Below, piece by piece: positions 1 through 64,000 of a stretch of DNA of 64,000 bases. A model generated the notes under the pieces. It was given only the letters and a program-made list of their open reading frames with translations, was not told the DNA's origin and searched no databases. The translations under genes and the position numbers were made by a program. The stretch's first letter is position 1. The number at the start of each line of letters is the position of its first letter. Source of the DNA: Akkermansiaceae bacterium (GTDB lineage Bacteria; Verrucomicrobiota; Verrucomicrobiia; Verrucomicrobiales; Akkermansiaceae); NCBI GenBank assembly GCA_013041925.1, contig JABDRB010000012.1, forward strand, positions 186,001 through 250,000, written 5' to 3'.

Positions 1-1962
1 GCCATCCTTGACAATACAACCAGCGGCGCGACCACGACGCACTTTGAAAACCTGCTTCACTTCGGCATGACCAATGATCGTTTCGCGTGTGAGAGGATCG
101 AGCATACCGAGCATCGACTCCTTCACGGTATCGATCAGCTCATAGACAATGGAGAATAACTTCACCTGCACGCCTTCGCGTTTGGCCGCCTTCACAGCAT
201 TGCTTTCCAGCTTGGTGTTGAAGCCCAGAATGACGGCATCCGATGAGCTCGCCAGCAGGATGTCATTTTCGGTGATGGCACCCGCTGCGGACTTGATGAA
301 GCGTGGCTCCACCTTGTCACTCTTGATCTCGTTGATGGCGCCCTCGATGGCTTGCACCGATCCTTGCACGTCACCCTTGAGGATGATCTTGAGCTGCAGT
401 GTGTTATCACCCTGCACCAAGGACATCAGGTCCTCCATACGACTTTTCTTCGGCCGCTGAAGTCGGCTGTTGCGCTTCTCGGCCTGACGCTCCTCGGAAA
501 GTTTCTTGGATGCACGATCGTTTTTCATCTGCACCAATTCATCCCCAACATGAGGTAACTCAGCAAATCCGATGATCTCGACGGGAGTGGCTGGACCCGC
601 TTCCTTCACCACCTCACCGAGGTCGTTGAGCATCGTCTTCACCTTACCCGCAAAGGGGCCACAGATAAAGGGAACACCCACCTTGAGCGTGCCAGCTTGC
701 ACCATCACGGTGGCCGTTGGCCCTTTTCCTGCTTGGATGCTGGCTTCAATCACAGACCCACGGGCATTGGCGCGTGGATTGGCTTTAAGCTCAAGCACCT
801 CAGCCTGAAGTGCCATCAGCTCAATCAACTCGTCCATCCCCTGGCCGGTGATCGCGGAAACTTCCACACACTCGGTTTCACCTCCAAAGTCGACCGGCTG
901 TAAGCCATGTTCCATGAGCTGGGTCTTCACCCGTGTCGGGTCAGCCCCTGGCATGTCACACTTGTTAATGGCAACAATGATCGTTTTTTTGGACTTCTTG
1001 GCGTGTTCGATCGCTTCCTTGGTCTGCGGCATAATGCCGTCATCGGCAGCGACAACCAGCACGACGATGTCCGTGATATCCGCACCACGGGCACGCATTT
1101 CTGTGAAAATCGAGTGACCGGGGGTGTCGATAAAGCTGATCGGCCGACCCTCATGTTCCACACGATAGGCACCAATGTGCTGGGTGATCCCACCGGCCTC
1201 ACCGGAGGTCACCCGACTTTTACGCACGTAGTCGAGCAAGGACGTCTTGCCGTGATCGACGTGGCCCATAAAGGTGATGATCGGTGCGCGATACTCGAGT
1301 TTTTCCTCGGGTTCGTCTTCAAGTTTTTTGGCCTTCGGCTCTTTGATCTTTTTCTTCTCTTTATGCACGCCACCTCCCTTTTCGCGTTTTTCACGCTCGA
1401 AGGTAAACCCGTGCATCTCACAGAGTTTTTCCGCGATATCGGGTTCGATCGCCTGATGCGGTGCCACAAAGACCTCCAGCTTAATCAGGTCAGCCATAAG
1501 CTGAAAGGATTTAAGGTCCATCAGGTCAGCGAGATCACTGACAATGATCGGCGGCTTGATGGTGATGATATTACCTTCTTTCACCACGGCTTTTTCCTCG
1601 CTGGCGTCAGCGTCGGGCGCCTCATCGCCAACTGAAGAAGCTGGGGAATCCGAAGAAGCTGCGTCAGCTGGAGCATCTGCAGCAGGCTTATTGTAGGAGA
1701 ACTCGTCCTCTTTTTTATCAAGCAGCTTGGAAATCGTTGGTAATTCCTTTTTCACCCCACCCTTTTTCTTGATGACGGAGGTTTTTTTCTTTTCCCCCTC
1801 ATCCTCAAAAATATCCAGCGCGGCCTTTTTCTGGTCGTCTACTGTTTTGATCTTGGCGGTTTCTTCACGCTGCCGCTCACGCCGCGATAACTTCTTGGAT
1901 GAGTCGTCGAGGAGATCGAGAACTTCCTTTTCTTTTTTGGGTTTATCGCTGGATTCGGCCAT
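1..1962 (-). CDS. infB: Translation initiation factor IF-2 (3' end outside window)
   Basis: GTPase that delivers initiator fMet-tRNA to the 30S subunit. 654 codons are visible; the C-terminal end runs off the left edge. A lysine- and acid-rich N-terminal region of about 220 residues precedes the G domain, where G1 GHVDHGKT starts near residue 233, G3 DTPGH near 279 and G4 NKCD near 333. Domain II and part of domains III/IV follow, ending in RGRAAG at the edge. The start (CAT at 1960-1962) is followed by MAESSDKPKK and has no strong Shine-Dalgarno site. It lies 99 bp downstream of nusA, the usual nusA-infB order, and is probably co-transcribed with it. Confidence 0.97.
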   Translation of the reverse strand, partial: MAESSDKPKKEKEVLDLLDDSSKKLSRRERQREETAKIKTVDDQKKAALDIFEDEGEKKKTSVIKKKGGVKKELPTISKLLDKKEDEFSYNKPAADAPADAASSDSPASSVGDEAPDADASEEKAVVKEGNIITIKPPIIVSDLADLMDLKSFQLMADLIKLEVFVAPHQAIEPDIAEKLCEMHGFTFEREKREKGGGVHKEKKKIKEPKAKKLEDEPEEKLEYRAPIITFMGHVDHGKTSLLDYVRKSRVTSGEAGGITQHIGAYRVEHEGRPISFIDTPGHSIFTEMRARGADITDIVVLVVAADDGIMPQTKEAIEHAKKSKKTIIVAINKCDMPGADPTRVKTQLMEHGLQPVDFGGETECVEVSAITGQGMDELIELMALQAEVLELKANPRANARGSVIEASIQAGKGPTATVMVQAGTLKVGVPFICGPFAGKVKTMLNDLGEVVKEAGPATPVEIIGFAELPHVGDELVQMKNDRASKKLSEERQAEKRNSRLQRPKKSRMEDLMSLVQGDNTLQLKIILKGDVQGSVQAIEGAINEIKSDKVEPRFIKSAAGAITENDILLASSSDAVILGFNTKLESNAVKAAKREGVQVKLFSIVYELIDTVKESMLGMLDPLTRETIIGHAEVKQVFKVRRGRAAGCIVKDG

Positions 1963-2061
1963 GCTGGTTATAAAGTGGGATCGGGTTGGATTCTGAGATG
2001 AATAAAAATTCTAGGGTGAGTGGAAACTCGAGTGAAAGGTAAGTTGAGCGCAACCGAAACA

Positions 2062-3384
2062 TCAAGCTTCGCTGCTATCTCCTTCTTCAGCCGCCGCGGG
2101 TGATTCGCTGGGTGATTCAGTAGCAACATCCTGCGATGGTTGCACCTTGCTGAGGATCACCTCGGCTTCTTGTTCTGTCACTTCAAGCGCTTGCGCAATG
2201 TATTCGGCTGGCATCTGAGCCACCAATTCAGCCGTTGCACCACCAGCACGGAAGAGCTTCTCGCCCATTTCGGCATCGAGCCCTAATTGCTCGGCAAGTG
2301 TGGATGCAGCATCACCGACTCGGGCTTCAAACTGCTCATGCTGACTCTCGTCCTTGCTGACCTGGACGTCCCAGCCCATCAGCTTGGCGGTAAGACGCGC
2401 ATTCTGACCACGACGACCAATCGCCTTGCTCAGTTCCTCTTCATCAACGGTCACGGAAACAACCTTATTGTCACGCTCCAGCTTGATGCTGCGGATGTTC
2501 GCCGGCTTCAGCGCATCAACCACAAACGTGGCAGGATCATCGCTCCAGCGGATGATATCCACCTTTTCATTATTAAGCTCACGGACGATGTTTTTAACAC
2601 GAGCACCACGGAGACCGACACAGGCGCCCACAGGGTCCACCTTTTCATCGTTACTCGCCACAGCCACCTTGGTGCGGTATCCGGCTTCACGGGCAATCCC
2701 GCGCAGGTCCACGGTGCCATCGGCAATCTCAGCAACCTCAGATTCAAACAGTCGACGCACAAAGTTGGGGTGACTCCGAGAAAGGATAATCTCAGGCCCA
2801 CGCGACTCATTTTCAACCGCAACAACATAAACACGGATGCGGTCACCAATGTTGTAGTCTTCCGTAACCACACGCTCGCGGGACGGGATACGGCCTTCAA
2901 ACTTACCGAGATCAATCATCACATCGCTCTTTTCAAATCGGCGCACCGTGCCACTGACAATGTCGCCAGCCCGGTCCTTATACTCGTCGTAGATCATTTC
3001 CTTCTCCGCCATCCGGAGACGTTGCATCATCGTCTGCTTCGCCGTCTGGGTGGCGATCCGACCAAAATTCTTCGGTGTCACATTGAAGTCGACCCGATCC
3101 CCCAGTTCAGCATCGGCCTTGCTTTTACGGGCAAGCGAAATGGGCACCTCATTAAATTTATCCACGTAATCATCATCCGCGACACACTCCAGAGAAGCAA
3201 AGATAACGGTGTCTCCCTTTTTGGTATCAACATCAGCACGGATATGCTCGATCGCATCGGCCCCAGGAACCATTTTGCGATAAGCTGAGATAAAGGCAAA
3301 CTCGAGCGCGGCAAGGACCTTGTCGCGGTCGATACCCTTTTCTTTCTCGTAGTAGTCAATGAGTGCGACGATGTCGTTGGTCAT
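2062..3384 (-). CDS. nusA: Transcription termination/antitermination factor NusA
   Basis: RNA polymerase-associated factor, 440 aa. The N-terminal domain (1-130) is followed by an S1 domain (about 137-202), KH1 with GACVGLRG at 253-260, KH2 with AIGRRGQN at 321-328, and a helical C-terminal region ending in an acidic tail. The open frame extends upstream to 3657, but family alignment starts at MTNDIVALID, so the ATG at 3384 is chosen. rimP, which often precedes nusA, is absent; the gene heads its own transcript with infB downstream. A perfect hairpin lies about 85 nt upstream. Confidence 0.96.
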   Translation of the reverse strand: MTNDIVALIDYYEKEKGIDRDKVLAALEFAFISAYRKMVPGADAIEHIRADVDTKKGDTVIFASLECVADDDYVDKFNEVPISLARKSKADAELGDRVDFNVTPKNFGRIATQTAKQTMMQRLRMAEKEMIYDEYKDRAGDIVSGTVRRFEKSDVMIDLGKFEGRIPSRERVVTEDYNIGDRIRVYVVAVENESRGPEIILSRSHPNFVRRLFESEVAEIADGTVDLRGIAREAGYRTKVAVASNDEKVDPVGACVGLRGARVKNIVRELNNEKVDIIRWSDDPATFVVDALKPANIRSIKLERDNKVVSVTVDEEELSKAIGRRGQNARLTAKLMGWDVQVSKDESQHEQFEARVGDAASTLAEQLGLDAEMGEKLFRAGGATAELVAQMPAEYIAQALEVTEQEAEVILSKVQPSQDVATESPSESPAAAEEGDSSEA

Positions 3385-3467
3385 GGAGTGTCTGGCGTTG
3401 TTGAGATGATTAAAAAAAATATGGAGAACATGAAGCAGGGCGCTCCATAGAACCCTGAGACACAAAA

Positions 3468-3490
3468 GAGTGGGTCTATATGACCCACTC
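3468..3490 (-). promoter_or_regulatory. Perfect inverted repeat in the nusA leader
   Basis: A 9-bp perfect stem (GAGTGGGTC / GACCCACTC) encloses a TATAT loop. Read on the minus strand it is followed by TTTTGTG, a short U-rich tract. It sits 84 bp before the nusA start and no gene lies upstream on that strand, so it could be a leader terminator/attenuator or an operator. Role inferred only from position and symmetry. Confidence 0.45.
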
Positions 3491-3688
3491 CCGAGTAATC
3501 GCAGAGCTGATGCGCAGTTGCCATAGGCCTGAAGCACTTGCCTGACAAGCAGAAACTCATTCTTTCTTCCCTCCACCCCCACCACCCATCCTCGCTTTTC
3601 TTGCTCCACCACCGTGCCCGCAGATCGTTGGTTTTCAGTCACCAACGACAGCGACAAAAAAAATATACAGAAAAGATCAAATTAAATC

Positions 3689-3716
3689 TTGCGAAATGGC
3701 CGAAGATCAGTATTTT
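3689..3716 (+). promoter_or_regulatory. Probable sigma-70 promoter of tRNA-Lys
   Basis: TTGCGA (3689-3694), 16-bp spacer, TATTTT (3711-3716), about 54 bp upstream of the tRNA. The 16-bp spacing matches the candidate promoters before tRNA-Sec and rpsT in this window. Prediction by eye. Confidence 0.45.
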
Positions 3717-3769
3717 GCGCCCGCCCAGCGACCCCAAAAGGTGGCCAGGCACAAAAAATCCAACCCAAA

Positions 3770-3845
3770 GCGCAGATAGCTCAGTTGGTAGAGCAGTTGG
3801 CTTTTAACCAATTGGTCCTGGGTTCGAGTCCCAGTCTGCGTACCA
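3770..3845 (+). tRNA. tRNA-Lys (anticodon UUU)
   Basis: 76 nt with an encoded CCA end. Acceptor GCGCAGA pairs with TCTGCGT (first pair G-U), the D arm is GCTC/GAGC, the anticodon arm GTTGG-CTTTTAA-CCAAT places TTT at 34-36, and the T arm is CTGGG-TTCGAGT-CCCAG. All four arms pair. Confidence 0.97.
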
Positions 3846-3852
3846 TTTTTAT

Positions 3853-3887
3853 AACCCGCTAAAGCCCAGTGTTTTAGCGGGTTTTTT
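3853..3887 (+). terminator. Rho-independent terminator after tRNA-Lys
   Basis: AACCCGCTAAA and TTTAGCGGGTT form an 11-bp stem followed directly by a T run, 8 bp after the tRNA. Confidence 0.85.
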
Positions 3888-4160
3888 GGGTCGTAGCACC
3901 TCCCAAAAACCAAAATTGGGAACGAAAATGGAAACAAGAGAGATTCGATCTTGATCGATAGCCTTCAAGTGATCATCGACAGCACCGTCGAGCTCCTACC
4001 CAGCTCGACAAATACTGCACTCTAGACACCTTCGCCATGGTTCGCCTCTGGGCGTTTTTTACTGGCATACATGCTGATCCTAACTTATCACGCTAGTGAA
4101 CGACAAAAACGATCAACACCCCGCAACGCCTCCCCAAACTTCAACCTTTGTCTTCATCCA

Positions 4161-4688
4161 GTGCCTAAAAAAAACTCATTCGTCAACGATCTTATCCTAG
4201 CTCCATGGTGGGTCAGCCTTATCCTTGCTGGTGTAACCTATTTCATCGGCGGTATTCTCCCAGGCATCACATCATCGGATATGGCAATCACCATGATCGT
4301 TAACATCGCAAGGAGCAGCGCCCCAATATTCTCAATAGCCCTCATCTTCGTCTCCCTGCTATCGTTCATCCGAAGCGTCAAAACACGATCCCAGCTAAAA
4401 CGCCAAAAGTCCGTAGATACCCTCAACGAACTCTCCTGGAAAAGTTTCGAGGACGTCATCGGGGAACTCTTCCGGCAACGCGGCTACCGCGTCGAGGAAA
4501 TGCTAGGCGGCGGAGCCGACGGAGGAGTCGACCTTCGGCTCAGAAAAGACGGTCAATTCACCCTCGTTCAGTGCAAACGCTGGAAAAAGCAAAAGGTCGG
4601 GCTTCCTGTCATGCGCGAGCTGCTCGGTGCAAATGAGCTCAACCTCCGGCAGTGCACCGAGACGACGATTAATTATCGGAAGGCGTAA
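4161..4688 (+). CDS. Membrane-anchored Mrr-type restriction endonuclease, C-terminally short
   Basis: Start is a GTG at 4161 (VPKKNSFVND), where family alignment begins; an upstream ATG at 4071 would add 30 unconserved residues. Two hydrophobic segments (about 14-35 and 55-75) are followed by a cytoplasmic Mrr_cat domain with ADGGVDL and VQCKRWK, the D...QxK nuclease core. Proteins of this type normally continue about 50 residues beyond the VGxxVxRELxG motif; here the frame ends about 20 residues after it with unrelated sequence. Probably truncated, perhaps inactive. It sits just after a tRNA and before another damaged gene, which suggests a decayed insertion. The cleavage specificity cannot be read. 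Confidence 0.7.
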   Translation: MPKKNSFVNDLILAPWWVSLILAGVTYFIGGILPGITSSDMAITMIVNIARSSAPIFSIALIFVSLLSFIRSVKTRSQLKRQKSVDTLNELSWKSFEDVIGELFRQRGYRVEEMLGGGADGGVDLRLRKDGQFTLVQCKRWKKQKVGLPVMRELLGANELNLRQCTETTINYRKA

Positions 4689-4730
4689 TGAACAAAATTC
4701 GGCATCGTATCGGCAATCAAAGAAAAAACC

Positions 4731-5205
4731 ATGCCTCCAAACTCACCAAAAGCCACACCGGCAGGTAAGCGCTACAAACCGAAAAATTGTCGCTTACTCC
4801 GAGCATGAAAAAAATATCCTCAAGGCAATGTTTCCCGACCAGCACGACAGGATAGAAGGACTATACTTTAATGCGAATATGAGGAGGTGGTTTCGCAACA
4901 ATATGCCCAGCGAATACAACCGCCTTAGAGCAGCTCGACAAGGCCAATACAACAGCAAGGTAGGGTTAATAGATTTTCTTGGTCTGGATGAAATTGATTA
5001 TACCGTGCCTACCTTTTTTGAGAGGTTTAGCCCTGCCAAGGCTATTGGCAACCTGGAGGATCAATTAAGATGTCATGGGGATCACAAATTGATCACCGGA
5101 AGGCGCAAATCTGATTTCACCAATCTCTATACCTATAACAAGCACGATTGCCGTGGTATGCAGGCCCTCCTGAAATACTGCCTGAGCCGCACCAGCACAG
5201 ACTAG
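4731..5205 (+). pseudogene. RNase H-fold exonuclease-like fragment with probable frameshift
   Basis: An ATG at 4731 opens a short frame (MPPNSPKATPAGKRYKPKN) that stops at 4806, while the adjacent frame carries about 135 protein-like residues to 5205. The long frame begins around IVAYSEHEKNIL and ends with YNKHDCRGMQALLKYC. The AYSxxE and YxxxD elements recall the exo II and exo III regions of 3'-5' exonuclease/RNase H-like domains (RecB-associated TM0106 type); the N-terminal DxE motif is missing. I read this as a frameshifted, N-terminally lost remnant. Family assignment is tentative. Confidence 0.4.
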
Positions 5206-5322
5206 CTGCCCTGAATTTGCAGCAGAAAACACCCCCCCAAACCCTTACACTTACAACATCTCCACAATTCATTGCAATATTTTGTTGCAGTTGTTTTTTT
5301 CGGCCGTATCATTGTTGCGCCG

Positions 5323-5937
5323 ATGAAAAAGCAGACGAGCAAAAACAAGACAGTTATGAGCATTCCGGAGCTTGCCGTGCAGGAGCTGGGCCAGGTGGAG
5401 CAGATGTCCCCGGATTTCTCCATGGAGGATCTGGTGGACTGGGTCAACCAGGCTGTTGCAAGGTTTTACCCGCAGGCCGATAAAGGTGGCGACAAGCGGG
5501 TGAGCAACAGCTTCACGGTGCGCACCCTGCGCCATTACCAGACGCTGGGCTGCCTGGACGCCCCGGAGAAGGTCGGCCGCTGTGCCGTCTACAGTTTCCG
5601 CCATTACCTGCAGGCACTCCTGATCCGCAAGCTGCTCTACCTGCGCTGCTCACCGGATAGCATCCGCGCCACCCTCAAGGGCAAGACGGATGCACAATAC
5701 AAGGAAATGCTCTTTGCCGATCTGGACATTGTCAGCAGTGCTTCTCCGATAGCTGTCCTGCCTAGTTCAGTAGACTCCCCTGCTGGGTCAGCCTCCCAAG
5801 CCAAATCCTGCGAATCATGGACCCGCATTCCCCTCGGCCCGGGAGCGGAACTGCACCTGCAGGGACAAGTCGACAAGCTCTCCCCCGCCAGGAAGAAGAA
5901 GCTGCTCATGCAGATCGAAAAACATCTCAACAGATAA
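5323..5937 (+). CDS. MerR-family transcriptional regulator
   Basis: 204 aa from ATG 5323 (MKKQTSKNKT); upstream in-frame residues from 5272 are hydrophobic and not family-like. An N-terminal extension of about 60 residues precedes a MerR-type winged helix, FTVRTLRHYQTLGCL starting near residue 64, with the wing VGRCAVYSFRHYLQALLIRKLLYLRCSPDSI split by conserved hydrophobics. The C-terminal third has no recognised effector domain and ends in a Lys-rich helix. It precedes the M28 peptidase on the same strand by 73 bp, so that gene may be its target. The inducer is unknown. Confidence 0.8.
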   Translation: MKKQTSKNKTVMSIPELAVQELGQVEQMSPDFSMEDLVDWVNQAVARFYPQADKGGDKRVSNSFTVRTLRHYQTLGCLDAPEKVGRCAVYSFRHYLQALLIRKLLYLRCSPDSIRATLKGKTDAQYKEMLFADLDIVSSASPIAVLPSSVDSPAGSASQAKSCESWTRIPLGPGAELHLQGQVDKLSPARKKKLLMQIEKHLNR

Positions 5938-6010
5938 AACCGCAAACCGACAACCCAAGCCCCTAAAACCTAAAACGTAAAACATAACACCTGAAACCTA
6001 ATACACTACT

Positions 6011-7123
6011 ATGACGACTACCACTACACCAACATCCCCCCTCCTCAAGACCAGTCAGCTCGCCAAGTATCTCAAGCGTGACGTGCTCAGCATCGCCCTA
6101 GAAGACGGGCGCCGCGTGGGAACCGAAGGCCACGCCATCGTCGAGGAATACCTCGGCGCCCGCCTCGAGCAGATCGGCTGCGAACCCTACCTTGATGATT
6201 CCTTCTTTCAGCCCTACGTGCAAGACGGTGAATACTTCACCAATATCGTTGGGGTTATCCCCGGCAAGAACCGTTCCCTGAAACCCCTGCTGATCGGTGC
6301 GCACTATGACAGTGTCATCGAGGCCCCCTGTGCGGATGACAATGCCGCGGCGGTTGCCATTGCCCTCGCTGTGGGGGAAATGGCGGCGGAGAGCGGCAAT
6401 CTGGAGCGTGATCTCATCATCGCGATTTTTGACGCCGAGGAGCCACCCTATTTCCAGTCGGATGCCATGGGCTCGAACCGCTTCTACGAGGACCAGATGA
6501 AGCCTGAGGGGGTGCACGCCGCCCTGATCATGGATCTGGTGGGCCACGATGTGTGCTTCCCCGCGGAATACCTCGGCCAGGTGCCGGGCATTGGCTCGAT
6601 GCTGGGCAAGATACCCGGCCTTGCCGACAAGGACATTAACGTGCCTTTCCTGAGCAATCTGCTCTTCATCACCGGCACGGAGAGCCATGAGGGACTGGTC
6701 GACGTCGTCGGTGAGCATCACTCTCCCAAGGGCCTGAAGGTTCTGCCCACGCTCAACAGCTACGTGGGTGACATGAGTGACCACGGCGTGTTCCGCAAGA
6801 ACGGGGTCCCCTACCTGTTCTTCTCCTGCGGCCACTGGCAGCACTATCACCAAGTGACAGACACCCCCGACCGCCTGAACTACAAAAAGATGGCCCACAT
6901 CACCCACTACGCCAGCGAGCTGCTCGCCGGCATGGATACCCGGGAAATGCCGCGTGGTGACGCTGAGCAGTTCAACGAGACTCTGCCTCTGGAAGCAAGC
7001 CAGCTGAAGAGAGTCCTCGGCCCAGCGCATAACATCGTGCTCAAGCAGATGGGTATCGGTGCGATTGAGGAGCGCAAGGACATGACCCGCTTCGCCAATG
7101 CCCTGCTAAGTGCAGGTTTGTAG
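6011..7123 (+). CDS. M28-family zinc aminopeptidase
   Basis: 370 aa, no signal peptide, so probably cytoplasmic. The M28 metal and catalytic set is visible: GAHYDS (His98), CADDN (Asp109/110), AEE (Glu143/144), MDL (Asp175) and HQVTDTPDRL (His280). Members hydrolyse peptides or cyclise N-terminal Gln, using two zinc ions. The substrate cannot be read from sequence. The family's usual leader is absent, which is unusual because many M28 enzymes are exported. Start ATG 6011 follows a short A-rich spacer. Confidence 0.88.
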   Translation: MTTTTTPTSPLLKTSQLAKYLKRDVLSIALEDGRRVGTEGHAIVEEYLGARLEQIGCEPYLDDSFFQPYVQDGEYFTNIVGVIPGKNRSLKPLLIGAHYDSVIEAPCADDNAAAVAIALAVGEMAAESGNLERDLIIAIFDAEEPPYFQSDAMGSNRFYEDQMKPEGVHAALIMDLVGHDVCFPAEYLGQVPGIGSMLGKIPGLADKDINVPFLSNLLFITGTESHEGLVDVVGEHHSPKGLKVLPTLNSYVGDMSDHGVFRKNGVPYLFFSCGHWQHYHQVTDTPDRLNYKKMAHITHYASELLAGMDTREMPRGDAEQFNETLPLEASQLKRVLGPAHNIVLKQMGIGAIEERKDMTRFANALLSAGL

Positions 7124-7214
7124 GCACTTGGGTGTGAACCCGGGGGCCCTTAACTGCGGCCTCCGGGAACATGCAGTTTTAAGTTTGAAAATCAATCAAC
7201 CACAGAAATGACCT

Positions 7215-8084
7215 ATGCATATGGAGAACGAAGCTGAAACCACAATGCTCGTCGAAAGCCTGCGTGAACAAACGCAGCGAAACCCGGACAATGCAACGGC
7301 GTGGTATAACCTGGGTGTTGCCCAGGGCATGCTGGGTGCAACAGAAGAGTCTATCGATGCTTACCGCACTGCGATACAGCACAATCCCGCACATGCGGCA
7401 GCGCATTACAACCTCGGTGGCTCCCTGCTTAAAACCGGGGAACCCCAGAAAGCCCTGATGGAGTTCCAGGAGGCAACCAAGCTTGCTCCTGAAGTTGCCA
7501 GAGGGTTCTTCATGCTTGGCTCAACCTATGGTGCGCTTGGTCAGCCGGATAAGCTCATTGAGGCCACGGAGGCGGGATTACAGCTCGAGCCCGATTCAGC
7601 GAGAGCGCATTACAATGTCGGCCTTGCCTGCAATCGCCTCGGACGCTTTGAAGAAGCCGTGGATTATTTCACCCGGCTGATATCACTGAACGGACAAAGC
7701 CCACTCGCGCATTTCGAGTTGGGCAAGGCGTATCGCGGTTTGAACAGGACGGACGAAGAAATCCAGGCTTATAAGGACGCCATCAGCATCCGGGGCGATT
7801 ACGTTGATGCGATTCTTTATCTTGGGGCTGCTTTTCTGAAAACGAAACGCGCTTCCGCTGACGATGTGAAATACATCAATACCGGTGGCCAACCGTGTTT
7901 GAGTGACCCGGAACATATCTTTTATTTTTCATTGGGTGTGCTGGCCTACGGTCAGAAAGATGATGCCATTGACGCCGCTTCATCGTTGAAACCATCGAGT
8001 CCGGAGCTGTTTCGTGAGTTCCAGGAATACGCAGATGCAGCCAACCAGCTGACGCAGGGCGGGCCAGATAGTGCGGAGCTATAA
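7215..8084 (+). CDS. TPR-repeat protein
   Basis: 289 aa made of about six tandem tetratricopeptide repeats from residue 15 onward; AWYNLGVAQGMLGATEESI, AAHYNLGGSLLKTGE and AHYNVGLACNRLGRFEEAV show the W-x-LG-Y...A...A pattern. No signal peptide or extra domain. TPR arrays are protein-binding scaffolds; the partner is unknown. A second ATG lies 6 bp downstream. Confidence 0.85.
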   Translation: MHMENEAETTMLVESLREQTQRNPDNATAWYNLGVAQGMLGATEESIDAYRTAIQHNPAHAAAHYNLGGSLLKTGEPQKALMEFQEATKLAPEVARGFFMLGSTYGALGQPDKLIEATEAGLQLEPDSARAHYNVGLACNRLGRFEEAVDYFTRLISLNGQSPLAHFELGKAYRGLNRTDEEIQAYKDAISIRGDYVDAILYLGAAFLKTKRASADDVKYINTGGQPCLSDPEHIFYFSLGVLAYGQKDDAIDAASSLKPSSPELFREFQEYADAANQLTQGGPDSAEL

Positions 8085-8264
8085 CAGGACGTTGACCACA
8101 GGGGCATCTGACTGCAAACACAGCCCTGGCATGGCACGTGCGTCGAGCTTGCGAGACAATAACAACTTTGCACAACCGCACGTAATGAGAGACGGAGGCT
8201 GCAAGCCGGCAAGCTTCAGGATTACACCTTAACCCATCACGGAACCTGCCCAAGGAATCCGGCC

Positions 8265-8440
8265 AGCTCAGTTCCAGCTCCATACGTGCCCACCGTATTC
8301 CGAACTGAGACGCTTATACTGTGAATTCTCCTCATCGAGCGCTCGATGGTGGCGAGCTTCGCCCACATCCATCTCGCCATATTTCCCCGTCCTGTTGTAG
8401 AATACCTGCCGATCCGTAGAGAGTGAGAGGGCATCTGACG
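8265..8440 (-). mobile_element. IS3-family transposase OrfA remnant
   Basis: On the minus strand, without a start codon, about 50 codons read STDRQVFYNRTGKYGEM then DVGEARHHRALDEENSQYKR. This matches the end of the helix-turn-helix and the leucine-zipper region of IS3 OrfA (typical form: TFYRWKxKYGGM then EAKRLKALEEEN). No OrfB (DDE) sequence or inverted ends are visible. The rest of the 8085-8611 gap shows nothing else recognisable. A decayed insertion sequence. Confidence 0.6.
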
Positions 8441-8611
8441 TGCCCTATCAAGGAAGTAACCAATCAATCAACTTCAACGATCTATGGGGCACGGCGCTGA
8501 AGGATTCTCACTTTTCGCTATCCCCGTTCGTGTAACAAGACACACAATCATCCATCAAGGAAAGAACTTCCCAACTCCCCCTCGGTAAGCTAAAGACATG
8601 CCCGCCAGCGC

Positions 8612-10195
8612 ATGTTTGTTCTCAAAAAATTATTTCAGCTCCGCGACAAGACACAGGGAGAAGACGAAGAGAAGCCCTTTTTAGAGCACCTCGAGGATCT
8701 TCGTATCGTCATTACTCGTGTCGTCCTCACCCTCGTCATCGCCATGGCGGTTTGTTTCGTATTTAGAAATGAACTCATGACCATCATCCGGCGCCCGGTC
8801 GAGCAGGTCTGGAAGATCAGCCAAGATGACAAAATGCCCAAGGGCCCCGTAACGATTGATCTCGACACATGGGAACAGGCGAAAAAAGCCGCCCGTGACA
8901 CGGCCAAGTTCAACCCAGCACAACGCGAATATTATTTTAAACATGTCGATCACGATGACGCGGGCAATCTAAAATTTCATACGGAAAGCGTGCTCTATTA
9001 CCAAGCCGCCATCGACATGGAAAACACGAATGGGACTGGCACCACGTTCATTGAGGATTTTCCAGACATCTCAGAAGAGATGCGCCAGCAGCTACTCGCG
9101 CTCATTGAGGAAGGGAAAAGGCCCGACGTCGCCGTCGATTCACGGGGGAAACTTGTGCTCATGCAAGCATTGAACCCGACCGAGGGATTCATGCTCTCCA
9201 TCAAACTTTCCCTTTTTGCGGGCATCGTTCTCTCGTTCCCCCTGCTGCTTCTTTTCACCCTCCAGTTCATCTTACCCGGCCTGCGCCATAACGAGAAAAG
9301 GGCACTCTGGCCCGCGATGGCTATCGGTTTTGGTCTTTTCCTCACCGGGGTCCTTTTTTCCTACTTTTTCGTCCTCCCGAAGGTGCTCGACTTCTTCTAC
9401 AATTACAGCCAGCAAATGGGTGTTACCAATGAATGGCGTATTGGATATTATATTTCATTTGCCACGCAGTTCACCCTCATCTTTGGCCTCAGCTTTGAAC
9501 TCCCGGTCGTGGTGATGACCATGGTTAAACTCGGCATTCTGAACTATGAGGTGATGCGCAATACCCGATCCTATGCCATTCTCGCTATTGTGGTCATCGC
9601 CGCCATCATCACACCCACCCCCGACGCATTCACCCTGCTGCTGCTCGCAGGCCCGATGATCCTGCTCTACGAAATTTGTATCTGGCTCGCCTTCTTCCAT
9701 AACCGCAAACAACGTGAGAAAGAACACATAGAGGCCGAAGAGTTACGCCAAAAACTACTCGCTTCACCCGCCTATGCTGTCAGCCGTGACGATGACGATG
9801 ACCCCGATGGGGATGATGATCACGATCCTGATCATCCGGATTACCCAGAATACGAGAGTGATCCCGAATACGAAAGCGATCCCGATTACTATCGCGGTGA
9901 TGAGTCCGAGAGCGACTATGACCTCGATCACCCCGACGACGATCCAGACACCCTCGACCGTAACCCGTATGACGATGACGCCCACCTCAACGAGGATGAG
10001 GGCGACGAAGATGACACTGGCACCCACGACTTCACCGAGGGTGAACTCGAACGGGATTATCAGCACGACGACCATCCGTCCAGCGATAGCCACAAAGCTT
10101 CCGAAAAATCTCCAGATACGGAATCACCTGATGCCCCGCACCCACAGGAGGGAGGGGAACATGACGACGGCGACTCCAAAAAGACATCATCCTGA
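8612..10195 (+). CDS. tatC: Sec-independent protein translocase TatC with long acidic tail
   Basis: Core subunit of the twin-arginine translocase, recognising RR signal peptides. FLEHLEDLR at 23-31 is the diagnostic cytoplasmic N-terminus, followed by TM1 (33-52) and five more membrane segments from about residue 190 to 370. At 527 aa it is about twice the usual 250. Two additions explain this: a periplasmic insertion of about 130 residues between TM1 and TM2, and a C-terminal tail of about 137 residues (from about 390) dominated by Asp/Glu with repeated YESDP units. tatA/tatB are not in the window. The tail is cytoplasmic by topology; its function is unknown. Confidence 0.93.
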   Translation: MFVLKKLFQLRDKTQGEDEEKPFLEHLEDLRIVITRVVLTLVIAMAVCFVFRNELMTIIRRPVEQVWKISQDDKMPKGPVTIDLDTWEQAKKAARDTAKFNPAQREYYFKHVDHDDAGNLKFHTESVLYYQAAIDMENTNGTGTTFIEDFPDISEEMRQQLLALIEEGKRPDVAVDSRGKLVLMQALNPTEGFMLSIKLSLFAGIVLSFPLLLLFTLQFILPGLRHNEKRALWPAMAIGFGLFLTGVLFSYFFVLPKVLDFFYNYSQQMGVTNEWRIGYYISFATQFTLIFGLSFELPVVVMTMVKLGILNYEVMRNTRSYAILAIVVIAAIITPTPDAFTLLLLAGPMILLYEICIWLAFFHNRKQREKEHIEAEELRQKLLASPAYAVSRDDDDDPDGDDDHDPDHPDYPEYESDPEYESDPDYYRGDESESDYDLDHPDDDPDTLDRNPYDDDAHLNEDEGDEDDTGTHDFTEGELERDYQHDDHPSSDSHKASEKSPDTESPDAPHPQEGGEHDDGDSKKTSS

Positions 10196-10243
10196 GCCAG
10201 ACGATTGACTCACTCCCACCGAACCCATCATACCCAATAAACC

Positions 10244-11119
10244 ATGCACTCGATGACAGGATTTGGCCGTGCCGAGCACGCCACCAGCACGATTGCCGCC
10301 AGGATTGAGGCGTCATCCGTAAACCGCAAGCAGGGTGAAATTGTCATCCAACTCCCCCGTGCCTACGCCGAACTCGAAGCAGGCATCCGCAAAGCCGCCC
10401 TGCAAAAACTCTCCCGCGGTCGGGTGAATATCTCCATCCAGTTAGAACAACCCGATGGAGCGACCCACGCCATCCGTGTCAACGCAGCCCGCGCCCGCGC
10501 ACTTGAAGCGGCATTCAGTGAACTCTCCAACACCATCGACCGCAACGTAGAATTAACATCATCCGATTTCCTCCGCACTCCCGAGGTCATCGAATTCGAT
10601 CATGCCCCCGCCGACCCAGATGATGCCAAGCAGGCGATCATGCCAGCGCTCGATGCCGCACTTGATCAAATGATCGCCATGCGCGCTAACGAAGGGCAAC
10701 ACCTTCTCCACGATGTGGAAAACCGTATTTCCACCTTAGAAAACATCACCCAGCAAATCGTAGTCCAAGCGCCATCCGTGCTCGAGCGCTACCGTGAAAA
10801 CCTGCACCGCCGACTCACCGAAGCCCAACTCGACATTGACCTCAGTGACGACCGCATTCTCAAGGAGATCGGCCTCTTTGCCGACCGGTGTGATATCACC
10901 GAAGAGATCACCCGACTTCACTCCCACTTTGACAAATTCCGTGAATACCTGGCTCTGGACGAACCCGTTGGCCGACCCCTCGACTTCCTCTGTCAGGAGC
11001 TGAACCGTGAGTTCAACACCATCGGATCCAAAGCCAACGATGCCACCCTAGCCCAACACATCGTTAACGCCAAAACTGAATTGGAAAAAATCCGAGAACA
11101 AATCCAAAATGTGGAGTGA
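10244..11119 (+). CDS. yicC: YicC-family endoribonuclease
   Basis: 291 aa, the family length. N-terminal MHSMTGFGRAE and C-terminal GRPLDFLCQELNREFNTIGSK followed by a helix ending KIREQIQNVE are the two family signatures (YicC_N and DUF1732). YicC proteins are cytoplasmic endoribonucleases involved in RNA turnover. The ATG at 10244 is 48 bp after tatC on the same strand. Confidence 0.93.
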   Translation: MHSMTGFGRAEHATSTIAARIEASSVNRKQGEIVIQLPRAYAELEAGIRKAALQKLSRGRVNISIQLEQPDGATHAIRVNAARARALEAAFSELSNTIDRNVELTSSDFLRTPEVIEFDHAPADPDDAKQAIMPALDAALDQMIAMRANEGQHLLHDVENRISTLENITQQIVVQAPSVLERYRENLHRRLTEAQLDIDLSDDRILKEIGLFADRCDITEEITRLHSHFDKFREYLALDEPVGRPLDFLCQELNREFNTIGSKANDATLAQHIVNAKTELEKIREQIQNVE

Positions 11120-11180
11120 ACATGCAAGAACCGACGCCCAACCCGCTACCTCCCCACGCCCCTTCGGCGGATACCCAACC

Positions 11181-11828
11181 ATGAATTCTTTCCTCGACCC
11201 CACTCAAACATCGCTTAAAATCTGCGGTGTCACGCGCGCCGAGGACGCCGCGCAATTAGTCGATCTCGGCGTGCAGGCACTCGGTGTCAACTTCTGGCCG
11301 GCATCCAGACGATTCATCGCACCCGACGACGCTACCCCCCTCCTGTTAGCCTGCCAAAACCAATTGGTGCGTGTCGGTGTTTTTGTCAATGCCGACCCCG
11401 AGCTCCCCCGTCGATTGCTCGAAGAAGGCCTCATCGATCTTGCCCAGTTCCATGGGGACGAATCCCCTGCCTACTGCGCCCCCTTTGCCGACGCCAAGCT
11501 CCCATTCATCAAAGCCATCGGCGTCAGCAATGCCAAATCATTAGCCAACATCACCGACTATGCCGCCACCGCCATTCTGCTCGATACCCCAGCCCCAGGC
11601 GTCTACGGAGGGACCGGTGAGAAATTCGACTGGACACACGCCCGCGCATTTATCGATGCACACCCCGATATCCCGGTGCTGCTTGCAGGCGGGATTACCC
11701 CCGATAATGCCGCTCAAGCCATCGATCAAGTCCACCCCGCCGCCCTCGATATCGCCTCGGGCGCCGAACTCACACCCGGCGTCAAAGATTTCGATAAAGT
11801 CCAATCCCTGCTCGACGCATTGACTTAA
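11181..11828 (+). CDS. trpF: Phosphoribosylanthranilate isomerase
   Basis: Third step of tryptophan synthesis: N-(5-phosphoribosyl)anthranilate to the enol-ribulose form. A beta/alpha barrel of 215 aa with KICGVTR (catalytic Cys) near residue 13, FHGDE, catalytic-type Asp in LLDTPAPGVYGGTG, LLAGGITPDN and DIASGAE (phosphate-binding loops). An earlier in-frame ATG at 11109 overlaps yicC and adds unconserved residues, so MNSFLDPTQ at 11181 is chosen. No other trp genes are nearby. Confidence 0.95.
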   Translation: MNSFLDPTQTSLKICGVTRAEDAAQLVDLGVQALGVNFWPASRRFIAPDDATPLLLACQNQLVRVGVFVNADPELPRRLLEEGLIDLAQFHGDESPAYCAPFADAKLPFIKAIGVSNAKSLANITDYAATAILLDTPAPGVYGGTGEKFDWTHARAFIDAHPDIPVLLAGGITPDNAAQAIDQVHPAALDIASGAELTPGVKDFDKVQSLLDALT

Positions 11829-11856
11829 TCGCAGCACGACAGCTCGCCTACCTCCC

Positions 11857-12237
11857 ATGCAATGGATCTACATCTTTCTCGGCGGCGGTCTCGGAGCGGT
11901 CTCACGCTTCGGGCTCTCCTCCAGTATTCAGGCGCTCGCCGAGCACACGCGTTTGCACCGACTCCCGGTTGGGATCTTCGCCTGCAACCTGCTGGGCAGC
12001 TTTTTAATCGGATGCCTTTTCGGTTACATTGCCACCCGTGGAAACGAGCATCCCGCATGGCTCCACCCGCTTGCCGTCACCGGTTTCCTCGGTGCCTTCA
12101 CCACCTTTTCCACCTTTGCTCTCGATAGCTATAAGCTCTTCTCCAGTTCCCCCGCCCTTGCCCTCTTAAACATCACCGCATCCATCGTCGGCACCCTCAC
12201 CGCCGTCTGGCTCGGGTTTAAAATCTGCGGGCCATAA
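11857..12237 (+). CDS. crcB: Fluoride channel FluC/CrcB
   Basis: 126 aa with four membrane helices, the family size. Family signatures are visible: GGGLGAVSRF at the start, CNLLGSFLIG in helix 2 and GFLGAFTTFSTF in helix 3 (the Phe-box and Na-binding region). It works as a dual-topology homodimer that exports fluoride. No fluoride riboswitch is recognisable in the 28-bp gap after trpF. Confidence 0.95.
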   Translation: MQWIYIFLGGGLGAVSRFGLSSSIQALAEHTRLHRLPVGIFACNLLGSFLIGCLFGYIATRGNEHPAWLHPLAVTGFLGAFTTFSTFALDSYKLFSSSPALALLNITASIVGTLTAVWLGFKICGP

Positions 12238-12345
12238 GTCAGGGAGACAGGGTAAGCCCCCCCTCCGAGCGACGATCTTAAAACAAGTTCGCTCACGGCC
12301 CAAATTTGTTCTGTAATTTCATCGATTCCTTGGTTAAATCCAGTT

Positions 12346-12738
12346 ATGCGACCCCTCAAAGACGGCATCCGATCACTCGTCAAAATCGATTTCTACGGCA
12401 ACGTCCACAAGTATTTTCGTGGCTCTGACAAAGAAGCACGTTTCGCCAACGAAGTCCGCATCCTCAAGGCACTCGAACAACGTGGTTGTCAAAACGTCCC
12501 GCACTTCATCGAATGTGATGAAAGCGAACTCCACCTCGTCACCAGCAACTGCGGCAGCCCGGCCCCGAACCTATCTCGCAAGAAGTCCGACTCCCTCTTT
12601 CAAAAACTCGAGGAACAATTCGGTGTCCGTCACGACGACCCCGAGCCACGCAACATCACCTACGACAATAAGGCGGGCCAGTTTTGCATCATCGACTTCG
12701 AGCTTGCCACCCTGCTGGAGGCCCCAGAATCTGCGTGA
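12346..12738 (+). CDS. Minimal protein-kinase-like protein
   Basis: 130 aa, about half of a kinase fold. KYFRGSDKEARFANEVRIL resembles the lysine/alpha-C region and HDDPEPRNITYD...CIIDFELA resembles the HxDxxxxN catalytic loop and DFG-type magnesium loop (here DFE). The glycine-rich loop and C-lobe are missing or very reduced. It ends 22 bp before a PP2C phosphatase, so the two may form a kinase/phosphatase pair acting on the same target. Activity is uncertain. Confidence 0.65.
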   Translation: MRPLKDGIRSLVKIDFYGNVHKYFRGSDKEARFANEVRILKALEQRGCQNVPHFIECDESELHLVTSNCGSPAPNLSRKKSDSLFQKLEEQFGVRHDDPEPRNITYDNKAGQFCIIDFELATLLEAPESA

Positions 12739-12760
12739 TCATACAGCCACCCACTCTGCT

Positions 12761-13654
12761 ATGACCACGACCAATCCCTTCCTTCCAGGCGCCCAAGTAG
12801 GCGAGCAGGATGAGTCGACTACCTCGATCACATGGTCAGCTCAATCCGTTTCCGGCCGTAAAAAACCGATCAACGATGATGCCTGGCTCGCATTTGCATC
12901 CGACATCAAGGGGGCGTCACTTTTAGAAAAAGACGGGACGCATTCACTCGATGCCCATGACCTCATCTATGCCGTCTCCGATGGCATGGGCGGCGGCAAT
13001 GCAGGCGACGTCGCCTCCCGCCTCATGCTCGAACAACTCAGCGCCATGATCCCCCGCACGTTTAAAACCGCCGCGTCCGGACTACGCCCAGGATACTTTA
13101 CCCACCTCCAACAGGCTATTCAGGCGGTGCACCTCGCCGTCAATGGTCACGCCGGTGAAAACGACCATAGAAAAGGCATGGCCGCAACACTTGCCCTGAC
13201 GTGGTTCACCCCAGAAAACCTCTACCTCTGCAACGTTGGCGATAGCAGAATCTACCTCCACCGGAAAAATACCGACGGAGAAGCTGAAACCCGTCAATTA
13301 ACAGAAGATCACACCTTTGCTTGGAAAAAATTCCAGCGTGGAGAGCTCAATGAACGATCCTTCCGTGCCCACCCGCGCCGATCAGCCCTCTACGAGGTCG
13401 TCGGTGGAGGACACCGCACGGTCAACCCCTATATCGCCGCCTTCCCCTACCAAGCAGGTGACCGGTTCCTGCTCTGCAGCGATGGACTCATCGATGGCCT
13501 CTGGGATAAACACATCCATTCCGCATTTTTAAAAAACCCAGACTCGACAAGCGACCTTGCAGAGTCTCTCATGTCGCGTGCCGTCACCAATGACGGCAAT
13601 GACGATACCACCGTGATAGCATTACACGTCCATGATATGGTAAAAAAGGGATAA
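12761..13654 (+). CDS. PP2C-family Ser/Thr protein phosphatase
   Basis: 297 aa from ATG 12761 (MTTTNPFLPG). The open frame extends upstream through the preceding gene, but alignment begins near SVSGRKKPINDDAWLAF. Metal-binding motifs: NDD near 43, VSDGMGGGNAGDVAS, GDSRIYL, LCSDGLIDGLW and NDGNDDTTVIAL. A manganese/magnesium-dependent cytosolic phosphatase. Next to a minimal kinase-like gene. Confidence 0.9.
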   Translation: MTTTNPFLPGAQVGEQDESTTSITWSAQSVSGRKKPINDDAWLAFASDIKGASLLEKDGTHSLDAHDLIYAVSDGMGGGNAGDVASRLMLEQLSAMIPRTFKTAASGLRPGYFTHLQQAIQAVHLAVNGHAGENDHRKGMAATLALTWFTPENLYLCNVGDSRIYLHRKNTDGEAETRQLTEDHTFAWKKFQRGELNERSFRAHPRRSALYEVVGGGHRTVNPYIAAFPYQAGDRFLLCSDGLIDGLWDKHIHSAFLKNPDSTSDLAESLMSRAVTNDGNDDTTVIALHVHDMVKKG

Positions 13655-13676
13655 AATACCCCCGAATTTCCAATGA

Positions 13677-13692
13677 TGGCACGAAATTTGCT
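13677..13692 (+). promoter_or_regulatory. Sigma-54 (RpoN) promoter of glnII
   Basis: TGGCACG (13677-13683) and TTGCT (13688-13692) match the -24/-12 consensus TGGCACG-N4-TTGCW exactly, with GG and GC 12 bp apart. The predicted start is near 13703, giving a leader of about 63 nt before glnII. RpoN control of glutamine synthetase is a classical nitrogen-starvation response. Confidence 0.8.
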
Positions 13693-13765
13693 GTTTGATC
13701 ATTGAAATTGCTTCGTCGCAGCAAATCCAGCGGCAACTCAGACAAAACCATTAAAAAAAGACATT

Positions 13766-14779
13766 ATGGCTAAATACAGACTCGATTACATCTGGCTTGA
13801 CGGCTACACGCCCGTCCAGAACCTCCGCACCAAGTGCATGCTCAAGGACTTTGACGAGTTCCCCACCCTCGACCAGCTTCCTGACTGGGGATTCGACGGT
13901 TCCTCCACCCAACAGGCTGAAGGCGGCGACTCTGATTGTGTGCTCAAGCCAGTAGCTCTCTACCCTGACGGCACCCGTGAGAATGGCATCATCGTTATGT
14001 GTGAAGTCATGCTTCCCGACGGTAGCGCGCACTCATCCAACGGCCGCGCCAGCATCCCTGACGATCCCGGCACATGGTTTGGATTCGAACAGGAATACTT
14101 CCTCATGCAAGAAGGCGTCCCTCTCGGTTTCCCCAAAGGCGGATACCCAGGACCCCAAGGCGAATACTACTGCGGTGTCGGCTTTGCCAACGTCGGCGGA
14201 ATCGCCCGTGAAATCACCGACACCCACCTTGACCTCTGCCTTTACGCTGGCATCAACCACGAAGGCATCAATGCCGAGGTTGCCAAAGGTCAGTGGGAAT
14301 TCCAGGTCTTCGCCAAAGGCTCCAAAAAAGCCGCCGATGACATCTGGGTCGCCCGATTCCTCCTACTCCGCCTTTGTGAAGAGTTCGAAGTGGACGTCGA
14401 GTGGCACTGTAAGCCGATCACAGGCGACTGGAATGGCTCAGGAATGCACGCCAACTTCTCGACTGATCACCTGCGCGAAGTCGGTGGTAAGGAATACTTC
14501 CTCAAGCTCATGGACGCCTTTGAAGAGTTCACCGAAGAGCACATCGCCGTTTACGGCCCTGACAACGACCAGCGCCTGACTGGCCTTCATGAAACTCAGT
14601 CCATCGACAAGTTCTCATGGGGTGTTGCCGACCGTGGAGCATCAATCCGTGTGCCACATGGATTCGTCAAAGACGACGCCTACAAAGGCTACCTTGAAGA
14701 CCGTCGCCCGAACTCACAGGGTGACCCCTACAAGATTGCCGGACGTATTATCCAGACCATCCAGTCTGTCGAAATCTAA
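13766..14779 (+). CDS. glnII: Glutamine synthetase, class II (eukaryotic type)
   Basis: ATP-dependent ligation of ammonia to glutamate. 337 aa, the short GSII length, against about 470 for GSI. Landmarks: WGFDGSSTQQAEGGDSDC (beta-grasp), GFEQEYFL (metal-binding Glu), GQWEFQV, GDWNGSGMHANFST (glutamate/ATP site), and DKFSWGVADRGASIRVP. The adenylylation site of GSI is absent, so control is likely transcriptional, consistent with the sigma-54 promoter upstream and a strong terminator downstream. Monocistronic. Confidence 0.95.
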   Translation: MAKYRLDYIWLDGYTPVQNLRTKCMLKDFDEFPTLDQLPDWGFDGSSTQQAEGGDSDCVLKPVALYPDGTRENGIIVMCEVMLPDGSAHSSNGRASIPDDPGTWFGFEQEYFLMQEGVPLGFPKGGYPGPQGEYYCGVGFANVGGIAREITDTHLDLCLYAGINHEGINAEVAKGQWEFQVFAKGSKKAADDIWVARFLLLRLCEEFEVDVEWHCKPITGDWNGSGMHANFSTDHLREVGGKEYFLKLMDAFEEFTEEHIAVYGPDNDQRLTGLHETQSIDKFSWGVADRGASIRVPHGFVKDDAYKGYLEDRRPNSQGDPYKIAGRIIQTIQSVEI

Positions 14780-14801
14780 GCGATCCACCATCAACGATCT
14801 C

Positions 14802-14837
14802 AACCGGTCATGGCGTCAATGCCATGGCCGGTTTTTT
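14802..14837 (+). terminator. Rho-independent terminator of glnII
   Basis: AACCGGTCATGGC pairs with GCCATGGCCGGTT over 13 bp with one G-U, loop GTCAAT, then six T. The rest of the gap to 15133 shows no convincing gene. Confidence 0.88.
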
Positions 14838-15133
14838 GTATTCCCGTATATCATCCATAGCTCAGCCACGCCCAATACCACCTTCATGAATGGATAATCC
14901 ATCAACTCAGCCTAAAAAAGGCCAGGTATATCGTGATGTTTACGGACCTTACGCTACGCCCAAAGCCCTTCATCCCGCCTCTCCAGCTACGAAGAACAAA
15001 CCAAGAAACAAGCATCAGGGCTCACCAGTAAAGCATCAACAAAACTCATTTTTTTTACCGGCTACAAGTAGCAGAGTAATTCAGGACTCACCTGCAAGGC
15101 CTAAATAACCATCCTCGAATTGAGGTCCCTATA

Positions 15134-16225
15134 TTATTCGTCCACTGTCATTACACAATCATATATATACGCGGTACCAGTATCGGTTTCATAAGTCAAT
15201 TTCACTTTATGGATGAAAGATGGATCGAGTTCTATATTGACTGGAAGGGTTTCGGTAATGCGCCCATTTACTGTGGCGCTGCTTGTCTTTGAGAAAGTGT
15301 AGAGAACCTCATTAACGTACTCCTTACTGCGTAAAATCACCAACTCAACTTCAGAGGAATAACCGAAACTCCCCGAATAGGGCAAATAGCAATCAAGCTT
15401 AATTTGAGATATTTTCGAAAACCGAACTGGAATATTTGCATACCTGGATGCGCCACTACTAGACGTAGTAATTCTGATCGGCAGCGTGATATTACTATCA
15501 AACATAGTAGGCCTCCAAAGCACTTGTTGAACGGCTAGATCATCGGCTTGCAATGACGTGTTAGATACCCCCGATCTGAGGGCAAACGGCACAGCCAGCA
15601 CCCTATCCCTGGTCGACTGCACTATGCCATTGACGCTGAGTTGAAGCCAGTGTTCGGCACCGCCGGCCAAGGCCCCGCTGATGCCCTCTACCTCGCAGGA
15701 ATAGGTCACCGTGACCGTTCTGCCTGCAGCGGGCGCACCACTTATGTAGATGGCGCTTACGGTGCCGCTGCCGGAATCGAAGCTACCGAGGAAGTCGGAC
15801 GGCGAACTCGATCCACTGGTCTGAGACCAGGTGTAGGTGCCGTCGGTGATTGACACGGTGTTGGTCAGCGCGGTTTCGGTGAGCACCTTGTTGTAGACGG
15901 TGAGCGTTCCGTCCGTGGTTCCCACGGTCTCTGACTTGGTCACGATACTGGTTCCCGCTGCACCAAACTGAAAGCTGTAGATACCCCTTTCATCCAAAGC
16001 CGTCACGCCAATGCTCTCGCTGTAGAGCAGATTGCCGCCGCTGGCTGCATCGTAGATGGCCACGGCAAGGGTTTTATCGCCGGTGACAGGGTCTCCGCTG
16101 GCGTCGGTCAGGCGGCCCTGATAGTTGATCAGACTGGGAACGGCGGCATGGATGCTGATCACGGGGAAGATCGCGCAAAGCAAGGTGGTCAGGAGGTTTT
16201 TTTTGATGGCGTATTTCATGGTCAT
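15134..16225 (-). CDS. Exported 'NYQGRLTD' structural-type protein
   Basis: 363 aa with a signal peptide (MKYAIKKNLLTTLLCAIFPV, cleavage near HAA). The mature start NYQGRLTDASGDPVTG, the central GAEHWLQLSVNGIVQSTRDR and VPFALRSG form a module frequent in exported Verrucomicrobiota/Planctomycetota proteins of unknown role. The C-terminal 110 residues are beta-rich and unrecognised. The ATG may be MKYA two codons in. It lies 32 bp downstream of another exported gene and is probably co-transcribed. Confidence 0.7.
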   Translation of the reverse strand: MTMKYAIKKNLLTTLLCAIFPVISIHAAVPSLINYQGRLTDASGDPVTGDKTLAVAIYDAASGGNLLYSESIGVTALDERGIYSFQFGAAGTSIVTKSETVGTTDGTLTVYNKVLTETALTNTVSITDGTYTWSQTSGSSSPSDFLGSFDSGSGTVSAIYISGAPAAGRTVTVTYSCEVEGISGALAGGAEHWLQLSVNGIVQSTRDRVLAVPFALRSGVSNTSLQADDLAVQQVLWRPTMFDSNITLPIRITTSSSGASRYANIPVRFSKISQIKLDCYLPYSGSFGYSSEVELVILRSKEYVNEVLYTFSKTSSATVNGRITETLPVNIELDPSFIHKVKLTYETDTGTAYIYDCVMTVDE

Positions 16226-16257
16226 GGTCTCGGTGGCTGGGTTTGGGATTCTAGTAT

Positions 16258-16908
16258 TTAGGGGGCTGCGGGAATGCTAATCTCCACGCGGAAGAAAAAC
16301 TTGGGGCTACCATAGAGGGGTGATTCCGCGGCAAGGGTGGACGGGTCAAAGCTAAAGATGTGCTGTGTGCCGTCCCCGTTGATCGTCTGTTGGATATACC
16401 AATCCTCCAGATTCTTGCTTACATAAACCTTGTAGCTGCGGTTGACGATGGTTTGGACTGGGAACGCGTAATCGGCCCCGTCGTGGTTCCCTCTAGGATT
16501 GAAGCGCGAGGTGATGTCGTTCGGGTCCGTGCCAGCCAGAAACTCCATCAGATTGGTGTTGCAGTCACCGTCAGGATCACCCTGCGGATCGGCCTCTATG
16601 TTACCAAAATGCTCCTTTTCCCATTCATCAGGTAACCCGTCATTGTCAGCGTCATAGGGCGCAGGCCCCACGTAGAGCACCTCGATCAGGCCAGAACTGA
16701 CGGTGCTTGTGCCGATCGCCACCACACTGCTAGCTACCGCCTCGCCGATGGCTCCATGGTTGATCAGTGTGCCCACAACCGATTTACCCCCCCCTGAATC
16801 GATCCCCCCGTAGCGCTCGGCCTGTGCGGGAATGGCAAACATAACGAGACCAAGAAATATGGGGAAGCTGAAAAAAATACGATACTTTAGCTGAGGATAC
16901 TGGTTCAT
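16258..16908 (-). CDS. Exported protein with thrombospondin-3-like calcium segment
   Basis: 216 aa: signal peptide ending near AQA (about 30), a Gly-rich stretch, then DADNDGLPDEWEKEHFG and DPDGDCNTNLMEFLAGTDPND, an Asp-rich calcium-binding TSP3-type repeat common on Verrucomicrobiota surface proteins, and a beta-rich C-terminus. Two slip-prone sequences sit at its start: a 13-bp tandem repeat abutting the ATG and a run of eight G in codons near 38-41 (16787-16794). Function unknown. Confidence 0.7.
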   Translation of the reverse strand: MNQYPQLKYRIFFSFPIFLGLVMFAIPAQAERYGGIDSGGGKSVVGTLINHGAIGEAVASSVVAIGTSTVSSGLIEVLYVGPAPYDADNDGLPDEWEKEHFGNIEADPQGDPDGDCNTNLMEFLAGTDPNDITSRFNPRGNHDGADYAFPVQTIVNRSYKVYVSKNLEDWYIQQTINGDGTQHIFSFDPSTLAAESPLYGSPKFFFRVEISIPAAP

Positions 16909-17001
16909 TAGAGGGGACTATTAGAGAGGACTATTAGAGAGGGCTATTAGAGAGGGCTATTAGAGAGGGCTATTAGATAGGGCTATTAGATATTAGGACT
17001 A
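16908..17001. repeat. 13-bp tandem repeat at a start codon
   Basis: Units of TTAGAGAGGGCTA (variants TTAGAGGGGACTA, TTAGAGAGGACTA, TTAGATAGGGCTA): six consecutive 13-bp copies from 16908 to 16985, then one degenerate 16-bp copy. The first unit begins on the last base of the ATG of the minus-strand gene, so the array is its 5' untranslated region. Confidence 0.9.
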
Positions 17002-17257
17002 ACTAAATAATCAAACAGATCACTTAATCAAGACAAAATTAAGAGAAATCTATAACGCACATACTCCAAGAAAAAAATGCTCGTTATATCATTCGGGGGG
17101 GGCATCTCGATCCCGACTAACGCCCCCCCCCGCTCCGTTAAGCGGTAGTTTTCAACTACCCCACTTGTAAGGCATGCGTCCAGACTCTATCCATCACTAA
17201 AGGGTAAATTTGCACAAGCTCCAGCTATAAAGTCTCGTTAAAACGTTCTGTGTTCCA
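17002..17257. other. Intergenic stretch with G8/C9 tracts and a small hairpin
   Basis: No gene is seen. A run of eight G (17095-17102) and a run of nine C (17123-17131) could pair as a long hairpin, and GGTAGTT/AACTACC (17144-17160) is a perfect 7-bp inverted repeat with a 3-nt loop. Neither is followed by a T run, so no terminator is called. Confidence 0.5.
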
Positions 17258-19483
17258 TCAAAAAGCATGCGTAGCATCACCCGCGGCCAACTTCATCTCA
17301 CGCAGGGATGACTCTCCTGGGATCCGCACCTTCACCACTTGGTCATGCTTTGAGCGTAAGGTAGCGCTGGTGAGCTTTCCCTTTTTCCAGACCATATCGA
17401 CGATCACATCGCCTCGGGCACGCAGGCCTTGAACCGAGCCGTTGGGGTATGCCTTTGGAAGTGCAGGCAGTAAGGAGATCTCCCCAGCATGGCTCTGCAG
17501 GAACATCTCTGCCATGCCTGCAGGGATACCGAGGTTGCCATCGATTTGAAATGGTGGGTGGGTGGACCAAAGGTTATCGAGCGTGTTGTAGGCCAGCAGA
17601 CCAGCAACGCAGCCGTGAGCACGCTCCGCATCACCAAGCCTCGACCAAAGAGCGGTGCGCCACGCCCAAGTCCATGACCGACGGCTATCGCCCACCTCAC
17701 CACGTTTGGTCAGTGAGACACGAGCGGCATCAGCCAGTTTGGGTTGACCCGCCATCGTGATCTGGTTCCCTGGGTGAATGGCAAACAGATGACTTGTGTG
17801 GCGGTGGTTTCCTTTTTCGAGTCCTTTTTCACCCATCCACTCCATGAGCTGCCCCCAGCTGCCGATCTGCGGCCCATAAAGTTTATCCAAGGCGACTTTT
17901 AGGCGTGTTTGCAATTGTGGATGGGTATCGAGCAATTCAGCCGCCTTCAGCGTATGGGTAAAAAGATCCCACATCAGCTGCTGGGCGTGAGCGGTGCCAT
18001 CCTCGTGAGGGCCATGTTCGTGAGACCAGGCATTGGGAACAACCAAACTGCCATCGGGCATCTCCTTGAGGCGAGGCAACCAGAACAGAGTGACATCACG
18101 CATCCATGGCCAAGCGGCTTTCCGAAGGAATTCCTTATCGAGAGAAAACTGATAACTCTCCCAGAAATGCTGAGCCAGCCATGCGGTGCCCTCGATATTC
18201 CAATTCCACCCGCCACCGCCGTATGGATTGAGACTCATTCGGGTAACAAACCCCTGAGTACCAGCACCGTATTGCGCTGCGGTATGCTTGCGGTAGACCG
18301 GCGCTCCTGCCGAAAGCATCGCAAAGAGTGGTTGCGAAAGCTCGGGCAGGTTCGTGGTTTCCGACAACCAATAGTTCATTTGCAGATTGATATTCGAGTG
18401 ATAGTCGCTGAACCACGCGGGGCTATTCGAGTTCGCCCAGAGCCCCTGCAAATTGGCGGGCAAGGACCCCTTGCGTGAACACGAGATCAACAGGTATCGC
18501 CCGTAGTTAAAAAGCATTGCCTCCAACTCTGGATCGAGACACGGACGAGGTAGATCTTTGGCATGGTCGCGGTAGTTTTGAACTCGCTTGTTAATTGGCT
18601 GCGCCGCGATATGCTCACTGGTTTCCCCCAAATTAAGGTGCACCCTATCGTAAAGCGCTGCGTAATCACTCTGATGATCCTTCAACATGGCAGACCAAGA
18701 CTTGCTGGCCGCCGCCTTCAAACGCGGCTTCACTTTGGCGGCAGGATTCCCACACATCCAACCCTTGGTGAGGTCCATCACGTAATTGGTATCGGCAGCC
18801 AAAACCAGAATCACTTCATCCGCGGCATCGACGCTGACACAATCCGCCTGCGTGGTCAGTTTACCACCTATTGCTCGGACTTGCACCCGCGCTTCGTATT
18901 GCAGTTTATTCGGAAGTTGACCACGAAGCTCGATAACGCCATCCGCGTAACTCAGCTTCTCAAGACCAGGGTGTGTCCCTTCAAGTTTGACCAACGTGCT
19001 GATCTGACCGGGTTTGTCCGCGGATAATCGCCAGACGATCACCTGATCTGGGTTCGAGGCGATGGCTTCTCGCGTGTAGGTGACTTCTCCCACCTTCCAC
19101 TGGGTGGTGTGCATCGAACTTCCAATGTCAAGCTGCCGTCGGTATCCCTCGAGGGCGTTGGTCACCGCCCCCGTGGATTGCTCCACAATCAGCGAACCAA
19201 AATTCTGATACGAACCAAATCGTCCACCCTTGATTTCCTTACGATAGTGCCCAGCCGCATTTTCGTTCCCCGTCCATAATGAATCCACATTAAACTGCAT
19301 CACCCCGCGCTCCACACCACCAAAAAACACCCCCCCCAGCGAGCCATTACCAATCGGCAATCCGCCATTTTCCCACTTTTGGGCCGGTGCGTCAAAATAC
19401 AGAATATGGTCGGCCTCAGACGACCATAAATGATACGGGCCAAGAACCACGACCATTGCAAGGGTGATCAATAAGGTTTTCAT
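17258..19483 (-). CDS. Exported GH95-type alpha-L-fucosidase
   Basis: 741 aa from ATG 19483 (MKTLLITLAMVVVLGPYHL, signal peptide); an upstream ATG at 19528 would spoil the leader. N-terminal WENGGLPIGNGSLGGVFFG is the GH95 opening, followed by NVDSLWTG, NLQGLWANSNSPAW, NLQMNYW (catalytic-site Asn region), GWNWNIEGTAWLAQHFWESY, and FQIDGNLG carrying the catalytic-base Asp. GH95 enzymes are inverting 1,2-alpha-L-fucosidases or galactosidases. Likely periplasmic or outer-surface and used with the other hydrolases in this window on fucose-containing polysaccharide. The exact substrate is not certain. Confidence 0.9.
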   Translation of the reverse strand: MKTLLITLAMVVVLGPYHLWSSEADHILYFDAPAQKWENGGLPIGNGSLGGVFFGGVERGVMQFNVDSLWTGNENAAGHYRKEIKGGRFGSYQNFGSLIVEQSTGAVTNALEGYRRQLDIGSSMHTTQWKVGEVTYTREAIASNPDQVIVWRLSADKPGQISTLVKLEGTHPGLEKLSYADGVIELRGQLPNKLQYEARVQVRAIGGKLTTQADCVSVDAADEVILVLAADTNYVMDLTKGWMCGNPAAKVKPRLKAAASKSWSAMLKDHQSDYAALYDRVHLNLGETSEHIAAQPINKRVQNYRDHAKDLPRPCLDPELEAMLFNYGRYLLISCSRKGSLPANLQGLWANSNSPAWFSDYHSNINLQMNYWLSETTNLPELSQPLFAMLSAGAPVYRKHTAAQYGAGTQGFVTRMSLNPYGGGGWNWNIEGTAWLAQHFWESYQFSLDKEFLRKAAWPWMRDVTLFWLPRLKEMPDGSLVVPNAWSHEHGPHEDGTAHAQQLMWDLFTHTLKAAELLDTHPQLQTRLKVALDKLYGPQIGSWGQLMEWMGEKGLEKGNHRHTSHLFAIHPGNQITMAGQPKLADAARVSLTKRGEVGDSRRSWTWAWRTALWSRLGDAERAHGCVAGLLAYNTLDNLWSTHPPFQIDGNLGIPAGMAEMFLQSHAGEISLLPALPKAYPNGSVQGLRARGDVIVDMVWKKGKLTSATLRSKHDQVVKVRIPGESSLREMKLAAGDATHAF

Positions 19484-19636
19484 GATAAATGCTTTCGTAA
19501 TTCGAAAATCATGCAAAAGATTCTGCACGGAATGATGTTCTTTTTACGTCCAGAATAGCATGATCTTTCATGCGTAATGAGGCGCCCCCATCAGACATCC
19601 CTCCTCCCCACCGATTCCTCATTCAGCATGGCCCCG

Positions 19637-20101
19637 ATGAAAAAAATAAGCATCTACACCGACGGCTCAGCCCGTGGCAATCCTGGCCCTGGCGGCTACG
19701 GCACCTTACTGGTTTATCAAGGGCAAATCAGAGAACTCAGCGGAGGCTTCGCCAGAACGACCAATAACCGCATGGAAATCCTCGCCGCACTGACGGGTAT
19801 CGAGGCACTCAAAGAATCCTGCGAAGTCACCGTTTACTCGGATTCCAAGTATCTCATCGACACCATGAACAAAGGTTGGATTCACGGGTGGAAAAAGAAA
19901 GGCTGGAAACGAGGCCCCCATAAACCGCTCAAAAACACCGATCTCTGGCAACGCATGCATGCCCTTTTAGATCGGCACACCATCAACTGGCAGTGGGTTA
20001 AAGGTCACAACGGTCATCCCGAAAACGAACGCTGCGATGTGCTCGCAACAACCGCCGCCGATCAGAAAAACAACCCCACCGACCACGGGTTTATCGAGTA
20101 A
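19637..20101 (+). CDS. rnhA: Ribonuclease HI
   Basis: 154 aa from MKKISIYTDGSARGNPGPGGYG; an ATG at 19628 is an alternative start. Catalytic acids are seen in YTDGS, NNRMEILA, YSDSKYL and NERCDVLA, and the basic handle GWKKKGWKRG is present. Degrades the RNA strand of RNA-DNA hybrids. Confidence 0.95.
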   Translation: MKKISIYTDGSARGNPGPGGYGTLLVYQGQIRELSGGFARTTNNRMEILAALTGIEALKESCEVTVYSDSKYLIDTMNKGWIHGWKKKGWKRGPHKPLKNTDLWQRMHALLDRHTINWQWVKGHNGHPENERCDVLATTAADQKNNPTDHGFIE

Positions 20102-20111
20102 CCCATCACCT

Positions 20112-22730
20112 TCACGCATCCAATGCGGGACCCAGTATCCCATTGGGATCCAGGCAAACGTTTGAGATGCTGAGCCCCTCCGGTGGTAGCGACACACCAG
20201 TCAGATGAATAACCGATTTTTTGATCTCCACGTGAAACCCAGGCAAGAGTCGACCCCACGTGCCTGAACGGTGCCCCTCCTGATGCTGGTTGGTCGCGGT
20301 TTCGGCTTCAGGGTGAGGCATCGACATCGCAATGATGCACCCGCCGACAGCCAAACACGGGAAGACTCCATCCCGATTTAGAGCATCATGGGAAAAATCA
20401 TAACATCCCCCAGAGAGCCCTCGACTCCTCCATGCCTCATGAAGTGATTTACCGCTGACGTAGTGATCCACTCGGTGCTCCTCGCTGAGTCGACTCACCT
20501 CATCGGCCGATGTCGTCGAACTGACAAGCACCAGTTTTAATTTGAAATATTGAGCAAAAATAACACCTAACACATCACGGCAAGATTCGAGGGAATCCCA
20601 CTCAAACATCACTGTCTGGCCACGGCGTATGGCATTCACCTCGCCCACCTGCAAGGCATTGGCAAACCGTTGGACTTGCTGACCCACAGGTAATGCCCGC
20701 AATTCATTGGCGCGCTGACGGAAAGCAGAGACGTCTCCTCCGGCGAGGCGAGCGTTCTTACTGAGCCATTTCATCGGGTGGGCAAGCACCTGACGCTGGG
20801 CAAAGGCATCGGCGCGTAATGACTCCACCGCTCTCGTCGCTTGATCCACTTTTGTTTCGCCCGTGATCAAGGGGGAACCAAAATGAACCGTCACACCATA
20901 GGGGATGCGATAAGGCCATTTAAAGAGAAATCGATTACGCTCAAAAGAAAAAATCGACCCCCATAAACCATCCATGGCAGCGGGCAACACAGGACACTTC
21001 GCCTTACGGGCAATCATCTCAAAGCCACGTTTAAACTCATTCATCGCCCCTGTGCGGGCGAGTTGCCCCTCGGGGAAGACACACACCACTGACCCCTTCT
21101 CCAGCGCCTCGGCGGCGACGCGTAATGCCTCCTTGGCACGAGTTTCCGAAATAGGCACGGTATCAAACAATTTTACGAACCGACCAATCCATGGACGTTT
21201 AAAATATCCGTCATACATCAGAAATCGCACCTTCCGTGGACAGGCGACCGAGAGAACAAAAGCATCCACATAACTTACATGGTTAGCGATCAATAACACA
21301 CCACCCTGAGCCGGCACCCGATCCGCATGCAGCACGCGGATCCGGTAAACCATCTTAAATAATCCCAGAACCACAAGCCGGACAACATGCTGGGGTAATA
21401 GCCGGGCGGAGTAATTCGTCGCCATCACACAGACCAACGCCAGCGCCCCAAATTGAAAGCTATAGGGGAGTTTGTAATGCGCCATGACAAACTGGATCAA
21501 CACCGCAAAAAAACCAGCAATGCAATCGAGCAAATTTAAGCCAGCCAATACCCGGCCTCTTTTTTCCGGTGGGCAAATATCTTGTAAGTAAGCATTGAGA
21601 GGAACCAAAAGCAAGGCGCCGCCTCCACCGGCAATGGCCAGCCAAGTCATCAACCACACCCGCTCAATCGGACCAAGCCCAAGTGCCACAGATCCGACCA
21701 TCATGACCAAGCCACCCAAAGGAACCAAACCGAGCTCGATCTTCTTTTTACAAATCAACGAGGCCATCACACCTCCCAGCGCAATCCCACCACTCGCCGC
21801 CAACATGAGCCAAGAATTCTCACTCCCAAAACCAACACCCCCGCCACCGGATAGATCCGAACCAATCTGAATAGCCGCCAAATTAATAAAACCGGCAAAC
21901 CCCCAGAAAAAGGCGACACCCACACCACTCAGTCGCATCCGACGGTCTTCCCACAGATCGTTCAATTGGCCAAAGTGCTCAATGAGAATCCCCTTACGGA
22001 ATGGCCGACTACTCATCGGCTTTACACACTCAACTTTAAAACTCAGCGCCAAACTCAGAAGGGCCGCCGCCGCAATCACCATCATCGGAAAATGCGCCGC
22101 CTCCCAAACGTCAAAACCTGCCTCACGCCGCAGATCATACCACCAACCGGAAATAATCTGCCCGAAACAAACCGCTAAAATCACGGACATCTCCAGCACA
22201 CCACTGGCAAAACCTAATCGGCTATGCCCAACCAACTCCTTCACAATCCCCTTCTTGGCTGGACTCAGCAATACGGATTCAACCGATAACAGAAAAAAAC
22301 CCAAGACAGCCAAAGGCAAACTCTGTATCGCAACCGCAAAAACAATCATGACCAACACCCCCAACTGCATGCACAACGTGCCTCGGATCACATAGGTCTT
22401 ACTAAAACGATCCGACAACCAACCCGAAAGTGGCGCAAACAAAATAAAGGGCAACACAATCAAAGCACCGAGTATGTGTGCCATGTGCTCCCCTAAAAAA
22501 CCAATATCATGCCCTAGGCTCCTAGCTTGAAAAACCAATGCGCCCGCCAAAGGGATCAATAAAAACTGAGCGGCTTTGTCATTAAAACCATTCTGCGTCT
22601 GCAAGGTTAACAAACTCCAAAACGAGACCCAGTTCCTCCGCGTCGGCTGATCGCTCGGTTCCGATTCGCTTGCTACGCCACTCATCTTATGCATGTTGGA
22701 CAGCACATCAGAAAATAGCGAGCCAATCAA
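20112..22730 (-). CDS. LplT-Aas-like fusion: MFS flippase plus PlsC acyltransferase plus degenerate AMP-binding domain
   Basis: 872 aa. Residues about 30-430 are a 12-helix MFS transporter like LplT, starting WSLLTLQTQNGFNDKAAQFLLIPL. Residues about 450-640 form a PlsC domain with NHVSYVD (HX4D) and VFPEGQLARTG. The remaining 230 residues resemble the first part of the AMP-binding domain of Aas but end early and lack the family's ATP motifs. Full-length Aas-type fusions exceed 1100 aa. It probably takes up lysophospholipid and reacylates it in the inner membrane; the acyl-activating step may be lost. Starts at 22694 or 22685 are also possible. Confidence 0.82.
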   Translation of the reverse strand: MIGSLFSDVLSNMHKMSGVASESEPSDQPTRRNWVSFWSLLTLQTQNGFNDKAAQFLLIPLAGALVFQARSLGHDIGFLGEHMAHILGALIVLPFILFAPLSGWLSDRFSKTYVIRGTLCMQLGVLVMIVFAVAIQSLPLAVLGFFLLSVESVLLSPAKKGIVKELVGHSRLGFASGVLEMSVILAVCFGQIISGWWYDLRREAGFDVWEAAHFPMMVIAAAALLSLALSFKVECVKPMSSRPFRKGILIEHFGQLNDLWEDRRMRLSGVGVAFFWGFAGFINLAAIQIGSDLSGGGGVGFGSENSWLMLAASGGIALGGVMASLICKKKIELGLVPLGGLVMMVGSVALGLGPIERVWLMTWLAIAGGGGALLLVPLNAYLQDICPPEKRGRVLAGLNLLDCIAGFFAVLIQFVMAHYKLPYSFQFGALALVCVMATNYSARLLPQHVVRLVVLGLFKMVYRIRVLHADRVPAQGGVLLIANHVSYVDAFVLSVACPRKVRFLMYDGYFKRPWIGRFVKLFDTVPISETRAKEALRVAAEALEKGSVVCVFPEGQLARTGAMNEFKRGFEMIARKAKCPVLPAAMDGLWGSIFSFERNRFLFKWPYRIPYGVTVHFGSPLITGETKVDQATRAVESLRADAFAQRQVLAHPMKWLSKNARLAGGDVSAFRQRANELRALPVGQQVQRFANALQVGEVNAIRRGQTVMFEWDSLESCRDVLGVIFAQYFKLKLVLVSSTTSADEVSRLSEEHRVDHYVSGKSLHEAWRSRGLSGGCYDFSHDALNRDGVFPCLAVGGCIIAMSMPHPEAETATNQHQEGHRSGTWGRLLPGFHVEIKKSVIHLTGVSLPPEGLSISNVCLDPNGILGPALDA

Positions 22731-22795
22731 ATCGACTTTTCACACAAGATCATTGATTCAATCGATGCTCTGTGTGACAGCAAACAAATCACTCC

Positions 22796-22891
22796 ATGAT
22801 CCTCCGAGCCAAAGCTCCTCCCGTCGACGGCAAAGCCAACAAGGTTCGTATTGATTTTCTGGCCCAATCGCTCGGACTCACCAAGTCCTAG
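22796..22891 (+). pseudogene. DUF167/YggU fragment
   Basis: A 31-codon frame, MILRAKAPPVDGKANKVRID then FLAQSLGLTKS, followed by TAG. APPVDGKAN and LAxxLGLxKS are the core of the DUF167 (YggU) family, normally 70-110 aa. The N-terminal beta strand and the C-terminal VxxxxGxxSRxK part are both missing; an in-frame TGA lies seven codons upstream. Too short for a working protein, so a remnant. Confidence 0.7.
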
Positions 22892-23079
22892 ATTCACTTA
22901 ATAAAGGGCTCTACATCATGGGTTAAAACCTTTAAAATACATGGCGGAACGACACTTCATGATGTATATCCATCACGCTCATCATCATCGCCATTATCCA
23001 TCGTTCATACAAACGAGACTTGTCAGACCAAGCCATTTCGTGTAGATCTTTCGACTTATTACCCCTATTTTATAAATAT

Positions 23080-23730
23080 ATGAAAATACTTACCTTCATC
23101 ATCCCCGCGTTATTAGCGGCCTGTTTATTGGCGAGTTGCGGAAACTCAAGCACCCCCAACCCGAACCAGACGGCCCCACTCAAGGCCGTTCACGTCAACC
23201 CCTACAAACCCGGCACCTACGCCCACTTTCGCGGCCAGAAGGCCTACCCCAGAAACTATGGCGTCTGGAAAAACCAAGATATCCTCGCGCGCACCGATGC
23301 CACCAATGCCAGTATCCGCATCGACATCTCCGATCAGCGGGCCTATCTCATGAATGGCACGGATCTCGCCATGGACTACCCGGTGGCCACCGGACGATCA
23401 GAATTTCCGACGCCGACGGGCAATTACCGAGTGCTTGAAAAAATTAAGGAGGAGAAACGATCCTCAACGTATGGAAAAATTTACGATGCGGAAGGAAAGC
23501 TAATCAATGCCAATGCAGACAGCCGCAAAGACCCGATCCCTGAGGGAGGTAAGTATGTAGGTGCTGCTATGCCATACTGGATGCGCATCACCTGGGATGG
23601 CATCGGCATGCATAAAGGCAATGTCCCGCGCCGCCCTGCCTCACACGGATGTATTCGGACCTACTACAAGGTGGTCCCAACGGTTTTTGCCAAGGTTCGC
23701 GTAGGAACGCGGGTATCGATCGTGCAGTAA
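23080..23730 (+). CDS. L,D-transpeptidase lipoprotein (1)
   Basis: 216 aa from MKILTFIIPALLAACLLASC, a lipoprotein signal with lipobox LASC; the frame is open from 23020 but this ATG gives the leader. YkuD domain from about 75 to the end with ASIRIDISDQRAYLM-type start, HKGN and the catalytic SHGCIR. Such enzymes form 3-3 peptidoglycan cross-links or attach proteins to the wall. A paralogue lies at 25501. Confidence 0.88.
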   Translation: MKILTFIIPALLAACLLASCGNSSTPNPNQTAPLKAVHVNPYKPGTYAHFRGQKAYPRNYGVWKNQDILARTDATNASIRIDISDQRAYLMNGTDLAMDYPVATGRSEFPTPTGNYRVLEKIKEEKRSSTYGKIYDAEGKLINANADSRKDPIPEGGKYVGAAMPYWMRITWDGIGMHKGNVPRRPASHGCIRTYYKVVPTVFAKVRVGTRVSIVQ

Positions 23731-23745
23731 AATCACCACCACGCG

Positions 23746-24105
23746 TCACATCAATTCCACCCCGAAGCGTTTCATAATCCAGGCCGTCAGCACAAAAAGC
23801 ACGGCGGTGACTACACAGGAGGCCAGCAGGCACCAGCCATAATGCCAGCCTTTGCGCAACATCCACGGCATCAGCAGAAACATCGGTAAGGTCGGAATCA
23901 CATACCAAAACGTATACCACGCGTGGTTGGCTATTTTTTCCGTCTGCTGCTCCCCTTTAAGCTCAAAAAACATCCATGTCATCGCCAACACCGTAACCAT
24001 CGGCAAGGCGGCAATGAGCGCTCCGATTCTGTCAAATCGACGAGCCACCTCCGAGATCAACACAACCAAGGCTGAGGTAATCAGGTATTTCAGTAGAATA
24101 GGCAT
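23746..24105 (-). CDS. DUF3147-type four-helix membrane protein
   Basis: 119 aa from MPILLKYLITSALVVLISEV; the open frame begins further upstream at 24156. Four hydrophobic helices with SEVARRFDRIGALIAALPMV between the first two, the DUF3147 pattern. Inner membrane, function unknown. Convergent with the transpeptidase gene. Confidence 0.72.
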   Translation of the reverse strand: MPILLKYLITSALVVLISEVARRFDRIGALIAALPMVTVLAMTWMFFELKGEQQTEKIANHAWYTFWYVIPTLPMFLLMPWMLRKGWHYGWCLLASCVVTAVLFVLTAWIMKRFGVELM

Positions 24106-24154
24106 ATGAACTTCTTCTTGGTCTGCCGCCATTACAGCGTATTCTCCCCTCATC

Positions 24155-25039
24155 ATGCAAGATTATCCATCCGCGATTACCCACGCCCTGGCCACACCTC
24201 TCGCCATCACGCTTGCCTCCATAGCGGCCTGTGCCCCCGTCAGCGACAGCCCGCGTGTGCCGTCGCCCCCATCCAATCAGATAACGTCACCGAGGCCATA
24301 CGCACACAGCCACCGACTTAGCCAAGCGTCGAAGCAAAAAATCGGGCGTAAAATCTGGCACAACGAGTCTGGCGGCACGGTCACTGGGTTAACCCACTGG
24401 AACGTGGGTGAAGAGTTCCCCTCCATGGGGATTGGTCACTTTATCTGGTATCCACGTGGCTTCCATGGGCGCTGGACGGAGTCATTCCCCCTCTTCATTC
24501 GTTATGCGCAGCAGCGCGGCAGCAAGGGCATACCCACATGGGTGACAACCAGCCAGCATTGCCCGTGGCCTGATATGGCATCCTTCCAGCGCGACTTCAA
24601 TGGCCCCAAACTCAAGGCATTGCGCAGCTACCTCGCCCATAATGTCAGTTTACAAACCGACTACATCATGGCGACGAGTCGGGCCGCTCTCCCGAAAATT
24701 TTGGCGTCCGCCCCAGCCGCCCAGCGTGGTCGTATCCATGCCAACTACCAGAGAGTTGCCACCACCCCCCACGGCACCTACGCACTGATCGACTACGTTA
24801 ATTTCAAAGGCGATGGCACCAACCCGACCGAGCGTTACAGCGGCCAAGGCTGGGGGTTAATGTGGGTGCTCATGGAGATGGCTAATGTTCCTGCCGGTCA
24901 GGCCTCTGCCGCAGAGTTCGCCGCGGCCGCCAAACGCTGCCTGGATCGACGCATCCAAAACTCCCCGCCCGCACGCGGTGAGACACGTTGGAAAGCAGGA
25001 TGGCACAACCGGTGTAACACCTATGCACGCCCGCTTTGA
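24155..25039 (+). CDS. Exported unknown protein, possible muramidase-like fold
   Basis: 294 aa. A weak signal peptide with Cys26 (SIAACAP, possible lipobox) precedes a conserved block KIWHNESGG then LTHWNVGEEFPSMGIGHF. A Glu followed by a GxGH element recalls phage-type lysozymes (E...T-I-G-Y-G-H), and a wall role would fit the flanking L,D-transpeptidases. This is only a resemblance; I do not recognise a named family with confidence. It diverges from the DUF3147 gene. Confidence 0.6.
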   Translation: MQDYPSAITHALATPLAITLASIAACAPVSDSPRVPSPPSNQITSPRPYAHSHRLSQASKQKIGRKIWHNESGGTVTGLTHWNVGEEFPSMGIGHFIWYPRGFHGRWTESFPLFIRYAQQRGSKGIPTWVTTSQHCPWPDMASFQRDFNGPKLKALRSYLAHNVSLQTDYIMATSRAALPKILASAPAAQRGRIHANYQRVATTPHGTYALIDYVNFKGDGTNPTERYSGQGWGLMWVLMEMANVPAGQASAAEFAAAAKRCLDRRIQNSPPARGETRWKAGWHNRCNTYARPL

Positions 25040-25056
25040 GATAAGCCCCACCTGAT

Positions 25057-25308
25057 CTATGCCTTCGACCCTTCGGTCTTCGCCGGCTTTGTCTCTTTCG
25101 ACGCGCCCTTTTTATAAGAGTCGCTTCGGTAATCCGTCTGGTAAAACCCAGACCCTTTAAAAATCACCCCAGCACCTGTCCCGAGGAGTCGTTTCACCGT
25201 TCCATCACAATCATCCTGCGGGCATTGCTCCAATTTGGCATCGCTCATTTTCTGAAACACTTCAAAGAGGTGTTCACATTCTTCGCATCGATAATCGTAA
25301 TTTGGCAT
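25057..25308 (-). CDS. FmdB-family zinc-ribbon protein
   Basis: 83 aa. MPNYDYRCEECEHLFEVFQ opens with the FmdB signature; CEEC and CPQDDC supply four zinc ligands, and VIFKGSGFYQTDYR is the conserved tail motif, followed by a Lys-rich end. Putative regulatory or RNA-binding protein of unknown target. Confidence 0.88.
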   Translation of the reverse strand: MPNYDYRCEECEHLFEVFQKMSDAKLEQCPQDDCDGTVKRLLGTGAGVIFKGSGFYQTDYRSDSYKKGASKETKPAKTEGSKA

Positions 25309-25500
25309 GGTGGGATCGGTCGGTTGACAAGCGCTCGATAACCACGGAAACCAGTCAGCGCAAGTAAGAAAGCAATCAACAGCGAGACTTGCCGACGATC
25401 CTCCACCGCCAAGAACTCATCTTGACCCCTTGCGGAAACAGCCCCATATTCCCCCGCATCATCGATGTCCATTCGTTCATCATACCTGACTCCCTACTCC

Positions 25501-26127
25501 ATGAAATTCAGACATTGCTTTACCTTGCCTGTCATCAGTGCCGTCACACTCATGCTCAACCAGTGTGACCCCTACGCCACCACAATCGGTCCAATCAATG
25601 GGACCCAGTATCTCGCAGGTTACGGACCTCAGACGGGGCTACCTGTATCGGCGGGCAAACCCGTCTACCAACCGCAAGGGTATTGGGACGGCGACGGTGT
25701 CCACGGCACCGCCAAAATCCGGATCGTTCGCGCCGAACAAAAAGCCTATTTCTACAAAGGGGGCACACTCGTCGGCGTCACCCCGATCTCGTCCGGCGAC
25801 AGCAAACATGTCACTCCAGCAGGTCGATTCAAAGTTACGCAAAAGAATATCGACCACAAGTCGTCGACCTACGGAGTTATCAAAAATCGAGCCACCGATG
25901 AAACGGTCAATAACAATGCTGACATCCGACTTCACAAACCTGGTCCAGGTGAGTATTTCAAACACGCACCGATGCCAAACTTCATGCGCTTCAACCACGG
26001 TATCGGCATGCATACCGGATTCCTTCCCGGATACGCAGCATCCCACGGGTGCGTCAGAATGCCCGATGAGATGGCCCAAAAGTTTTTCCAAAATGCCCAA
26101 GTCGGCACACCTGTCATCGTAGAATAA
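25501..26127 (+). CDS. L,D-transpeptidase lipoprotein (2)
   Basis: 208 aa from MKFRHCFTLPVISAVTLMLNQC (Cys22 as lipobox cysteine). YkuD domain with KIRIVRAEQKAYFYKGG, SSGDSKHVTPAGRFKV, GIGMHTG and catalytic SHGCVRM. Paralogous to the gene at 23080 but divergent outside the catalytic block. Confidence 0.88.
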   Translation: MKFRHCFTLPVISAVTLMLNQCDPYATTIGPINGTQYLAGYGPQTGLPVSAGKPVYQPQGYWDGDGVHGTAKIRIVRAEQKAYFYKGGTLVGVTPISSGDSKHVTPAGRFKVTQKNIDHKSSTYGVIKNRATDETVNNNADIRLHKPGPGEYFKHAPMPNFMRFNHGIGMHTGFLPGYAASHGCVRMPDEMAQKFFQNAQVGTPVIVE

Positions 26128-26209
26128 GGCACAGGATAAAAACTTCCCGCGTAGCGACCGACGTGATAGATTGTATGCGCGTCACACTACCACCACTCCC
26201 CTCACCACC

Positions 26210-26728
26210 ATGTCCACATCACTTGTTCTTACCATCTGTGCCCACGATCGACCGGGCATCATGAGCCAACTTTCCAACACCATCGCAGAAGGTCAGGGAA
26301 ACTGGCTTGAGAGCCGCATGGCACGGCTCGCCGGCCAGTTTGCAGGCATTGTCCGGGTCGAATGCTCCGAAGACCATGCATCAGGATTACAAGCCGCCCT
26401 TGAGTCGCTCGAAAGCGAGGGCATCCATGTCCAAGTCCTCGGTGAAGGCAACCTCTCGGATTACCCCTACACGCGCTGTTTGCGGATGGATATTTACGGA
26501 AACGACCGACCGGGCATCGTGAGTCAGCTCACTCAGGCGATTTCCCATGCAGGGGCCAACATTGAAGAACTGAATACATCCATGGAAAGTGCCGCGATGG
26601 CCGGACACCCGATCTTTCATGCCTCTGGCACCGTCTGCCTGCCTCTCGATACGGAGGAAGATCAACTCATCGCCGCGATTGAATCCCTCAGTGATGATCT
26701 CAATGTTGAAATCGGAGAGATCGCATAG
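26210..26728 (+). CDS. Tandem ACT-domain protein (GcvR-like)
   Basis: 172 aa from MSTSLVLTICAHDRPGIMSQ. Two ACT domains, each opening with a DRPGI(M/V)SQL motif (about 12-20 and 101-110). This is the layout of GcvR, which binds glycine and represses the glycine-cleavage operon through GcvA. No gcv gene is nearby, so the target is inferred only from family. Confidence 0.82.
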   Translation: MSTSLVLTICAHDRPGIMSQLSNTIAEGQGNWLESRMARLAGQFAGIVRVECSEDHASGLQAALESLESEGIHVQVLGEGNLSDYPYTRCLRMDIYGNDRPGIVSQLTQAISHAGANIEELNTSMESAAMAGHPIFHASGTVCLPLDTEEDQLIAAIESLSDDLNVEIGEIA

Positions 26729-26749
26729 TGGGAGGATTCCTCCCCCGCG

Positions 26750-27334
26750 TTACGCTTCCCCCCCCCGTTGCCTCACCGCCTCATAGAGGCAGACCGCGGT
26801 GGCGACACTCACGTTTAGGCATTCCACCTTGCCCGCCATCGGGATCTTAATCAAAAAGTCGCAGCTCTCCTCGGTGAGTCGGCGCATGCCTGTCCCTTCC
26901 GCCCCCATAACAATTGCCATGGGTCCTGTCAGTTGGGTTTGATAAAGGGTGCTGTCGCCCGCATCACTCGTGCCAACAAGCCATACGCCAGCATCCTGTA
27001 ATTTCTTCATCGTCCTTGCAAGATTGGTCACTTGAAAAAAGGGCACCGAGTCAGCAGCACCCACCGAAATCCGCCTCACGGTGTCCGTGATGCTTGCCGA
27101 TTTATCCTTAGGGGCAACAACCGCCGTGACACCAGCCCCATCGGCCGTCCTCAAAATAGCACCCAGATTGTGAGGGTCTTGCACGCAGTCAAGCAGGAGC
27201 AGCAACGGAGATGCCTCCGAGCCGATCAGTTCATACAAATCTTCTTCTGGACGTGATCTCGCCGCCTTATTGGGGCGGCCACCTCTTGCGTGTTTATTGT
27301 CTCGGGCTTCCCCTTCTCTTCCTTTGCGGCGCAT
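26750..27334 (-). CDS. SpoU/TrmH-family rRNA 2'-O-methyltransferase
   Basis: 194 aa, SPOUT domain only. [20 protein letters not shown] (motif 1), [12 protein letters not shown] (motif 2) and [23 protein letters not shown] (motif 3, the knot that binds SAM) are all intact. The N-terminal ribosome-binding domain of RlmB (about 75 aa) is replaced by a short basic stretch. Target nucleotide not predictable. Confidence 0.9.
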
Positions 27335-27368
27335 GATTTTTTTTTGGGATCAATGTTAAACGTTTTTT

Positions 27369-29084
27369 TTACAGGCCCTGCTCGATTTCTTTGAGTTCTA
27401 AAAAGAGCCCGTTCCACTGTCTGAGATTCGGTTGAAGTTCAAGTTCAGCGTCGGCAATGTGACGTCGCACCGAACCCAACAAGCCACCGTATTCGATGTA
27501 GAAATCGTGGACGCCCTCTTTGTAGTCACCTTCGAGCGCATCAGCAAAGGGAATACGTGAATCATCCAGTTTTTCGCTCAATGACTGAATGATCTCATTC
27601 CGGGTGCGCCGCGAGTGATAGGCAAAAATAAGAACCGATGACATCGATCCCGCAAGCAAACCCAAGGCCACATACGGGTCTGGGCTGACCGCCAATGATC
27701 CGGCCACACCCGATGCCAGCAGCAGCACAAGACAAACATAAAGTCTAGCCTTCAAGCCTGCTCGCCGCTCAGCCAACTGATGGTCCAACCCGCCACGCAG
27801 ATTAAGATTCAACACCGCCAGACGCGCGGCACGTGCCATCCGCTTACTAAAACGCTCACACGTAGGGTCAAACCCGGCTGTTTCCATATCACGAAGCGAA
27901 ATGGCCAGACGCTCTTTCACTCTAGGCCGAACGGTTTCCCAGTGCTTGCGGCACGCGTCCACAAGCTGTTTCCCCTCGTCGTTGGCCTGCTGTGCCATCG
28001 CGGCTTTCACTGAGTCCACCAGTGCGGCTTCGACCGCTTTCGGGATTCGCTCCGCAACAAAAAGACTCCGCATCGATGCCCAGACATTCATTTTCCGATA
28101 CATCAACCCCTTGACCTTCTCACTCTGAGAGGAAAAAACATCGCGCATGCGGGTAAGCTTGACGGGGAGATCAGACGACTGTTTCTCGCACTCCTCAGCC
28201 ACCTCCGTCTCGATCTCACGGAGAAAACCTTCATTCTCATTCAGGAGTCGCCTGCGGAGATCAATCATCTCTTCGATCCTACGCAAAACCTCACCGACGG
28301 CATCACGTATCCGATGAAGCCCATCGCGCCTCACAGGAGAATGGGCGACTCGATCGGAAACATCTTGTTCCAAGAGGGGAAAACCACTCTGCCGCCACCG
28401 GCGCGCATCCATCGGCGACTCCATTTTAGCCTGAAGTGCCGACATCCCCGAAACTGGATAAATCGGCAGTCGATGCCCAACACGCTGAACGCAAAGATCA
28501 CGCATGTGACCAAGAATTACCTCCATATCTTTCTCGTCATGCTCGTCCGCCTGCTGGACGATAAAAATCGACTTATCGAGAGTCGACTGATCCAACCTTG
28601 AGATACCGTTCCAAGTCGATGCCCCCCAGGGGTTACTGGCCGGGAACACCCAGAAAACCAGGTCTGATGTGGACAAAAACCGATCCGCAACCGCTTGATG
28701 CTCCCGCGTCATGGCATTGGTCCCAGGTGGATCCACGAGGTTAAAATCCATCAATGATTCAATCGGTCGGAACCGCTCTTCGAGAATGGGCGTCATTTCC
28801 TTGTCGTGACGTTCTTCCCCGTATCGATAGCATCTTACACGGTCCGGCTCCGAGCGGTCGGTGGATTCACAAATCTCATGACCAAAGAGGCCATTAAGCA
28901 GGGTGGACTTTCCCGCATTGATCTCACCGCAAACCATAAAAAGAAACGGTTTGCTCAGATCCTTGGTGATAACATCATCCATCAAAGGGGCTCTCTCGGC
29001 CCCTGTTATTTCAGCCAATTTCAATACACGAAAAACAACGTCGGCGAGACGTTGGCGTGTCTTTAAATACTCTTCCCCAAACAT
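27369..29084 (-). CDS. Bacterial dynamin-like GTPase
   Basis: 571 aa. GEINAGKSTLLNGLFG near residue 53 is the P-loop, DRSEPDRV contributes switch I, DPPGTN near 116 is G3, and VQQADEHD resembles G4. A long helical middle region is followed by two adjacent membrane segments (about 450-490) and a coiled-coil C-terminus. This is the plan of bacterial dynamin-like proteins that bind membrane and oligomerise. Only 34 bp separate it from the SpoU gene downstream. Specific role unknown. Confidence 0.85.
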   Translation of the reverse strand: MFGEEYLKTRQRLADVVFRVLKLAEITGAERAPLMDDVITKDLSKPFLFMVCGEINAGKSTLLNGLFGHEICESTDRSEPDRVRCYRYGEERHDKEMTPILEERFRPIESLMDFNLVDPPGTNAMTREHQAVADRFLSTSDLVFWVFPASNPWGASTWNGISRLDQSTLDKSIFIVQQADEHDEKDMEVILGHMRDLCVQRVGHRLPIYPVSGMSALQAKMESPMDARRWRQSGFPLLEQDVSDRVAHSPVRRDGLHRIRDAVGEVLRRIEEMIDLRRRLLNENEGFLREIETEVAEECEKQSSDLPVKLTRMRDVFSSQSEKVKGLMYRKMNVWASMRSLFVAERIPKAVEAALVDSVKAAMAQQANDEGKQLVDACRKHWETVRPRVKERLAISLRDMETAGFDPTCERFSKRMARAARLAVLNLNLRGGLDHQLAERRAGLKARLYVCLVLLLASGVAGSLAVSPDPYVALGLLAGSMSSVLIFAYHSRRTRNEIIQSLSEKLDDSRIPFADALEGDYKEGVHDFYIEYGGLLGSVRRHIADAELELQPNLRQWNGLFLELKEIEQGL

Positions 29085-29155
29085 GGCTTACGGGTCATCA
29101 AGGAAATTTTCACCTATTCACCTCTTCACCCATTCATCGTTCTCGATCAGTTGAA

Positions 29156-30031
29156 TTACCTGACCACCGAGACGGCAATGGGCATCATCGGCGGCGAGCT
29201 TGGGGGAAGCGGCGAGGTCGGCGCCTGAACCATATTCACTGGCGGATTCAGCGCAAGTAATTGGGAAACGGTGACAAACTTGAACCCACGCCGGAGTAAC
29301 CCGTCAAGGGTTGCGGGCATCGCATCCACCGTCGGTTTGTGCAGATCATGAGCAAGCACAATCGATCCGTTCCGTGTATGGTTGATAATGCGGGAGGCTA
29401 CCACAGAAACTCCGGGGCGTTTCCAGTCCTGAGGGTCGACATTCCACAAAATGGTCGGGTAGGCATACTCCTTATAGATCCATGCCCGCTGACTCTGGCG
29501 CAGCGCACCATAGGGTGGGCGCATCGTTCTTGGTTTTACGCCGCAGGCGGCAATGATCGCGTCACGCGTGCTGTTCATCTCTTGGCGCACGGACGCATCA
29601 CTGAGGGTGGTAAGATTACGGTGAGTCCAGGTGTGATTGCCTATTTCATGCCCCTCCGCCACAATACGGCGGACGATGTGTGGATACATATTCACACTGC
29701 GTCCAATCACGTAGAAGGTGGCTCTGATATTGCGCTGGCGCAGCATATCGAGCAGGCGCGGGGTGTTTTGGGGATGAGGCCCATCATCGTAAGTCATCGC
29801 GATATAAGGCATAGTCGTGCGCCCACGGGAATGACTGACTCCCGCGACCCCAGAAAGACTGTTCGGAAGCGCAATGTCAGCATTGCGAAGTCCAGAACCG
29901 TGCATCGATGCCGTGCGGTAATCTGCATTTGAATTGGTTTTTTTATGCCTCTTGTCCTTGGCAGAGCAAGCTACCAGCATCGATAATGCGGCAAGCGTCA
30001 TCAGAAAAAAAGGATATCGGTGGGTGATCAT
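29156..30031 (-). CDS. Polysaccharide deacetylase lipoprotein (NodB domain)
   Basis: 291 aa with a lipoprotein leader ending LVACS (Cys22). NodB homology domain from about 75: TYDDGPHP (catalytic base and metal Asp), HTWTHRN (metal His pair), RPPYGALR, and VLAHDLH. Removes acetyl groups from peptidoglycan or other N-acetylated glycans at the envelope. A Pro-rich C-terminus follows. Confidence 0.9.
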   Translation of the reverse strand: MITHRYPFFLMTLAALSMLVACSAKDKRHKKTNSNADYRTASMHGSGLRNADIALPNSLSGVAGVSHSRGRTTMPYIAMTYDDGPHPQNTPRLLDMLRQRNIRATFYVIGRSVNMYPHIVRRIVAEGHEIGNHTWTHRNLTTLSDASVRQEMNSTRDAIIAACGVKPRTMRPPYGALRQSQRAWIYKEYAYPTILWNVDPQDWKRPGVSVVASRIINHTRNGSIVLAHDLHKPTVDAMPATLDGLLRRGFKFVTVSQLLALNPPVNMVQAPTSPLPPSSPPMMPIAVSVVR

Positions 30032-30386
30032 TGAGCTCAGGATAGAATGAGGTGTGGTTGGATGAGAATACCAGAATGCGGATACAGAATGGTCACGCCC
30101 ATTTCAGCAAGCGTCTTGGTTCGAAGGTGTCCACTCATTAAACACGAAACCCACCCGCCTGTGAAGCTTGTATTTTTGTCGATCATTCGAAATCCGGGCA
30201 TCATTCGCGATCGACTCGGGTCAGATGAGGGTAAATCTTCCTCATTTGATGATTTTCTTCATTTCGCTATTGCAAAGTATCTCATCTCAGCTTAGAGAAT
30301 CCCGCGTCAGCCGAAGTGGACATCCCGTAAGGAGCATCCCAGCCCCCTTCCCTATCCACATCGCGCCGACCCTGTTGAGTTTCAAC
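30032..30386. other. Intergenic stretch without recognised gene
   Basis: Between the deacetylase and tRNA-Gln. Short frames are present on both strands but none looks like protein. A weak TTGCAA-N17-TAGAGA at about 30264-30295 could be a promoter for the tRNA. Confidence 0.4.
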
Positions 30387-30457
30387 AGCCCTATGGTGTA
30401 ATGGTAACACTCCGGATTTTGATTCCGTCATTCCAGGTTCGAGTCCTGGTAGGGCTA
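30387..30457 (+). tRNA. tRNA-Gln (anticodon UUG)
   Basis: 71 nt, no encoded CCA. Acceptor AGCCCTA/TAGGGCT pairs fully, the loop TTTTGAT gives anticodon TTG, and the T arm is CCAGG-TTCGAGT-CCTGG. The outermost anticodon-stem pair is a mismatch. Confidence 0.95.
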
Positions 30458-30536
30458 CTCTCCTCCAAGCCCATAATCTGGCCTGTATGATTGAGATCAC
30501 AGCTCAGCAAAAATGGGGTCTCCACCCAGGTGGGGT

Positions 30537-32666
30537 TCACTTCAGCTGATTGGCGAGGTCTTGGGCTTTGACTCGGGTAGCCCCTTGATGGGTTGAGAGG
30601 GTTTTGCCATCGATGGTTTTGACAATGGTTGCGCCGTTGGCCATGATGTTGAGCTTAGCATTCCGAAAGGGAATATTGCGCAGCTCTTTCCCTGAGGGTT
30701 TGTGGGTGCTGCCGAGTTTGATCTCATCGTTCCAGACCTGAGCGTCAAAGAACTCCTGGATGCTGATGTAGGACATGAGCGACCCCCATGTGTAGAACGG
30801 ATCGTTGCGGTTATCACCCTTCCCCTTGCCTTCGATGGCGTTAAAATTCTCGCAAACGGCGCCGCGCTCACGCCAAGCGACGAGCAGAAGATCTAGACCG
30901 CGCGCGGCAATCTTAGAGGCAACATCGTCACGTCCGTAGCGCCGGCAACCTTCGGTGACCAAGAAGTTGGTGGGTGCCCAGACACGTCCACGCCAGTAGG
31001 CTTGCTCTTGGAATGTTGGCTCAGATTTGGGCACGTTGGGGATGACGTAATGGGTCCAGAACTCGTTCGGGTTGACGAGGTAGTCCTTGATCAGTCTATC
31101 CACGCGGTCCTCGGGAACATCTCCGCTGAGCATCGGGAAAAAATGGGTCAGTGACAGCGTGGGGTCAAATTCTCCACTCCAGTGGCGGTTCAAGTAGATG
31201 CCCTTTTTCTCGTTCCAGAGTTCCGCATCAATTTTTGCCGAAAGTGTATCCGCCCTTTGAGTGAGCATTTCCTGATCCTTCTTTTTGCCGAGGATGCCGG
31301 CGATCGTTGCCAAGGTGCGACAGTCGGCGACCATCAACCCGTTGAGTCCCACATACTCGAGCATCATTGCACCGGTTTTTTCATCGCATTCTGCCTTATC
31401 CCACATGGGTGAATTGTCCAAACCGGACTCCCACATAGCACGGGTTTTTAGTGTGCTGCGGCTTTGGTCGGCAGCGAAGCGCTCCGTGACGCCAGGCGGC
31501 AATGTTTTCGGGCGAACCGATCCGAGCTCCATCAGCCCGTCGTTATTTTTATCGCGCTCGCGGAACCGCCAGTTATTCCATGCCAACAGCTGATTGTAGC
31601 AGGCGTCCAGAAACCATTGATCGCCGTATTGGAGGTAGAGTTTGTAGGCGCACCATGACCCGACTTGAGGCTCGGATCGATCCATGCTGACATGCCCCCC
31701 AGCGGCTCCCCAGTTGGGCACCATCCCATTCGGGGTGCTTTTTTCAAGCATGGCGTGCACGTTGGCGTAGGCGAGATCTTTATCGATCATCCCAAGCATG
31801 AGACCGCCAAAAAAGGTATCCCAGCCAAAGATGACATAGTGGCCGAAGTGGCTACCGAGTCGAGTCCATGAGCGATTCACTGGCGTGATCACCTTACCGG
31901 ACTCCGAGTCAAACACGGTGTTCCAGAGAAGCACACGGCGCATCGCTGCGAGTCCCTCTTCAAGCTCGCCATCGGAGCTGATGACACTAGCGAGAAAATC
32001 GGCCTTGGACTTGACCAGGGCGGCATCGATTTCGGCCGGACTGCGTTTGGAATTGAGGCGAAGGTAGACGGGTTGATCCGAGCCAAAAACGAGGTGGGCG
32101 CCACGGGTCGGGTCCCATTTGGGTTTACCCACCTGGCTGACTGCTTCGAGGACAAAGGATTGATCGCCGTGGGTGGCGACCAGCGTATCACCTTTTTTAA
32201 TCACATTGACCTCACCACCCCAGATGGCACCGGCGGTGACCGAGAAGTATTCGGTTCCCATCATTTGATTGGATGGGGTGATTTTTATCAGGAACTCTTC
32301 ACCGACAGCCGCGGTTTCAATGCGAAATGGCTTATCATGGACAGCGAGGGAGATATCCGTGTATTCACCACGGATACCGTGTTCGCCATAGACAGGTTGA
32401 TGTTTCCCTGAAAAGTCGGTGACGTAATTCGACTTGTATTCATCGATAAAGCCGATGTTGATTTCCAGTCGTTCGGGCAAGAGGATATGACTCGTTAGAG
32501 AGTGCGTATTCCACGTATTCCATCCCTGGGCCAAGTTTTTGTAAACATTGACCATTTCGGGGTGGATCTGTTTTTGCGGTGATGTTGATGCATTTGCAGC
32601 AGCGGCGGAACATCCCATCCCACAAGCGGAAATACAGAAAAATGTGATAAGTCGTATCGGGCTCAT
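30537..32666 (-). CDS. Exported GH63/trehalase-like glycoside hydrolase
   Basis: 709 aa with a lipoprotein-like leader (CGMGCSAAAA). A beta-sandwich N-terminal half is followed by an (alpha/alpha)6 barrel: FGWDTFFGGLMLG, MVPNWGAAGG, MWESGLDNSPMWD and YWRGRVWAPTNFLV are GH63 landmarks, the Asp and Glu in them being the likely catalytic pair. GH63 includes alpha-glucosidases and mannosylglycerate hydrolases. Substrate unresolved. Adjacent to the rhamnosidase, same strand, 192 bp apart. Confidence 0.82.
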   Translation of the reverse strand: MSPIRLITFFCISACGMGCSAAAANASTSPQKQIHPEMVNVYKNLAQGWNTWNTHSLTSHILLPERLEINIGFIDEYKSNYVTDFSGKHQPVYGEHGIRGEYTDISLAVHDKPFRIETAAVGEEFLIKITPSNQMMGTEYFSVTAGAIWGGEVNVIKKGDTLVATHGDQSFVLEAVSQVGKPKWDPTRGAHLVFGSDQPVYLRLNSKRSPAEIDAALVKSKADFLASVISSDGELEEGLAAMRRVLLWNTVFDSESGKVITPVNRSWTRLGSHFGHYVIFGWDTFFGGLMLGMIDKDLAYANVHAMLEKSTPNGMVPNWGAAGGHVSMDRSEPQVGSWCAYKLYLQYGDQWFLDACYNQLLAWNNWRFRERDKNNDGLMELGSVRPKTLPPGVTERFAADQSRSTLKTRAMWESGLDNSPMWDKAECDEKTGAMMLEYVGLNGLMVADCRTLATIAGILGKKKDQEMLTQRADTLSAKIDAELWNEKKGIYLNRHWSGEFDPTLSLTHFFPMLSGDVPEDRVDRLIKDYLVNPNEFWTHYVIPNVPKSEPTFQEQAYWRGRVWAPTNFLVTEGCRRYGRDDVASKIAARGLDLLLVAWRERGAVCENFNAIEGKGKGDNRNDPFYTWGSLMSYISIQEFFDAQVWNDEIKLGSTHKPSGKELRNIPFRNAKLNIMANGATIVKTIDGKTLSTHQGATRVKAQDLANQLK

Positions 32667-32858
32667 GGCGGGAAGATGAACTCAAAATCTGAGATTAACA
32701 ATTTAATTATTCCTCCTATTAATGACATTGACCCATCTCATGGGCGATCCATGTGGACGTGCCCTCATCACCCAAAAAACCAGAGGAGCGTAACACTTAC
32801 ACCCGGGTTCTCAAAGACGTGAAAACTAGCCTTACTCGGGTTGTGGGCCCGATTCGAC

Positions 32859-35645
32859 CTAGGGTTGACGAGTGATGGTAAATTGGTAGCGCCCACTGCC
32901 GAGGCGGAGGTGGTGATCGGCCGACTCCGATTTCATCACCTTGACCCCTGAAACCTGTGCGACGGGCTTACCGCCCTCCGTGAGTTGGTCGCCAACTCGT
33001 CCGGGTAATACCACATGGCCACTGGCCCCCACGGGGATGACAATCTCAAACTTCAACGCGTTGGCGGTTGCCGTCCAGTTGGACTCAATCAAGCCACGAA
33101 TCGATTGGTGTGAGCACTTGACCCACTCGAGACCGTCAACAACCTGTGGACGTATTTCGATCCGGTCAAACCCGACAGCGTCACCCGCCGCCTGAATCCC
33201 GCCAAGCCAACGGAAGAACCATCCTGAAATCGATCCAAACATCGGATGGTTATGGGAATGGGTATCATCCCCACCCGCCCAACTCTCCCACAGTGTGGTG
33301 GCATCATTTTCAAGCATCCACCCCCAGGAGGGATATGTTTTCCGATCCGCCAAGGCATAGGCGAGGTCACTGCGCCCCTGACGAGAGAGCTCTTCAAGGA
33401 GGTGCTGGGTGCCAAAAATCCCCGTGGTAAGCTGTGGTCCGTCGGGAGCCTTAAGCCCCTCAACCAACTGATTGAATACCTTCGGACGAGCCGAGATCGC
33501 TGCAGCACCGTAGCCAAGGGCAAAGGCTTGGTTCGATTGAGAACCATCACCAACCTTGCCTGTGTCGGCATCGAGATAAGTTTTCGCCCATGCTGCCGCC
33601 GACTCATCCGCCATGGCCAGACAGCGCTCGGCATCGGCATCCCTACCGATCAGACGGCAGAGTCGACTCATCCGCCGAGCGGCATCGATAAACAAGGGTG
33701 TAGTTAATGCTGGGCCGCGAGCTTTGACGAGCACTTCATGATCACTTAACCCTTTGACCACGAGACCATCCTCGCGCCGGGCGGCTTCGACATCCAACCA
33801 GCGCAATGCGTTGGGAACCTGCTCGGCAAGCAAACGGTCGGCTCCGTAGTGGCGGTGAAGTTGTTCGAGCAATAGCGGGTGAACCATCGCCCAACCGACG
33901 CCGCAGTAGTCAATCCCGACAAAGGGTGCGGTGTCGGTGAAGCGGCCATCAGGTCGCGCACCATCAGCCCAGTCACGAACGGTTTTGGCATAGAACCCTG
34001 CCATATCGAAGTTCATCAGGAAAGTCTCGCTAGTGGCCACAATATCCCCCCCATAAGCAAGCCGCTCGCGATGTGGACAGTCGGATTGCACGCTCACGAC
34101 ATTGGACAAAAATGTGTTCCGGCACATTTTCTGAATCTGATTGAGTCGATCATTGGAGCACGAGAAGGAACCGACATCGGTCAGGTCGGAGTATAAGGGG
34201 ATACCGATGACGTCTGAGGCAGCGGGCGCTTGAGGCAACCCAGTGACCTCCATGTAGCGGAATCCGTGAAAGGTAAAATCGGGTCGGTAGACCTCGTTGT
34301 CGTCGCCCCGAGTAATATAAACATCCTGCTGCCAAGCGATATTCGGAGCACCGGGGCCTCCCTTCAAGACGTCTTTCCCATCAGGTCCCTTGCGTGTCCC
34401 CTTGATTTGCCCACAAACGCTGGTCATCGGATTGAGTGTCCCATCCTCATGGAGAAGCTCGCCATAACGAAAAGTGACTTTTGTTCCAGCAGGTGCATCC
34501 AGCTTGATTTCGGCAACGCCGGTGAAGTTCCGGCCAATATCAACAATATGAACGCCGGGAGCTGGGGTCGTCACCGCCACAGCGGGCACAGATTCAGCCG
34601 CTCGGACAGGAGGAGTCACCATCGCACGCAGAGGATCAAGTGAGGCATCGGTGACTCGTGCTGGCTTCCACGCAGAGTCATCAAAACTCGGCTGCCCCCA
34701 ACCCGGTATCGCTCGTCGAGCATCACGCACCTCTCCAAGATAAACACTGTTAGAGATCACCTCACTGGGTGTGGTTTTCCAACCCGAACCTGTAACGACC
34801 ATGGTGCTGGTGTTATCGGGATGATCAACCACCAGATAGGCGATCACCCGAGGACGCCCCGTGGTCAAGGATGCGCGGATATTACGATGCCCCCACATCC
34901 TCAATGGGAGCGGGTTATACCAGCCATTCCCCAAGGCAAAACCAAGGCAATTCTTTCCTGATACCAGTTGCTGGGTGACATCATGCGTGCTAAATAAAAT
35001 ACGCTTATCAAAGGCGGTCCACGGCGGGTCGAGGACATGGTCACCTACGCGACTCCCGTTCAGACTGGGCACATACCAGCCGAGCCCAGCCACATGCAGT
35101 CGGGCCCGCACCACCGGCTTGATCACCTCAAAATCGCGGCGCATCAAGGGGGCCGGATCCGGCTTGTAAAGATCAACATCCAACGTCGCATTCTCCCGTC
35201 CGTCGTCAATCCAACGCGCACCATGCCAATCAGCCGGTGATTGCGGCGCAACTTCCCATGCCGCTGGTTGACTCCATACCGACACCTTCCCGGCGGCGTC
35301 CCAGGCACGAACTTTCCAATGGCAGCGCTGACCCGCCGTCAGCTTTTGGCCTGAGTAACGCATACCGGGTGATCTTTTGGCTGGCACCTTACCGGAGTCC
35401 CAGATGTCTCCCTGCCCCATCGCCAGCGTGTCTTCGCTGCTTGCCACGAGGATTTGCCACGCCGATGGGACTTGGCCTCGGGCATCGGATGCATCGGCCT
35501 TGATATGCCATGTGAGCTGGGGCGTCGCACACACTGTTGGAGAATCACCCATGCCATCGCAACGTAGATCAACCGGCACCATGGCGGCACCAGAATATAG
35601 GGAGAACATAAGAAAGGTCGACGGGATCAGTTCGCGAAGAGTCAT
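32859..35645 (-). CDS. Exported GH78 alpha-L-rhamnosidase
   Basis: 928 aa with a short signal peptide. Order of domains: Fn3-like N-terminus, rhamnosidase N domain (ARLHVAGLGWYVPSLNG), concanavalin-like domain (GNGWYNP), an (alpha/alpha)6 barrel with VQSDCPHRERLAYGGD (general acid region) and TTLWESWAGGDDTHSHNHPMFG, and a C-terminal beta domain. Cleaves terminal alpha-L-rhamnose by inversion. With GH95, GH63, GH16 and the sulfatase it points to degradation of rhamnose- or fucose-containing sulfated algal polysaccharide. Confidence 0.93.
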   Translation of the reverse strand: MTLRELIPSTFLMFSLYSGAAMVPVDLRCDGMGDSPTVCATPQLTWHIKADASDARGQVPSAWQILVASSEDTLAMGQGDIWDSGKVPAKRSPGMRYSGQKLTAGQRCHWKVRAWDAAGKVSVWSQPAAWEVAPQSPADWHGARWIDDGRENATLDVDLYKPDPAPLMRRDFEVIKPVVRARLHVAGLGWYVPSLNGSRVGDHVLDPPWTAFDKRILFSTHDVTQQLVSGKNCLGFALGNGWYNPLPLRMWGHRNIRASLTTGRPRVIAYLVVDHPDNTSTMVVTGSGWKTTPSEVISNSVYLGEVRDARRAIPGWGQPSFDDSAWKPARVTDASLDPLRAMVTPPVRAAESVPAVAVTTPAPGVHIVDIGRNFTGVAEIKLDAPAGTKVTFRYGELLHEDGTLNPMTSVCGQIKGTRKGPDGKDVLKGGPGAPNIAWQQDVYITRGDDNEVYRPDFTFHGFRYMEVTGLPQAPAASDVIGIPLYSDLTDVGSFSCSNDRLNQIQKMCRNTFLSNVVSVQSDCPHRERLAYGGDIVATSETFLMNFDMAGFYAKTVRDWADGARPDGRFTDTAPFVGIDYCGVGWAMVHPLLLEQLHRHYGADRLLAEQVPNALRWLDVEAARREDGLVVKGLSDHEVLVKARGPALTTPLFIDAARRMSRLCRLIGRDADAERCLAMADESAAAWAKTYLDADTGKVGDGSQSNQAFALGYGAAAISARPKVFNQLVEGLKAPDGPQLTTGIFGTQHLLEELSRQGRSDLAYALADRKTYPSWGWMLENDATTLWESWAGGDDTHSHNHPMFGSISGWFFRWLGGIQAAGDAVGFDRIEIRPQVVDGLEWVKCSHQSIRGLIESNWTATANALKFEIVIPVGASGHVVLPGRVGDQLTEGGKPVAQVSGVKVMKSESADHHLRLGSGRYQFTITRQP

Positions 35646-35782
35646 GGGTTAACGGTAGTGGTTTCAGTAATCGGTCCGTGATTCTTCTCTACCGAAGACT
35701 CCATCCTTGCAAGCAATCATTTTGCATTCCTGTTTGATGCGCGACGCTGGTTTCCCATGCATCATTTCTCCGATCCTTCACA

Positions 35783-35810
35783 TTGACAAAACCAAGTGCA
35801 TCGCTAGTTT
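35783..35810 (+). promoter_or_regulatory. Sigma-70 promoter of tRNA-Sec
   Basis: Perfect -35 TTGACA (35783-35788), 16-bp spacer, -10 TAGTTT (35805-35810), ending 20 bp before the tRNA. The same -35, spacer and -10 occur before rpsT. Confidence 0.6.
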
Positions 35811-35830
35811 GTCGACACTTTCTCGATCAT

Positions 35831-35925
35831 GGAGAGTGAAGCGTGCCTGGTGGCCGCCGCGGTTTTCAAAACCGTTGAATGGCTATAACGGTCATTGGTT
35901 GGTTCGATTCCTTCCCTCTCCGCCA
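35831..35925 (+). tRNA. selC: Selenocysteine tRNA (tRNA-Sec, anticodon UCA)
   Basis: 95 nt with encoded GCCA, the length of E. coli selC. The 5' GGAGAG pairs with CTCTCC. The D arm has six pairs (GCG/CGC and GCC/GGC around loop TGGT) with one bulged T, the anticodon loop TTTCAAA gives TCA, and a long variable arm AATGGC/GTCATT closes a TATAACG loop. The T loop is TTCGATT. Two oddities: the T stem GTTGG/CCTTC has two T-T mismatches, and acceptor pair 7 is T-C. Nucleotides 9-11 (AAG) could instead extend the acceptor helix by pairing with CTT. It decodes UGA with SelB and is charged through SelA; those genes are not in the window. Confidence 0.87.
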
Positions 35926-36260
35926 CCCCCCCTTAAATCCTCGATTTCAAAGGCATTGAGAACACACCTAGCGAAAATGGAGGTCAAAACACGCCTTTCT
36001 CATTCTTGCCAATTCTTGCGTTTTCTCGCCAAATAACTGTTCACTTTCTGATCGCATGGAAAGTCCAACCCGTGAACGCCGCCTTCACCAGTGCTGATGG
36101 TGAAGTCCATCCAACCTCTGACACAGACGAATTGATCTCTAGCACCTCATGCCAAGATCGAGCCTTGACAACCCTTTAGGTTTCTGACTATTTCGCGTTC
36201 CTCTCTCCCAACGGACAAGATCCGCTTTCCCCCCACCCACCCCTCATACCCACTACGATC
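35926..36260. other. Intergenic stretch with one small hairpin
   Basis: No gene seen between tRNA-Sec and the glycosyltransferase. CTTCACCA/TGGTGAAG at 36084-36106 is an 8-bp inverted repeat with a 7-nt loop, not followed by T residues. Confidence 0.4.
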
Positions 36261-37772
36261 ATGGAATGGCTTTGGTACATACTCTACTTTATCGTCCTCA
36301 TCTGTCTGTCCGGCTACGGATTTCACCGCTTGATGATTGTCACGCTCTATTTGAAGCACTCCCGCAAGCGACCTGAGCCGAAATCCCAATTTGAAGAACT
36401 CCCGCTCGTCACGGTGCAACTTCCTTGTTTCAATGAAATGCATGTCATGGAGCGCCTGCTCGACTCCGTTTCCAACCTCGACTACCCGAAGGACAAACTG
36501 CAGATTCAAGTGCTGGATGACTCGACTGACGAGACCACGGCGATCTGCCAACAGGAAGTCACAAAACTCATCGATCGAGGGTTTGACGCCATGCATGTGC
36601 ACCGCACAGACCGCACCGGCTACAAGGCTGGCGCACTCGAAAACGGCACCGAATCAGCAAAAGGCGAGTATCTCTTCATTCTCGACTCTGATTTTGTCCC
36701 CACCCCAGATGTCCTCAAAAAAATCATCCACTACTTCACCGACGATAAGATCGGTATGATCCAAACCCGCTGGGAACACATCAACCGGACATTCAATGCC
36801 CTGACACGCGTGCAGGCAATGTTCCTCGATGGCCACTTGGAACTCGAACAGACCGCCCGGAACCGCAGTGGTCGATTTTTTACCTTCAATGGCACCGCCG
36901 GCATCTGGCGTAAATCCTGTATCGCCGACGCAGGCGGATGGGAGCACGACACCCTGACGGAGGATATGGACCTCAGCTACCGTGCCCAACTCAAAGGATG
37001 GAAATTTATCTTCCTCAATGATGTCACCACCCCCGCTGAGCTTCCTGTCGATATGGAAGGATTCAAGAGCCAGCAACACCGCTGGACCAAAGGGTCGATC
37101 CAAGTCTGCAAGAAATGCCTCATCGATATCTGGAAAAGTAAGGCTCCACTCTACTGCAAGCTGGAAGCCACGGCACACCTGACCTCGAACTTTGCTTACC
37201 TTGCCCTTTTTGCCCTGCTTTTCCTAATCTGGCCGAAGCAGCACAGTGGCGTGACCTGGTTTGCCGACAATGGGATTTCCGAGCATTTGCTCAACTTTCC
37301 GATCTTCTTCTTTGGTAGTGTCTCGGTTGCGATGTTCTACATCACGAGTCAAAAGGCGCTCCGACCTGGCACCTGGCTTAAAGACATCCTCTACCTCCCT
37401 CTCCTGCTCGCTCTCGGCATCGGCATGTCGGTAAACAATGCCAAAGCGGTTCTCGAAGCCCTCTTCAACCACGAAACGGGCTTCGTGCGCACGCCCAAAT
37501 ACGGAATCAATGGCAACAAGGAGGAAAAGAAAGCCTCTTGGAAAAAAAGCCGCTACAAGGCGATCAAGTCACTTACTCCCTTTGTTGAGCTCGCCTTCGG
37601 CCTGTTTTTCACCGTGGTGGTGGTCGATAATGCTCTTGGAGGCAACTGGGTAGCCGCCGTGCTCTTGATGCCATTCCCTGTCGGATTTTTCTACACATCG
37701 CTCAGCTCGCTCGGCCAGCAGCTCCCCGCTGTTTTCACCTCCCGTGCCACAGCAAAAGAGGAGAAAAAGTAA
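36261..37772 (+). CDS. Processive family-2 glycosyltransferase (cellulose-synthase-like)
   Basis: 503 aa. One N-terminal membrane helix, then a cytosolic GT2 domain with VTVQLPCFNE, DDSTDET, DSDFVP, TEDMD and QQHRW, the D,D,D,QxxRW set of processive beta-glycan synthases, then four or more C-terminal helices. It resembles bacterial relatives of plant CslA mannan synthases. It uses a nucleotide sugar to make an exported polysaccharide; the sugar is not readable. No BcsB or PilZ partner is adjacent. Confidence 0.88.
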   Translation: MEWLWYILYFIVLICLSGYGFHRLMIVTLYLKHSRKRPEPKSQFEELPLVTVQLPCFNEMHVMERLLDSVSNLDYPKDKLQIQVLDDSTDETTAICQQEVTKLIDRGFDAMHVHRTDRTGYKAGALENGTESAKGEYLFILDSDFVPTPDVLKKIIHYFTDDKIGMIQTRWEHINRTFNALTRVQAMFLDGHLELEQTARNRSGRFFTFNGTAGIWRKSCIADAGGWEHDTLTEDMDLSYRAQLKGWKFIFLNDVTTPAELPVDMEGFKSQQHRWTKGSIQVCKKCLIDIWKSKAPLYCKLEATAHLTSNFAYLALFALLFLIWPKQHSGVTWFADNGISEHLLNFPIFFFGSVSVAMFYITSQKALRPGTWLKDILYLPLLLALGIGMSVNNAKAVLEALFNHETGFVRTPKYGINGNKEEKKASWKKSRYKAIKSLTPFVELAFGLFFTVVVVDNALGGNWVAAVLLMPFPVGFFYTSLSSLGQQLPAVFTSRATAKEEKK

Positions 37773-37848
37773 AAACCCAAGCAGAAGCCAAGTAGAAACT
37801 TGTCCAGCATTCTGATTTTTTGTAGGATGCGGGGTGATGACAACCATC

Positions 37849-38487
37849 ATGAACATCACTCATCGGGCACCCATGATACACGTGCCTAGCTATGGCTTGT
37901 TCTGGATCGCGGCCATTGCTGCGGTGCTGTGCTTAACGAGCTGCGGCCAAGGTGATCCGCGCAACGGCGTCATTATCAGCGTCAAGGATCAGAAAATGCT
38001 CCTTGTTCACAACGGAGCCCCCGTGAAAACCTACGGCGTTTCCACGTCAAAATTCGGTCTCGGCAGCCGGAGAGGGAGTCTACACACACCTCTCGGTCGA
38101 ATGGAAGTAGCTCGGAAAATTGGTTCGGGCGCGCCGTCGGGTGCCGTATTCAAAAGCCGACGCCGCACCGGTGAGGTCATCAAGGTCAATGCTCCCGGAC
38201 GCGACCCGATCGTTAGCCGGATCATCTGGTTACGTGGGAAACAATCCAGAAACCGCAACACCTACGCACGTTACATCTACATCCACGGCACACCCGAGGA
38301 GCGCAACATCGGCCATCCTGCCAGCTACGGCTGCATCCGTATGAAATCACGTGACATCATCGACCTCTACCGCCAACTGGCCATCGGATCTGGAGTCAAC
38401 ATCATCCGCAGGTCACTGATGCACACCAACGCAGGCAGAGATTATGCCGCCAGAAACGAAAGCTACCTTCCCGCCGCTGGTAATTAA
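37849..38487 (+). CDS. L,D-transpeptidase lipoprotein (3)
   Basis: 212 aa from MNITHRAP; starts at 37834 and 37873 are alternatives. The leader ends with lipobox LTSC. YkuD fold with GVIISVKDQKMLLVHNG, TPLGRMEV, YIYIHGTPEE and catalytic ASYGCIRM (Tyr replaces the usual His before Gly-Cys). Third such enzyme in the window. Confidence 0.85.
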   Translation: MNITHRAPMIHVPSYGLFWIAAIAAVLCLTSCGQGDPRNGVIISVKDQKMLLVHNGAPVKTYGVSTSKFGLGSRRGSLHTPLGRMEVARKIGSGAPSGAVFKSRRRTGEVIKVNAPGRDPIVSRIIWLRGKQSRNRNTYARYIYIHGTPEERNIGHPASYGCIRMKSRDIIDLYRQLAIGSGVNIIRRSLMHTNAGRDYAARNESYLPAAGN

Positions 38488-38630
38488 TCCCGACGTTTCA
38501 GCCACCCCTCGGTCGGAGTAAGATGCCGAGCAGCATGCGCTCAATCACGGAAAATCACGTCCCAATAGGCGATATCGACCGTGGATTAATCGGATTATGG
38601 AAAAACGTCACATTTTCCTGACCATCAAGC

Positions 38631-38658
38631 TTGACAGCATAGCGTAACCGAGTAGTTT
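38631..38658 (+). promoter_or_regulatory. Sigma-70 promoter of rpsT
   Basis: TTGACA (38631-38636), 16-bp spacer, TAGTTT (38653-38658). Predicted leader about 49 nt before the rpsT ATG. Confidence 0.5.
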
Positions 38659-38713
38659 CACCGCCCCGAAACAGAACTCCCGCGTAACGCACCACTCTCA
38701 ACTCAGTCAACCC

Positions 38714-38971
38714 ATGGCCAATTCTAAATCAGCTCTCAAGCGTGTCCGCCAAGCCGCGACCCGCACCGCACACAACAAAACCCTCACCAGCCGCATGAAG
38801 TCACTTCGTAAGAAGACACTCGTAGCCGCTGAAGCAGGTGACAAAGAAGCCGCTCAGAAATCATTCTCCGAGTTCAGCTCAGCCGTGGACATCTGTGCAA
38901 AGAACAACATCATCCACAAAAACAAAGCCTCTAACCTCAAGAGCAAGACAAACAAACACGTCAAAGGCTAA
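38714..38971 (+). CDS. rpsT: 30S ribosomal protein S20
   Basis: 85 aa, basic and helical. MANSKSALKRVRQAATRTAHN and the IIHKNKASNLKSKTNK end are family hallmarks. Binds 16S rRNA early in 30S assembly. Monocistronic, with promoter and terminator. Confidence 0.97.
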   Translation: MANSKSALKRVRQAATRTAHNKTLTSRMKSLRKKTLVAAEAGDKEAAQKSFSEFSSAVDICAKNNIIHKNKASNLKSKTNKHVKG

Positions 38972-39021
38972 TCAAAAACAAACCGGAGCGTCGGTTGAAT
39001 TCACTTTTTCAAGTTTTTAAG

Positions 39022-39052
39022 AAGCGGCTCCGTCAAACGGGGCCGCTTTTTT
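39022..39052 (+). terminator. Rho-independent terminator of rpsT
   Basis: AAGCGGCTCCG/CGGGGCCGCTT, 11 bp with one T-G, loop TCAAA, six T. Confidence 0.88.
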
Positions 39053-39150
39053 GTATCTCGTATCTCGTCCTAGGTATCACGCCCCCATCCAGCTGCATCG
39101 CTACTTTTTAGTGGACAAGCCCCCATCCCGAATTATTTTTCATTACAACG

Positions 39151-39384
39151 ATGACATCCACCCCACAGCAACAGTCCCGTATTGAAAAAGCCAAAGAGAT
39201 TGCCAACAACCCCGGTAACTACAAGGTCTGCGAAGGCTGCGACTCCATCGTAGGCTCAGGCACCCATATTTGCCCGAACTGCCACGGCTATCGCTTTGAT
39301 CCCGAGGCATCACGGGTCGTTGACCAAGCCGTCTGGCTCGGCTGCCGAGAGCAGACATCCGTCACCGCAGAGGACCTCATCTAA
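39151..39384 (+). CDS. Small zinc-ribbon protein
   Basis: 77 aa. VCEGCDSIV and ICPNCHGYRFD supply a CxxC-x(15)-CxxC ribbon. The N-terminus is helical and charged. Function unknown. 20 bp upstream of the Gre-like gene, probably one transcript. Confidence 0.7.
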   Translation: MTSTPQQQSRIEKAKEIANNPGNYKVCEGCDSIVGSGTHICPNCHGYRFDPEASRVVDQAVWLGCREQTSVTAEDLI

Positions 39385-39404
39385 ATCATCACTCGTTTCT
39401 CTGG

Positions 39405-39866
39405 ATGAGTAAAAAGGAAATCGTCCGGCAAATCGCCGCCCACCTCAATCAACAGCTGGCCACCATGAAGGAGGCCGCTAAGGCCACCCACGAGGCATCC
39501 ACAGGCGATGAGGCGAAGGCAGAGGGGAAATACGACACCCGTGGGCTGGAAGCTTCTTACTTAGCAGATGCGCAGGCCGAGCAATGTCAGAAGCTTGAGC
39601 GATCAGTCCATGTTTTTGAGTCGCTCATCTTAGCCGACCATCCCTCAGGCGGATCGATAGGCCCCGGCGATTTAGTCGAAACCGAGCACGAAGGCATTTT
39701 TCATTATTACCTGCTGACCCCGTGTGCCGGCGGCATCAGCATCGAGTATGAAGGCTACGACCTTACCACCGTCTCACCAGAGGCTCCGCTCTACCAAGAT
39801 TTACTCGACCGTCAGGTCGGCGACAAGCTGGACCATCCGCCGCTGCTGATCCTCGATGTCTTTTAA
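39405..39866 (+). CDS. GreA/GreB C-terminal-like protein
   Basis: 153 aa. A coiled N-terminal half (about 1-65) precedes a domain with SIGPGDLVETE, FHYYLLTPCAGG and SPEAPLYQDLLDRQVGDKL, matching the FKBP-like C-terminal domain of Gre factors (SPLGxALLGxxxGD). The acidic tip of the Gre coiled coil is not obvious, so it may bind RNA polymerase without cleavage activity. Confidence 0.62.
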   Translation: MSKKEIVRQIAAHLNQQLATMKEAAKATHEASTGDEAKAEGKYDTRGLEASYLADAQAEQCQKLERSVHVFESLILADHPSGGSIGPGDLVETEHEGIFHYYLLTPCAGGISIEYEGYDLTTVSPEAPLYQDLLDRQVGDKLDHPPLLILDVF

Positions 39867-39933
39867 AAAAAGCTAAACGACTCACGTCATCCATCATTCT
39901 CACCCATTATACATACCCAACCTATCCCACACC

Positions 39934-40389
39934 ATGAACTCACTGAGCGACACCATCACCGACCATATGAAAACCGCCATGCGCGAACGCAACAAGGTGG
40001 TTCTCAACACCCTGCGCGCCCTTAAATCCGCCATCACCAATGCCGCCATCGACAAGGCAGGCGCCGGCACCGAGCTTCCAGAAAATGAGGTGATCAACAT
40101 CATCCGCAAACAGATCAAGCAGCGGCAAGATTCCATCGAACAATTTGAAAAAGCCAACCGCGCGGAACTCGCTGAGAACGAGAAGCAGGAGATCATCATC
40201 CTAGAAACCTACCTCCCTACCCCACTCACCGATGAGGAAATCGTGGCTGCCGTGGACTCCGCCATCGCGGAAGCTGGCGCAGCAAGTAAAAAGGACATGG
40301 GACAGGTCATGAAGATCCTCCAGCAAAAAACCGGCGGCCGAGCCGATGGTAAAAAATTGTCGCAGGAGGTCATGAAGCGACTGTCTTGA
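39934..40389 (+). CDS. yqeY: GatB/YqeY-domain protein
   Basis: 151 aa, the family length. MKTAMRERNKVVLNTLRALKS, LETYLPTPLTDEEI, KDMGQVMKIL and GRADGKKLSQEVMKRLS are characteristic. Resembles the tRNA-interacting tail of GatB; molecular role not established. Confidence 0.93.
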   Translation: MNSLSDTITDHMKTAMRERNKVVLNTLRALKSAITNAAIDKAGAGTELPENEVINIIRKQIKQRQDSIEQFEKANRAELAENEKQEIIILETYLPTPLTDEEIVAAVDSAIAEAGAASKKDMGQVMKILQQKTGGRADGKKLSQEVMKRLS

Positions 40390-40426
40390 TCGTTTCCTCG
40401 CTCGAGCCATCGCAACCAATCACCGG

Positions 40427-41098
40427 ATGAAATTTGCTGCCATCATCGTTGCCGCGGGATCAAGTCGCCGTATGGGGTTCGATAAACTCTTGGCACCTCT
40501 GGTCGGCCAACCGGTGCTCGAACATAGCATCCGGGCATTCACCCGATGCGAGGCCATCACCCAAATCATCGTCGTCTGCCCCAAAGATCGCTTCGAGGCG
40601 CTTAACCTCGATTTCCCCCATCCTGACATGCATCGTGTCGATGGTGGTGCCGACCGGCATGACTCGGTTGCGGCGGGTCTGGCATTATTAGCGGACGGCA
40701 CCGATTACGTGGCGGTTCACGATGGCGCCCGACCCCTTATTTCAAGTGAGCAAATCATGCGCGTCCTCCTCTCGGCCAAGCAACACAACGGCGCGGCATC
40801 CGCCCGACCCGTCACGGAAACCGTCAAACGAGCCAACGCAGAGGGACAGGTCACCGAGTCCGTGAGCCGTGACAACCTCTGGCTCATGGAGACACCACAA
40901 ATCTTCAAGGCCAACTTGTTAATGGAGGCGTATCGAGTTGTTCAACGCCATGGCGAACGTGTCACCGATGAGGTCTCCGCCATGGAGCTTATTGGTCACC
41001 ACACCCATCTTGTCAGCAACCCGACCCCCAACCCTAAAATTACTTACCCTGAGGACATCGAGCAAGCCGAGGCCTTTCTCTCAAAGCCCCCCGCCTAA
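40427..41098 (+). CDS. ispD: 2-C-methyl-D-erythritol 4-phosphate cytidylyltransferase
   Basis: Third enzyme of the MEP isoprenoid pathway, coupling CTP and MEP. 223 aa. AAGSSRRMGFDKLL near residue 9 is the CTP loop, VHDGARPLI and RPVTETVKR are the active-site segments, and ETPQIFK is conserved. ispF is not adjacent. Confidence 0.95.
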   Translation: MKFAAIIVAAGSSRRMGFDKLLAPLVGQPVLEHSIRAFTRCEAITQIIVVCPKDRFEALNLDFPHPDMHRVDGGADRHDSVAAGLALLADGTDYVAVHDGARPLISSEQIMRVLLSAKQHNGAASARPVTETVKRANAEGQVTESVSRDNLWLMETPQIFKANLLMEAYRVVQRHGERVTDEVSAMELIGHHTHLVSNPTPNPKITYPEDIEQAEAFLSKPPA

Positions 41099-41127
41099 CA
41101 TCGTGGCAACACCACGAACACCACCTC

Positions 41128-41553
41128 TTAAGCCCAGTCGGGAACTTCTAACTTGAAACCAGGAATCCGGATGCGGACTTTTTGACCCGTCGCTGTCGTT
41201 CCAAAAAATGAGCCGTTGACCTCGGCGGCCATAGCCGTCACGTGGTAGCTGTTATAGGAAAAATCGGCTCCGGGATCGATCACAGGGGTTTGGCCAACCA
41301 CGCCATCACCCTCCACGACGGTAAACTCCCCCCCCTCCTCGCGCACCACCCACTTTCGCCCCATAATTCTCACCTTCTCCGAGGACTCATTCACGACCGT
41401 GATGAAGTAAACAAACGGGTGCGGTTTATCATGCGGCGCATCAAGGCTCGGCATGTAGATGACATCATCCACACGCACGCTCAAACCGTCGATCTCTTGG
41501 TAGTTTTCTGGGGAATGGTCAGGCACTTCAATTATCGGGTAGTCAGGAATCAA
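41128..41553 (-). CDS. apaG: ApaG-domain protein
   Basis: 141 aa. FVYFITVVNESSEKVRIMGRKW, GDGVVGQTPVIDPG and SYHVTAMAAEVNGSF follow the ApaG fold, an Fn3-like beta sandwich linked to divalent-cation tolerance. Last gene of the tonB-exbB-exbD-def run. Confidence 0.92.
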   Translation of the reverse strand: MIPDYPIIEVPDHSPENYQEIDGLSVRVDDVIYMPSLDAPHDKPHPFVYFITVVNESSEKVRIMGRKWVVREEGGEFTVVEGDGVVGQTPVIDPGADFSYNSYHVTAMAAEVNGSFFGTTATGQKVRIRIPGFKLEVPDWA

Positions 41554-41567
41554 TCAGGTGAGATGAG

Positions 41568-42113
41568 CTATTTAACGCCGAGCCGTCTGAGCTTGCGCTT
41601 GATGCTCACCTTGGCCGCTGGGCTGATACGGTCAACAAACAAAATACCATTGAGGTGGTCGACTTCGTGTTGAAGCGCACGTGCAAGTAATCCGTCGGAC
41701 TCCAGCTCCATCACGCTGCCATCGAGTTGAGTCAACGTCGCCTTAACCATGCTGGGGCGCCTTACATTGGCTTGGATGTCGTGAATACTGAGGCAACCTT
41801 CGCTCTCACTTTCGCGTGCCCCCTCAAGCTCAAGTTGTGGGTTGATAAAGACCAGCGGCATGATGTCCTTCATGTCAACATCCTCGCCATTGACTCTGAG
41901 AAAAGAAACACAGTCCGGGTCGTGGGAGACATCCACCACGGCCATGCGGACTTCTTTGCCTACCTGAGGGGCTGCGAGCCCCACACCATTCGCGTCCACC
42001 ATGGTTTCGATCATATCATCGGCAAGCTGCATGACATCCTCGTTGACATCTTCGATGGCACGGCATTTGACGCGCAGGACGGGGTTTCCGTATTGGGTGA
42101 TTTTAAGAATCAT
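41568..42113 (-). CDS. def: Peptide deformylase
   Basis: Removes the N-formyl group from nascent proteins. 181 aa. All three motifs are present: GVGLAAPQ near 43, EGCLS near 109 (metal Cys) and QHEVDH near 152 (metal His pair and catalytic Glu). The ATG is 4 bp from the exbD stop. Confidence 0.96.
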   Translation of the reverse strand: MILKITQYGNPVLRVKCRAIEDVNEDVMQLADDMIETMVDANGVGLAAPQVGKEVRMAVVDVSHDPDCVSFLRVNGEDVDMKDIMPLVFINPQLELEGARESESEGCLSIHDIQANVRRPSMVKATLTQLDGSVMELESDGLLARALQHEVDHLNGILFVDRISPAAKVSIKRKLRRLGVK

Positions 42114-42117
42114 AAGT

Positions 42118-42552
42118 TCATTCGTTGTTGAGTTGAGATCCAGGCAGCTTCACACGCGATGGCACATCCCGTGGGTTCATACCCGCCTGAATCAGCGCAT
42201 TCTGAATCTGGATAAATCGCTCGAGTGGGATCCCCTTGTCGGGCTCCAGCTCCAAACGGCGGGTAGGGAACTTTTCGCGGAAAACTTTGAGGTATTCCAC
42301 CAACATCCCCTCGTGAATCCGAGTCGCGTCGAGCGTGACACTACCGTCCGAAGCAATCGCAAGCACGGCAGCGGGGTCATTTACCTCTACTGTCGCCGAG
42401 TCCTGTGCCAAGGCAAGCTCGATATTCAGCACGTTTCGTTTAACCTTGGGATCATACTCGACCGCGAAGTAGATCAACAAAATCGCCAAAATGTCGATCA
42501 AGGGAATGATCGGCACCGTGGGGATCTTTCGGCTTGGACGGTGAAATTCCAC
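42118..42552 (-). CDS. ExbD/TolR-family proton-channel subunit
   Basis: 144 aa. Short cytosolic N-terminus, one membrane helix IPLIDILAILLIYFAVEY carrying the conserved proton-path Asp (PLID), then a periplasmic domain. Part of the energy-transducing complex with the ExbB and TonB genes upstream. Confidence 0.92.
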   Translation of the reverse strand: MEFHRPSRKIPTVPIIPLIDILAILLIYFAVEYDPKVKRNVLNIELALAQDSATVEVNDPAAVLAIASDGSVTLDATRIHEGMLVEYLKVFREKFPTRRLELEPDKGIPLERFIQIQNALIQAGMNPRDVPSRVKLPGSQLNNE

Positions 42553-42576
42553 GTTAATTAAAGGCTAAGAGTCGGG

Positions 42577-43245
42577 CTATCGGTTCTTTAAATAGACGTG
42601 TTGGTGGCACGCTGATGTCACCTTACCCATGAGGACCTCCAGACGTGCGGCCATCGTTTCGATTTTCCGATTAAAATGACTGTGCGCAATCACCGTGGGC
42701 ACCGCGACAGCTAAGCCGGCTACCGTCGTGTTGAGAGCCATCGCAATCCCCTGCCCGACCCGTGCCGCATCCGCCCCTTGCCCGACGTTAGCAAAGACCA
42801 ACACCAAGCCACTCGCCGTGCCCAGCAACCCCAGCAACGGCGCAATCGTAATCACCACCTCCAACGCGGGCATGCCTGTGTGCATTTTTACAATCTCCTC
42901 GCGGGCGGCCGACTGCACCGCCTCCTGGACCTCACCCTGCGATTTTCCTGCATTGTGAAATGCTACGGCACAGAGACGATCCAAGGCCGTCTCACCTGCG
43001 GTCACATCCGACTGAAGCGTCTTCAGTTGTCCCTTTTCCAGCTGTTCTTCGATCATTTCCAGCTCATGGGCCAAACGCGATGGAATAATGAGTGCCTTGC
43101 CCAGCGTCATCAGTTTAAAAACGACCACCGCCACCGCTATCAATGAGCAGAGCAGAATGGGCACCATAAACCATCCGCCATGGATAATAAAATTCCACAC
43201 GACCTCCCAGGCCGCTGTCTTGGACGTGTTCATAAAAAATGGCAT
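42577..43245 (-). CDS. MotA/TolQ/ExbB-family proton-channel protein
   Basis: 222 aa, three membrane helices (about 20-40, 128-150, 165-190). APLLGLLGTASGLVLVF and GIAMALNTTVAGLAVAVP are the ExbB signatures. Powers TonB-dependent outer-membrane transport. 24 bp upstream of exbD. Confidence 0.93.
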   Translation of the reverse strand: MPFFMNTSKTAAWEVVWNFIIHGGWFMVPILLCSLIAVAVVVFKLMTLGKALIIPSRLAHELEMIEEQLEKGQLKTLQSDVTAGETALDRLCAVAFHNAGKSQGEVQEAVQSAAREEIVKMHTGMPALEVVITIAPLLGLLGTASGLVLVFANVGQGADAARVGQGIAMALNTTVAGLAVAVPTVIAHSHFNRKIETMAARLEVLMGKVTSACHQHVYLKNR

Positions 43246-43333
43246 GGGAAATATTCAGTAAGGATGGAAATGATGGGCTGCAAGGGAAATGCACACTTGA
43301 CCACGATTGATCCAGCGTGAAATGATTTCGAGG

Positions 43334-44572
43334 TTAAAAATAAAAGTTATACATCAACTCGAGAGGATCGCCTTTCAGCTCCTTGAGCACAGACTTCGAC
43401 ATCTTAGGCAGCTTTGCCTGTCGGATAGCACGTTGGGTGAATCCTTGCTCGATGTAATTCCCGCCGACCACTTCTTGGAATTTGATCCCGGAGATCCCCC
43501 CGTGTTGATCGACGTAGAACCTGAGTGATATCACCCCAGGCACAATGTGGTCGCGATGCTGCTCACAGTTCCTGCGCCACTGCAGTTCCACGGCCTTACT
43601 GACCAACGCCTGGTAACGTCCCAAGGGGGAGTTTTTGACATTGAGTGCGCTTTTGCCACTGCGTGAAATCGACCCCGTCACCTTGATTTTACGGGAGAAC
43701 CCTTCGAAACCACCTTGTTTCGGTGGCGTTTGTTCGATCTCCTCCCCCTGAGCGTCACTCTCGGATGCCCCTTGATTCGGTTTCGGCTTGGGCAAGGTTT
43801 CTGCGTCCGGTTTGTCTTCAATCACCCCCTTGCCGTCGCCAACATCCGTATGAGGCAACAATCGCCCCTCCTTAAGGTGTTGATTCCTAGGCCGGGCCGA
43901 TGCTGATGCATCTGGCTTGGTCGACTCCACTTGGGTTTGATCATCCATCAACGAGTCGTTTTTCCGCGCGGCACTAGTATCCTGAGGCGTCTCGGTTTCC
44001 TCCCCCGTTGCATCCATGCCAACCGACCCATCCTCATAGGTTCGATCAACCGTTTCCACATGCCCAGGAAAAAGCGGGGCGGCTCCGTCCTGAGATAGCG
44101 TGTTGGCCGCCGCCTCTGGTGTGGGTTCAAGTTCTGAGGCAGCCCGCGTATCTCGCTCACCCAAAATCTCTGTCGGGGCGTCTGGCTTGCCTTCCTGATC
44201 AGGTGACGTCCGGGCAAACCGACGATCCTGCATGGGCATCGTTTCCCGCGGTTCCTGAATCGGCAACGCAGGTGCTTCCTCGACAGCGGGTGGCTTCGGC
44301 TCATCCTGCTTGGGCACCGGTTCAGGTTGGCTCAGCTCGGGCATCGCCTGCGCAATGGCAGGCGGTGGTGCCGGATCTGAAATAAACGGCCGCATCACCA
44401 CCATCACCTCAGGCTCCGGCACCACGGGCTCATTTTCAGCCGATGCAACCGCCCATAAAGGCAGGTCCAAGATGATCAAAAGAACCCAGAAACCCAAAAC
44501 AAAAACATGCACCGCCACCGCCGCCACCGCGGAGAGGATCGCTCGCTTTTGTAACAACGTCAATGGGATCAC
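43334..44572 (-). CDS. TonB-like energy transducer
   Basis: 412 aa. Cytosolic start, one membrane anchor (about 12-38), a long Pro/Glu/Gln-rich periplasmic spacer (45-310), then a TonB C-terminal domain with YQALVSKAVELQW, GVISLRFYVDQHGG and ending MYNFYF. The spacer is longer than in E. coli TonB (239 aa total). Heads the exbBD operon; 88 bp to exbB. Confidence 0.86.
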   Translation of the reverse strand: MIPLTLLQKRAILSAVAAVAVHVFVLGFWVLLIILDLPLWAVASAENEPVVPEPEVMVVMRPFISDPAPPPAIAQAMPELSQPEPVPKQDEPKPPAVEEAPALPIQEPRETMPMQDRRFARTSPDQEGKPDAPTEILGERDTRAASELEPTPEAAANTLSQDGAAPLFPGHVETVDRTYEDGSVGMDATGEETETPQDTSAARKNDSLMDDQTQVESTKPDASASARPRNQHLKEGRLLPHTDVGDGKGVIEDKPDAETLPKPKPNQGASESDAQGEEIEQTPPKQGGFEGFSRKIKVTGSISRSGKSALNVKNSPLGRYQALVSKAVELQWRRNCEQHRDHIVPGVISLRFYVDQHGGISGIKFQEVVGGNYIEQGFTQRAIRQAKLPKMSKSVLKELKGDPLELMYNFYF

Positions 44573-44671
44573 GGCCGTATCCTAGCCCCGAATCGAGCAT
44601 TTCTAAACCCTAAATTCCACATCTCATCGAGCCGCGTTGACTTATCCCTCCCACCCTGCACTATCACCCGC

Positions 44672-45604
44672 GTGAAGATTGATGTGGATTGTATCAAACC
44701 CCAACGGATCGACCAGTTCTTGGTCACCCGATTACCCGAGCTGTCACGCTCGCGTATCCAGGCACTAATCAAATCCGGTGACATCCTCCTCAATGATACT
44801 AAAACCAAAGCAAAACAACAGGTCAGCAGTGGCGATGTCATATCCGTGGTCATCCCCGAACCCGAACCTGCCGAGGCTCAACCAGAGGACATCCCGCTGG
44901 AGGTCATCTACGAGGATAACGACATTATCGTGATCAACAAAGCACACGGTATGGTGGTCCACCCAGCCGCAGGCAATGCCGAGGGAACCTTGGTCAACGC
45001 CCTGCTTTTCCACTGCAAAGGCCAACTCTCCGGGATCGGCGGCGTGGAAAGGCCCGGGATTGTACACCGACTCGATAAGGACACCTCAGGCTGCATCATT
45101 GTTGCCAAAAACGACAACGCACATCAGTCGCTGACCACTCAGTTTCATGATCGAACCAACGAAAAGCGCTACCTCACCGTCGTCCAAGGAAACCCCAACC
45201 AAGACGAAGACAGCATTTTCACCCACATTGGTAGACATCCAGTCAATCGCCTCAAAATGGCCGTAGTCAACCCCGGCAGCGGCAAGACCGCCATCACCGA
45301 CTACAAGGTGCTCCATCACGCCGACAACGGCACTTGCCTCATCCTCTGTGACCTGCACACCGGGCGCACACACCAGATCCGTGTGCATATGCTCCATATC
45401 GGCACCCCCATTCTCGCTGACCCGATCTACGCAAAACCCGCCCGACAATCCGTGCAAACTGGTCGACTCATGCTGCACGCATGGCAGCTCGTCATCGATC
45501 ATCCACGCACAGGTGAACGGATGACTTTCCAAGCGCCTATCCCAGAAGAATACGCGCCGTGGACTGATGCCTGCGAGACCGACCTCTCACGCCCCGTGGG
45601 CTAG
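44672..45604 (+). CDS. RluD-family rRNA pseudouridine synthase
   Basis: 310 aa starting with GTG at 44672. S4 RNA-binding domain (10-70, SRSRIQALIKSGDILLN) then the RluA-type catalytic domain with PGIVHRLDKDTSG (catalytic Asp) and HTGRTHQIRVHM. Converts uridine to pseudouridine in large-subunit rRNA. Which of RluD/RluC it equals is not certain. Confidence 0.93.
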   Translation: MKIDVDCIKPQRIDQFLVTRLPELSRSRIQALIKSGDILLNDTKTKAKQQVSSGDVISVVIPEPEPAEAQPEDIPLEVIYEDNDIIVINKAHGMVVHPAAGNAEGTLVNALLFHCKGQLSGIGGVERPGIVHRLDKDTSGCIIVAKNDNAHQSLTTQFHDRTNEKRYLTVVQGNPNQDEDSIFTHIGRHPVNRLKMAVVNPGSGKTAITDYKVLHHADNGTCLILCDLHTGRTHQIRVHMLHIGTPILADPIYAKPARQSVQTGRLMLHAWQLVIDHPRTGERMTFQAPIPEEYAPWTDACETDLSRPVG

Positions 45605-45666
45605 TAGGATCCGCCAGCAATCCAGCGCACAAACACAATTTTGACGCGCTAATCTGACATCCCGAC

Positions 45667-45694
45667 TTGCAATGGATGATTTTCAGCGTATTGG
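45667..45694 (+). promoter_or_regulatory. Possible promoter of the selenoprotein gene
   Basis: TTGCAA (45667-45672), 16-bp spacer, TATTGG (45689-45694), 39 bp before the ATG. Spacing as in the other promoters here; the -10 match is weak. Confidence 0.35.
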
Positions 45695-45733
45695 TAATGG
45701 TTCTCTTAACCTAAACTTACCCTTAACCGAATC

Positions 45734-46306
45734 ATGAAATCTATCTTACTCAGCTCAGCTCTGGCCGCGTTTGGTCTCGCAGCATTACCGGTCCAGGCGG
45801 ACAATACGTCCACCCCACCCGCCGTTGAAAAACCGGCACCGTCAACAACTTCCGTTTATGAAGTGCTCGTTAGCGGCGCGGGATGAGGCATCCCAGCGAG
45901 AGCCAGTTCGGCTCTCAATTCCCTAAAAGGCATCCAAAAAATCCTTTTCTCAGGGCTTCGTGCCACCGTTTTCATGCAGGACGGCCAATCACTGGATCAA
46001 ACGAAAACCACGAAGGCACTCGAAGCAAAAGGCCTCCGTGTCACCTCCTTCAGCCAATCAGACATACCCGTGCCCAAGGCAGGTTACGTCCTCGCCGTCG
46101 CAGGCACCGGATGAGCCACTACCGGTGATAAGGTCCGTGTGGCCTTAGAAAAACTCGATGACGTCACCGCTGCCTACGTCACCCGCAGCATCACCCTCCA
46201 CCTCGCCCATGCAGGTGATCTCGACCAAGCCCTCATCGAAGAGACACTCAAACCCTTCAGGATTACCATCAAACAAGCGACACGTATCGAAGGAAAATTG
46301 CACTAA
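45734..46306 (+). CDS. Exported diselenoprotein: two tandem HMA-like domains with Sec replacing the metal-binding Cys
   Basis: 190 aa if TGA at 45884-45886 (codon 51) and at 46112-46114 (codon 127) are read as selenocysteine. A signal peptide (MKSILLSSALAAFGLAALPV, cleavage after QA) and Pro-rich linker lead to domain 1 (about 41-107: VLVSGAGUGIPARASSALNS, LKGIQKI, ATVFM, TKALEAKGLRV) and domain 2 (about 116-188: LAVAGTGUATTGDKVRVALE). Both show the beta-alpha-beta-beta-alpha-beta pattern of heavy-metal-associated domains, with U at the first Cys of CxxC; the second Cys is Pro or Thr. No cysteine occurs anywhere. The frame stays protein-like through both TGAs to TAA at 46304. Metal binding, redox or a chaperone role is inference. 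Monocistronic. Confidence 0.87.
45898..45916 (+). promoter_or_regulatory. Bacterial SECIS-like hairpin for Sec51
   Basis: GAGAGCC/GGCTCTC, perfect 7-bp stem with loop AGTTC; G is the second loop base. The stem begins 12 nt and the loop 19 nt after the TGA, within the range SelB uses. Lies in the coding frame. Confidence 0.75.
46129..46147 (+). promoter_or_regulatory. Bacterial SECIS-like hairpin for Sec127
   Basis: TAAGGTC/GGCCTTA, 7-bp stem (one T-G pair) with loop CGTGT; G is again the second loop base. The stem begins 15 nt and the loop 22 nt after the TGA. Same stem and loop sizes as the first element but unrelated sequence. Confidence 0.7.
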
Positions 46307-46330
46307 TCGATCCCATCTCTCCACTCAACC

Positions 46331-46366
46331 ATCGGCCAGCGCCTCATCAGGTGCTGGCCGATTTTA
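46331..46366 (+). terminator. Rho-independent terminator of the selenoprotein gene
   Basis: ATCGGCCAGCGCC/GGTGCTGGCCGAT, 13 bp with one G-T, loop TCATCA, then TTTTATTGT. It lies 25 bp after the TAA at 46304, supporting that this TAA, not either TGA, is the true end of the gene. Confidence 0.85.
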
Positions 46367-46397
46367 TTGTTCGCTTTAACCCCCGAGCATAAACCCG

Positions 46398-46973
46398 TTA
46401 GGATTTTTGCGCCACAAGAAGAAAAGGGGTCGTCTCGCGTGCTCCCCGCCGCTGATAACAAGTCGCCGAGTCTACCGACTGCGCAACCCGATCAAACCAC
46501 CCCGCCACAGCCTGCGCTTCCGCATCGCCACCTAGATGCCCTGGATAACACATCACACTCAACACGCCGCCACCACGGAGATGGTGAAGGGCTGAGTCCA
46601 ATGCCTGCAAGGTCGTTGAAACCTGTGTAATCACGCCTTTGTCACCCCCAGGCAGGTAGCCAAGGTTAAACATCACTGCCGCAACGCCCATGGGAAGATG
46701 AGCCGCCATCAGCTCGTGACCCAGCAAATGCAAGTCATAGACACCCGACCCGATTCCGGACTCCGACATGTGTCGGCTTGCGGAATCGATCGCATCCTGC
46801 TGAAGGTCAAAACCAATCACTCGCCCACCAACCCCCACACAGTTTGCCAGAAACAAGGTATCGTGTCCATTTCCCACGGTTGCATCAACCACCACATCAC
46901 CTTCGTGAACCACCGCATCAATCAACGCATGCGCCGTCTCCAATAAGCTCCCTTCTACGATCTCTTGTTTCAT
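46398..46973 (-). CDS. SAM-dependent methyltransferase, MnmM (YtqB)-like
   Basis: 191 aa. VVVDATVGNGHDTLFLA (SAM loop), VIGFDLQQDAI and MFNLGYLPGGDK are the YtqB/MnmM signature. Family members methylate nm5U34 to mnm5U34 in tRNA wobble positions. Interesting because mnm5U34 is also the base that selenouridine synthase modifies in some bacteria, but no such gene is seen here. Confidence 0.87.
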   Translation of the reverse strand: MKQEIVEGSLLETAHALIDAVVHEGDVVVDATVGNGHDTLFLANCVGVGGRVIGFDLQQDAIDSASRHMSESGIGSGVYDLHLLGHELMAAHLPMGVAAVMFNLGYLPGGDKGVITQVSTTLQALDSALHHLRGGGVLSVMCYPGHLGGDAEAQAVAGWFDRVAQSVDSATCYQRRGARETTPFLLVAQKS

Positions 46974-47709
46974 GACATCTCCTTTTTTTAGTCAGGTTTA
47001 CAACCATCCCATCGAAATGGCCCATTATTGTAGTGGCTGGCGACCGATCCCACTTCAGACCATCCTGTAAAAACAGGCAAACCAACCAAAGCAACGCTGC
47101 CAGTGCTGACCCATGCCTGCAAGCTCATTCCCCACCCATCTCCTCCCCCCCCCCTCCGCCATCAATACCCATCAACCCCTACATCCCGTCAGCCTCATAG
47201 AATCCAGAGGTCTTTATGAACTCACCCCAACAGGATAAACGGACCATCCCGCCACAACAGGCCTGGCATTTTTATTTACCTCTACGGACTTGGGGAAGGA
47301 GTCATCCATCTACTCGCCCACCGCCGCCAGCCTTCGATATTGAAAAACGTCGAAGGCTTGTAGGCGTTTTAGACGGAGCCGAAGCCCGTCGGCTGAGCCC
47401 GCCGAGATCCCTCTCGGCGACGGCCGCACTCTGGTTCTTGAAGACGCTTGATTAAAGCGGTAAATGTCCACCAAGAATCGCTGCCTAAAAACATCTTGGC
47501 ATCGCGAATGGCTGTGCTACGTTCAAATTTAATGAATTAAGGCGTTAATGAATTAAGACGTGGTTTATTTTCTGGCAAATCGTTCATTTATATAAGTTTT
47601 CCTCAGTTTTACTGATAATCACGCCGTCCAGAGTCTTCATGAACCATTCAAAATTCACTATTCTTAATTCAATAGCCCCTCTTTTCCCCCGCGACCCCCT
47701 TAGCACCCC
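46974..47709. other. Long intergenic region before the GH16 gene
   Basis: No convincing gene. A frame at 47216-47455 is low-complexity and unlike any family. A run of ten C lies at 47145-47154. The 3' part is AT-rich (47520-47690) and holds a tandem direct repeat, so it probably carries the GH16 control region. Confidence 0.5.
47529..47560. repeat. Tandem 16-bp direct repeat, operator-like
   Basis: TTAATGAATTAAGGCG followed immediately by TTAATGAATTAAGACG; each unit contains the near-palindrome TTAATgAATTAA. About 150 bp upstream of the GH16 start, a plausible regulator site. Confidence 0.55.
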
Positions 47710-49878
47710 ATGAAAGTCCCTCCGAACACCTTACCCAAAAAGCAAATCCCTAGCAGTCTACGCCTGCTTGTTGCAATTTATGCTTTCTCGTTGAGCGCTC
47801 AAGCCAGCCCCTTGATCGACACCAACACACCCGGTGGAGTGATGCCAGTAAGCGGTGGAACGGGTTGGATTCTCGATTTCAGTGACGAATTTAGCGGTGC
47901 CACCTTGGATGCCACCAAGTGGGGCGTCGACGTTAGTTCAAGTAGCCGAGCTGCGCGCACCGACCGGGGAATCGATGATTGGTGGTGGAAGAGTGAAAAC
48001 GTGTCATTAGATGGAGCCGGCAGCCTCAAGCTGGACGTAGTGAAGCATGACTCCAACACCATGTACTGCGGCTCGGTCAGCAGTGATGGCAAGTACGAGC
48101 CGACCTACGGCTACTTTGAGGCACGCATCAAGATTGCGGATACCAGCAAGGACACCCACACGGCCTTTTGGCTGCAGAGCGCCAACATGGCCGGCAGCCC
48201 TCCCGATGATGATAGCGCAGCGGATGGAGCCGAAGTGGACATCTTCGAATCCGCTTGGACCGGAGACTACACCAAGGCGGTGGTGCACATCGACGGTTAC
48301 GGGGCGGGCAAAAACGCCAGCACCAAGCAGTATTCGACTCCTAGTTTGCACACCGGACACCACGTCTTCGGCATGGAATGGACCGCCGACTATATGAAAA
48401 TCTATTACGACGGGGTTCTAAAAACCACCTACACTGGTGTTTGGGTGCCTCGAGTCCAAGAGTGGCTCTGGCTTTCCTGTGGTGCTAGTTTTGGCGACAT
48501 CGGAACCTTCCTAAGTGAACCCAACGGCCTTCTGACGAGCGCCTATGTCGACTACGTGCGGGTGTGGAAGCATCCAGCCGACACCACCGGACCAGTAGTC
48601 ACCTCACAGAGCCCTGCGGATGGGACCACGGGAGTGGTGGCCAGCAGCGACCTCGTCCTGACCTTCGATGAAAGCATTGTCGCCGGATCTGGTCTGATCA
48701 CGATCAAAAACCTGACGGATTCCACCCAAAGCACCATCGACATCACCGATGGATCTCAGGTGTCGATTGATTTCCAGCAACTGACCATCAACCCGACGGG
48801 CGATCTCCTTCCTGGAAAAACCTATGCGGTCCGCATCGCGGCGACCGCCCTCGATGATCTGGTGGGAAACAGCTTTTCTGGCATCACCGACGACACCACT
48901 TGGAATTTCACCGTGGCTTCCAGCACCGTGCCCGTGATACTGGTGGGCGGAACTGTCCGCAACGGCAATTTCAATGCAAACCCCGGAGCATCGGTGACCT
49001 ACAGTTCAACCGCTGTCTGGCACAACACCAAGGGAGCGCAATCACAGGTTGCGACCAAGGATGACGTCACTTTTGATGGCAGTCAAAATGCAACCCTTAC
49101 GGCCGGTCGCGGGTTCGGAGTGGATACCGGATACACGATTGTCGAAGGCCATGCCTACGACATCAGCTACGTGTGGAAGGATGATTGGAACTGGGTCGAC
49201 GGCAGCGATCAGGTGACGGTTTCCCTTTTCGTCACTTCCGACGACACCATCTCCGGTACCCGTACCAATCTCGCAACACATTCCTCGGGCACTCGCAGCA
49301 CGAACGATAGCTATGAGCCCGAATCGCAGGACGCGCTCTATACCGCCACCGCCACTCACGCCGGCAAGGTGCTATTTGCTGCGATTGAAACCACCTCGTC
49401 CGGCTTTTCCCGGCTCGACAACTTCCAATTGGTCATGACCCCGCCAACCCTGTTTGAAACATGGATCGACGGCTTCAGCGTCGGGGGACAGTCGGCTCTC
49501 ACCGACAATCCAGAAGGCGACACCATGAATAATCTTCTTGAGTTCGCCTTCGGCACAGATCCCACCCTCTGGGATGCGGTTCCTCTTGTCCCGAACGGCA
49601 CGGTCAACGGCGTGCCCATCGCCAGACCTGTGAGTGGTGATGAATTCGAATTAGTGTTCGTGCGCAGAGACGATCATGGCACGTCTGGTAGTCTGACCTA
49701 CACACCTCAGTTCAGCAGTGACCTGACCACCTTCTATGACAGTGCCGACACGCCGACCTTTGTGACCGACTCATCCGATGACACGAACTACGAAGTGGTC
49801 AAGGTAGTCTCTCCTGCATCGCTACCCAATAGCCAACCCGCTCGCTTCGCACGGGTTCTGATTGAGGAAGCGCCCTAG
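47710..49878 (+). CDS. Exported GH16 endo-glycanase with Ig-like and TSP3-like tail
   Basis: 722 aa. Leader ends near SAQA (32). GH16 domain (about 50-295) with the catalytic EVDIFE (Glu175, Asp177, Glu180) and aromatic-rich WWWKSENVSLDG. Then a bacterial Ig-like domain (TTGPVVTSQSPADGTTGV), a lectin-like jelly roll and a C-terminal NPEGDTMNNLLEFAFGTDP segment typical of Verrucomicrobiota exported enzymes. GH16 covers laminarinases, agarases and carrageenases; the exact activity is open. Its first 19 codons lie in a dispersed repeat found three more times nearby. Confidence 0.9.
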   Translation: MKVPPNTLPKKQIPSSLRLLVAIYAFSLSAQASPLIDTNTPGGVMPVSGGTGWILDFSDEFSGATLDATKWGVDVSSSSRAARTDRGIDDWWWKSENVSLDGAGSLKLDVVKHDSNTMYCGSVSSDGKYEPTYGYFEARIKIADTSKDTHTAFWLQSANMAGSPPDDDSAADGAEVDIFESAWTGDYTKAVVHIDGYGAGKNASTKQYSTPSLHTGHHVFGMEWTADYMKIYYDGVLKTTYTGVWVPRVQEWLWLSCGASFGDIGTFLSEPNGLLTSAYVDYVRVWKHPADTTGPVVTSQSPADGTTGVVASSDLVLTFDESIVAGSGLITIKNLTDSTQSTIDITDGSQVSIDFQQLTINPTGDLLPGKTYAVRIAATALDDLVGNSFSGITDDTTWNFTVASSTVPVILVGGTVRNGNFNANPGASVTYSSTAVWHNTKGAQSQVATKDDVTFDGSQNATLTAGRGFGVDTGYTIVEGHAYDISYVWKDDWNWVDGSDQVTVSLFVTSDDTISGTRTNLATHSSGTRSTNDSYEPESQDALYTATATHAGKVLFAAIETTSSGFSRLDNFQLVMTPPTLFETWIDGFSVGGQSALTDNPEGDTMNNLLEFAFGTDPTLWDAVPLVPNGTVNGVPIARPVSGDEFELVFVRRDDHGTSGSLTYTPQFSSDLTTFYDSADTPTFVTDSSDDTNYEVVKVVSPASLPNSQPARFARVLIEEAP

Positions 49879-49936
49879 GCGCTAGCGCGTTTGGGCAAGA
49901 TTGTCGTGTTCCGAGAGCCCCGAGCTGTAGGGTAAA

Positions 49937-49997
49937 TCCCTTATCAACCCATGAAAGCCTCTCCGAACACCTTACCTAAAAAGCAAATTTCTAGCAG
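49937..49997 (+). repeat. Dispersed N-terminus-coding repeat, copy 2
   Basis: About 60 bp matching the start of the GH16 gene (copy 1, 47695-47757), including CCCATGAAAGCCTCTCCGAA and AAAAAGCAAATTTCTAGCAG. It opens a frame MKASPNTLPKKQISSS that stops soon after, an orphan gene start. Confidence 0.8.
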
Positions 49998-50085
49998 CAG
50001 CAGTGATTCTATCCGTCACAAGCCTTGACTCGATTTTTAAGTCAGGGCATTTTCGTATGCCGTTCAGTCAACCAACTAATACAGC

Positions 50086-51684
50086 ATGAAAATCTTCCTT
50101 TTAATTTTAATATTACCTGCGCTATGTTTTGCAAACGACCCAGCGGTTGCTATTAGCGGTAAAATTGTTGGACGAGGCGGAGTTCCTGTTATCGACTGCA
50201 TTGTCTCCTTGGAAGGAACTAAACTAACAACATTATCGAATGCGGCAGGTGAATTCGTAATAACAAGTAAAGAGTCTGTCTCCGAGACGGCGGCTCCTTA
50301 TATTGTGAATATTAATTGCCCGAATCGGCCTAGACGTATCCTCAAATCACCTAGTTCCACTGCATCCTTGGGAGAGATAAAGATCTACAAACAGCCCAAC
50401 TTTGTGATTATCCTCACCGATGATCAGGGATACTCTGACTTGGGAGCCTTTAGTTCCGGTACCGCACCTAAGGATGGATGGCTTGAAAAGGACAGGATTC
50501 CTATTCCAACCCCCCGCATTGACCGAATGGCTGAAGAGGGTGTGAAGTTCAGTAATTTTTATGCCCAGACCTACTGTGGCCCATCGCGGGTGCAGTTGAT
50601 GACGGGCTCCTATGCTGCCCGTGTCGCAACTAAAAATAATGGCAAAGGTAAGTTCGGTGGTCTCTTCAATGGAACGGGAGGGGTGGATCTCCATCCACCG
50701 GAAATTACGATCGCTGAGGTCCTGAAGAAGGCGGGATACGCGACGGGGATGATCGGCAAATGGCATCTGGGAATCCACAAGGGATATAAACCGGTTGATC
50801 AAGGGTTTGATTACTGGTGGGGTGCCCGCTACAGCAATGACAACGGCACTTTTCCCTTATATGAAAATGAAAAATCACTGGGGACCTATGATGACATGGC
50901 CCATGTGACCCGAGATTTCACGACCAGAGCTATCAAATGGATTGGCGAGCATAAGGATGAACCATTTTTTATGTGGCTGGCTCATACGATGCCTCACAAG
51001 AAGATAGATGCTTCCAAGCAGTTTAAAGGCAGCACCGAGCGCGGGCTTTATGGGGACGTTATTAATGAGATCGATTGGTACACGGGGCAGTTGCTTGATT
51101 CTCTGAAAAAATGGGAAATTGACGAAAATACGATTGTTGTCTTCTTCAGTGACAACGGGCACTGGGGCAAGAGTGAAAATGCCGGCTCAAGCTACCCCTT
51201 GAGAGGCAGTAAAATGGGAGCGTATGAAGGCGGCCATCGGGTCTGTTTTGTTGCTAGATGTCCCGGAATAATCCCGCCTGGGACTGTCAATCATGAGATA
51301 GCAACTAGTATGGATCTTATGCCCACCTTCGCAAAACTTGCCGGAGCCACCATGCCCGCTGACAGGGTCATTGACGGAAAAAATATTGAACCCCTTCTAC
51401 GCATGAAAGAAGGAGTGACTTCTCCCCATAAAGCATATTTCTTCTATAAAACTACTACCATGAGATCAGTGCGTGAGGGAAAGTGGAAACTACACATCAA
51501 GTATGATGATAAAAATATTATCGCTGCAGAACTTTACGATCTAGAAGCCGATATTGGTGAAAAGAAAGATGTATCCGGATCCAATCCAGCTGTGGTGAGC
51601 CGCTTAATGGATTTAGCCAAGACCGCCCGCAACGATATTGGTGACTTTTACGTAGATGGGACAGGGCACAGAATGGCGAATTAA
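50086..51684 (+). CDS. Exported S1-family sulfatase with N-terminal carboxypeptidase-regulatory-like domain
   Basis: 532 aa. Signal peptide (1-16), a CarboxypepD_reg-like beta domain (20-98), then an arylsulfatase domain: ILTDDQGYSDLG (Asp112/113 metal site), YCGPSR with Cys164 as the formylglycine precursor (CxPSR), GKWHLG, TMPH and FFSDNGHWG. Cys164 needs a formylglycine-generating enzyme, not found here. Hydrolyses sulfate esters, presumably on algal glycans, with the neighbouring GH16 enzyme. The gene is more AT-rich than the region to its left. Confidence 0.92.
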   Translation: MKIFLLILILPALCFANDPAVAISGKIVGRGGVPVIDCIVSLEGTKLTTLSNAAGEFVITSKESVSETAAPYIVNINCPNRPRRILKSPSSTASLGEIKIYKQPNFVIILTDDQGYSDLGAFSSGTAPKDGWLEKDRIPIPTPRIDRMAEEGVKFSNFYAQTYCGPSRVQLMTGSYAARVATKNNGKGKFGGLFNGTGGVDLHPPEITIAEVLKKAGYATGMIGKWHLGIHKGYKPVDQGFDYWWGARYSNDNGTFPLYENEKSLGTYDDMAHVTRDFTTRAIKWIGEHKDEPFFMWLAHTMPHKKIDASKQFKGSTERGLYGDVINEIDWYTGQLLDSLKKWEIDENTIVVFFSDNGHWGKSENAGSSYPLRGSKMGAYEGGHRVCFVARCPGIIPPGTVNHEIATSMDLMPTFAKLAGATMPADRVIDGKNIEPLLRMKEGVTSPHKAYFFYKTTTMRSVREGKWKLHIKYDDKNIIAAELYDLEADIGEKKDVSGSNPAVVSRLMDLAKTARNDIGDFYVDGTGHRMAN

Positions 51685-51746
51685 CCCCCCGCTTTTCCCT
51701 CAACAACGTCCTCAGGGAAACCCCGCAAAAAGCAAATCCCTGGCAA

Positions 51747-51923
51747 TTATCTATCACTCTGCTCATCATCCATTTTAAACTCGCGCGTAGTACGAGCTTT
51801 CCCGTGTTCCTTGCGGCGGTGCCCGTGGATCGATTTCATCGAACGAGCCCGCTCAAATATTTTGCGAGCCTTGTCATAGTCGAATGGGTATTCATCGAGA
51901 CCAGGGTTATCCTCTTCATCTGT
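51747..51923 (-). pseudogene. Fragment of a small charged protein
   Basis: About 58 codons on the minus strand, NPGLDEYPFDYDKARKIFER then ARSMKSIHGHRRKEHGKART, ending in TAA. It has protein-like composition but no start codon, because the frame enters the C9 tract and repeat copy 3. I do not recognise the family. Confidence 0.35.
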
Positions 51924-51926
51924 CGT

Positions 51927-51992
51927 CCCCCCCCCTTATCACCCCATGAAAGCCTCTCCGAACACATTACTTGAAAAGCAAATCCCTAGCAG
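51927..51992 (+). repeat. Dispersed N-terminus-coding repeat, copy 3
   Basis: CCCCCTTATCACCCCATGAA, then AGCCTCTCCGAACACATTAC and AAAAGCAAATCCCTAGCAGT. Encodes an orphan start (MKASPNTLLEKQIPSS). Confidence 0.8.
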
Positions 51993-52018
51993 TAGTCGAC
52001 CGTCCACTTCCTCGCTGG

Positions 52019-52105
52019 TCATCCCCCCCCCGATTCCGAGGTGAAGTCTGCAAATGTTGAGCTGATTGCGGCGGCGATGTATTGCTGGATTTCCTGAGTA
52101 TTCAT
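52019..52105 (-). pseudogene. Orphan gene start (28 codons)
   Basis: MNTQEIQQYIAAAISSTFAD then FTSESGGG, ending at TGA after a run of G. It reads like the N-terminus of a real protein cut off by the junction with repeat copy 3. Family unknown. Confidence 0.3.
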
Positions 52106-52376
52106 GGGGATTTCTGTAAAAGGTTCGGCCTTCTATACACTGCTCAAACAAAGCTGCAAGAAATCCAAATCAATCACCGCAGCAACTGGGCGCTTCACGA
52201 ACCCAGCCCGCGGCAATTACTTTACGTTGCCAACAACTCCTTCGACGTGCTGAAGATCATGGAGACACGGCAAGTAGAGGGGGATTTTGAGTAGTAAATG
52301 GGAGGTCAACCCACGGAGAAAACTGAGTTGATCGCAGCTTGGTAGGGATACCATTTCAATTCATTAGTCTATCCCT

Positions 52377-53405
52377 TCAAGGAAATTTTTCAATGAGGAC
52401 TGAAAATGAGCTACTTCCCGTTGGGACAAGCTGAATGCCAAGCGACTCTGAAAGTGCTCTGACTCGACGCTTTTTGATGAGCTCCATAGAGCCGGGAATG
52501 GCGACACAAAAGAAGGCCCGGCTATAACTCGTGCTGTTTAAGGTCCACAGCTCGATGCCGGTCGTGGCCCATTCCTTTTCCCCATCCAACTTCCTGCGGA
52601 CCTCTTTGGCTGTTTGCAAGGCATCTTCCTTCGTGTGAATCCAGCCGGTTGTCAGATAGAGGGGCTCCCTAGACCATAGGGCATGGAGGTTCTTTGTTAG
52701 TGAAGGAACCATGCAGAAAATTCGGGTTTGAACTCGCTTTGCAGTCGTTGCGGTGATGGTCACATAGGCGGAGTTCTCGTCTTCAGCGACTTGATCAATC
52801 GTTCGCGATCCTATTAAGATCTTTGCACTAGCATCACCCATTCTTACTCCCCCCATGCGTTGCCTCATTATTGAGCCGTTAACCATCGTTTGACTCTTGT
52901 AGCTGACGAAGAAACTGGCATCAGAATATCTGAGCTGCGCGAAGTGCTTGGTCGGCCATGATTTTAGATTTCGATGCGGGTAGCGCAGAAGGAGCTCGGA
53001 AAGGGCAAGGGCAGTTTCGTGTTTATGAATGGCGGCCCCTGCTGTTGCTTCTTTTTCGGAATCGGGGTCCTCGGTTTTTGGTTGGCCATGTGTAACATCC
53101 AGCAAAAGAACAGATCGGATCAACTTGCTGGCATAGTTGCCATGCATGATCCGTGCCTCGTCTGTTTTATTGGCAGAGTTCTTGTACAGGATGACCTGTT
53201 TTTTCGTGTACTCATCCAGCCACGTGCGGGTGCTGATCTTTTCTCCAGAATGTGTTGATTTCGTTTCCGTCCTCAAAAGTGCGTAGGATTTTGAATCGGA
53301 ACCCAAGAAACTCTCCTCGATCTTGGTGCGCGCACCTAAATCCTCTGCCTGGAGCAGTCCGATGATCAACAGGGAAGCTAACGGAATAATTACTCGTGAT
53401 TTCAT
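52377..53405 (-). CDS. Exported unknown protein, paralogue A
   Basis: 342 aa with a signal peptide (MKSRVIIPLASLLIIGLLQA). FLGSDSKSYALLRTETKST, TWLDEYTKKQ, LSELLLRYP and LTKNLHALWSREPLYLTTG align with the next gene (FWLDEYSKKD, VILSRY, VTQNVRALKKLGPIYLSAG). No known domain. 27 bp separates the two genes, which are in tandem on the same strand. Confidence 0.65.
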   Translation of the reverse strand: MKSRVIIPLASLLIIGLLQAEDLGARTKIEESFLGSDSKSYALLRTETKSTHSGEKISTRTWLDEYTKKQVILYKNSANKTDEARIMHGNYASKLIRSVLLLDVTHGQPKTEDPDSEKEATAGAAIHKHETALALSELLLRYPHRNLKSWPTKHFAQLRYSDASFFVSYKSQTMVNGSIMRQRMGGVRMGDASAKILIGSRTIDQVAEDENSAYVTITATTAKRVQTRIFCMVPSLTKNLHALWSREPLYLTTGWIHTKEDALQTAKEVRRKLDGEKEWATTGIELWTLNSTSYSRAFFCVAIPGSMELIKKRRVRALSESLGIQLVPTGSSSFSVLIEKFP

Positions 53406-53432
53406 ATTATTATCAGGTTCCTAACTATGCAT

Positions 53433-54392
53433 TCATGGGGTTTCATCAACAATCAACTCATGGAAATTTTCGCTTGCGATAGGAACTAATAGAGCTCCCT
53501 CTACCTGCTTTAGTCTGGGAATACGGCTATTGGCGATGAACTGATTCGAATTGATCAGTACGACGGAATAATCGAGCTTCCCAGTGGCAGCACGGGAGAC
53601 AGACCATACCATCCACTCGGATTTCGGAGCCTTTTTTTTCTCATCCAAAGTTCGTTTGTAATCTAGCGCTTCTTTGGTGGACTTGAACGTGCCAGCGGAG
53701 AGATAGATTGGACCGAGTTTTTTGAGTGCTCGCACATTTTGAGTGACACTGGGTGAAACACAAATCACGCGCTCTTCACTATCTTCATCCATTCCTTTAG
53801 AAATCGTAAGCAGCATCGTATTGGAGTCTTCTGCCACCGATAATAAGCTGAACCCGTAACCGGCGTGCGAATCGGGGAAGCGTTGTTTAAGAACGAGGCC
53901 AGCCTCGAACAGGCATTGGGATCTGTAAGCGACTCGTCCGGTTTTATGATCAATATCAAGCTCCTTGATTTGCTCTTGAGACCAGATTTTCGTCCCCATC
54001 AGTGAGTAGCGGCTCAAGATAACTGACAAGGATGGCGTTGGGTTCTCTGGAAGCTCTGTCGTGGTGCTGGCCTTGCCGTCACTAGCTCCTAGGTCATGGT
54101 TCTGATTTAGAAGAAAGGTTGTTTTAGGTTTTGCGCCTGGGCCATCTTTTTTTGAATATTCATCCAGCCAAAACTTACAGTGATCACTGTAGTGGCTTCC
54201 CATATTGTCGCTATGTTTACGAATGACAGCATAGCTTTCGGCATTCGTGCCGAGAACTTTTTCATAAACTTTGACATTGCGATTGGGAGTGGCGTGCAGC
54301 AAGCCGCTCAGAAGAATTAGACAAAATAATAAGCACGGTAGATTGCTGCTAGAAATTTGCTTTTGGGGTGCGTTTTTCAGAGAAACTGGCAT
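53433..54392 (-). CDS. Exported unknown protein, paralogue B
   Basis: 319 aa from ATG 54392. The leader MPVSLKNAPQKQISSSNLPC matches the signal-coding dispersed repeat (KKQIPSS in the GH16 leader). The mature part is a diverged copy of paralogue A with the WLDEY(S/T)KK motif and a conserved P-SxTxN block. Tandem duplication, function unknown; the frame is open upstream to 54509 without coding character. Confidence 0.62.
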   Translation of the reverse strand: MPVSLKNAPQKQISSSNLPCLLFCLILLSGLLHATPNRNVKVYEKVLGTNAESYAVIRKHSDNMGSHYSDHCKFWLDEYSKKDGPGAKPKTTFLLNQNHDLGASDGKASTTTELPENPTPSLSVILSRYSLMGTKIWSQEQIKELDIDHKTGRVAYRSQCLFEAGLVLKQRFPDSHAGYGFSLLSVAEDSNTMLLTISKGMDEDSEERVICVSPSVTQNVRALKKLGPIYLSAGTFKSTKEALDYKRTLDEKKKAPKSEWMVWSVSRAATGKLDYSVVLINSNQFIANSRIPRLKQVEGALLVPIASENFHELIVDETP

Positions 54393-54713
54393 GGGGAAAG
54401 AGGGGGCTGAATGCTTATTACTCAGTCTCAATGAGGGGTTGGTGCTATGGGACGCCCGAAGAAGAAGTCCATAGGCAGTCGAAAAACTACCTGATTGCGT
54501 GCCACTCACTGAAAAGATGCTTTAAGGACATTACTCTAGTATCTTTACATGCCATGCCAAGTGGATTCTCATTAATCAATGCTGATTAGGAAGCCGCTGC
54601 TCAGTCGATGAATCAATAGCTATCGTAGAAATGAATCGTTATGCATAAAAGGTCTGCAGAGTGGGACATAGGCTGTTCAACCAGCAGTGAATAACCTATA
54701 GACCAACCACGTT

Positions 54714-55219
54714 ATGTACAAAAAATAATGCAGAGAGATCGTTCTCACATTATTTGTAGGATTCGTTTTATCGTCCGTTCTCACCCATGCGGCTGAAGAG
54801 ACTAATCTAGATCCAGCTTATTACAACCCGACACCATTTGGCACCGATGACCTCTGGGCGAAGGATTCCGATAACGTTGCTGTCGGCCAATGGTGGAAAC
54901 CTGCGCAGGGTGATAGTAAGAGAGAAAAGCCGATGCGTGATTGGTTCCGATCCATCCCCCGAAGCCAAGCGATGGCTTTTCTCTTTATACCAACGACAAA
55001 GGTGTGCTCAAGATCACGGCAACCTCTGGGGTGAAAGTGGGGAGAAACCCAGCGGACAGGGTGGCTTGGTCGATGGCAGGTATATGTATCCGGCGTCGTT
55101 TGTTATAATGGTAGAGCGCCAGCAGACATGGAACCTTCCCGACCCATTCGACCCGCCCCCAGTCAAACAAGGCATCGTCGTCTACTACCCCGAACTCAAC
55201 GTGCCCCCCCTTATCACCC
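54714..55219 (+). pseudogene. Decayed exported-protein gene
   Basis: ATG 54714 is followed by an in-frame TAA at codon 5. The same frame then reads a leader (LFVGFVLSSVLTHAA) and EETNLDPAYYNPTPFGTDDL, and shifts near 54940 to other frames that still look coding (DGFSLYTNDKGVLKITATSG; WNLPDPFDPPPVKQGIVVYY). At least one nonsense and two frame changes. Parent family not identified. It ends at repeat copy 4. The flanks 54393-54713 and 55271-55653 hold nothing recognisable. Confidence 0.5.
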
Positions 55220-55270
55220 CATGAAAGCCTCTCCGAACACCTTATCTAAAAAGCAAATTCTTAGCCGTCA
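55204..55270 (+). repeat. Dispersed N-terminus-coding repeat, copy 4
   Basis: CCCCCCTTATCACCCCATGA, AAGCCTCTCCGAACACCTTA, then AAAAAGCAAATTCTTAGCCG. Opens a 38-codon frame (MKASPNTLSKKQILS) with no downstream homology. Confidence 0.8.
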
Positions 55271-55653
55271 GTCAACATGTCTAGCATTTTTATTTGAGCC
55301 CATAGATATGGAAGGGGAAAAGAGGGTGGTCTAGAGGGCGAAGTCGCAACTCGGAGCCATCGATTCTCAACACATCGACACTGAATCGGCGCACAGCGGC
55401 CAATGATGAAAACAAGATCCGGAGGAGGCTCTTTCAGGCTGGCATGGCCAGAGCGGAGCGCCGGCAATCCATTCATTGTCGGATGGTCAGAGTCACTCGA
55501 TGGGCTCCATGATTTCGATCTCGATGGTCGGTGGACGGGAAGATTATATACTATGTCTGTCCCAAGATCACATGCAGATCTATCCCTTTATCAATAGTCA
55601 AATAATGTGACAATTCGGTGGAAGTTTCCGTGCTTTCTCGCGTATATGAATTT

Positions 55654-58600
55654 ATGAAATCATTCATATGCCTGAGCAAATTGCTCAATAACCGGTCTAC
55701 TATTCACTCGACATTCCTCTCTGCGGTCATCGTTGCTACGTGCATGAACGGCCAACGGGGGCACGCCGATGAATCGCCGTATTACAAGGCTCCATTCGGT
55801 GAGTTTTCAAAGCGCCCAGCAACAGACAAGCAGTTGACTCATTTGACGCGCCTTGGGCCTGTGGGAATGAGCGTGGATTTTATCCAGCCGGCATTCACGT
55901 TGAGAATCAAGAAAATTGAGCCTGGATCGCCGGCGGCAGCAACGGGTAAGCTCAAAGCTGGACAGATCATTGAGACCATTAACGGCCAAAAGCTTCATGA
56001 CATTGATCCTCGCATCCAGTTGGGCAATTGGATCACCGAGGCGGAGGCTGACGATGGTAAATGGGTGATGCAGGTGGCGGATCATCCAGGCGGCAAATCA
56101 CAGCAAGTTGTTGTTCAGCTGGAGCCACTCGGTAAGTATAGCAAAACGTGGCCGCTCGATTGTCCGAAGTCAGATCGAATTGTCCGCAACATGGCGGGAT
56201 ATTTGAAGCACCCGAAAACCACGAAGGGGTTTGCTGATATTGGAATGTTATTCCTATTGTCGACGGGTGATGACTCCGACCTTGAATACGTCACTCAGTG
56301 GGCGCGTTCTCACGATGGTGGTTGGTCTTACCCATGGCATATTGGATACGGTGGATTGGCCCTGTGTGAGTATTATCTTAAAACCGGTGATCAAAAGGTG
56401 CTGCCAGCGATTCAAAAGATGGCAGATAAATTAGTTGCACTGGAGAACTTTGGAGGATGGGCAGGCCGTGGCAGCACGGCTGCGTTGAGTTACGGCGGCG
56501 GTGGCGGACACTTGAATGCAGCGGGCACCTTGTGCGTTGCTTACCTGTGTATGGCTAAAGAATGTGGTGCTGACGTGCCTGAAGACACCTTGCTACGGGT
56601 AATTGAGCGGTTCTATCGCTATGCCGGCCGTGGCCTTGTTCCATATGGCCAAGGTCGCCCTGAGAAGGGATTCACGGACAATGGGAAAAATGGTAAGTTG
56701 GCATTCTCAATGGCCGCTGCTGCTAACCTTACCCCTGAGGGAGAAAATTCGATCTACGCGCGAGCTCGCGATACCTCAGCTCAATTCAGTTTCTACAGTA
56801 CCTCATACATGCTTCAAGGTCACACCGGTGGTGGTATTGGTGAAATTTGGCGTAGTGCAGCGATGGGCTTGGTGAATGAAAGGTTGCCTAACCATTATCG
56901 TGAGTTCATGGACAACCGTCGGTGGCATTATGAATTATCACGTCGTTACAATGGCTCATTTGGAATTGTTGGTGGGCAACGTTATGATGAAGAGCCGTGG
57001 GGTTCTGCGTATGCAATGACCTTTACTGTTCCAAGGAAAACATTGCGCCTTACCGGAGCGCCACGTTCGAAGTATTCGAAGCCTTATGTATTACCAAAAA
57101 GACCATGGGGCACGGCCGAAGATGATGAGTTTGAGCTGATTACATCGGCCGTTACTAACGGCGGTGAGATGTATGAAATCGCCAACGAAACATTTGCAGA
57201 GAACACGGGCATGCCGATGCTACGTATGCTGAAGGAAGATCTCGATATTGCTACCGTGCGACGTTACATGCATCATCCTGACTACGTGATCCGATCAGCT
57301 GCGAGCGCCTCGATTGCGATCCATGGGGTGGGTTTGTTAAAAGAGTTTTTGGCGAGCAAAGATGCGCGGGTTCGCCGTGCGGCAGTCGAAGGGATTGATA
57401 GAAACCCCAAAGAATTGCTCACCCGTGAGGTCTTTGATCACCTAGTGATCATGATTCAAGATCCTGATGAGTCATGGTATGTGAAAGATGGGGCGATCGA
57501 GCTGTTGGGCAAGGCTCCGAAAGATTGGATTGTAGGCCAGGTCGACCTGTTGGTTTCGTTTTTGACTCATGAAGAATGGTGGTTCCGCAAGGGCGCATTG
57601 GTTGCGCTGTCGCCGGTGGTTACTGACGATCGTTGCTATCGTAAAATCTTACCGGCGATAGGCAAAATGCTGCGACGTAATTATCGATATAATGTGACGG
57701 GAGCGCTGCGCTGGGGTGATCTCCCCGAGTATCTCCGTGAGGCGAAGCCTGAGGTGCAAGAGCTTGCGCGTAAAAGCTTCAAGGAGGCTTATTTGAATTA
57801 TGTCGACTACGAGCATGGACTAGATCGTGTGGTGAATACCGTGAATCCCATGACTCGCGATGCCATCATTTTATCGATCGCAGCATTACCTGGTGGCTAC
57901 GACACCATCTATGCGATTGGTAAAGAGCAGTCGCCAGATATCGACTTGCCGTTTAAAGAAGTTTTTCTCAAGGCGGACCCTAAACGCTTAAGCCCTGAGC
58001 TGAAGAAGATTGTTGATGACGCGGTGGGTGGAAATCTAATCCCACAATATATCGCCAAAAACCGCAAACAACTACTGAGCGAAGCTGCTAGTGAAAGTAG
58101 AACGAAGGATGCGAAGAGTGTAAAAATGCCCGGATTGCTTTCCCTTTATCAAAAGGTCGGTGTTCAAGATTACAGCTGGAATTCTCACGGCCCTGAATTC
58201 CGTGAAATGAAATGGCATTACCATAGCTTTGATCCAGCTGAAAAGTGGATGAAACCTAATGACCGACTTGGCCGATATCGCGATGTGACGTTTCCTGAGG
58301 GAATGGGCAAGTGGTATGAAGCGAACTTTGACCCTAAAGCAGCTGGCTGGAAGCAAGGCCTTGCTCCGTTTGGTGCGGCTGATGGCAAGCTTGAGAATTT
58401 TGCGGATATCATGACGAAGCGCGGTGGCTGCGAGTTGTCATTTTGTGGTTGCAGCAAACCGATGCAAACATTGTGGAAAAATGATGTCTTACTGATTCAG
58501 GGAGACTTCGAATTCCCGCCGTTTGAAGATGGGTATCGGTATCGTCTCATTCATGGTGGGGTATCTCATGTTGGCTCAGGTGGAGGATATCGACTTTATG

Positions 58601-58827
58601 TGAATGGGAAGTTGTTCAATGAGATCAAACAAGGGGTAGATCGTCGTGAAGGTGAGAGGCCCATTGGTAAAGTGATCCCTAAAGATTGGTGGCCCGAGTT
58701 TGCAGGAGGCAAGGTTAAGCTGTCAGCGATCACCTTCAAAAAGTACCATCCTAGAACTAAAAAATATGGCGGAAATATCGCAATTTTCATGCAGCGCATG
58801 AAATCACCTCCGGTAGACGAAGAGTAA
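55654..58827 (+). CDS. Large exported DUF6288-like protein with PDZ and HEAT regions
   Basis: 1057 aa from ATG 55654, giving a signal peptide; a GTG at 55618 is the longest alternative. PDZ-like domain at about 80-150 (IKKIEPGSPAAATGKLKAGQ), an all-helical toroid-like domain (DGGWSYPWHIGYGGLALCEY, WAGRGSTAALSYGGGGGHLN), HEAT-type repeats at about 530-800 and a beta-rich end. Matches the plan of DUF6288 proteins of Planctomycetota/Verrucomicrobiota. Enzymatic activity unknown; location next to GH16 and sulfatase suggests a role in glycan use. More AT-rich than its neighbours to the right. Confidence 0.75.
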   Translation: MKSFICLSKLLNNRSTIHSTFLSAVIVATCMNGQRGHADESPYYKAPFGEFSKRPATDKQLTHLTRLGPVGMSVDFIQPAFTLRIKKIEPGSPAAATGKLKAGQIIETINGQKLHDIDPRIQLGNWITEAEADDGKWVMQVADHPGGKSQQVVVQLEPLGKYSKTWPLDCPKSDRIVRNMAGYLKHPKTTKGFADIGMLFLLSTGDDSDLEYVTQWARSHDGGWSYPWHIGYGGLALCEYYLKTGDQKVLPAIQKMADKLVALENFGGWAGRGSTAALSYGGGGGHLNAAGTLCVAYLCMAKECGADVPEDTLLRVIERFYRYAGRGLVPYGQGRPEKGFTDNGKNGKLAFSMAAAANLTPEGENSIYARARDTSAQFSFYSTSYMLQGHTGGGIGEIWRSAAMGLVNERLPNHYREFMDNRRWHYELSRRYNGSFGIVGGQRYDEEPWGSAYAMTFTVPRKTLRLTGAPRSKYSKPYVLPKRPWGTAEDDEFELITSAVTNGGEMYEIANETFAENTGMPMLRMLKEDLDIATVRRYMHHPDYVIRSAASASIAIHGVGLLKEFLASKDARVRRAAVEGIDRNPKELLTREVFDHLVIMIQDPDESWYVKDGAIELLGKAPKDWIVGQVDLLVSFLTHEEWWFRKGALVALSPVVTDDRCYRKILPAIGKMLRRNYRYNVTGALRWGDLPEYLREAKPEVQELARKSFKEAYLNYVDYEHGLDRVVNTVNPMTRDAIILSIAALPGGYDTIYAIGKEQSPDIDLPFKEVFLKADPKRLSPELKKIVDDAVGGNLIPQYIAKNRKQLLSEAASESRTKDAKSVKMPGLLSLYQKVGVQDYSWNSHGPEFREMKWHYHSFDPAEKWMKPNDRLGRYRDVTFPEGMGKWYEANFDPKAAGWKQGLAPFGAADGKLENFADIMTKRGGCELSFCGCSKPMQTLWKNDVLLIQGDFEFPPFEDGYRYRLIHGGVSHVGSGGGYRLYVNGKLFNEIKQGVDRREGERPIGKVIPKDWWPEFAGGKVKLSAITFKKYHPRTKKYGGNIAIFMQRMKSPPVDEE

Positions 58828-59036
58828 TTGGCCTACTTCTTGGAACCCGTAAAAACTAAATTTTGTTGATGCTTTGCCAATCTTCCCTGAGGCGTGTTTC
58901 TTGAAATGACAACAACGATAAAAGCCCTCTGGAAAAGTGCAGAAGGATTTATTCGTCATTCAGAAACAGCTACCTACGCACTGAACTAAACGCTCAAAGC
59001 AAATGATCTAAGTCTCATCTGTTTCGCAGGATGATA

Positions 59037-60086
59037 TTAGAATTTCAAAGCCAGCTCATCATCCAGCTCGCACTCGCCACAAAGGAATGCCGCAAAAGAA
59101 TCTGCCACAGCGGGCGCCATGAGGCTGCCTTTTGATCCGAGCCCGTTAAAGAAACCCACATTCGGCATCTCAGGGTGAAAACCGATCACGGGTCGGCTAT
59201 TCCGGATGATCGGTCGAACCCCCGCCTCGTGTTCAATGACCTCCATCGGCACAGCGTCCTCGTCCAACCAGGTTCTCAATTTTTCGAGCACTTCCGCTTT
59301 TCCTGCCTCGGTCGGGGTGGAGTTCAAATTTTCCCAATCGTAATTCGCTCCGGCCTTCCACATGCCGCCGCCGCGTGGCGCCAACCAGCCATGGCAGTGG
59401 TAGCGTTTTGTTTCATCGAGTCCACCGACCCAAAGACTGAGGATCTCACCCTTGGCACTGCGGTGGGGCACGTCCCGAAACCACCCCCCCTCATTTTCCA
59501 CACCATTCAGCCCATACGCCCCCTGACACAGGATTAATTGATCGGCCGTGACATCCTGCCACCCGACCTGACCGCCTTCAAGGACAACGTCATCTTGTGA
59601 AAAATGCCCCTCCCGCCAGGCACCCGCATCCAGCAATAGATCCTTCACCGCTTGCAGAAAAACAAGTGTATCCAACCACGCACCATCCGGCATTTCTATC
59701 CCCCCATGATCCACCTTAATGGCCCCTTCAATGCGCTCTATGTCATGTGCCCATCGGTTGTGTGATGCCCCCTTTCCCTGCCATTTTTTGTGTTCCTTCT
59801 CCGTCCCAAACAACCTCACCACAGGTGTTTGATGGTAAAATTTTCTCCCACTCTCCTTTTCCAATCCACGGTAATACGCGTCGGCCCTCGTCAGGTATTC
59901 ATCCTGTCGCCACCCTGGGTTGAGCCCCTTTCCAGTTAAAGGGGTGACCAAACCCGCCGCAACCCGCGATGAAGACCCCGCATCCTGACGGTCGACCACT
60001 AAAACCGATTTCCCGCGCCTTAATAACTCCACGGCCAATGTGCTTCCAGCAAGCCCTTGGCCGATGATCAGAAATTCAACTTTCAT
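59037..60086 (-). CDS. FAD-dependent oxidoreductase (DAO family)
   Basis: 349 aa. FLIIGQGLAGSTLAVELLRRGK (Rossmann GxGxxG) at the N-terminus, VVDRQDAGSSSRVAAGLVTP and a C-terminal GLGSKGSLMAPAVADSFAAF. Resembles glycine oxidase/ThiO or the MnmC C-terminal domain; which amine it oxidises is unclear. Confidence 0.85.
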   Translation of the reverse strand: MKVEFLIIGQGLAGSTLAVELLRRGKSVLVVDRQDAGSSSRVAAGLVTPLTGKGLNPGWRQDEYLTRADAYYRGLEKESGRKFYHQTPVVRLFGTEKEHKKWQGKGASHNRWAHDIERIEGAIKVDHGGIEMPDGAWLDTLVFLQAVKDLLLDAGAWREGHFSQDDVVLEGGQVGWQDVTADQLILCQGAYGLNGVENEGGWFRDVPHRSAKGEILSLWVGGLDETKRYHCHGWLAPRGGGMWKAGANYDWENLNSTPTEAGKAEVLEKLRTWLDEDAVPMEVIEHEAGVRPIIRNSRPVIGFHPEMPNVGFFNGLGSKGSLMAPAVADSFAAFLCGECELDDELALKF

Positions 60087-60170
60087 GCTCTAAAAATTCC
60101 GTCGTCCCCCTGAAATCGGCTGGCGTGGTGTGACTCCCCGACAAGGGCTTGCCGCATTACCGCCGCACTC

Positions 60171-60527
60171 TTAGGCATTCCTCCGCTCAGTCACCCCCTG
60201 CCTGATCTCGATGTTGGGATCTGTCCAATCGGCATCAAAACCCTTGGCGTAATTAAACAGGCGTTTGTGAAAATACTCATCAAAAGCCTCTTTCTCCTCA
60301 TCGTTTAATCGATACCAGATGGTAATATTCAAAGCACGGGTCACCTTCTGCATCATTTTTAACGTCAACCGCCTGCCGATGCGAGCCCTCTGCACTTGCT
60401 TGTGGGTCAGCTGTTCTGTTGATACCTCAACCATATCGTGATTACTAATCCCCCACTCGTCCATCATCCGGTCAAGTGGCTGGACGCCTAAATCACGCTG
60501 GTCGGCTGCTTGTGCACTGTCGCTCAT
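60171..60527 (-). CDS. Putative helix-turn-helix protein
   Basis: 118 aa. LTHKQVQRARIGRRLTLKMM followed by QKVTRALN resembles an XRE-type helix-turn-helix and is flanked by acidic helices. Could regulate the divergent operon at 60609; no direct evidence. Confidence 0.55.
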   Translation of the reverse strand: MSDSAQAADQRDLGVQPLDRMMDEWGISNHDMVEVSTEQLTHKQVQRARIGRRLTLKMMQKVTRALNITIWYRLNDEEKEAFDEYFHKRLFNYAKGFDADWTDPNIEIRQGVTERRNA

Positions 60528-60608
60528 GCATGTGCTCTACCTTAGAAATTCTCATTTGGAAACTGAATTTGGAGTTGGTTTTTGAAGTTTCAGGTTTATC
60601 TTGCGGCT

Positions 60609-60881
60609 ATGCCCAGCAAGCAAGACATCCTCGACCTCTATTTCATGGACGCTCGTCACAAGCTCATCGACATCGCTGCCTTCCTCGATCGGGTCGACCG
60701 ACACGAGGGAAATCCCGATTTTCGCTATGACGGGTTTCATCATGCGCTCGAGGCCATGCTTAAGCCAGGCGACGTCCCACGGGCTCAAGCCGTGCTCGAA
60801 TCCCTCTCAGACCACACCACCGAACCCATCCCGAAAGCCACCATCCAAGGTGCCTTTGGAGCCGTCAACCCGAGCCCGTAA
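60609..60881 (+). CDS. Small conserved protein heading the Ebo-type cluster
   Basis: 90 aa from MPSKQDILDLYFMDARHKLI; the frame is open from 60582 but the second ATG fits. Helical, contains AFLDRVDRHEG. No domain known. It is divergent from the HTH gene and is followed after 114 bp by the TatD-like gene, so it is a likely member of the same locus. Confidence 0.62.
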   Translation: MPSKQDILDLYFMDARHKLIDIAAFLDRVDRHEGNPDFRYDGFHHALEAMLKPGDVPRAQAVLESLSDHTTEPIPKATIQGAFGAVNPSP

Positions 60882-60995
60882 ACCCCCATGAAGATCGAGC
60901 GCTTAGCGATACGATAAGGGTCACTCAAAATCCGATCTCGATCATCCAATTGACTTCCCATTGAGGACAGATTGACTCCACCACTTGCCACAAAC

Positions 60996-61793
60996 ATGAA
61001 ATACATCGAACCACACGCCCACATGGTGAGTCGCACCACCGACGACTACCAAGCGATGGCCTTAGCCGGCTGCGAGGTCATCTGTGAACCCGCCTTCTGG
61101 GCTGGCTTCGACCGCACTTCCGCCCAAGGGTTCTACGACTACTACCGGCAGCTCACCGACTACGAACCGAAGCGCGCGGCGAAGTTCGGAATCGACCACT
61201 ACTGCTGGCTCTGCATCAACCCGAAGGAGGCGGAAGACGCAGGATTTGCCCGCGAGGTGATGGCGATCATCCCCGAGTTTATCGATCAAGCCAACGTGCT
61301 CGGCATCGGTGAGATCGGGCTCAATAAAAACACGGTCAGCGAACTCAAAATCTTTGAGGAACACGTCGATCTCGCCAAAAAACACGACCTCCCGATCCTC
61401 ATCCACACACCCCACCTCGAAGACAAACTCAAGGGGACTCGGCTCATTATTGACGCACTCAACAATGCCAACGTCGACCCTGGCCGCGTCATCATTGACC
61501 ATGTTGAAGAACATACCGCTGGGCTCGTGCTCGACTCAGGATTTTGGGCCGGAATGACACTCTACCCCGAATCCAAGTGTAGCCTGCCACGCGCCGTCGA
61601 TATCTTGGAAAACTTCGGTATGGAAAACATCTGGATGAACTCAGCATGCGACTGGGGTGTCTCTGACCCGCTCGCCGTGGCCAAGTGCACCATTGAAATG
61701 AAAAAACGGGCGTATTCAAAGGACACCATCCAGAAAGTGATTTACGACAATCCGGTGAAATTCCTCAGTCAGTCGAAGCATTTCAACCTTTGA
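60996..61793 (+). CDS. TatD-family metal hydrolase, EboB-like
   Basis: 265 aa from ATG 60996. Beta/alpha barrel with EPHAH (HxH near 7-9), GEIGLNK (metal Glu), LIHTPH, IIDHVEEH and SACDWGVSDP supplying the amidohydrolase metal ligands. It matches the TatD-like member of ebo clusters, which act in moving polyprenyl-linked or other metabolites across membranes. The EboE gene lies two genes on. Confidence 0.82.
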   Translation: MKYIEPHAHMVSRTTDDYQAMALAGCEVICEPAFWAGFDRTSAQGFYDYYRQLTDYEPKRAAKFGIDHYCWLCINPKEAEDAGFAREVMAIIPEFIDQANVLGIGEIGLNKNTVSELKIFEEHVDLAKKHDLPILIHTPHLEDKLKGTRLIIDALNNANVDPGRVIIDHVEEHTAGLVLDSGFWAGMTLYPESKCSLPRAVDILENFGMENIWMNSACDWGVSDPLAVAKCTIEMKKRAYSKDTIQKVIYDNPVKFLSQSKHFNL

Positions 61794-61802
61794 CCTGTCG
61801 CC

Positions 61803-62000
61803 ATGGACCTCGAATCTCTGAAAACCAGCATCCGCCAGCTGCCACCTGCTGATCAAGACCACCTTGCCAGCATGCTGCTTATGGAACGACTCAAGCGCAA
61901 CCAACTCATCATGCCCGCACTGCACCAACGCATCGATGACTCCGACCCCAAAAACTGGGAGCCATGGGAGCCATGTAAAAATTCCCTCAAGGATGAATAA
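61803..62000 (+). CDS. Putative antitoxin
   Basis: 65 aa. MDLESLKTSIRQLPPADQDH looks like the short helical N-terminus of addiction-module antitoxins (IxxLPxxEQxxL). It overlaps the following RelE-like gene by 8 bp (ATG inside its last codons), typical translational coupling of toxin-antitoxin pairs. Starts 10 bp after the TatD-like gene. Confidence 0.6.
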   Translation: MDLESLKTSIRQLPPADQDHLASMLLMERLKRNQLIMPALHQRIDDSDPKNWEPWEPCKNSLKDE

Positions 62001-62247
62001 CACACTCGTCTACCTCCACAGCCACGCGTCCGACTCCTTGCGCAAGCTCGCCAACCATGAGCACGTGATCCGCTTTATCAATCAGCTCGAGGCCAACCCG
62101 CAAACCGTCGGCGACTACCGCCAGCCCGACCCCCGCGGCCGCATGATCGAGGTCAAACTTCTCGGCCGACAAGCGGTTCTCTTTTTTTCTGACCCCTACG
62201 CGAACATCGTAAAAGTCCTCGATATACGCCACGTCGAGGCACGTTAA
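61993..62247 (+). CDS. RelE/ParE-like toxin
   Basis: 84 aa from ATG 61993. IRFINQLEANPQTVGDYRQP, DPRGRMIEVKLLGRQAVLFF and SDPYANIVKVLDIRHVEAR follow the RelE/ParE fold (GR-x-x-x-V strand, D-x-x-x-x-VxVLxI end). Such toxins cut mRNA on ribosomes or act on gyrase. It sits inside the Ebo-type operon, 21 bp before EboE. The RelE catalytic residues cannot be verified by eye. Confidence 0.65.
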   Translation: MNNTLVYLHSHASDSLRKLANHEHVIRFINQLEANPQTVGDYRQPDPRGRMIEVKLLGRQAVLFFSDPYANIVKVLDIRHVEAR

Positions 62248-62268
62248 CCATCAACCTGCCATCACACC

Positions 62269-63429
62269 TTGAAACTCAACGACGGACACCTTGCCTACTG
62301 CACCAATATTCACCCCGCCGAGACGTGGGAGGAAACATGGCAGGCGCTCAAAGCGCACACCCTCGTCGTCCGGGATAAGGTCGCAGCCGCGTCCCCTCAT
62401 GCCACCGACTCGGGCTACGCGATCGGCCTACGGCTCTCAGCCATTGCCGCCGAGGAGCTCCTCCAAAACGATCACCTAGAAGCATTCCAACAGTGGCTGG
62501 ATGAGGAAAACTGCTACATCTTCACCATCAATGGATTTCCCTACGGGTCGTTCCATGGCACCCGTGTGAAGGAAAAAGTCTACCAACCCGATTGGACATC
62601 CGCGGACCGACTGAAATACACCCATGACCTCTTTACCATCATGGCCCAGCTCGTTCCGGATGGGCTCGATGGCTCGGTATCCACCCTACCCGGCTCATTC
62701 AAGGAGTTTCAGGCCGATGAGGTGGCCATCTTCAAAAACCTCGAAGCCTGCGCCATAGACATCGAAAAACTATCGCTTGCACACAACTGCGACCTCCATC
62801 TCGGTTTGGAACCCGAGCCATTGGGCCACTTCGAAAACACCGAGGAAACACTCGGGTTTTTCGGCCGCTTGCTCGCCAACGTCGATGACCCCGAACTTGT
62901 CAAACGACGTATCGGCATCAACTACGACACCTGCCACTTTGCACTCGAATTCGACAGCTGCCACGCATCGCTGGATGCCCTGCGCGCAGCAGGGTTAAGG
63001 ATCTCGAAAGTTCACCTTTCATCGGCCCTCGAGTTCGACCCCGCATCGTCCGACGCGGTCGCGGCCATCCGGGCCTTTGACGAACCCACCTACCTGCACC
63101 AAGTCATCACCCGTAACCACCAAGGAAACATCACCCGCTACAAAGACCTCCCCGACTTTTTTTCCCAGCGAGAATCATCAGACCTCGAGCTTGACCCCAC
63201 GAGCCAAGCACGTGTGCACTTCCATATTCCACTCTACGCCCAGCCCGAGGCACCATTGCGATCGACTCAGAGCCACGCGGTCGATGCCCTTGATTACCTC
63301 AAAAAGCACCCTGATTTCTGCAGCCACTTTGAGATTGAAACCTACACCTGGGGAGTGCTCCCAGATTCCTTGCAGATCCCGATCGAAGATCAGATTGCCC
63401 AAGAATACGCATGGGTGCTCACGAAGTAG
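62269..63429 (+). CDS. EboE-like xylose-isomerase-type TIM-barrel protein
   Basis: 386 aa starting with TTG at 62269; HLAYCTNIHPAETWEETW, GLRLSAIAAEEL and FTINGFPYGSFHGTRVKEKV match the N-terminus of EboE ('metabolite traffic protein'). GLEPEP, NYDTCHFALEF and KVHLSSALEF supply metal-type ligands of the AP-endonuclease-2 fold. The other ebo genes (eboA, C, D, F) are not in the window. Confidence 0.85.
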   Translation: MKLNDGHLAYCTNIHPAETWEETWQALKAHTLVVRDKVAAASPHATDSGYAIGLRLSAIAAEELLQNDHLEAFQQWLDEENCYIFTINGFPYGSFHGTRVKEKVYQPDWTSADRLKYTHDLFTIMAQLVPDGLDGSVSTLPGSFKEFQADEVAIFKNLEACAIDIEKLSLAHNCDLHLGLEPEPLGHFENTEETLGFFGRLLANVDDPELVKRRIGINYDTCHFALEFDSCHASLDALRAAGLRISKVHLSSALEFDPASSDAVAAIRAFDEPTYLHQVITRNHQGNITRYKDLPDFFSQRESSDLELDPTSQARVHFHIPLYAQPEAPLRSTQSHAVDALDYLKKHPDFCSHFEIETYTWGVLPDSLQIPIEDQIAQEYAWVLTK

Positions 63430-63442
63430 CCCCTGCTTACGT

Positions 63443-63760
63443 TCATGACTCGAGGTAAGAACAAACGTATTGGCAAATTCCCTCACCGACATCAATGGTG
63501 AAGCCCGAGTTGGCAGGAACATCAAAGTGCTCACCCGCCGTAAAGCGGTCGCTGCCATCACAACCGTCCAGAGTCACGGCACATTGACCATCAGTGACAT
63601 CCATCCGTTCTGCCTTTTCCGTGCCAAAGTGGTAACTTCCAGGAAAGATCAAACCAAAGCTCTTGGTTGTCCCGTCCTCCAAGGTGATACCATGGGACAC
63701 TACTTTACCGTCAAAATAAACATTTGCTTTCGCCTCAGCCGTTACATTAGAAAATTGCAT
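63443..63760 (-). CDS. ppnP: Pyrimidine/purine nucleoside phosphorylase PpnP
   Basis: 105 aa from ATG 63760 (MQFSNVTAEAKANVYFDGKV); the frame is open to 63865 but other PpnP proteins are about 95 aa and begin here. Cupin fold with FPGSYHFGTEKAERM, AGEHFDVPANSGF and CQYVCSYLES. Splits nucleosides with phosphate. Convergent with eboE. Confidence 0.92.
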   Translation of the reverse strand: MQFSNVTAEAKANVYFDGKVVSHGITLEDGTTKSFGLIFPGSYHFGTEKAERMDVTDGQCAVTLDGCDGSDRFTAGEHFDVPANSGFTIDVGEGICQYVCSYLES

Positions 63761-63927
63761 AAACGCACCATCATCCGACCCGCGCATTCGGGCAAGTTTG
63801 AAATGCGTCATCCTAAACCTGTATCCGACAGGATTACCGCCCGCGATTTCCCTCACCTTACCCACTATTTGGCTCGCTGATCTCCGCTGGCTAAGCTAAA
63901 CCTCCACCGACGCCCGAGCTGCACACC

Positions 63928-64000
63928 ATGAAAAAACGCGCTAAAAAATTTAAACCGACTCCGAAAAAATACCATCCGAGGAGTCTGACGCTTCTCTACG
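63928..64000 (+). CDS. Partial gene, 5' end only
   Basis: ATG at 63928 opens MKKRAKKFKPTPKKYHPRSL and runs off the right edge. Lys-rich N-terminus; too short to identify. Confidence 0.4.
   Translation, partial: MKKRAKKFKPTPKKYHPRSLTLLY

Follow-up and report, generated by a model that had tools for sequence, protein, structure and literature searches.

The 13-bp acceptor/T branch of the Escherichia coli selenocysteine tRNA (tRNA-Sec), which is of the 8/5 type, is an identity element for SelA and SelB and forms part of the exclusion of this tRNA from EF-Tu, while G73 and the long variable arm lead to its serylation by SerRS. The E. coli molecule carries the EF-Tu antideterminants C7-G66, G49·U65 and C50-G64, and affinity for EF-Tu is tuned by the pairs 49:65, 50:64 and 51:63 (PMC9976931, PMC11231383). 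A 7/5 type with a 12-bp branch has already been published for other bacterial groups. It was recognized by covariance in Epsilonproteobacteria (PMC4607533), and 12-bp tRNA-Sec are described in several further groups, among them Cloacimonetes, Gammaproteobacteria, Clostridiales and Spirochaetes; in most of these tRNAs an acceptor nucleotide is bulged, and in the Clostridiales the D stem contains a bulge (PMC5330540). The SelA of Aeromonas salmonicida accepts a 12-bp arm (PMC10778597). Verrucomicrobia are absent from the text of the Secmarker paper (PMC5330540), and a literature search for tRNA-Sec together with Verrucomicrobia returned nothing relevant and no 7/5 report for Verrucomicrobiota. 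Here we describe a selC gene from an Akkermansiaceae bacterium, located in a 64,000-nucleotide stretch of its genome (the window).

A single selC gene in a genome encoding the selenocysteine machinery

ARAGORN called a tRNA-Sec(TCA) spanning exactly positions 35831-35925 of the plus strand (95 nt, CCA encoded), and the Rfam covariance model RF01852 matched 35831-35921 at 56.4 bits, above its cut-off of 47. The first-pass annotation had named the gene selC from its letters and proposed scoring by a covariance model; both the call and the score bear it out. A score alone is insufficient to recognize tRNA-Sec in this phylum, where tRNA-Ser genes reach 50-56 bits against the same cut-off, but the gene also has the UCA anticodon, the 6-bp D stem with a 4-nt loop, the long variable arm and G73 that are expected of a bacterial tRNA-Sec and are found in the E. 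coli 8/5 molecule. Among the tRNA-Ser loci above the cut-off were L246-L253 and L255, so that score-only counts of tRNA-Sec are inflated in the phylum, and 9 of the 13 low-scoring extra RF01852 matches fetched from relatives were tRNA-Ser. Within the assembly (3.28 Mb, 98% complete, 33 contigs) the gene is the sole RF01852 match above the cut-off; each of ten weaker matches overlaps an ordinary tRNA found in a search with RF00005. A second intact selC, which would have cast doubt on this copy, was thus not seen.

The gene lies between those for an alpha-L-rhamnosidase and a glycosyltransferase, outside any sel operon. A consensus scan recognized neither a promoter nor a terminator for it, and a search for in-frame TGA codons in the window yielded no convincing selenoprotein candidate. 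Matches elsewhere in the genome identify SelA at 504 bits, SelB at 324 bits with its gene at a contig edge, and SelD at 370 bits. Against the structures of the Aquifex aeolicus enzyme, SelA aligns over residues 29-454 and is full length. The selD gene (L018:1531, G000:C21) has an in-frame UGA at the active site (motif CAGU-ASKL), making SelD itself a selenoprotein, and therefore the organism itself would need UGA to be read as selenocysteine. The 60 nt from this UGA fold into two small hairpins, at most a candidate SECIS.

The tRNA has a 12-bp branch of the 7/5 type

All parts of the tRNA lie on the plus strand. The acceptor 5′ strand GGAGAGU (nucleotides 1-7; 35831..35837) pairs standardly at 1-6 with 67-72 and places U7 opposite C66; it is followed by the linker G8-A-A (35838..35840), in which G8 could pair with C66 if U7 were bulged. 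The D arm (35841..35857) has a 6-bp stem, GCG(U)GCC / GGCCGC, with a bulged U at 35844 and the 4-nt loop UGGU. After one C comes the anticodon arm GCGGU-UUUCAAA-ACCGU (35859..35875), in which ARAGORN and direct reading place the anticodon UCA at 35866-35868, and then the long variable arm (35876..35897) of a class II tRNA, the element recognized by SerRS, as delimited by the RF01852 alignment and the fold. The T arm (35898..35914) consists of a 5-bp stem GUUGG / CCUUC, with U50·U64 and U51·U63 in tandem, and the loop UUCGAUU. The acceptor 3′ strand CCUCUCC (66-72; 35915..35921) has 7 nt, one fewer than in an 8/5 tRNA-Sec, and direct reading places the discriminator G73 and CCA at 35922..35925. 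The non-pairs correspond to window positions 35837·35915 (U7·C66), 35899·35913 (U50·U64) and 35900·35912 (U51·U63). Direct reading thus recovers everything listed at first pass: long variable arm, UCA anticodon, GCCA end, acceptor U·C, tandem T-stem U·U and bulged D-stem U.

Because only 12 nt separate the T loop from G73, the 13-bp branch of the canonical 8/5 type is not reached. We gathered selC genes from the genus, family, order, class and phylum, and after removal of the variable arm obtained 74 distinct 7/5 sequences, 55 from the order and 19 from outside it. Three of the order members fetched (L037, L055, L068) are odd copies with a changed 3′ end or small acceptor-strand insertions, and all the others were 7/5; the insertions in the 3′ acceptor strands of L068 and L055 (a CCCTCC-like duplication and one extra C) are perhaps assembly errors or signs of decaying copies.

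The acceptor pairs 1:72 to 6:67 are standard in all 74 distinct 7/5 sequences, double changes included. The T-stem pair 49:65 is standard in 73 of them (G-C, C-G, A-U or G·U), and at least four lineages (f1.g14, f1.g10, f3, f14) show double changes there; 52:62 and 53:61 are standard throughout. Together these observations argue that the 5-bp T stem is real. In contrast, 7:66 is a non-pair (U·C, A·C or C·C) in 73 of the 74 and standard in one; it is never G-C, and position 7 is never G. A pair between 8 and 66 would be standard in 69 of the 74 and is broken in two independent groups. The 5′ half holds an extra nucleotide, with 8 nt and a 2-nt linker preceding the D stem where the 3′ strand has 7 nt, as is typical of most published 7/5 tRNA-Sec. 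A 6-bp D stem with one bulged nucleotide was present in 102 of 110 parsed 7/5 genes. Taken together, these observations assign this selC a 7/5 arm of 12 bp in which U7 is either mismatched or bulged.

This arrangement resembles the published 7/5 tRNA-Sec (Secmarker, Epsilonproteobacteria, Cloacimonetes) in its 7-nt acceptor 3′ strand, its 5-bp T stem and the usual single unpaired nucleotide on the 5′ side, but the extra nucleotide is at position 7 here rather than at 3a, 4a, 5a or 7a. Compared with the E. coli tRNA, the branch has one base pair fewer, and C7-G66, G49·U65 and C50-G64 are replaced by U7·C66, G49-C65 and U50·U64. The 8/5 tRNA-Sec of other Verrucomicrobiota families (L110-L113, L116, L118, L122, L139-L145, L147) have similar anticodon and D arms, in some cases including the D-stem bulge, but possess the 13-bp branch. 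The allo-tRNAs and the selC* tRNA-Cys (8/4 or 9/3) share the 12-bp branch and a tRNA-Sec-like D arm; their partitions were considered for this gene and are ruled out by the covariation of 49:65, that is, by a 5-bp T stem. Compensation for the lost acceptor pair by the D-stem bulge was also considered and is weakened by the presence of the bulge in 6 of 15 true 8/5 genes (9 of 18 less the three odd order copies, which had been mis-scored as 8/5).

The first-pass suggestion of a divergent tRNA-Sec architecture is thus upheld in that the departure from the 8/5 rule is clade-wide, although the helix partition is not new, since 7/5 is known (PMC5330540, PMC4607533). The comparison with related selC genes that it proposed revealed relatives in the genus, family and order that lack a normal 8/5 arm and keep the same departures.

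Mismatches in the T stem and acceptor are conserved across the order

U·U occupies 50·64 in 54 of the 55 distinct order sequences, which represent six families, but in only 1 of the 19 from outside the order, where the pair is standard in 17. At 51·63, U·U is found in 41 of the 55 order sequences, the remainder having G·U, G-C or C-G. As a control, 33 other distinct tRNAs of the same genome were inspected, none of which has a T-stem mismatch, and an acceptor mismatch appears in just one other tRNA, an initiator-type tRNA-Met. By simple arithmetic, the chance that three random non-pairs among 12 pairs all fall within the set 7:66, 49:65, 50:64 and 51:63 is 4/220, or about 2%. A DNA pattern search of GTDB genomes for the U·U/U·U signature returned 49 loci. 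Their titles all name Verrucomicrobiota, either at a higher rank (Verrucomicrobia(les), Verrucomicrobiia, Verrucomicrobiaceae or Akkermansiaceae) or by a member of the group (Rubritalea, Persicirhabdus). Among the bearers of the signature are two isolates, Rubritalea marina DSM 17716 and Persicirhabdus sediminis KCTC 22039, as well as one MAG labelled Akkermansia muciniphila. Because the mismatches recur in the genus and throughout the order, they are neither chance nor sequencing error nor decay.

Outside the order, 7/5 relatives often combine U7·C66 with a normally paired T stem (e.g. GUAGG/CCUAC), and 7·66 is the sole non-pair common to 7/5 tRNA-Sec within and beyond the order. Since the T stems outside the order are mostly well paired, U·U at 50:64 appears unnecessary for a working 7/5 tRNA-Sec. 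As judged from the compared genes, the new element is the order-wide retention of U50·U64 together with the exclusion of G from position 7; the order keeps U50·U64, and often U51·U63. Published 7/5 tRNA-Sec were compared from their text descriptions.

The arm type follows the SelA lineage

Within the same class, 8/5 tRNA-Sec occur in families f7, f11, f16, f21, f24 and f61, and also make up most of the true matches at the phylum level, while many other families of the class have 7/5 tRNA-Sec. In a SelA tree of 43 rows, a branch with support 100/100 separates all 12 SelA from 8/5 genomes from the SelA of 7/5 genomes such as that studied here. The arm type follows this tree exactly, so that one change suffices. 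Families f7 and f24 hold both arm types, and there the placement of SelA matches the arm type. In families of the class other than that of the window, the 7/5 selC is often located within ~1-1.5 kb of selA. Because the arm follows the SelA tree, the families with both types match it and the loci often adjoin, selA and the arm type were probably inherited or transferred together; the best reading is that the short-arm tRNA-Sec has been co-inherited with its SelA.

Each of the 35 class genomes that gave a strong selA match also has a true selC. One class-level genome (G513, 91% complete; L110) has an 8/5 selC, and the selA search there gave no strong match. A genome of family f7 (G357; 74% complete, 4% contaminated) contains both an 8/5 and a 7/5 selC and one SelA of each lineage (L116 and L259 versus L243 and L285), which may represent two complete selenocysteine systems or a mixed bin. 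In Akkermansiaceae bacterium UBA1506 (L107; L203, L225; DCQY01000027.1), two near-identical selC genes are separated by ~700 bp, and selA lies ~5 kb from one copy.

Alternative structures and origins

The first-pass annotation had offered another fold, with the acceptor extended to 11 bp and the T stem reduced to 2 bp, giving 13 coaxial pairs. In this gene GAAG (8-11) is indeed complementary to CUUC (62-65), and part of the alternative appears in the thermodynamic centroid when the sequence is folded by itself. However, the fold requires 13 nt between the T loop and G73, and 12 are present (CCTTCCCTCTCC); as CCUUCCCUCUCC is 12 nt, 13 pairs would therefore count one C twice. Among relatives, 10:63 is standard in just 8 of the 55 order sequences, 9:64 is standard in three of five distinct same-genus sequences and fails in the other two, and species with C49-G65 would have G8·G65. 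Jointly, 8:65, 9:64, 10:63 and 11:62 do no better than shuffled columns (937 of 1000 shuffles scored as high), and since such shuffles ignore the kinship of the sequences, the case against this fold rests on the independent double changes. As a conserved structure the 11 + 2 helix is refuted by the alignment, and it is very unlikely that this tRNA adopts it. Within the 7/5 partition, the choice between a U7·C66 mismatch with a 3-nt linker and a bulged U7 with G8-C66 as the seventh acceptor pair is evenly balanced. The bulge would fit the standard pairing of 8:66 in far more sequences than 7:66, the one double change (U8-A66 in L029, a sequence in which U7-A66 could form just as well) and the report that most 12-bp tRNA-Sec have bulged acceptor nucleotides (PMC5330540); on the other hand, G8 may be retained for tertiary reasons, and five sequences from two lineages have A8, C8 or U8 opposite C66 and would on this reading lack a seventh pair.

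Several mismatches in one gene, in an assembly of 33 contigs, might also suggest a degenerate pseudogene with another selC elsewhere. This is the least probable of the explanations, given the lack of any other above-cut-off match in a 98% complete genome, the same departures and conserved stems in all relatives, and the presence of selA, selB, selD and a UGA-containing selenoprotein gene. A more serious contender, though one we hold to be somewhat improbable, is that the T-stem U·U oppositions reflect near-neutral drift, tolerated since the tRNA no longer needs EF-Tu. The relatives with Watson-Crick T stems fit this idea, as neither state then seems essential, and a single family contains U·U, G·U and G-C at 51:63. 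Nevertheless, U·U persists at 50·64 across the six order families while the adjacent 49:65 makes compensated double changes, and the genome's other tRNAs are free of T-stem mismatches.

A proposed pathway for the short-arm tRNA

We hold, with a probability of roughly 0.85, that the product of this selC is a functional tRNA of the 7/5 type and the only selenocysteine tRNA of the organism; its role in selenocysteine insertion is strongly implied by gene content. Relative to an 8/5 tRNA with a bulged D stem, the 3′ half would be one nucleotide shorter and the 5′ half unshortened, leaving U7 either mismatched with C66 or bulged, in which case G8 would pair with C66. In the window's order, two T-stem U·U oppositions would have been added beside the still-paired 49:65. 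The tRNA would be serylated by SerRS and then converted by a SelA of the lineage matching its arm length, and SelB would deliver the selenocysteyl-tRNA to UGA codons such as that of selD.

The non-pairs 7:66, 50:64 and 51:63 overlap the pairs that tune EF-Tu binding. Without the 13-bp length, these non-Watson-Crick positions may weaken EF-Tu binding, such that selenocysteine would not be inserted at ordinary UGA codons. This antideterminant reading is plausible and is weakened by the well-paired 7/5 relatives outside the order. The fuller proposal that the three non-pairs constitute a second independent way of keeping selenocysteyl-tRNA off EF-Tu, replacing the 13-bp arm alongside a SelA adapted to the short arm, is possible but on balance doubtful.

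A whole order with a shorter arm, conserved mismatches at EF-Tu contacts and a matching SelA lineage offers a natural comparison for discrimination between SelB and EF-Tu, and the cultured strains bearing the signature (Rubritalea marina and Persicirhabdus sediminis) allow testing. Selenoprotein engineering can likewise profit from a SelA active on 12-bp arms, and uses that of Aeromonas salmonicida for this reason. Two SelA residues (L017 numbering) differ with arm type: residue 154 is Leu in 30 of 30 7/5 genomes and Thr in 12 of 12 8/5 genomes, and residue 150 is mostly Cys in the former and Asn in the latter. These differences may be lineage markers or adaptations to arm length.

Follow-up and report, generated by a model that had tools for sequence, protein, structure and literature searches.

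A probable exported double selenoprotein with tandem HMA-like domains, each carrying one predicted selenocysteine, in Akkermansiaceae

The window (the whole stretch of 64,000 nucleotides from an Akkermansiaceae bacterium that was analysed) contains a gene that, judged in silico with a probability of roughly 90%, encodes an exported selenoprotein made of two tandem HMA domains, each with selenocysteine (Sec) at the first CxxC position. Its frame of 190 codons, none of them for Cys, is interrupted by in-frame TGA at codons 51 and 127 (Table 1), exactly as described in the first-pass annotation, and the terminator that had been placed past the TAA corresponds to a 14-bp terminator-like stem followed by a T tail. 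In the proposed mechanism, which is strongly supported, each UGA is served by its own SECIS hairpin, SelB and Sec-tRNA would decode both UGAs as Sec in one pass, and the end of the protein would be set by TAA rather than by UGA. Sec insertion, initially no more than inferred from the frame, has gained support from a covarying SECIS element at each TGA, the presence of SelA, SelB, SelD, and tRNASec, and the HMA fold of the product.

Table 1. Features of the double-Sec locus and related genes of the host (positions in the window unless a contig is named)
Feature	Position	Strand	Remarks
Double selenoprotein gene (190 aa, 2 Sec; signal peptide and two HMA-like domains)	45734..46306	+	ATG at 45734, TAA at 46304-46306
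Signal-peptide-like N-terminus, residues ~1-23, MKSILLSSALAAFGLAALPVQADN	45734..45802	+	Boundary set by eye
HMA-like domain 1, residues 38-113, Sec at residue 51	45845..46072	+	
UGA codon 51, predicted to be read as Sec	45884..45886	+	51/51 homologues
SECIS hairpin 1, GAGAGCC-AGUUC-GGCUCUC	45898..45916	+	-13.0 kcal/mol; apical loop starts 18 nt past UGA
HMA-like domain 2, residues 114-187, Sec at residue 127	46073..46294	+	
UGA codon 127, predicted to be read as Sec	46112..46114	+	51/51 homologues
SECIS hairpin 2, UAAGGUC-CGUGU-GGCCUUA	46129..46147	+	-7.0 kcal/mol; apical loop starts 21 nt past UGA
Strong terminator-like stem-loop of 14 pairs with a T tail	46331..46362	+	3' of TAA
tRNASec gene, anticodon TCA	35831..35925	+	~10 kb upstream of the double-Sec gene; ARAGORN; Rfam RF01852 56.4 bits (gathering 47)
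UxxxC companion gene of the host	G000:C29:147256-147588 (L143, about 4757-5089)	+	

The distribution of the two TGA codons among homologues was examined at several taxonomic levels. With the TGAs read through, the window protein matched 20 other genomes among 58 relatives, each match having exactly two internal TGA codons. A profile search of 387 genomes of the order yielded 50 full-length homologues, all with two TGAs, and the search of 260 genomes of the family likewise gave 50 full-length matches, all with two TGAs, plus one cut by a contig end. No full-length match was found outside the order in a phylum-wide search of 388 genomes. In the codon alignment, TGA occupies both aligned columns in 51/51 homologues and no other column, at identities to the window protein down to 26%. 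The usual terminal stop is TAA or TAG, and two homologues (G039 and G265) end in an ordinary final TGA at the usual C-terminus of the family. A single-sequence search of public genome contigs and viral contigs with the window protein gave no match; a profile search of public contigs recovered 13 loci, and the named carriers are Rubritalea marina DSM 17716 and Rubritalea profundi SAORIC-165, alongside Akkermansiaceae and Verrucomicrobiales MAGs.

Purifying selection past codon 51, which had been put forward as a test of the frame, is evident: median NG86 omega, taken from sequence pairs of moderate divergence in the codon alignment of the 51 homologues, is 0.28 before U1, 0.17 between the TGAs, and 0.12 after U2. 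Translation therefore appears to run through to the final stop, as indicated by the low omega downstream of both TGAs. On the other hand, the alternation of TGA and TGC across relatives that had been suggested as a check is absent. The lack of any homologue with TGA or Cys at the two sites had been named as a refuting observation; all homologues carry TGA, and no Cys orthologue at either Sec site was detected among the 260 family, 387 order, and 388 phylum genomes. Cys orthologues at the Sec position, the usual bioinformatic criterion for a selenoprotein, are thus lacking in the double-Sec family, and Cys at the Sec site was seen only in distant CxxC HMA proteins, which are paralogues. The missing Cys orthologue is outweighed, because double TGA is conserved in all homologues and accompanied by SECIS elements.

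Each TGA is followed by a hairpin with a 7-bp stem and a 5-nt loop of the form xGUxx, whose apical loop starts 18 nt past the first UGA and 21 nt past the second; this 3-nt difference in spacing corresponds to a one-residue offset between the two protein repeats. At both sites, all 51 homologues have G within the first two positions of the loop; the next base is U in 50 (site 1) and 48 (site 2). On average, 6.27 (hairpin 1) and 6.57 (hairpin 2) of the seven pairs are formed, as compared with means of 4.2 and 4.1 and maxima of 4.69 and 4.49 in 500 synonymous recodings. Pair changes on both sides, for example from A-U to G-C, occur at 5/7 positions of hairpin 1 and 6/7 of hairpin 2. The covariation scores of 0.436 and 0.611, respectively, were matched by none of 500 shuffles and dropped below 0.2 once the stem partners were slid. 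Both hairpins fit the bSECIS model (PMC13188914), except that many of them, taken in isolation, fall short of its energy limit (-7.5 kcal/mol); this limit is reached by 33/51 isolated hairpins at U1 and 21/51 at U2, and is narrowly missed by hairpin 2 of the window. The strongest protein conservation, K-A-R-V-A-L after U127, may partly be the RNA hairpin showing through the codons. A scan of the window for further TGA frames with SECIS elements returned both sites of the double-Sec gene and a few chance-like matches in non-gene frames.

With regard to the decoding machinery, SelA (504 bits), SelB (over the family cut-off), SelD (370 bits), and tRNASec are all present in the host genome. The tRNASec gene is flanked by genes for a rhamnosidase and a glycosyltransferase, with selA and selB located far away on other contigs. 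The SelD of the host (L134, G000:C21:73839-74765) is itself a selenoprotein, with one in-frame TGA and a CAGU-ASK motif. Across the order, SelB over the cut-off was detected in 46/50 carriers of the double-Sec gene vs 59/337 non-carriers (Fisher p 1.3e-25, a value that ignores shared ancestry and is indicative only). Among the four carriers without SelB over the cut-off, three are incomplete assemblies (80-88%) and one (G260) is 93% complete.

The architecture of the product was assessed by structure prediction and profile comparison. The AlphaFold model (pLDDT 87) contains the beta-alpha-beta-beta-alpha-beta arrangement twice, that is, the ferredoxin-like fold of the HMA superfamily. In VIA comparison with HMA domains, Z reached 10.2 (domain 1) and 9.6 (domain 2), and the top Foldseek matches in the PDB include ATP7B and Bacillus subtilis CopA. 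Many of the top VIA matches are rice Pik HMA domains, which were set aside as sharing a common fold, not a function. The two repeats align with each other at a profile-profile probability of 98.6% with their Sec residues superposed, which bears out the earlier proposal that the TGAs occupy equivalent positions in two homologous repeats. The further proposal that Sec stands where HMA domains have the first Cys of CxxC agrees with profile alignment, AlphaFold, and VIA; against the tandem HMA structure of B. subtilis CopA (PDB 1p6t), the sequence profile scored E 9e-9 and placed U127 over the first Cys of CxxC. The second Cys is missing from both domains, and neither contains a CxxC motif: position +3 after Sec is occupied by P/A/S/G/T/D in domain 1, and for the most part by T in domain 2. 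Pfam PF00403 scored 15.4 bits on the window protein, below its gathering cut-off of 24.8, and matched 9/20 members at E up to 1 (best 1.4e-5). In the HMA topology, the Sec loop and the beta2-beta3 turn lie at the same end of the domain. S73-G74, in the beta2-beta3 turn, are nearly invariant, and the pocket around the Sec loop is probably conserved, since that topology places the loop at the same end as these residues.

Several other explanations for the frame were weighed against the selenoprotein reading. Under the standard code, the gene contains two stops in frame, and it could accordingly be viewed as a pseudogene in which translation stops at the first TGA and the remainder decays. Such decay is refuted by the homologues, which keep just these two TGAs and no other stop, by the omega of 0.12-0.17 downstream, and by the covariation of the hairpins, so that this explanation has practically no probability left. 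The reading of two UGAs within one gene might also be ascribed to something other than Sec, such as reassignment to Trp (code 4), near-cognate readthrough, or another suppressor. TGA, however, terminates 11/40 long ORFs in the window, which indicates the standard code without reassignment of TGA; moreover, each UGA has a position-specific SECIS hairpin after it, the Sec machinery is complete, and HMA relatives have Cys rather than Trp at the site. Together with the purifying selection, these observations led to the rejection of reassignment and Trp readthrough, and non-Sec decoding of any kind is considered very improbable.

It might further be supposed that the gene belongs to a known family, either the UxxU metal-binding (seleno)protein family NF041115 or Sec-containing MerP, and has merely been met in a new host. 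NF041115 is indeed the best NCBIfam match (19/20 members at E up to 1, best 1.2e-6), and two Sec-containing MerP sequences were reported without details in the GOS data (PMC2398784). Nevertheless, the scores remain far below the cut-offs, at 22.2 bits vs 95 for NF041115 and 14.9 bits vs 92.55 for MerP (TIGR02052), and a CxxC tandem paralogue from the same genus passes NF041115 whereas the double-Sec family does not. Both families place Sec at the first CxxC position of an HMA-type domain, but the two Sec residues of NF041115 share one UxxU motif within one domain, whereas the double-Sec protein has two domains with a single Sec apiece and no UxxU. Membership in a known family is hence regarded as unlikely.

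The first-pass annotation knew of no described family with such an architecture, and none has come to light. The 119 prokaryotic selenoprotein families and subfamilies listed in 2026 (PMC13188914, Table 1) contain as HMA-related entries a Sec-containing cation ATPase, a putative mercuric transport protein, and NF041115 (two Sec, UxxU), to which the GOS data add Sec-MerP (PMC2398784); none of these is listed as having a pair of HMA domains with a lone Sec apiece. A scan of 20 members against NCBIfam 20.0 found nothing near any cut-off, and no paper on the double-Sec family was found in the open-licence literature, although a description elsewhere is possible. As far as could be searched, the double-Sec tandem HMA protein is a previously uncatalogued family. 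Two Sec residues per bacterial protein are also known from MbdU (NF045648), the HUGP/GUXX-star fusion, and TsoB (PMC13188914), but these have other motifs, and the double-Sec family has no match to the models at E up to 1; for MbdU, a metal-binding protein with a CU motif, this holds in each of the 20 members, which have no Cys beside Sec. B. subtilis CopA (PDB 1p6t, 2rml) shares the two tandem HMA domains, with Sec127 falling on the first Cys of CxxC, but CopA has CxxC in both domains and forms part of a membrane ATPase, whereas the double-Sec protein is exported and stands alone.

A companion to the double-Sec protein was detected in 29/117 genomes of the family, double-Sec genomes and the host included. 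This single-HMA selenoprotein, which is exported, bears a UxxxC motif, and has a SECIS element of its own, makes up a second uncatalogued exported selenoprotein family. Further companion loci are L067-L070 and L145-L148. There is always one TGA per domain, the SECIS loops have sequences such as GGUCU, and no metal operon was seen by eye near the companion gene. Like the double-Sec protein, the companion is exported, has an HMA domain and a UGA with its own SECIS, and occurs in the same genomes; it differs in having one domain as a rule, in keeping the partner Cys, and in a SECIS located further downstream. G287 has a pair of near-identical UxxxC domains, both with a SECIS element, joined in a single frame; G327 and G349 have two UxxxC genes side by side. 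These cases show one route to a double-Sec protein, in which a domain is duplicated along with the SECIS that serves it, and the two-domain form described here probably derives in the same way from a single Sec-HMA module and its SECIS.

In addition, the products of three loci of one genus (L072, L073, and L074) are exported tandem HMA proteins in which both domains have CxxC and the N-terminus is rich in Cys; L072, the one tested, passes NF041115. Being exported and composed of two HMA domains, they represent a natural Cys counterpart of the architecture. They are paralogues rather than orthologues of the double-Sec protein, as they coexist with its gene in G287 and G327.

The mature window protein has two Sec residues and no thiol. 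Among its relatives, the signal-peptide-like N-terminus is replaced in several of the Rubritalea group by a lipobox Cys (LASC, TASC, or SATSC, recognized by eye), and other exceptions to the thiol-free mature part are rare. Clustering of ORFs around the 51 loci revealed no conserved operon partner: an S21-like ribosomal protein gene lies upstream in one genus, a methyltransferase gene is the neighbour in another, and a peroxiredoxin-like gene occurs directly downstream on the same strand at L113 (5580-6159) and five similar loci. No functional partner can be named, because synteny is conserved only at the genus level, and no conserved gene around the 51 loci supports metal handling in particular.

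As two lone selenols sit in a metal-binding fold, soft-metal capture is suggested as the most likely function, at somewhat less than even odds: judged by its fold and residues, the protein may serve in the cell envelope as a chaperone or scavenger that binds a soft metal ion, such as Hg, Cu(I), or Ag. One ion could be bridged by both selenols, or each domain could bind its own. The more specific picture of an obligately Sec-based site, in which a thiol-free tandem HMA protein would clasp a soft metal with a pair of selenolates, each supplied by a different domain, is rather unlikely. A redox role, through a selenol/diselenide pair or two separate selenols acting in peroxide reduction or thiol exchange in the envelope, is the main competing proposal and should be taken as a tentative one. 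A diselenide would be stable in the oxidising envelope. Position +3 leaves no second metal ligand in either domain, and motifs of the UxxT type occur in known redox selenoproteins (OsmC-like and GPX-like; Table 1 of PMC13188914). The peroxiredoxin-like gene just downstream at six loci also fits a redox role, but it is confined to one genus; furthermore, the fold is that of metal-binding HMA domains rather than thioredoxin-like, and the mature protein has no resolving thiol.

Most selenoprotein surveys rely on Cys homologues. Having no Cys look-alikes, the double-Sec family suggests that Cys-based surveys are likely to overlook families of such kind, and its gene is present in about a fifth of the examined genomes of a family with many marine members. 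A natural gene with two SECIS elements in series within ~260 nt would provide a measure of what two UGA recodings cost a bacterium. Likewise, in a thiol-free protein with two selenols, Sec-metal or diselenide chemistry could be tested free of interference from Cys.
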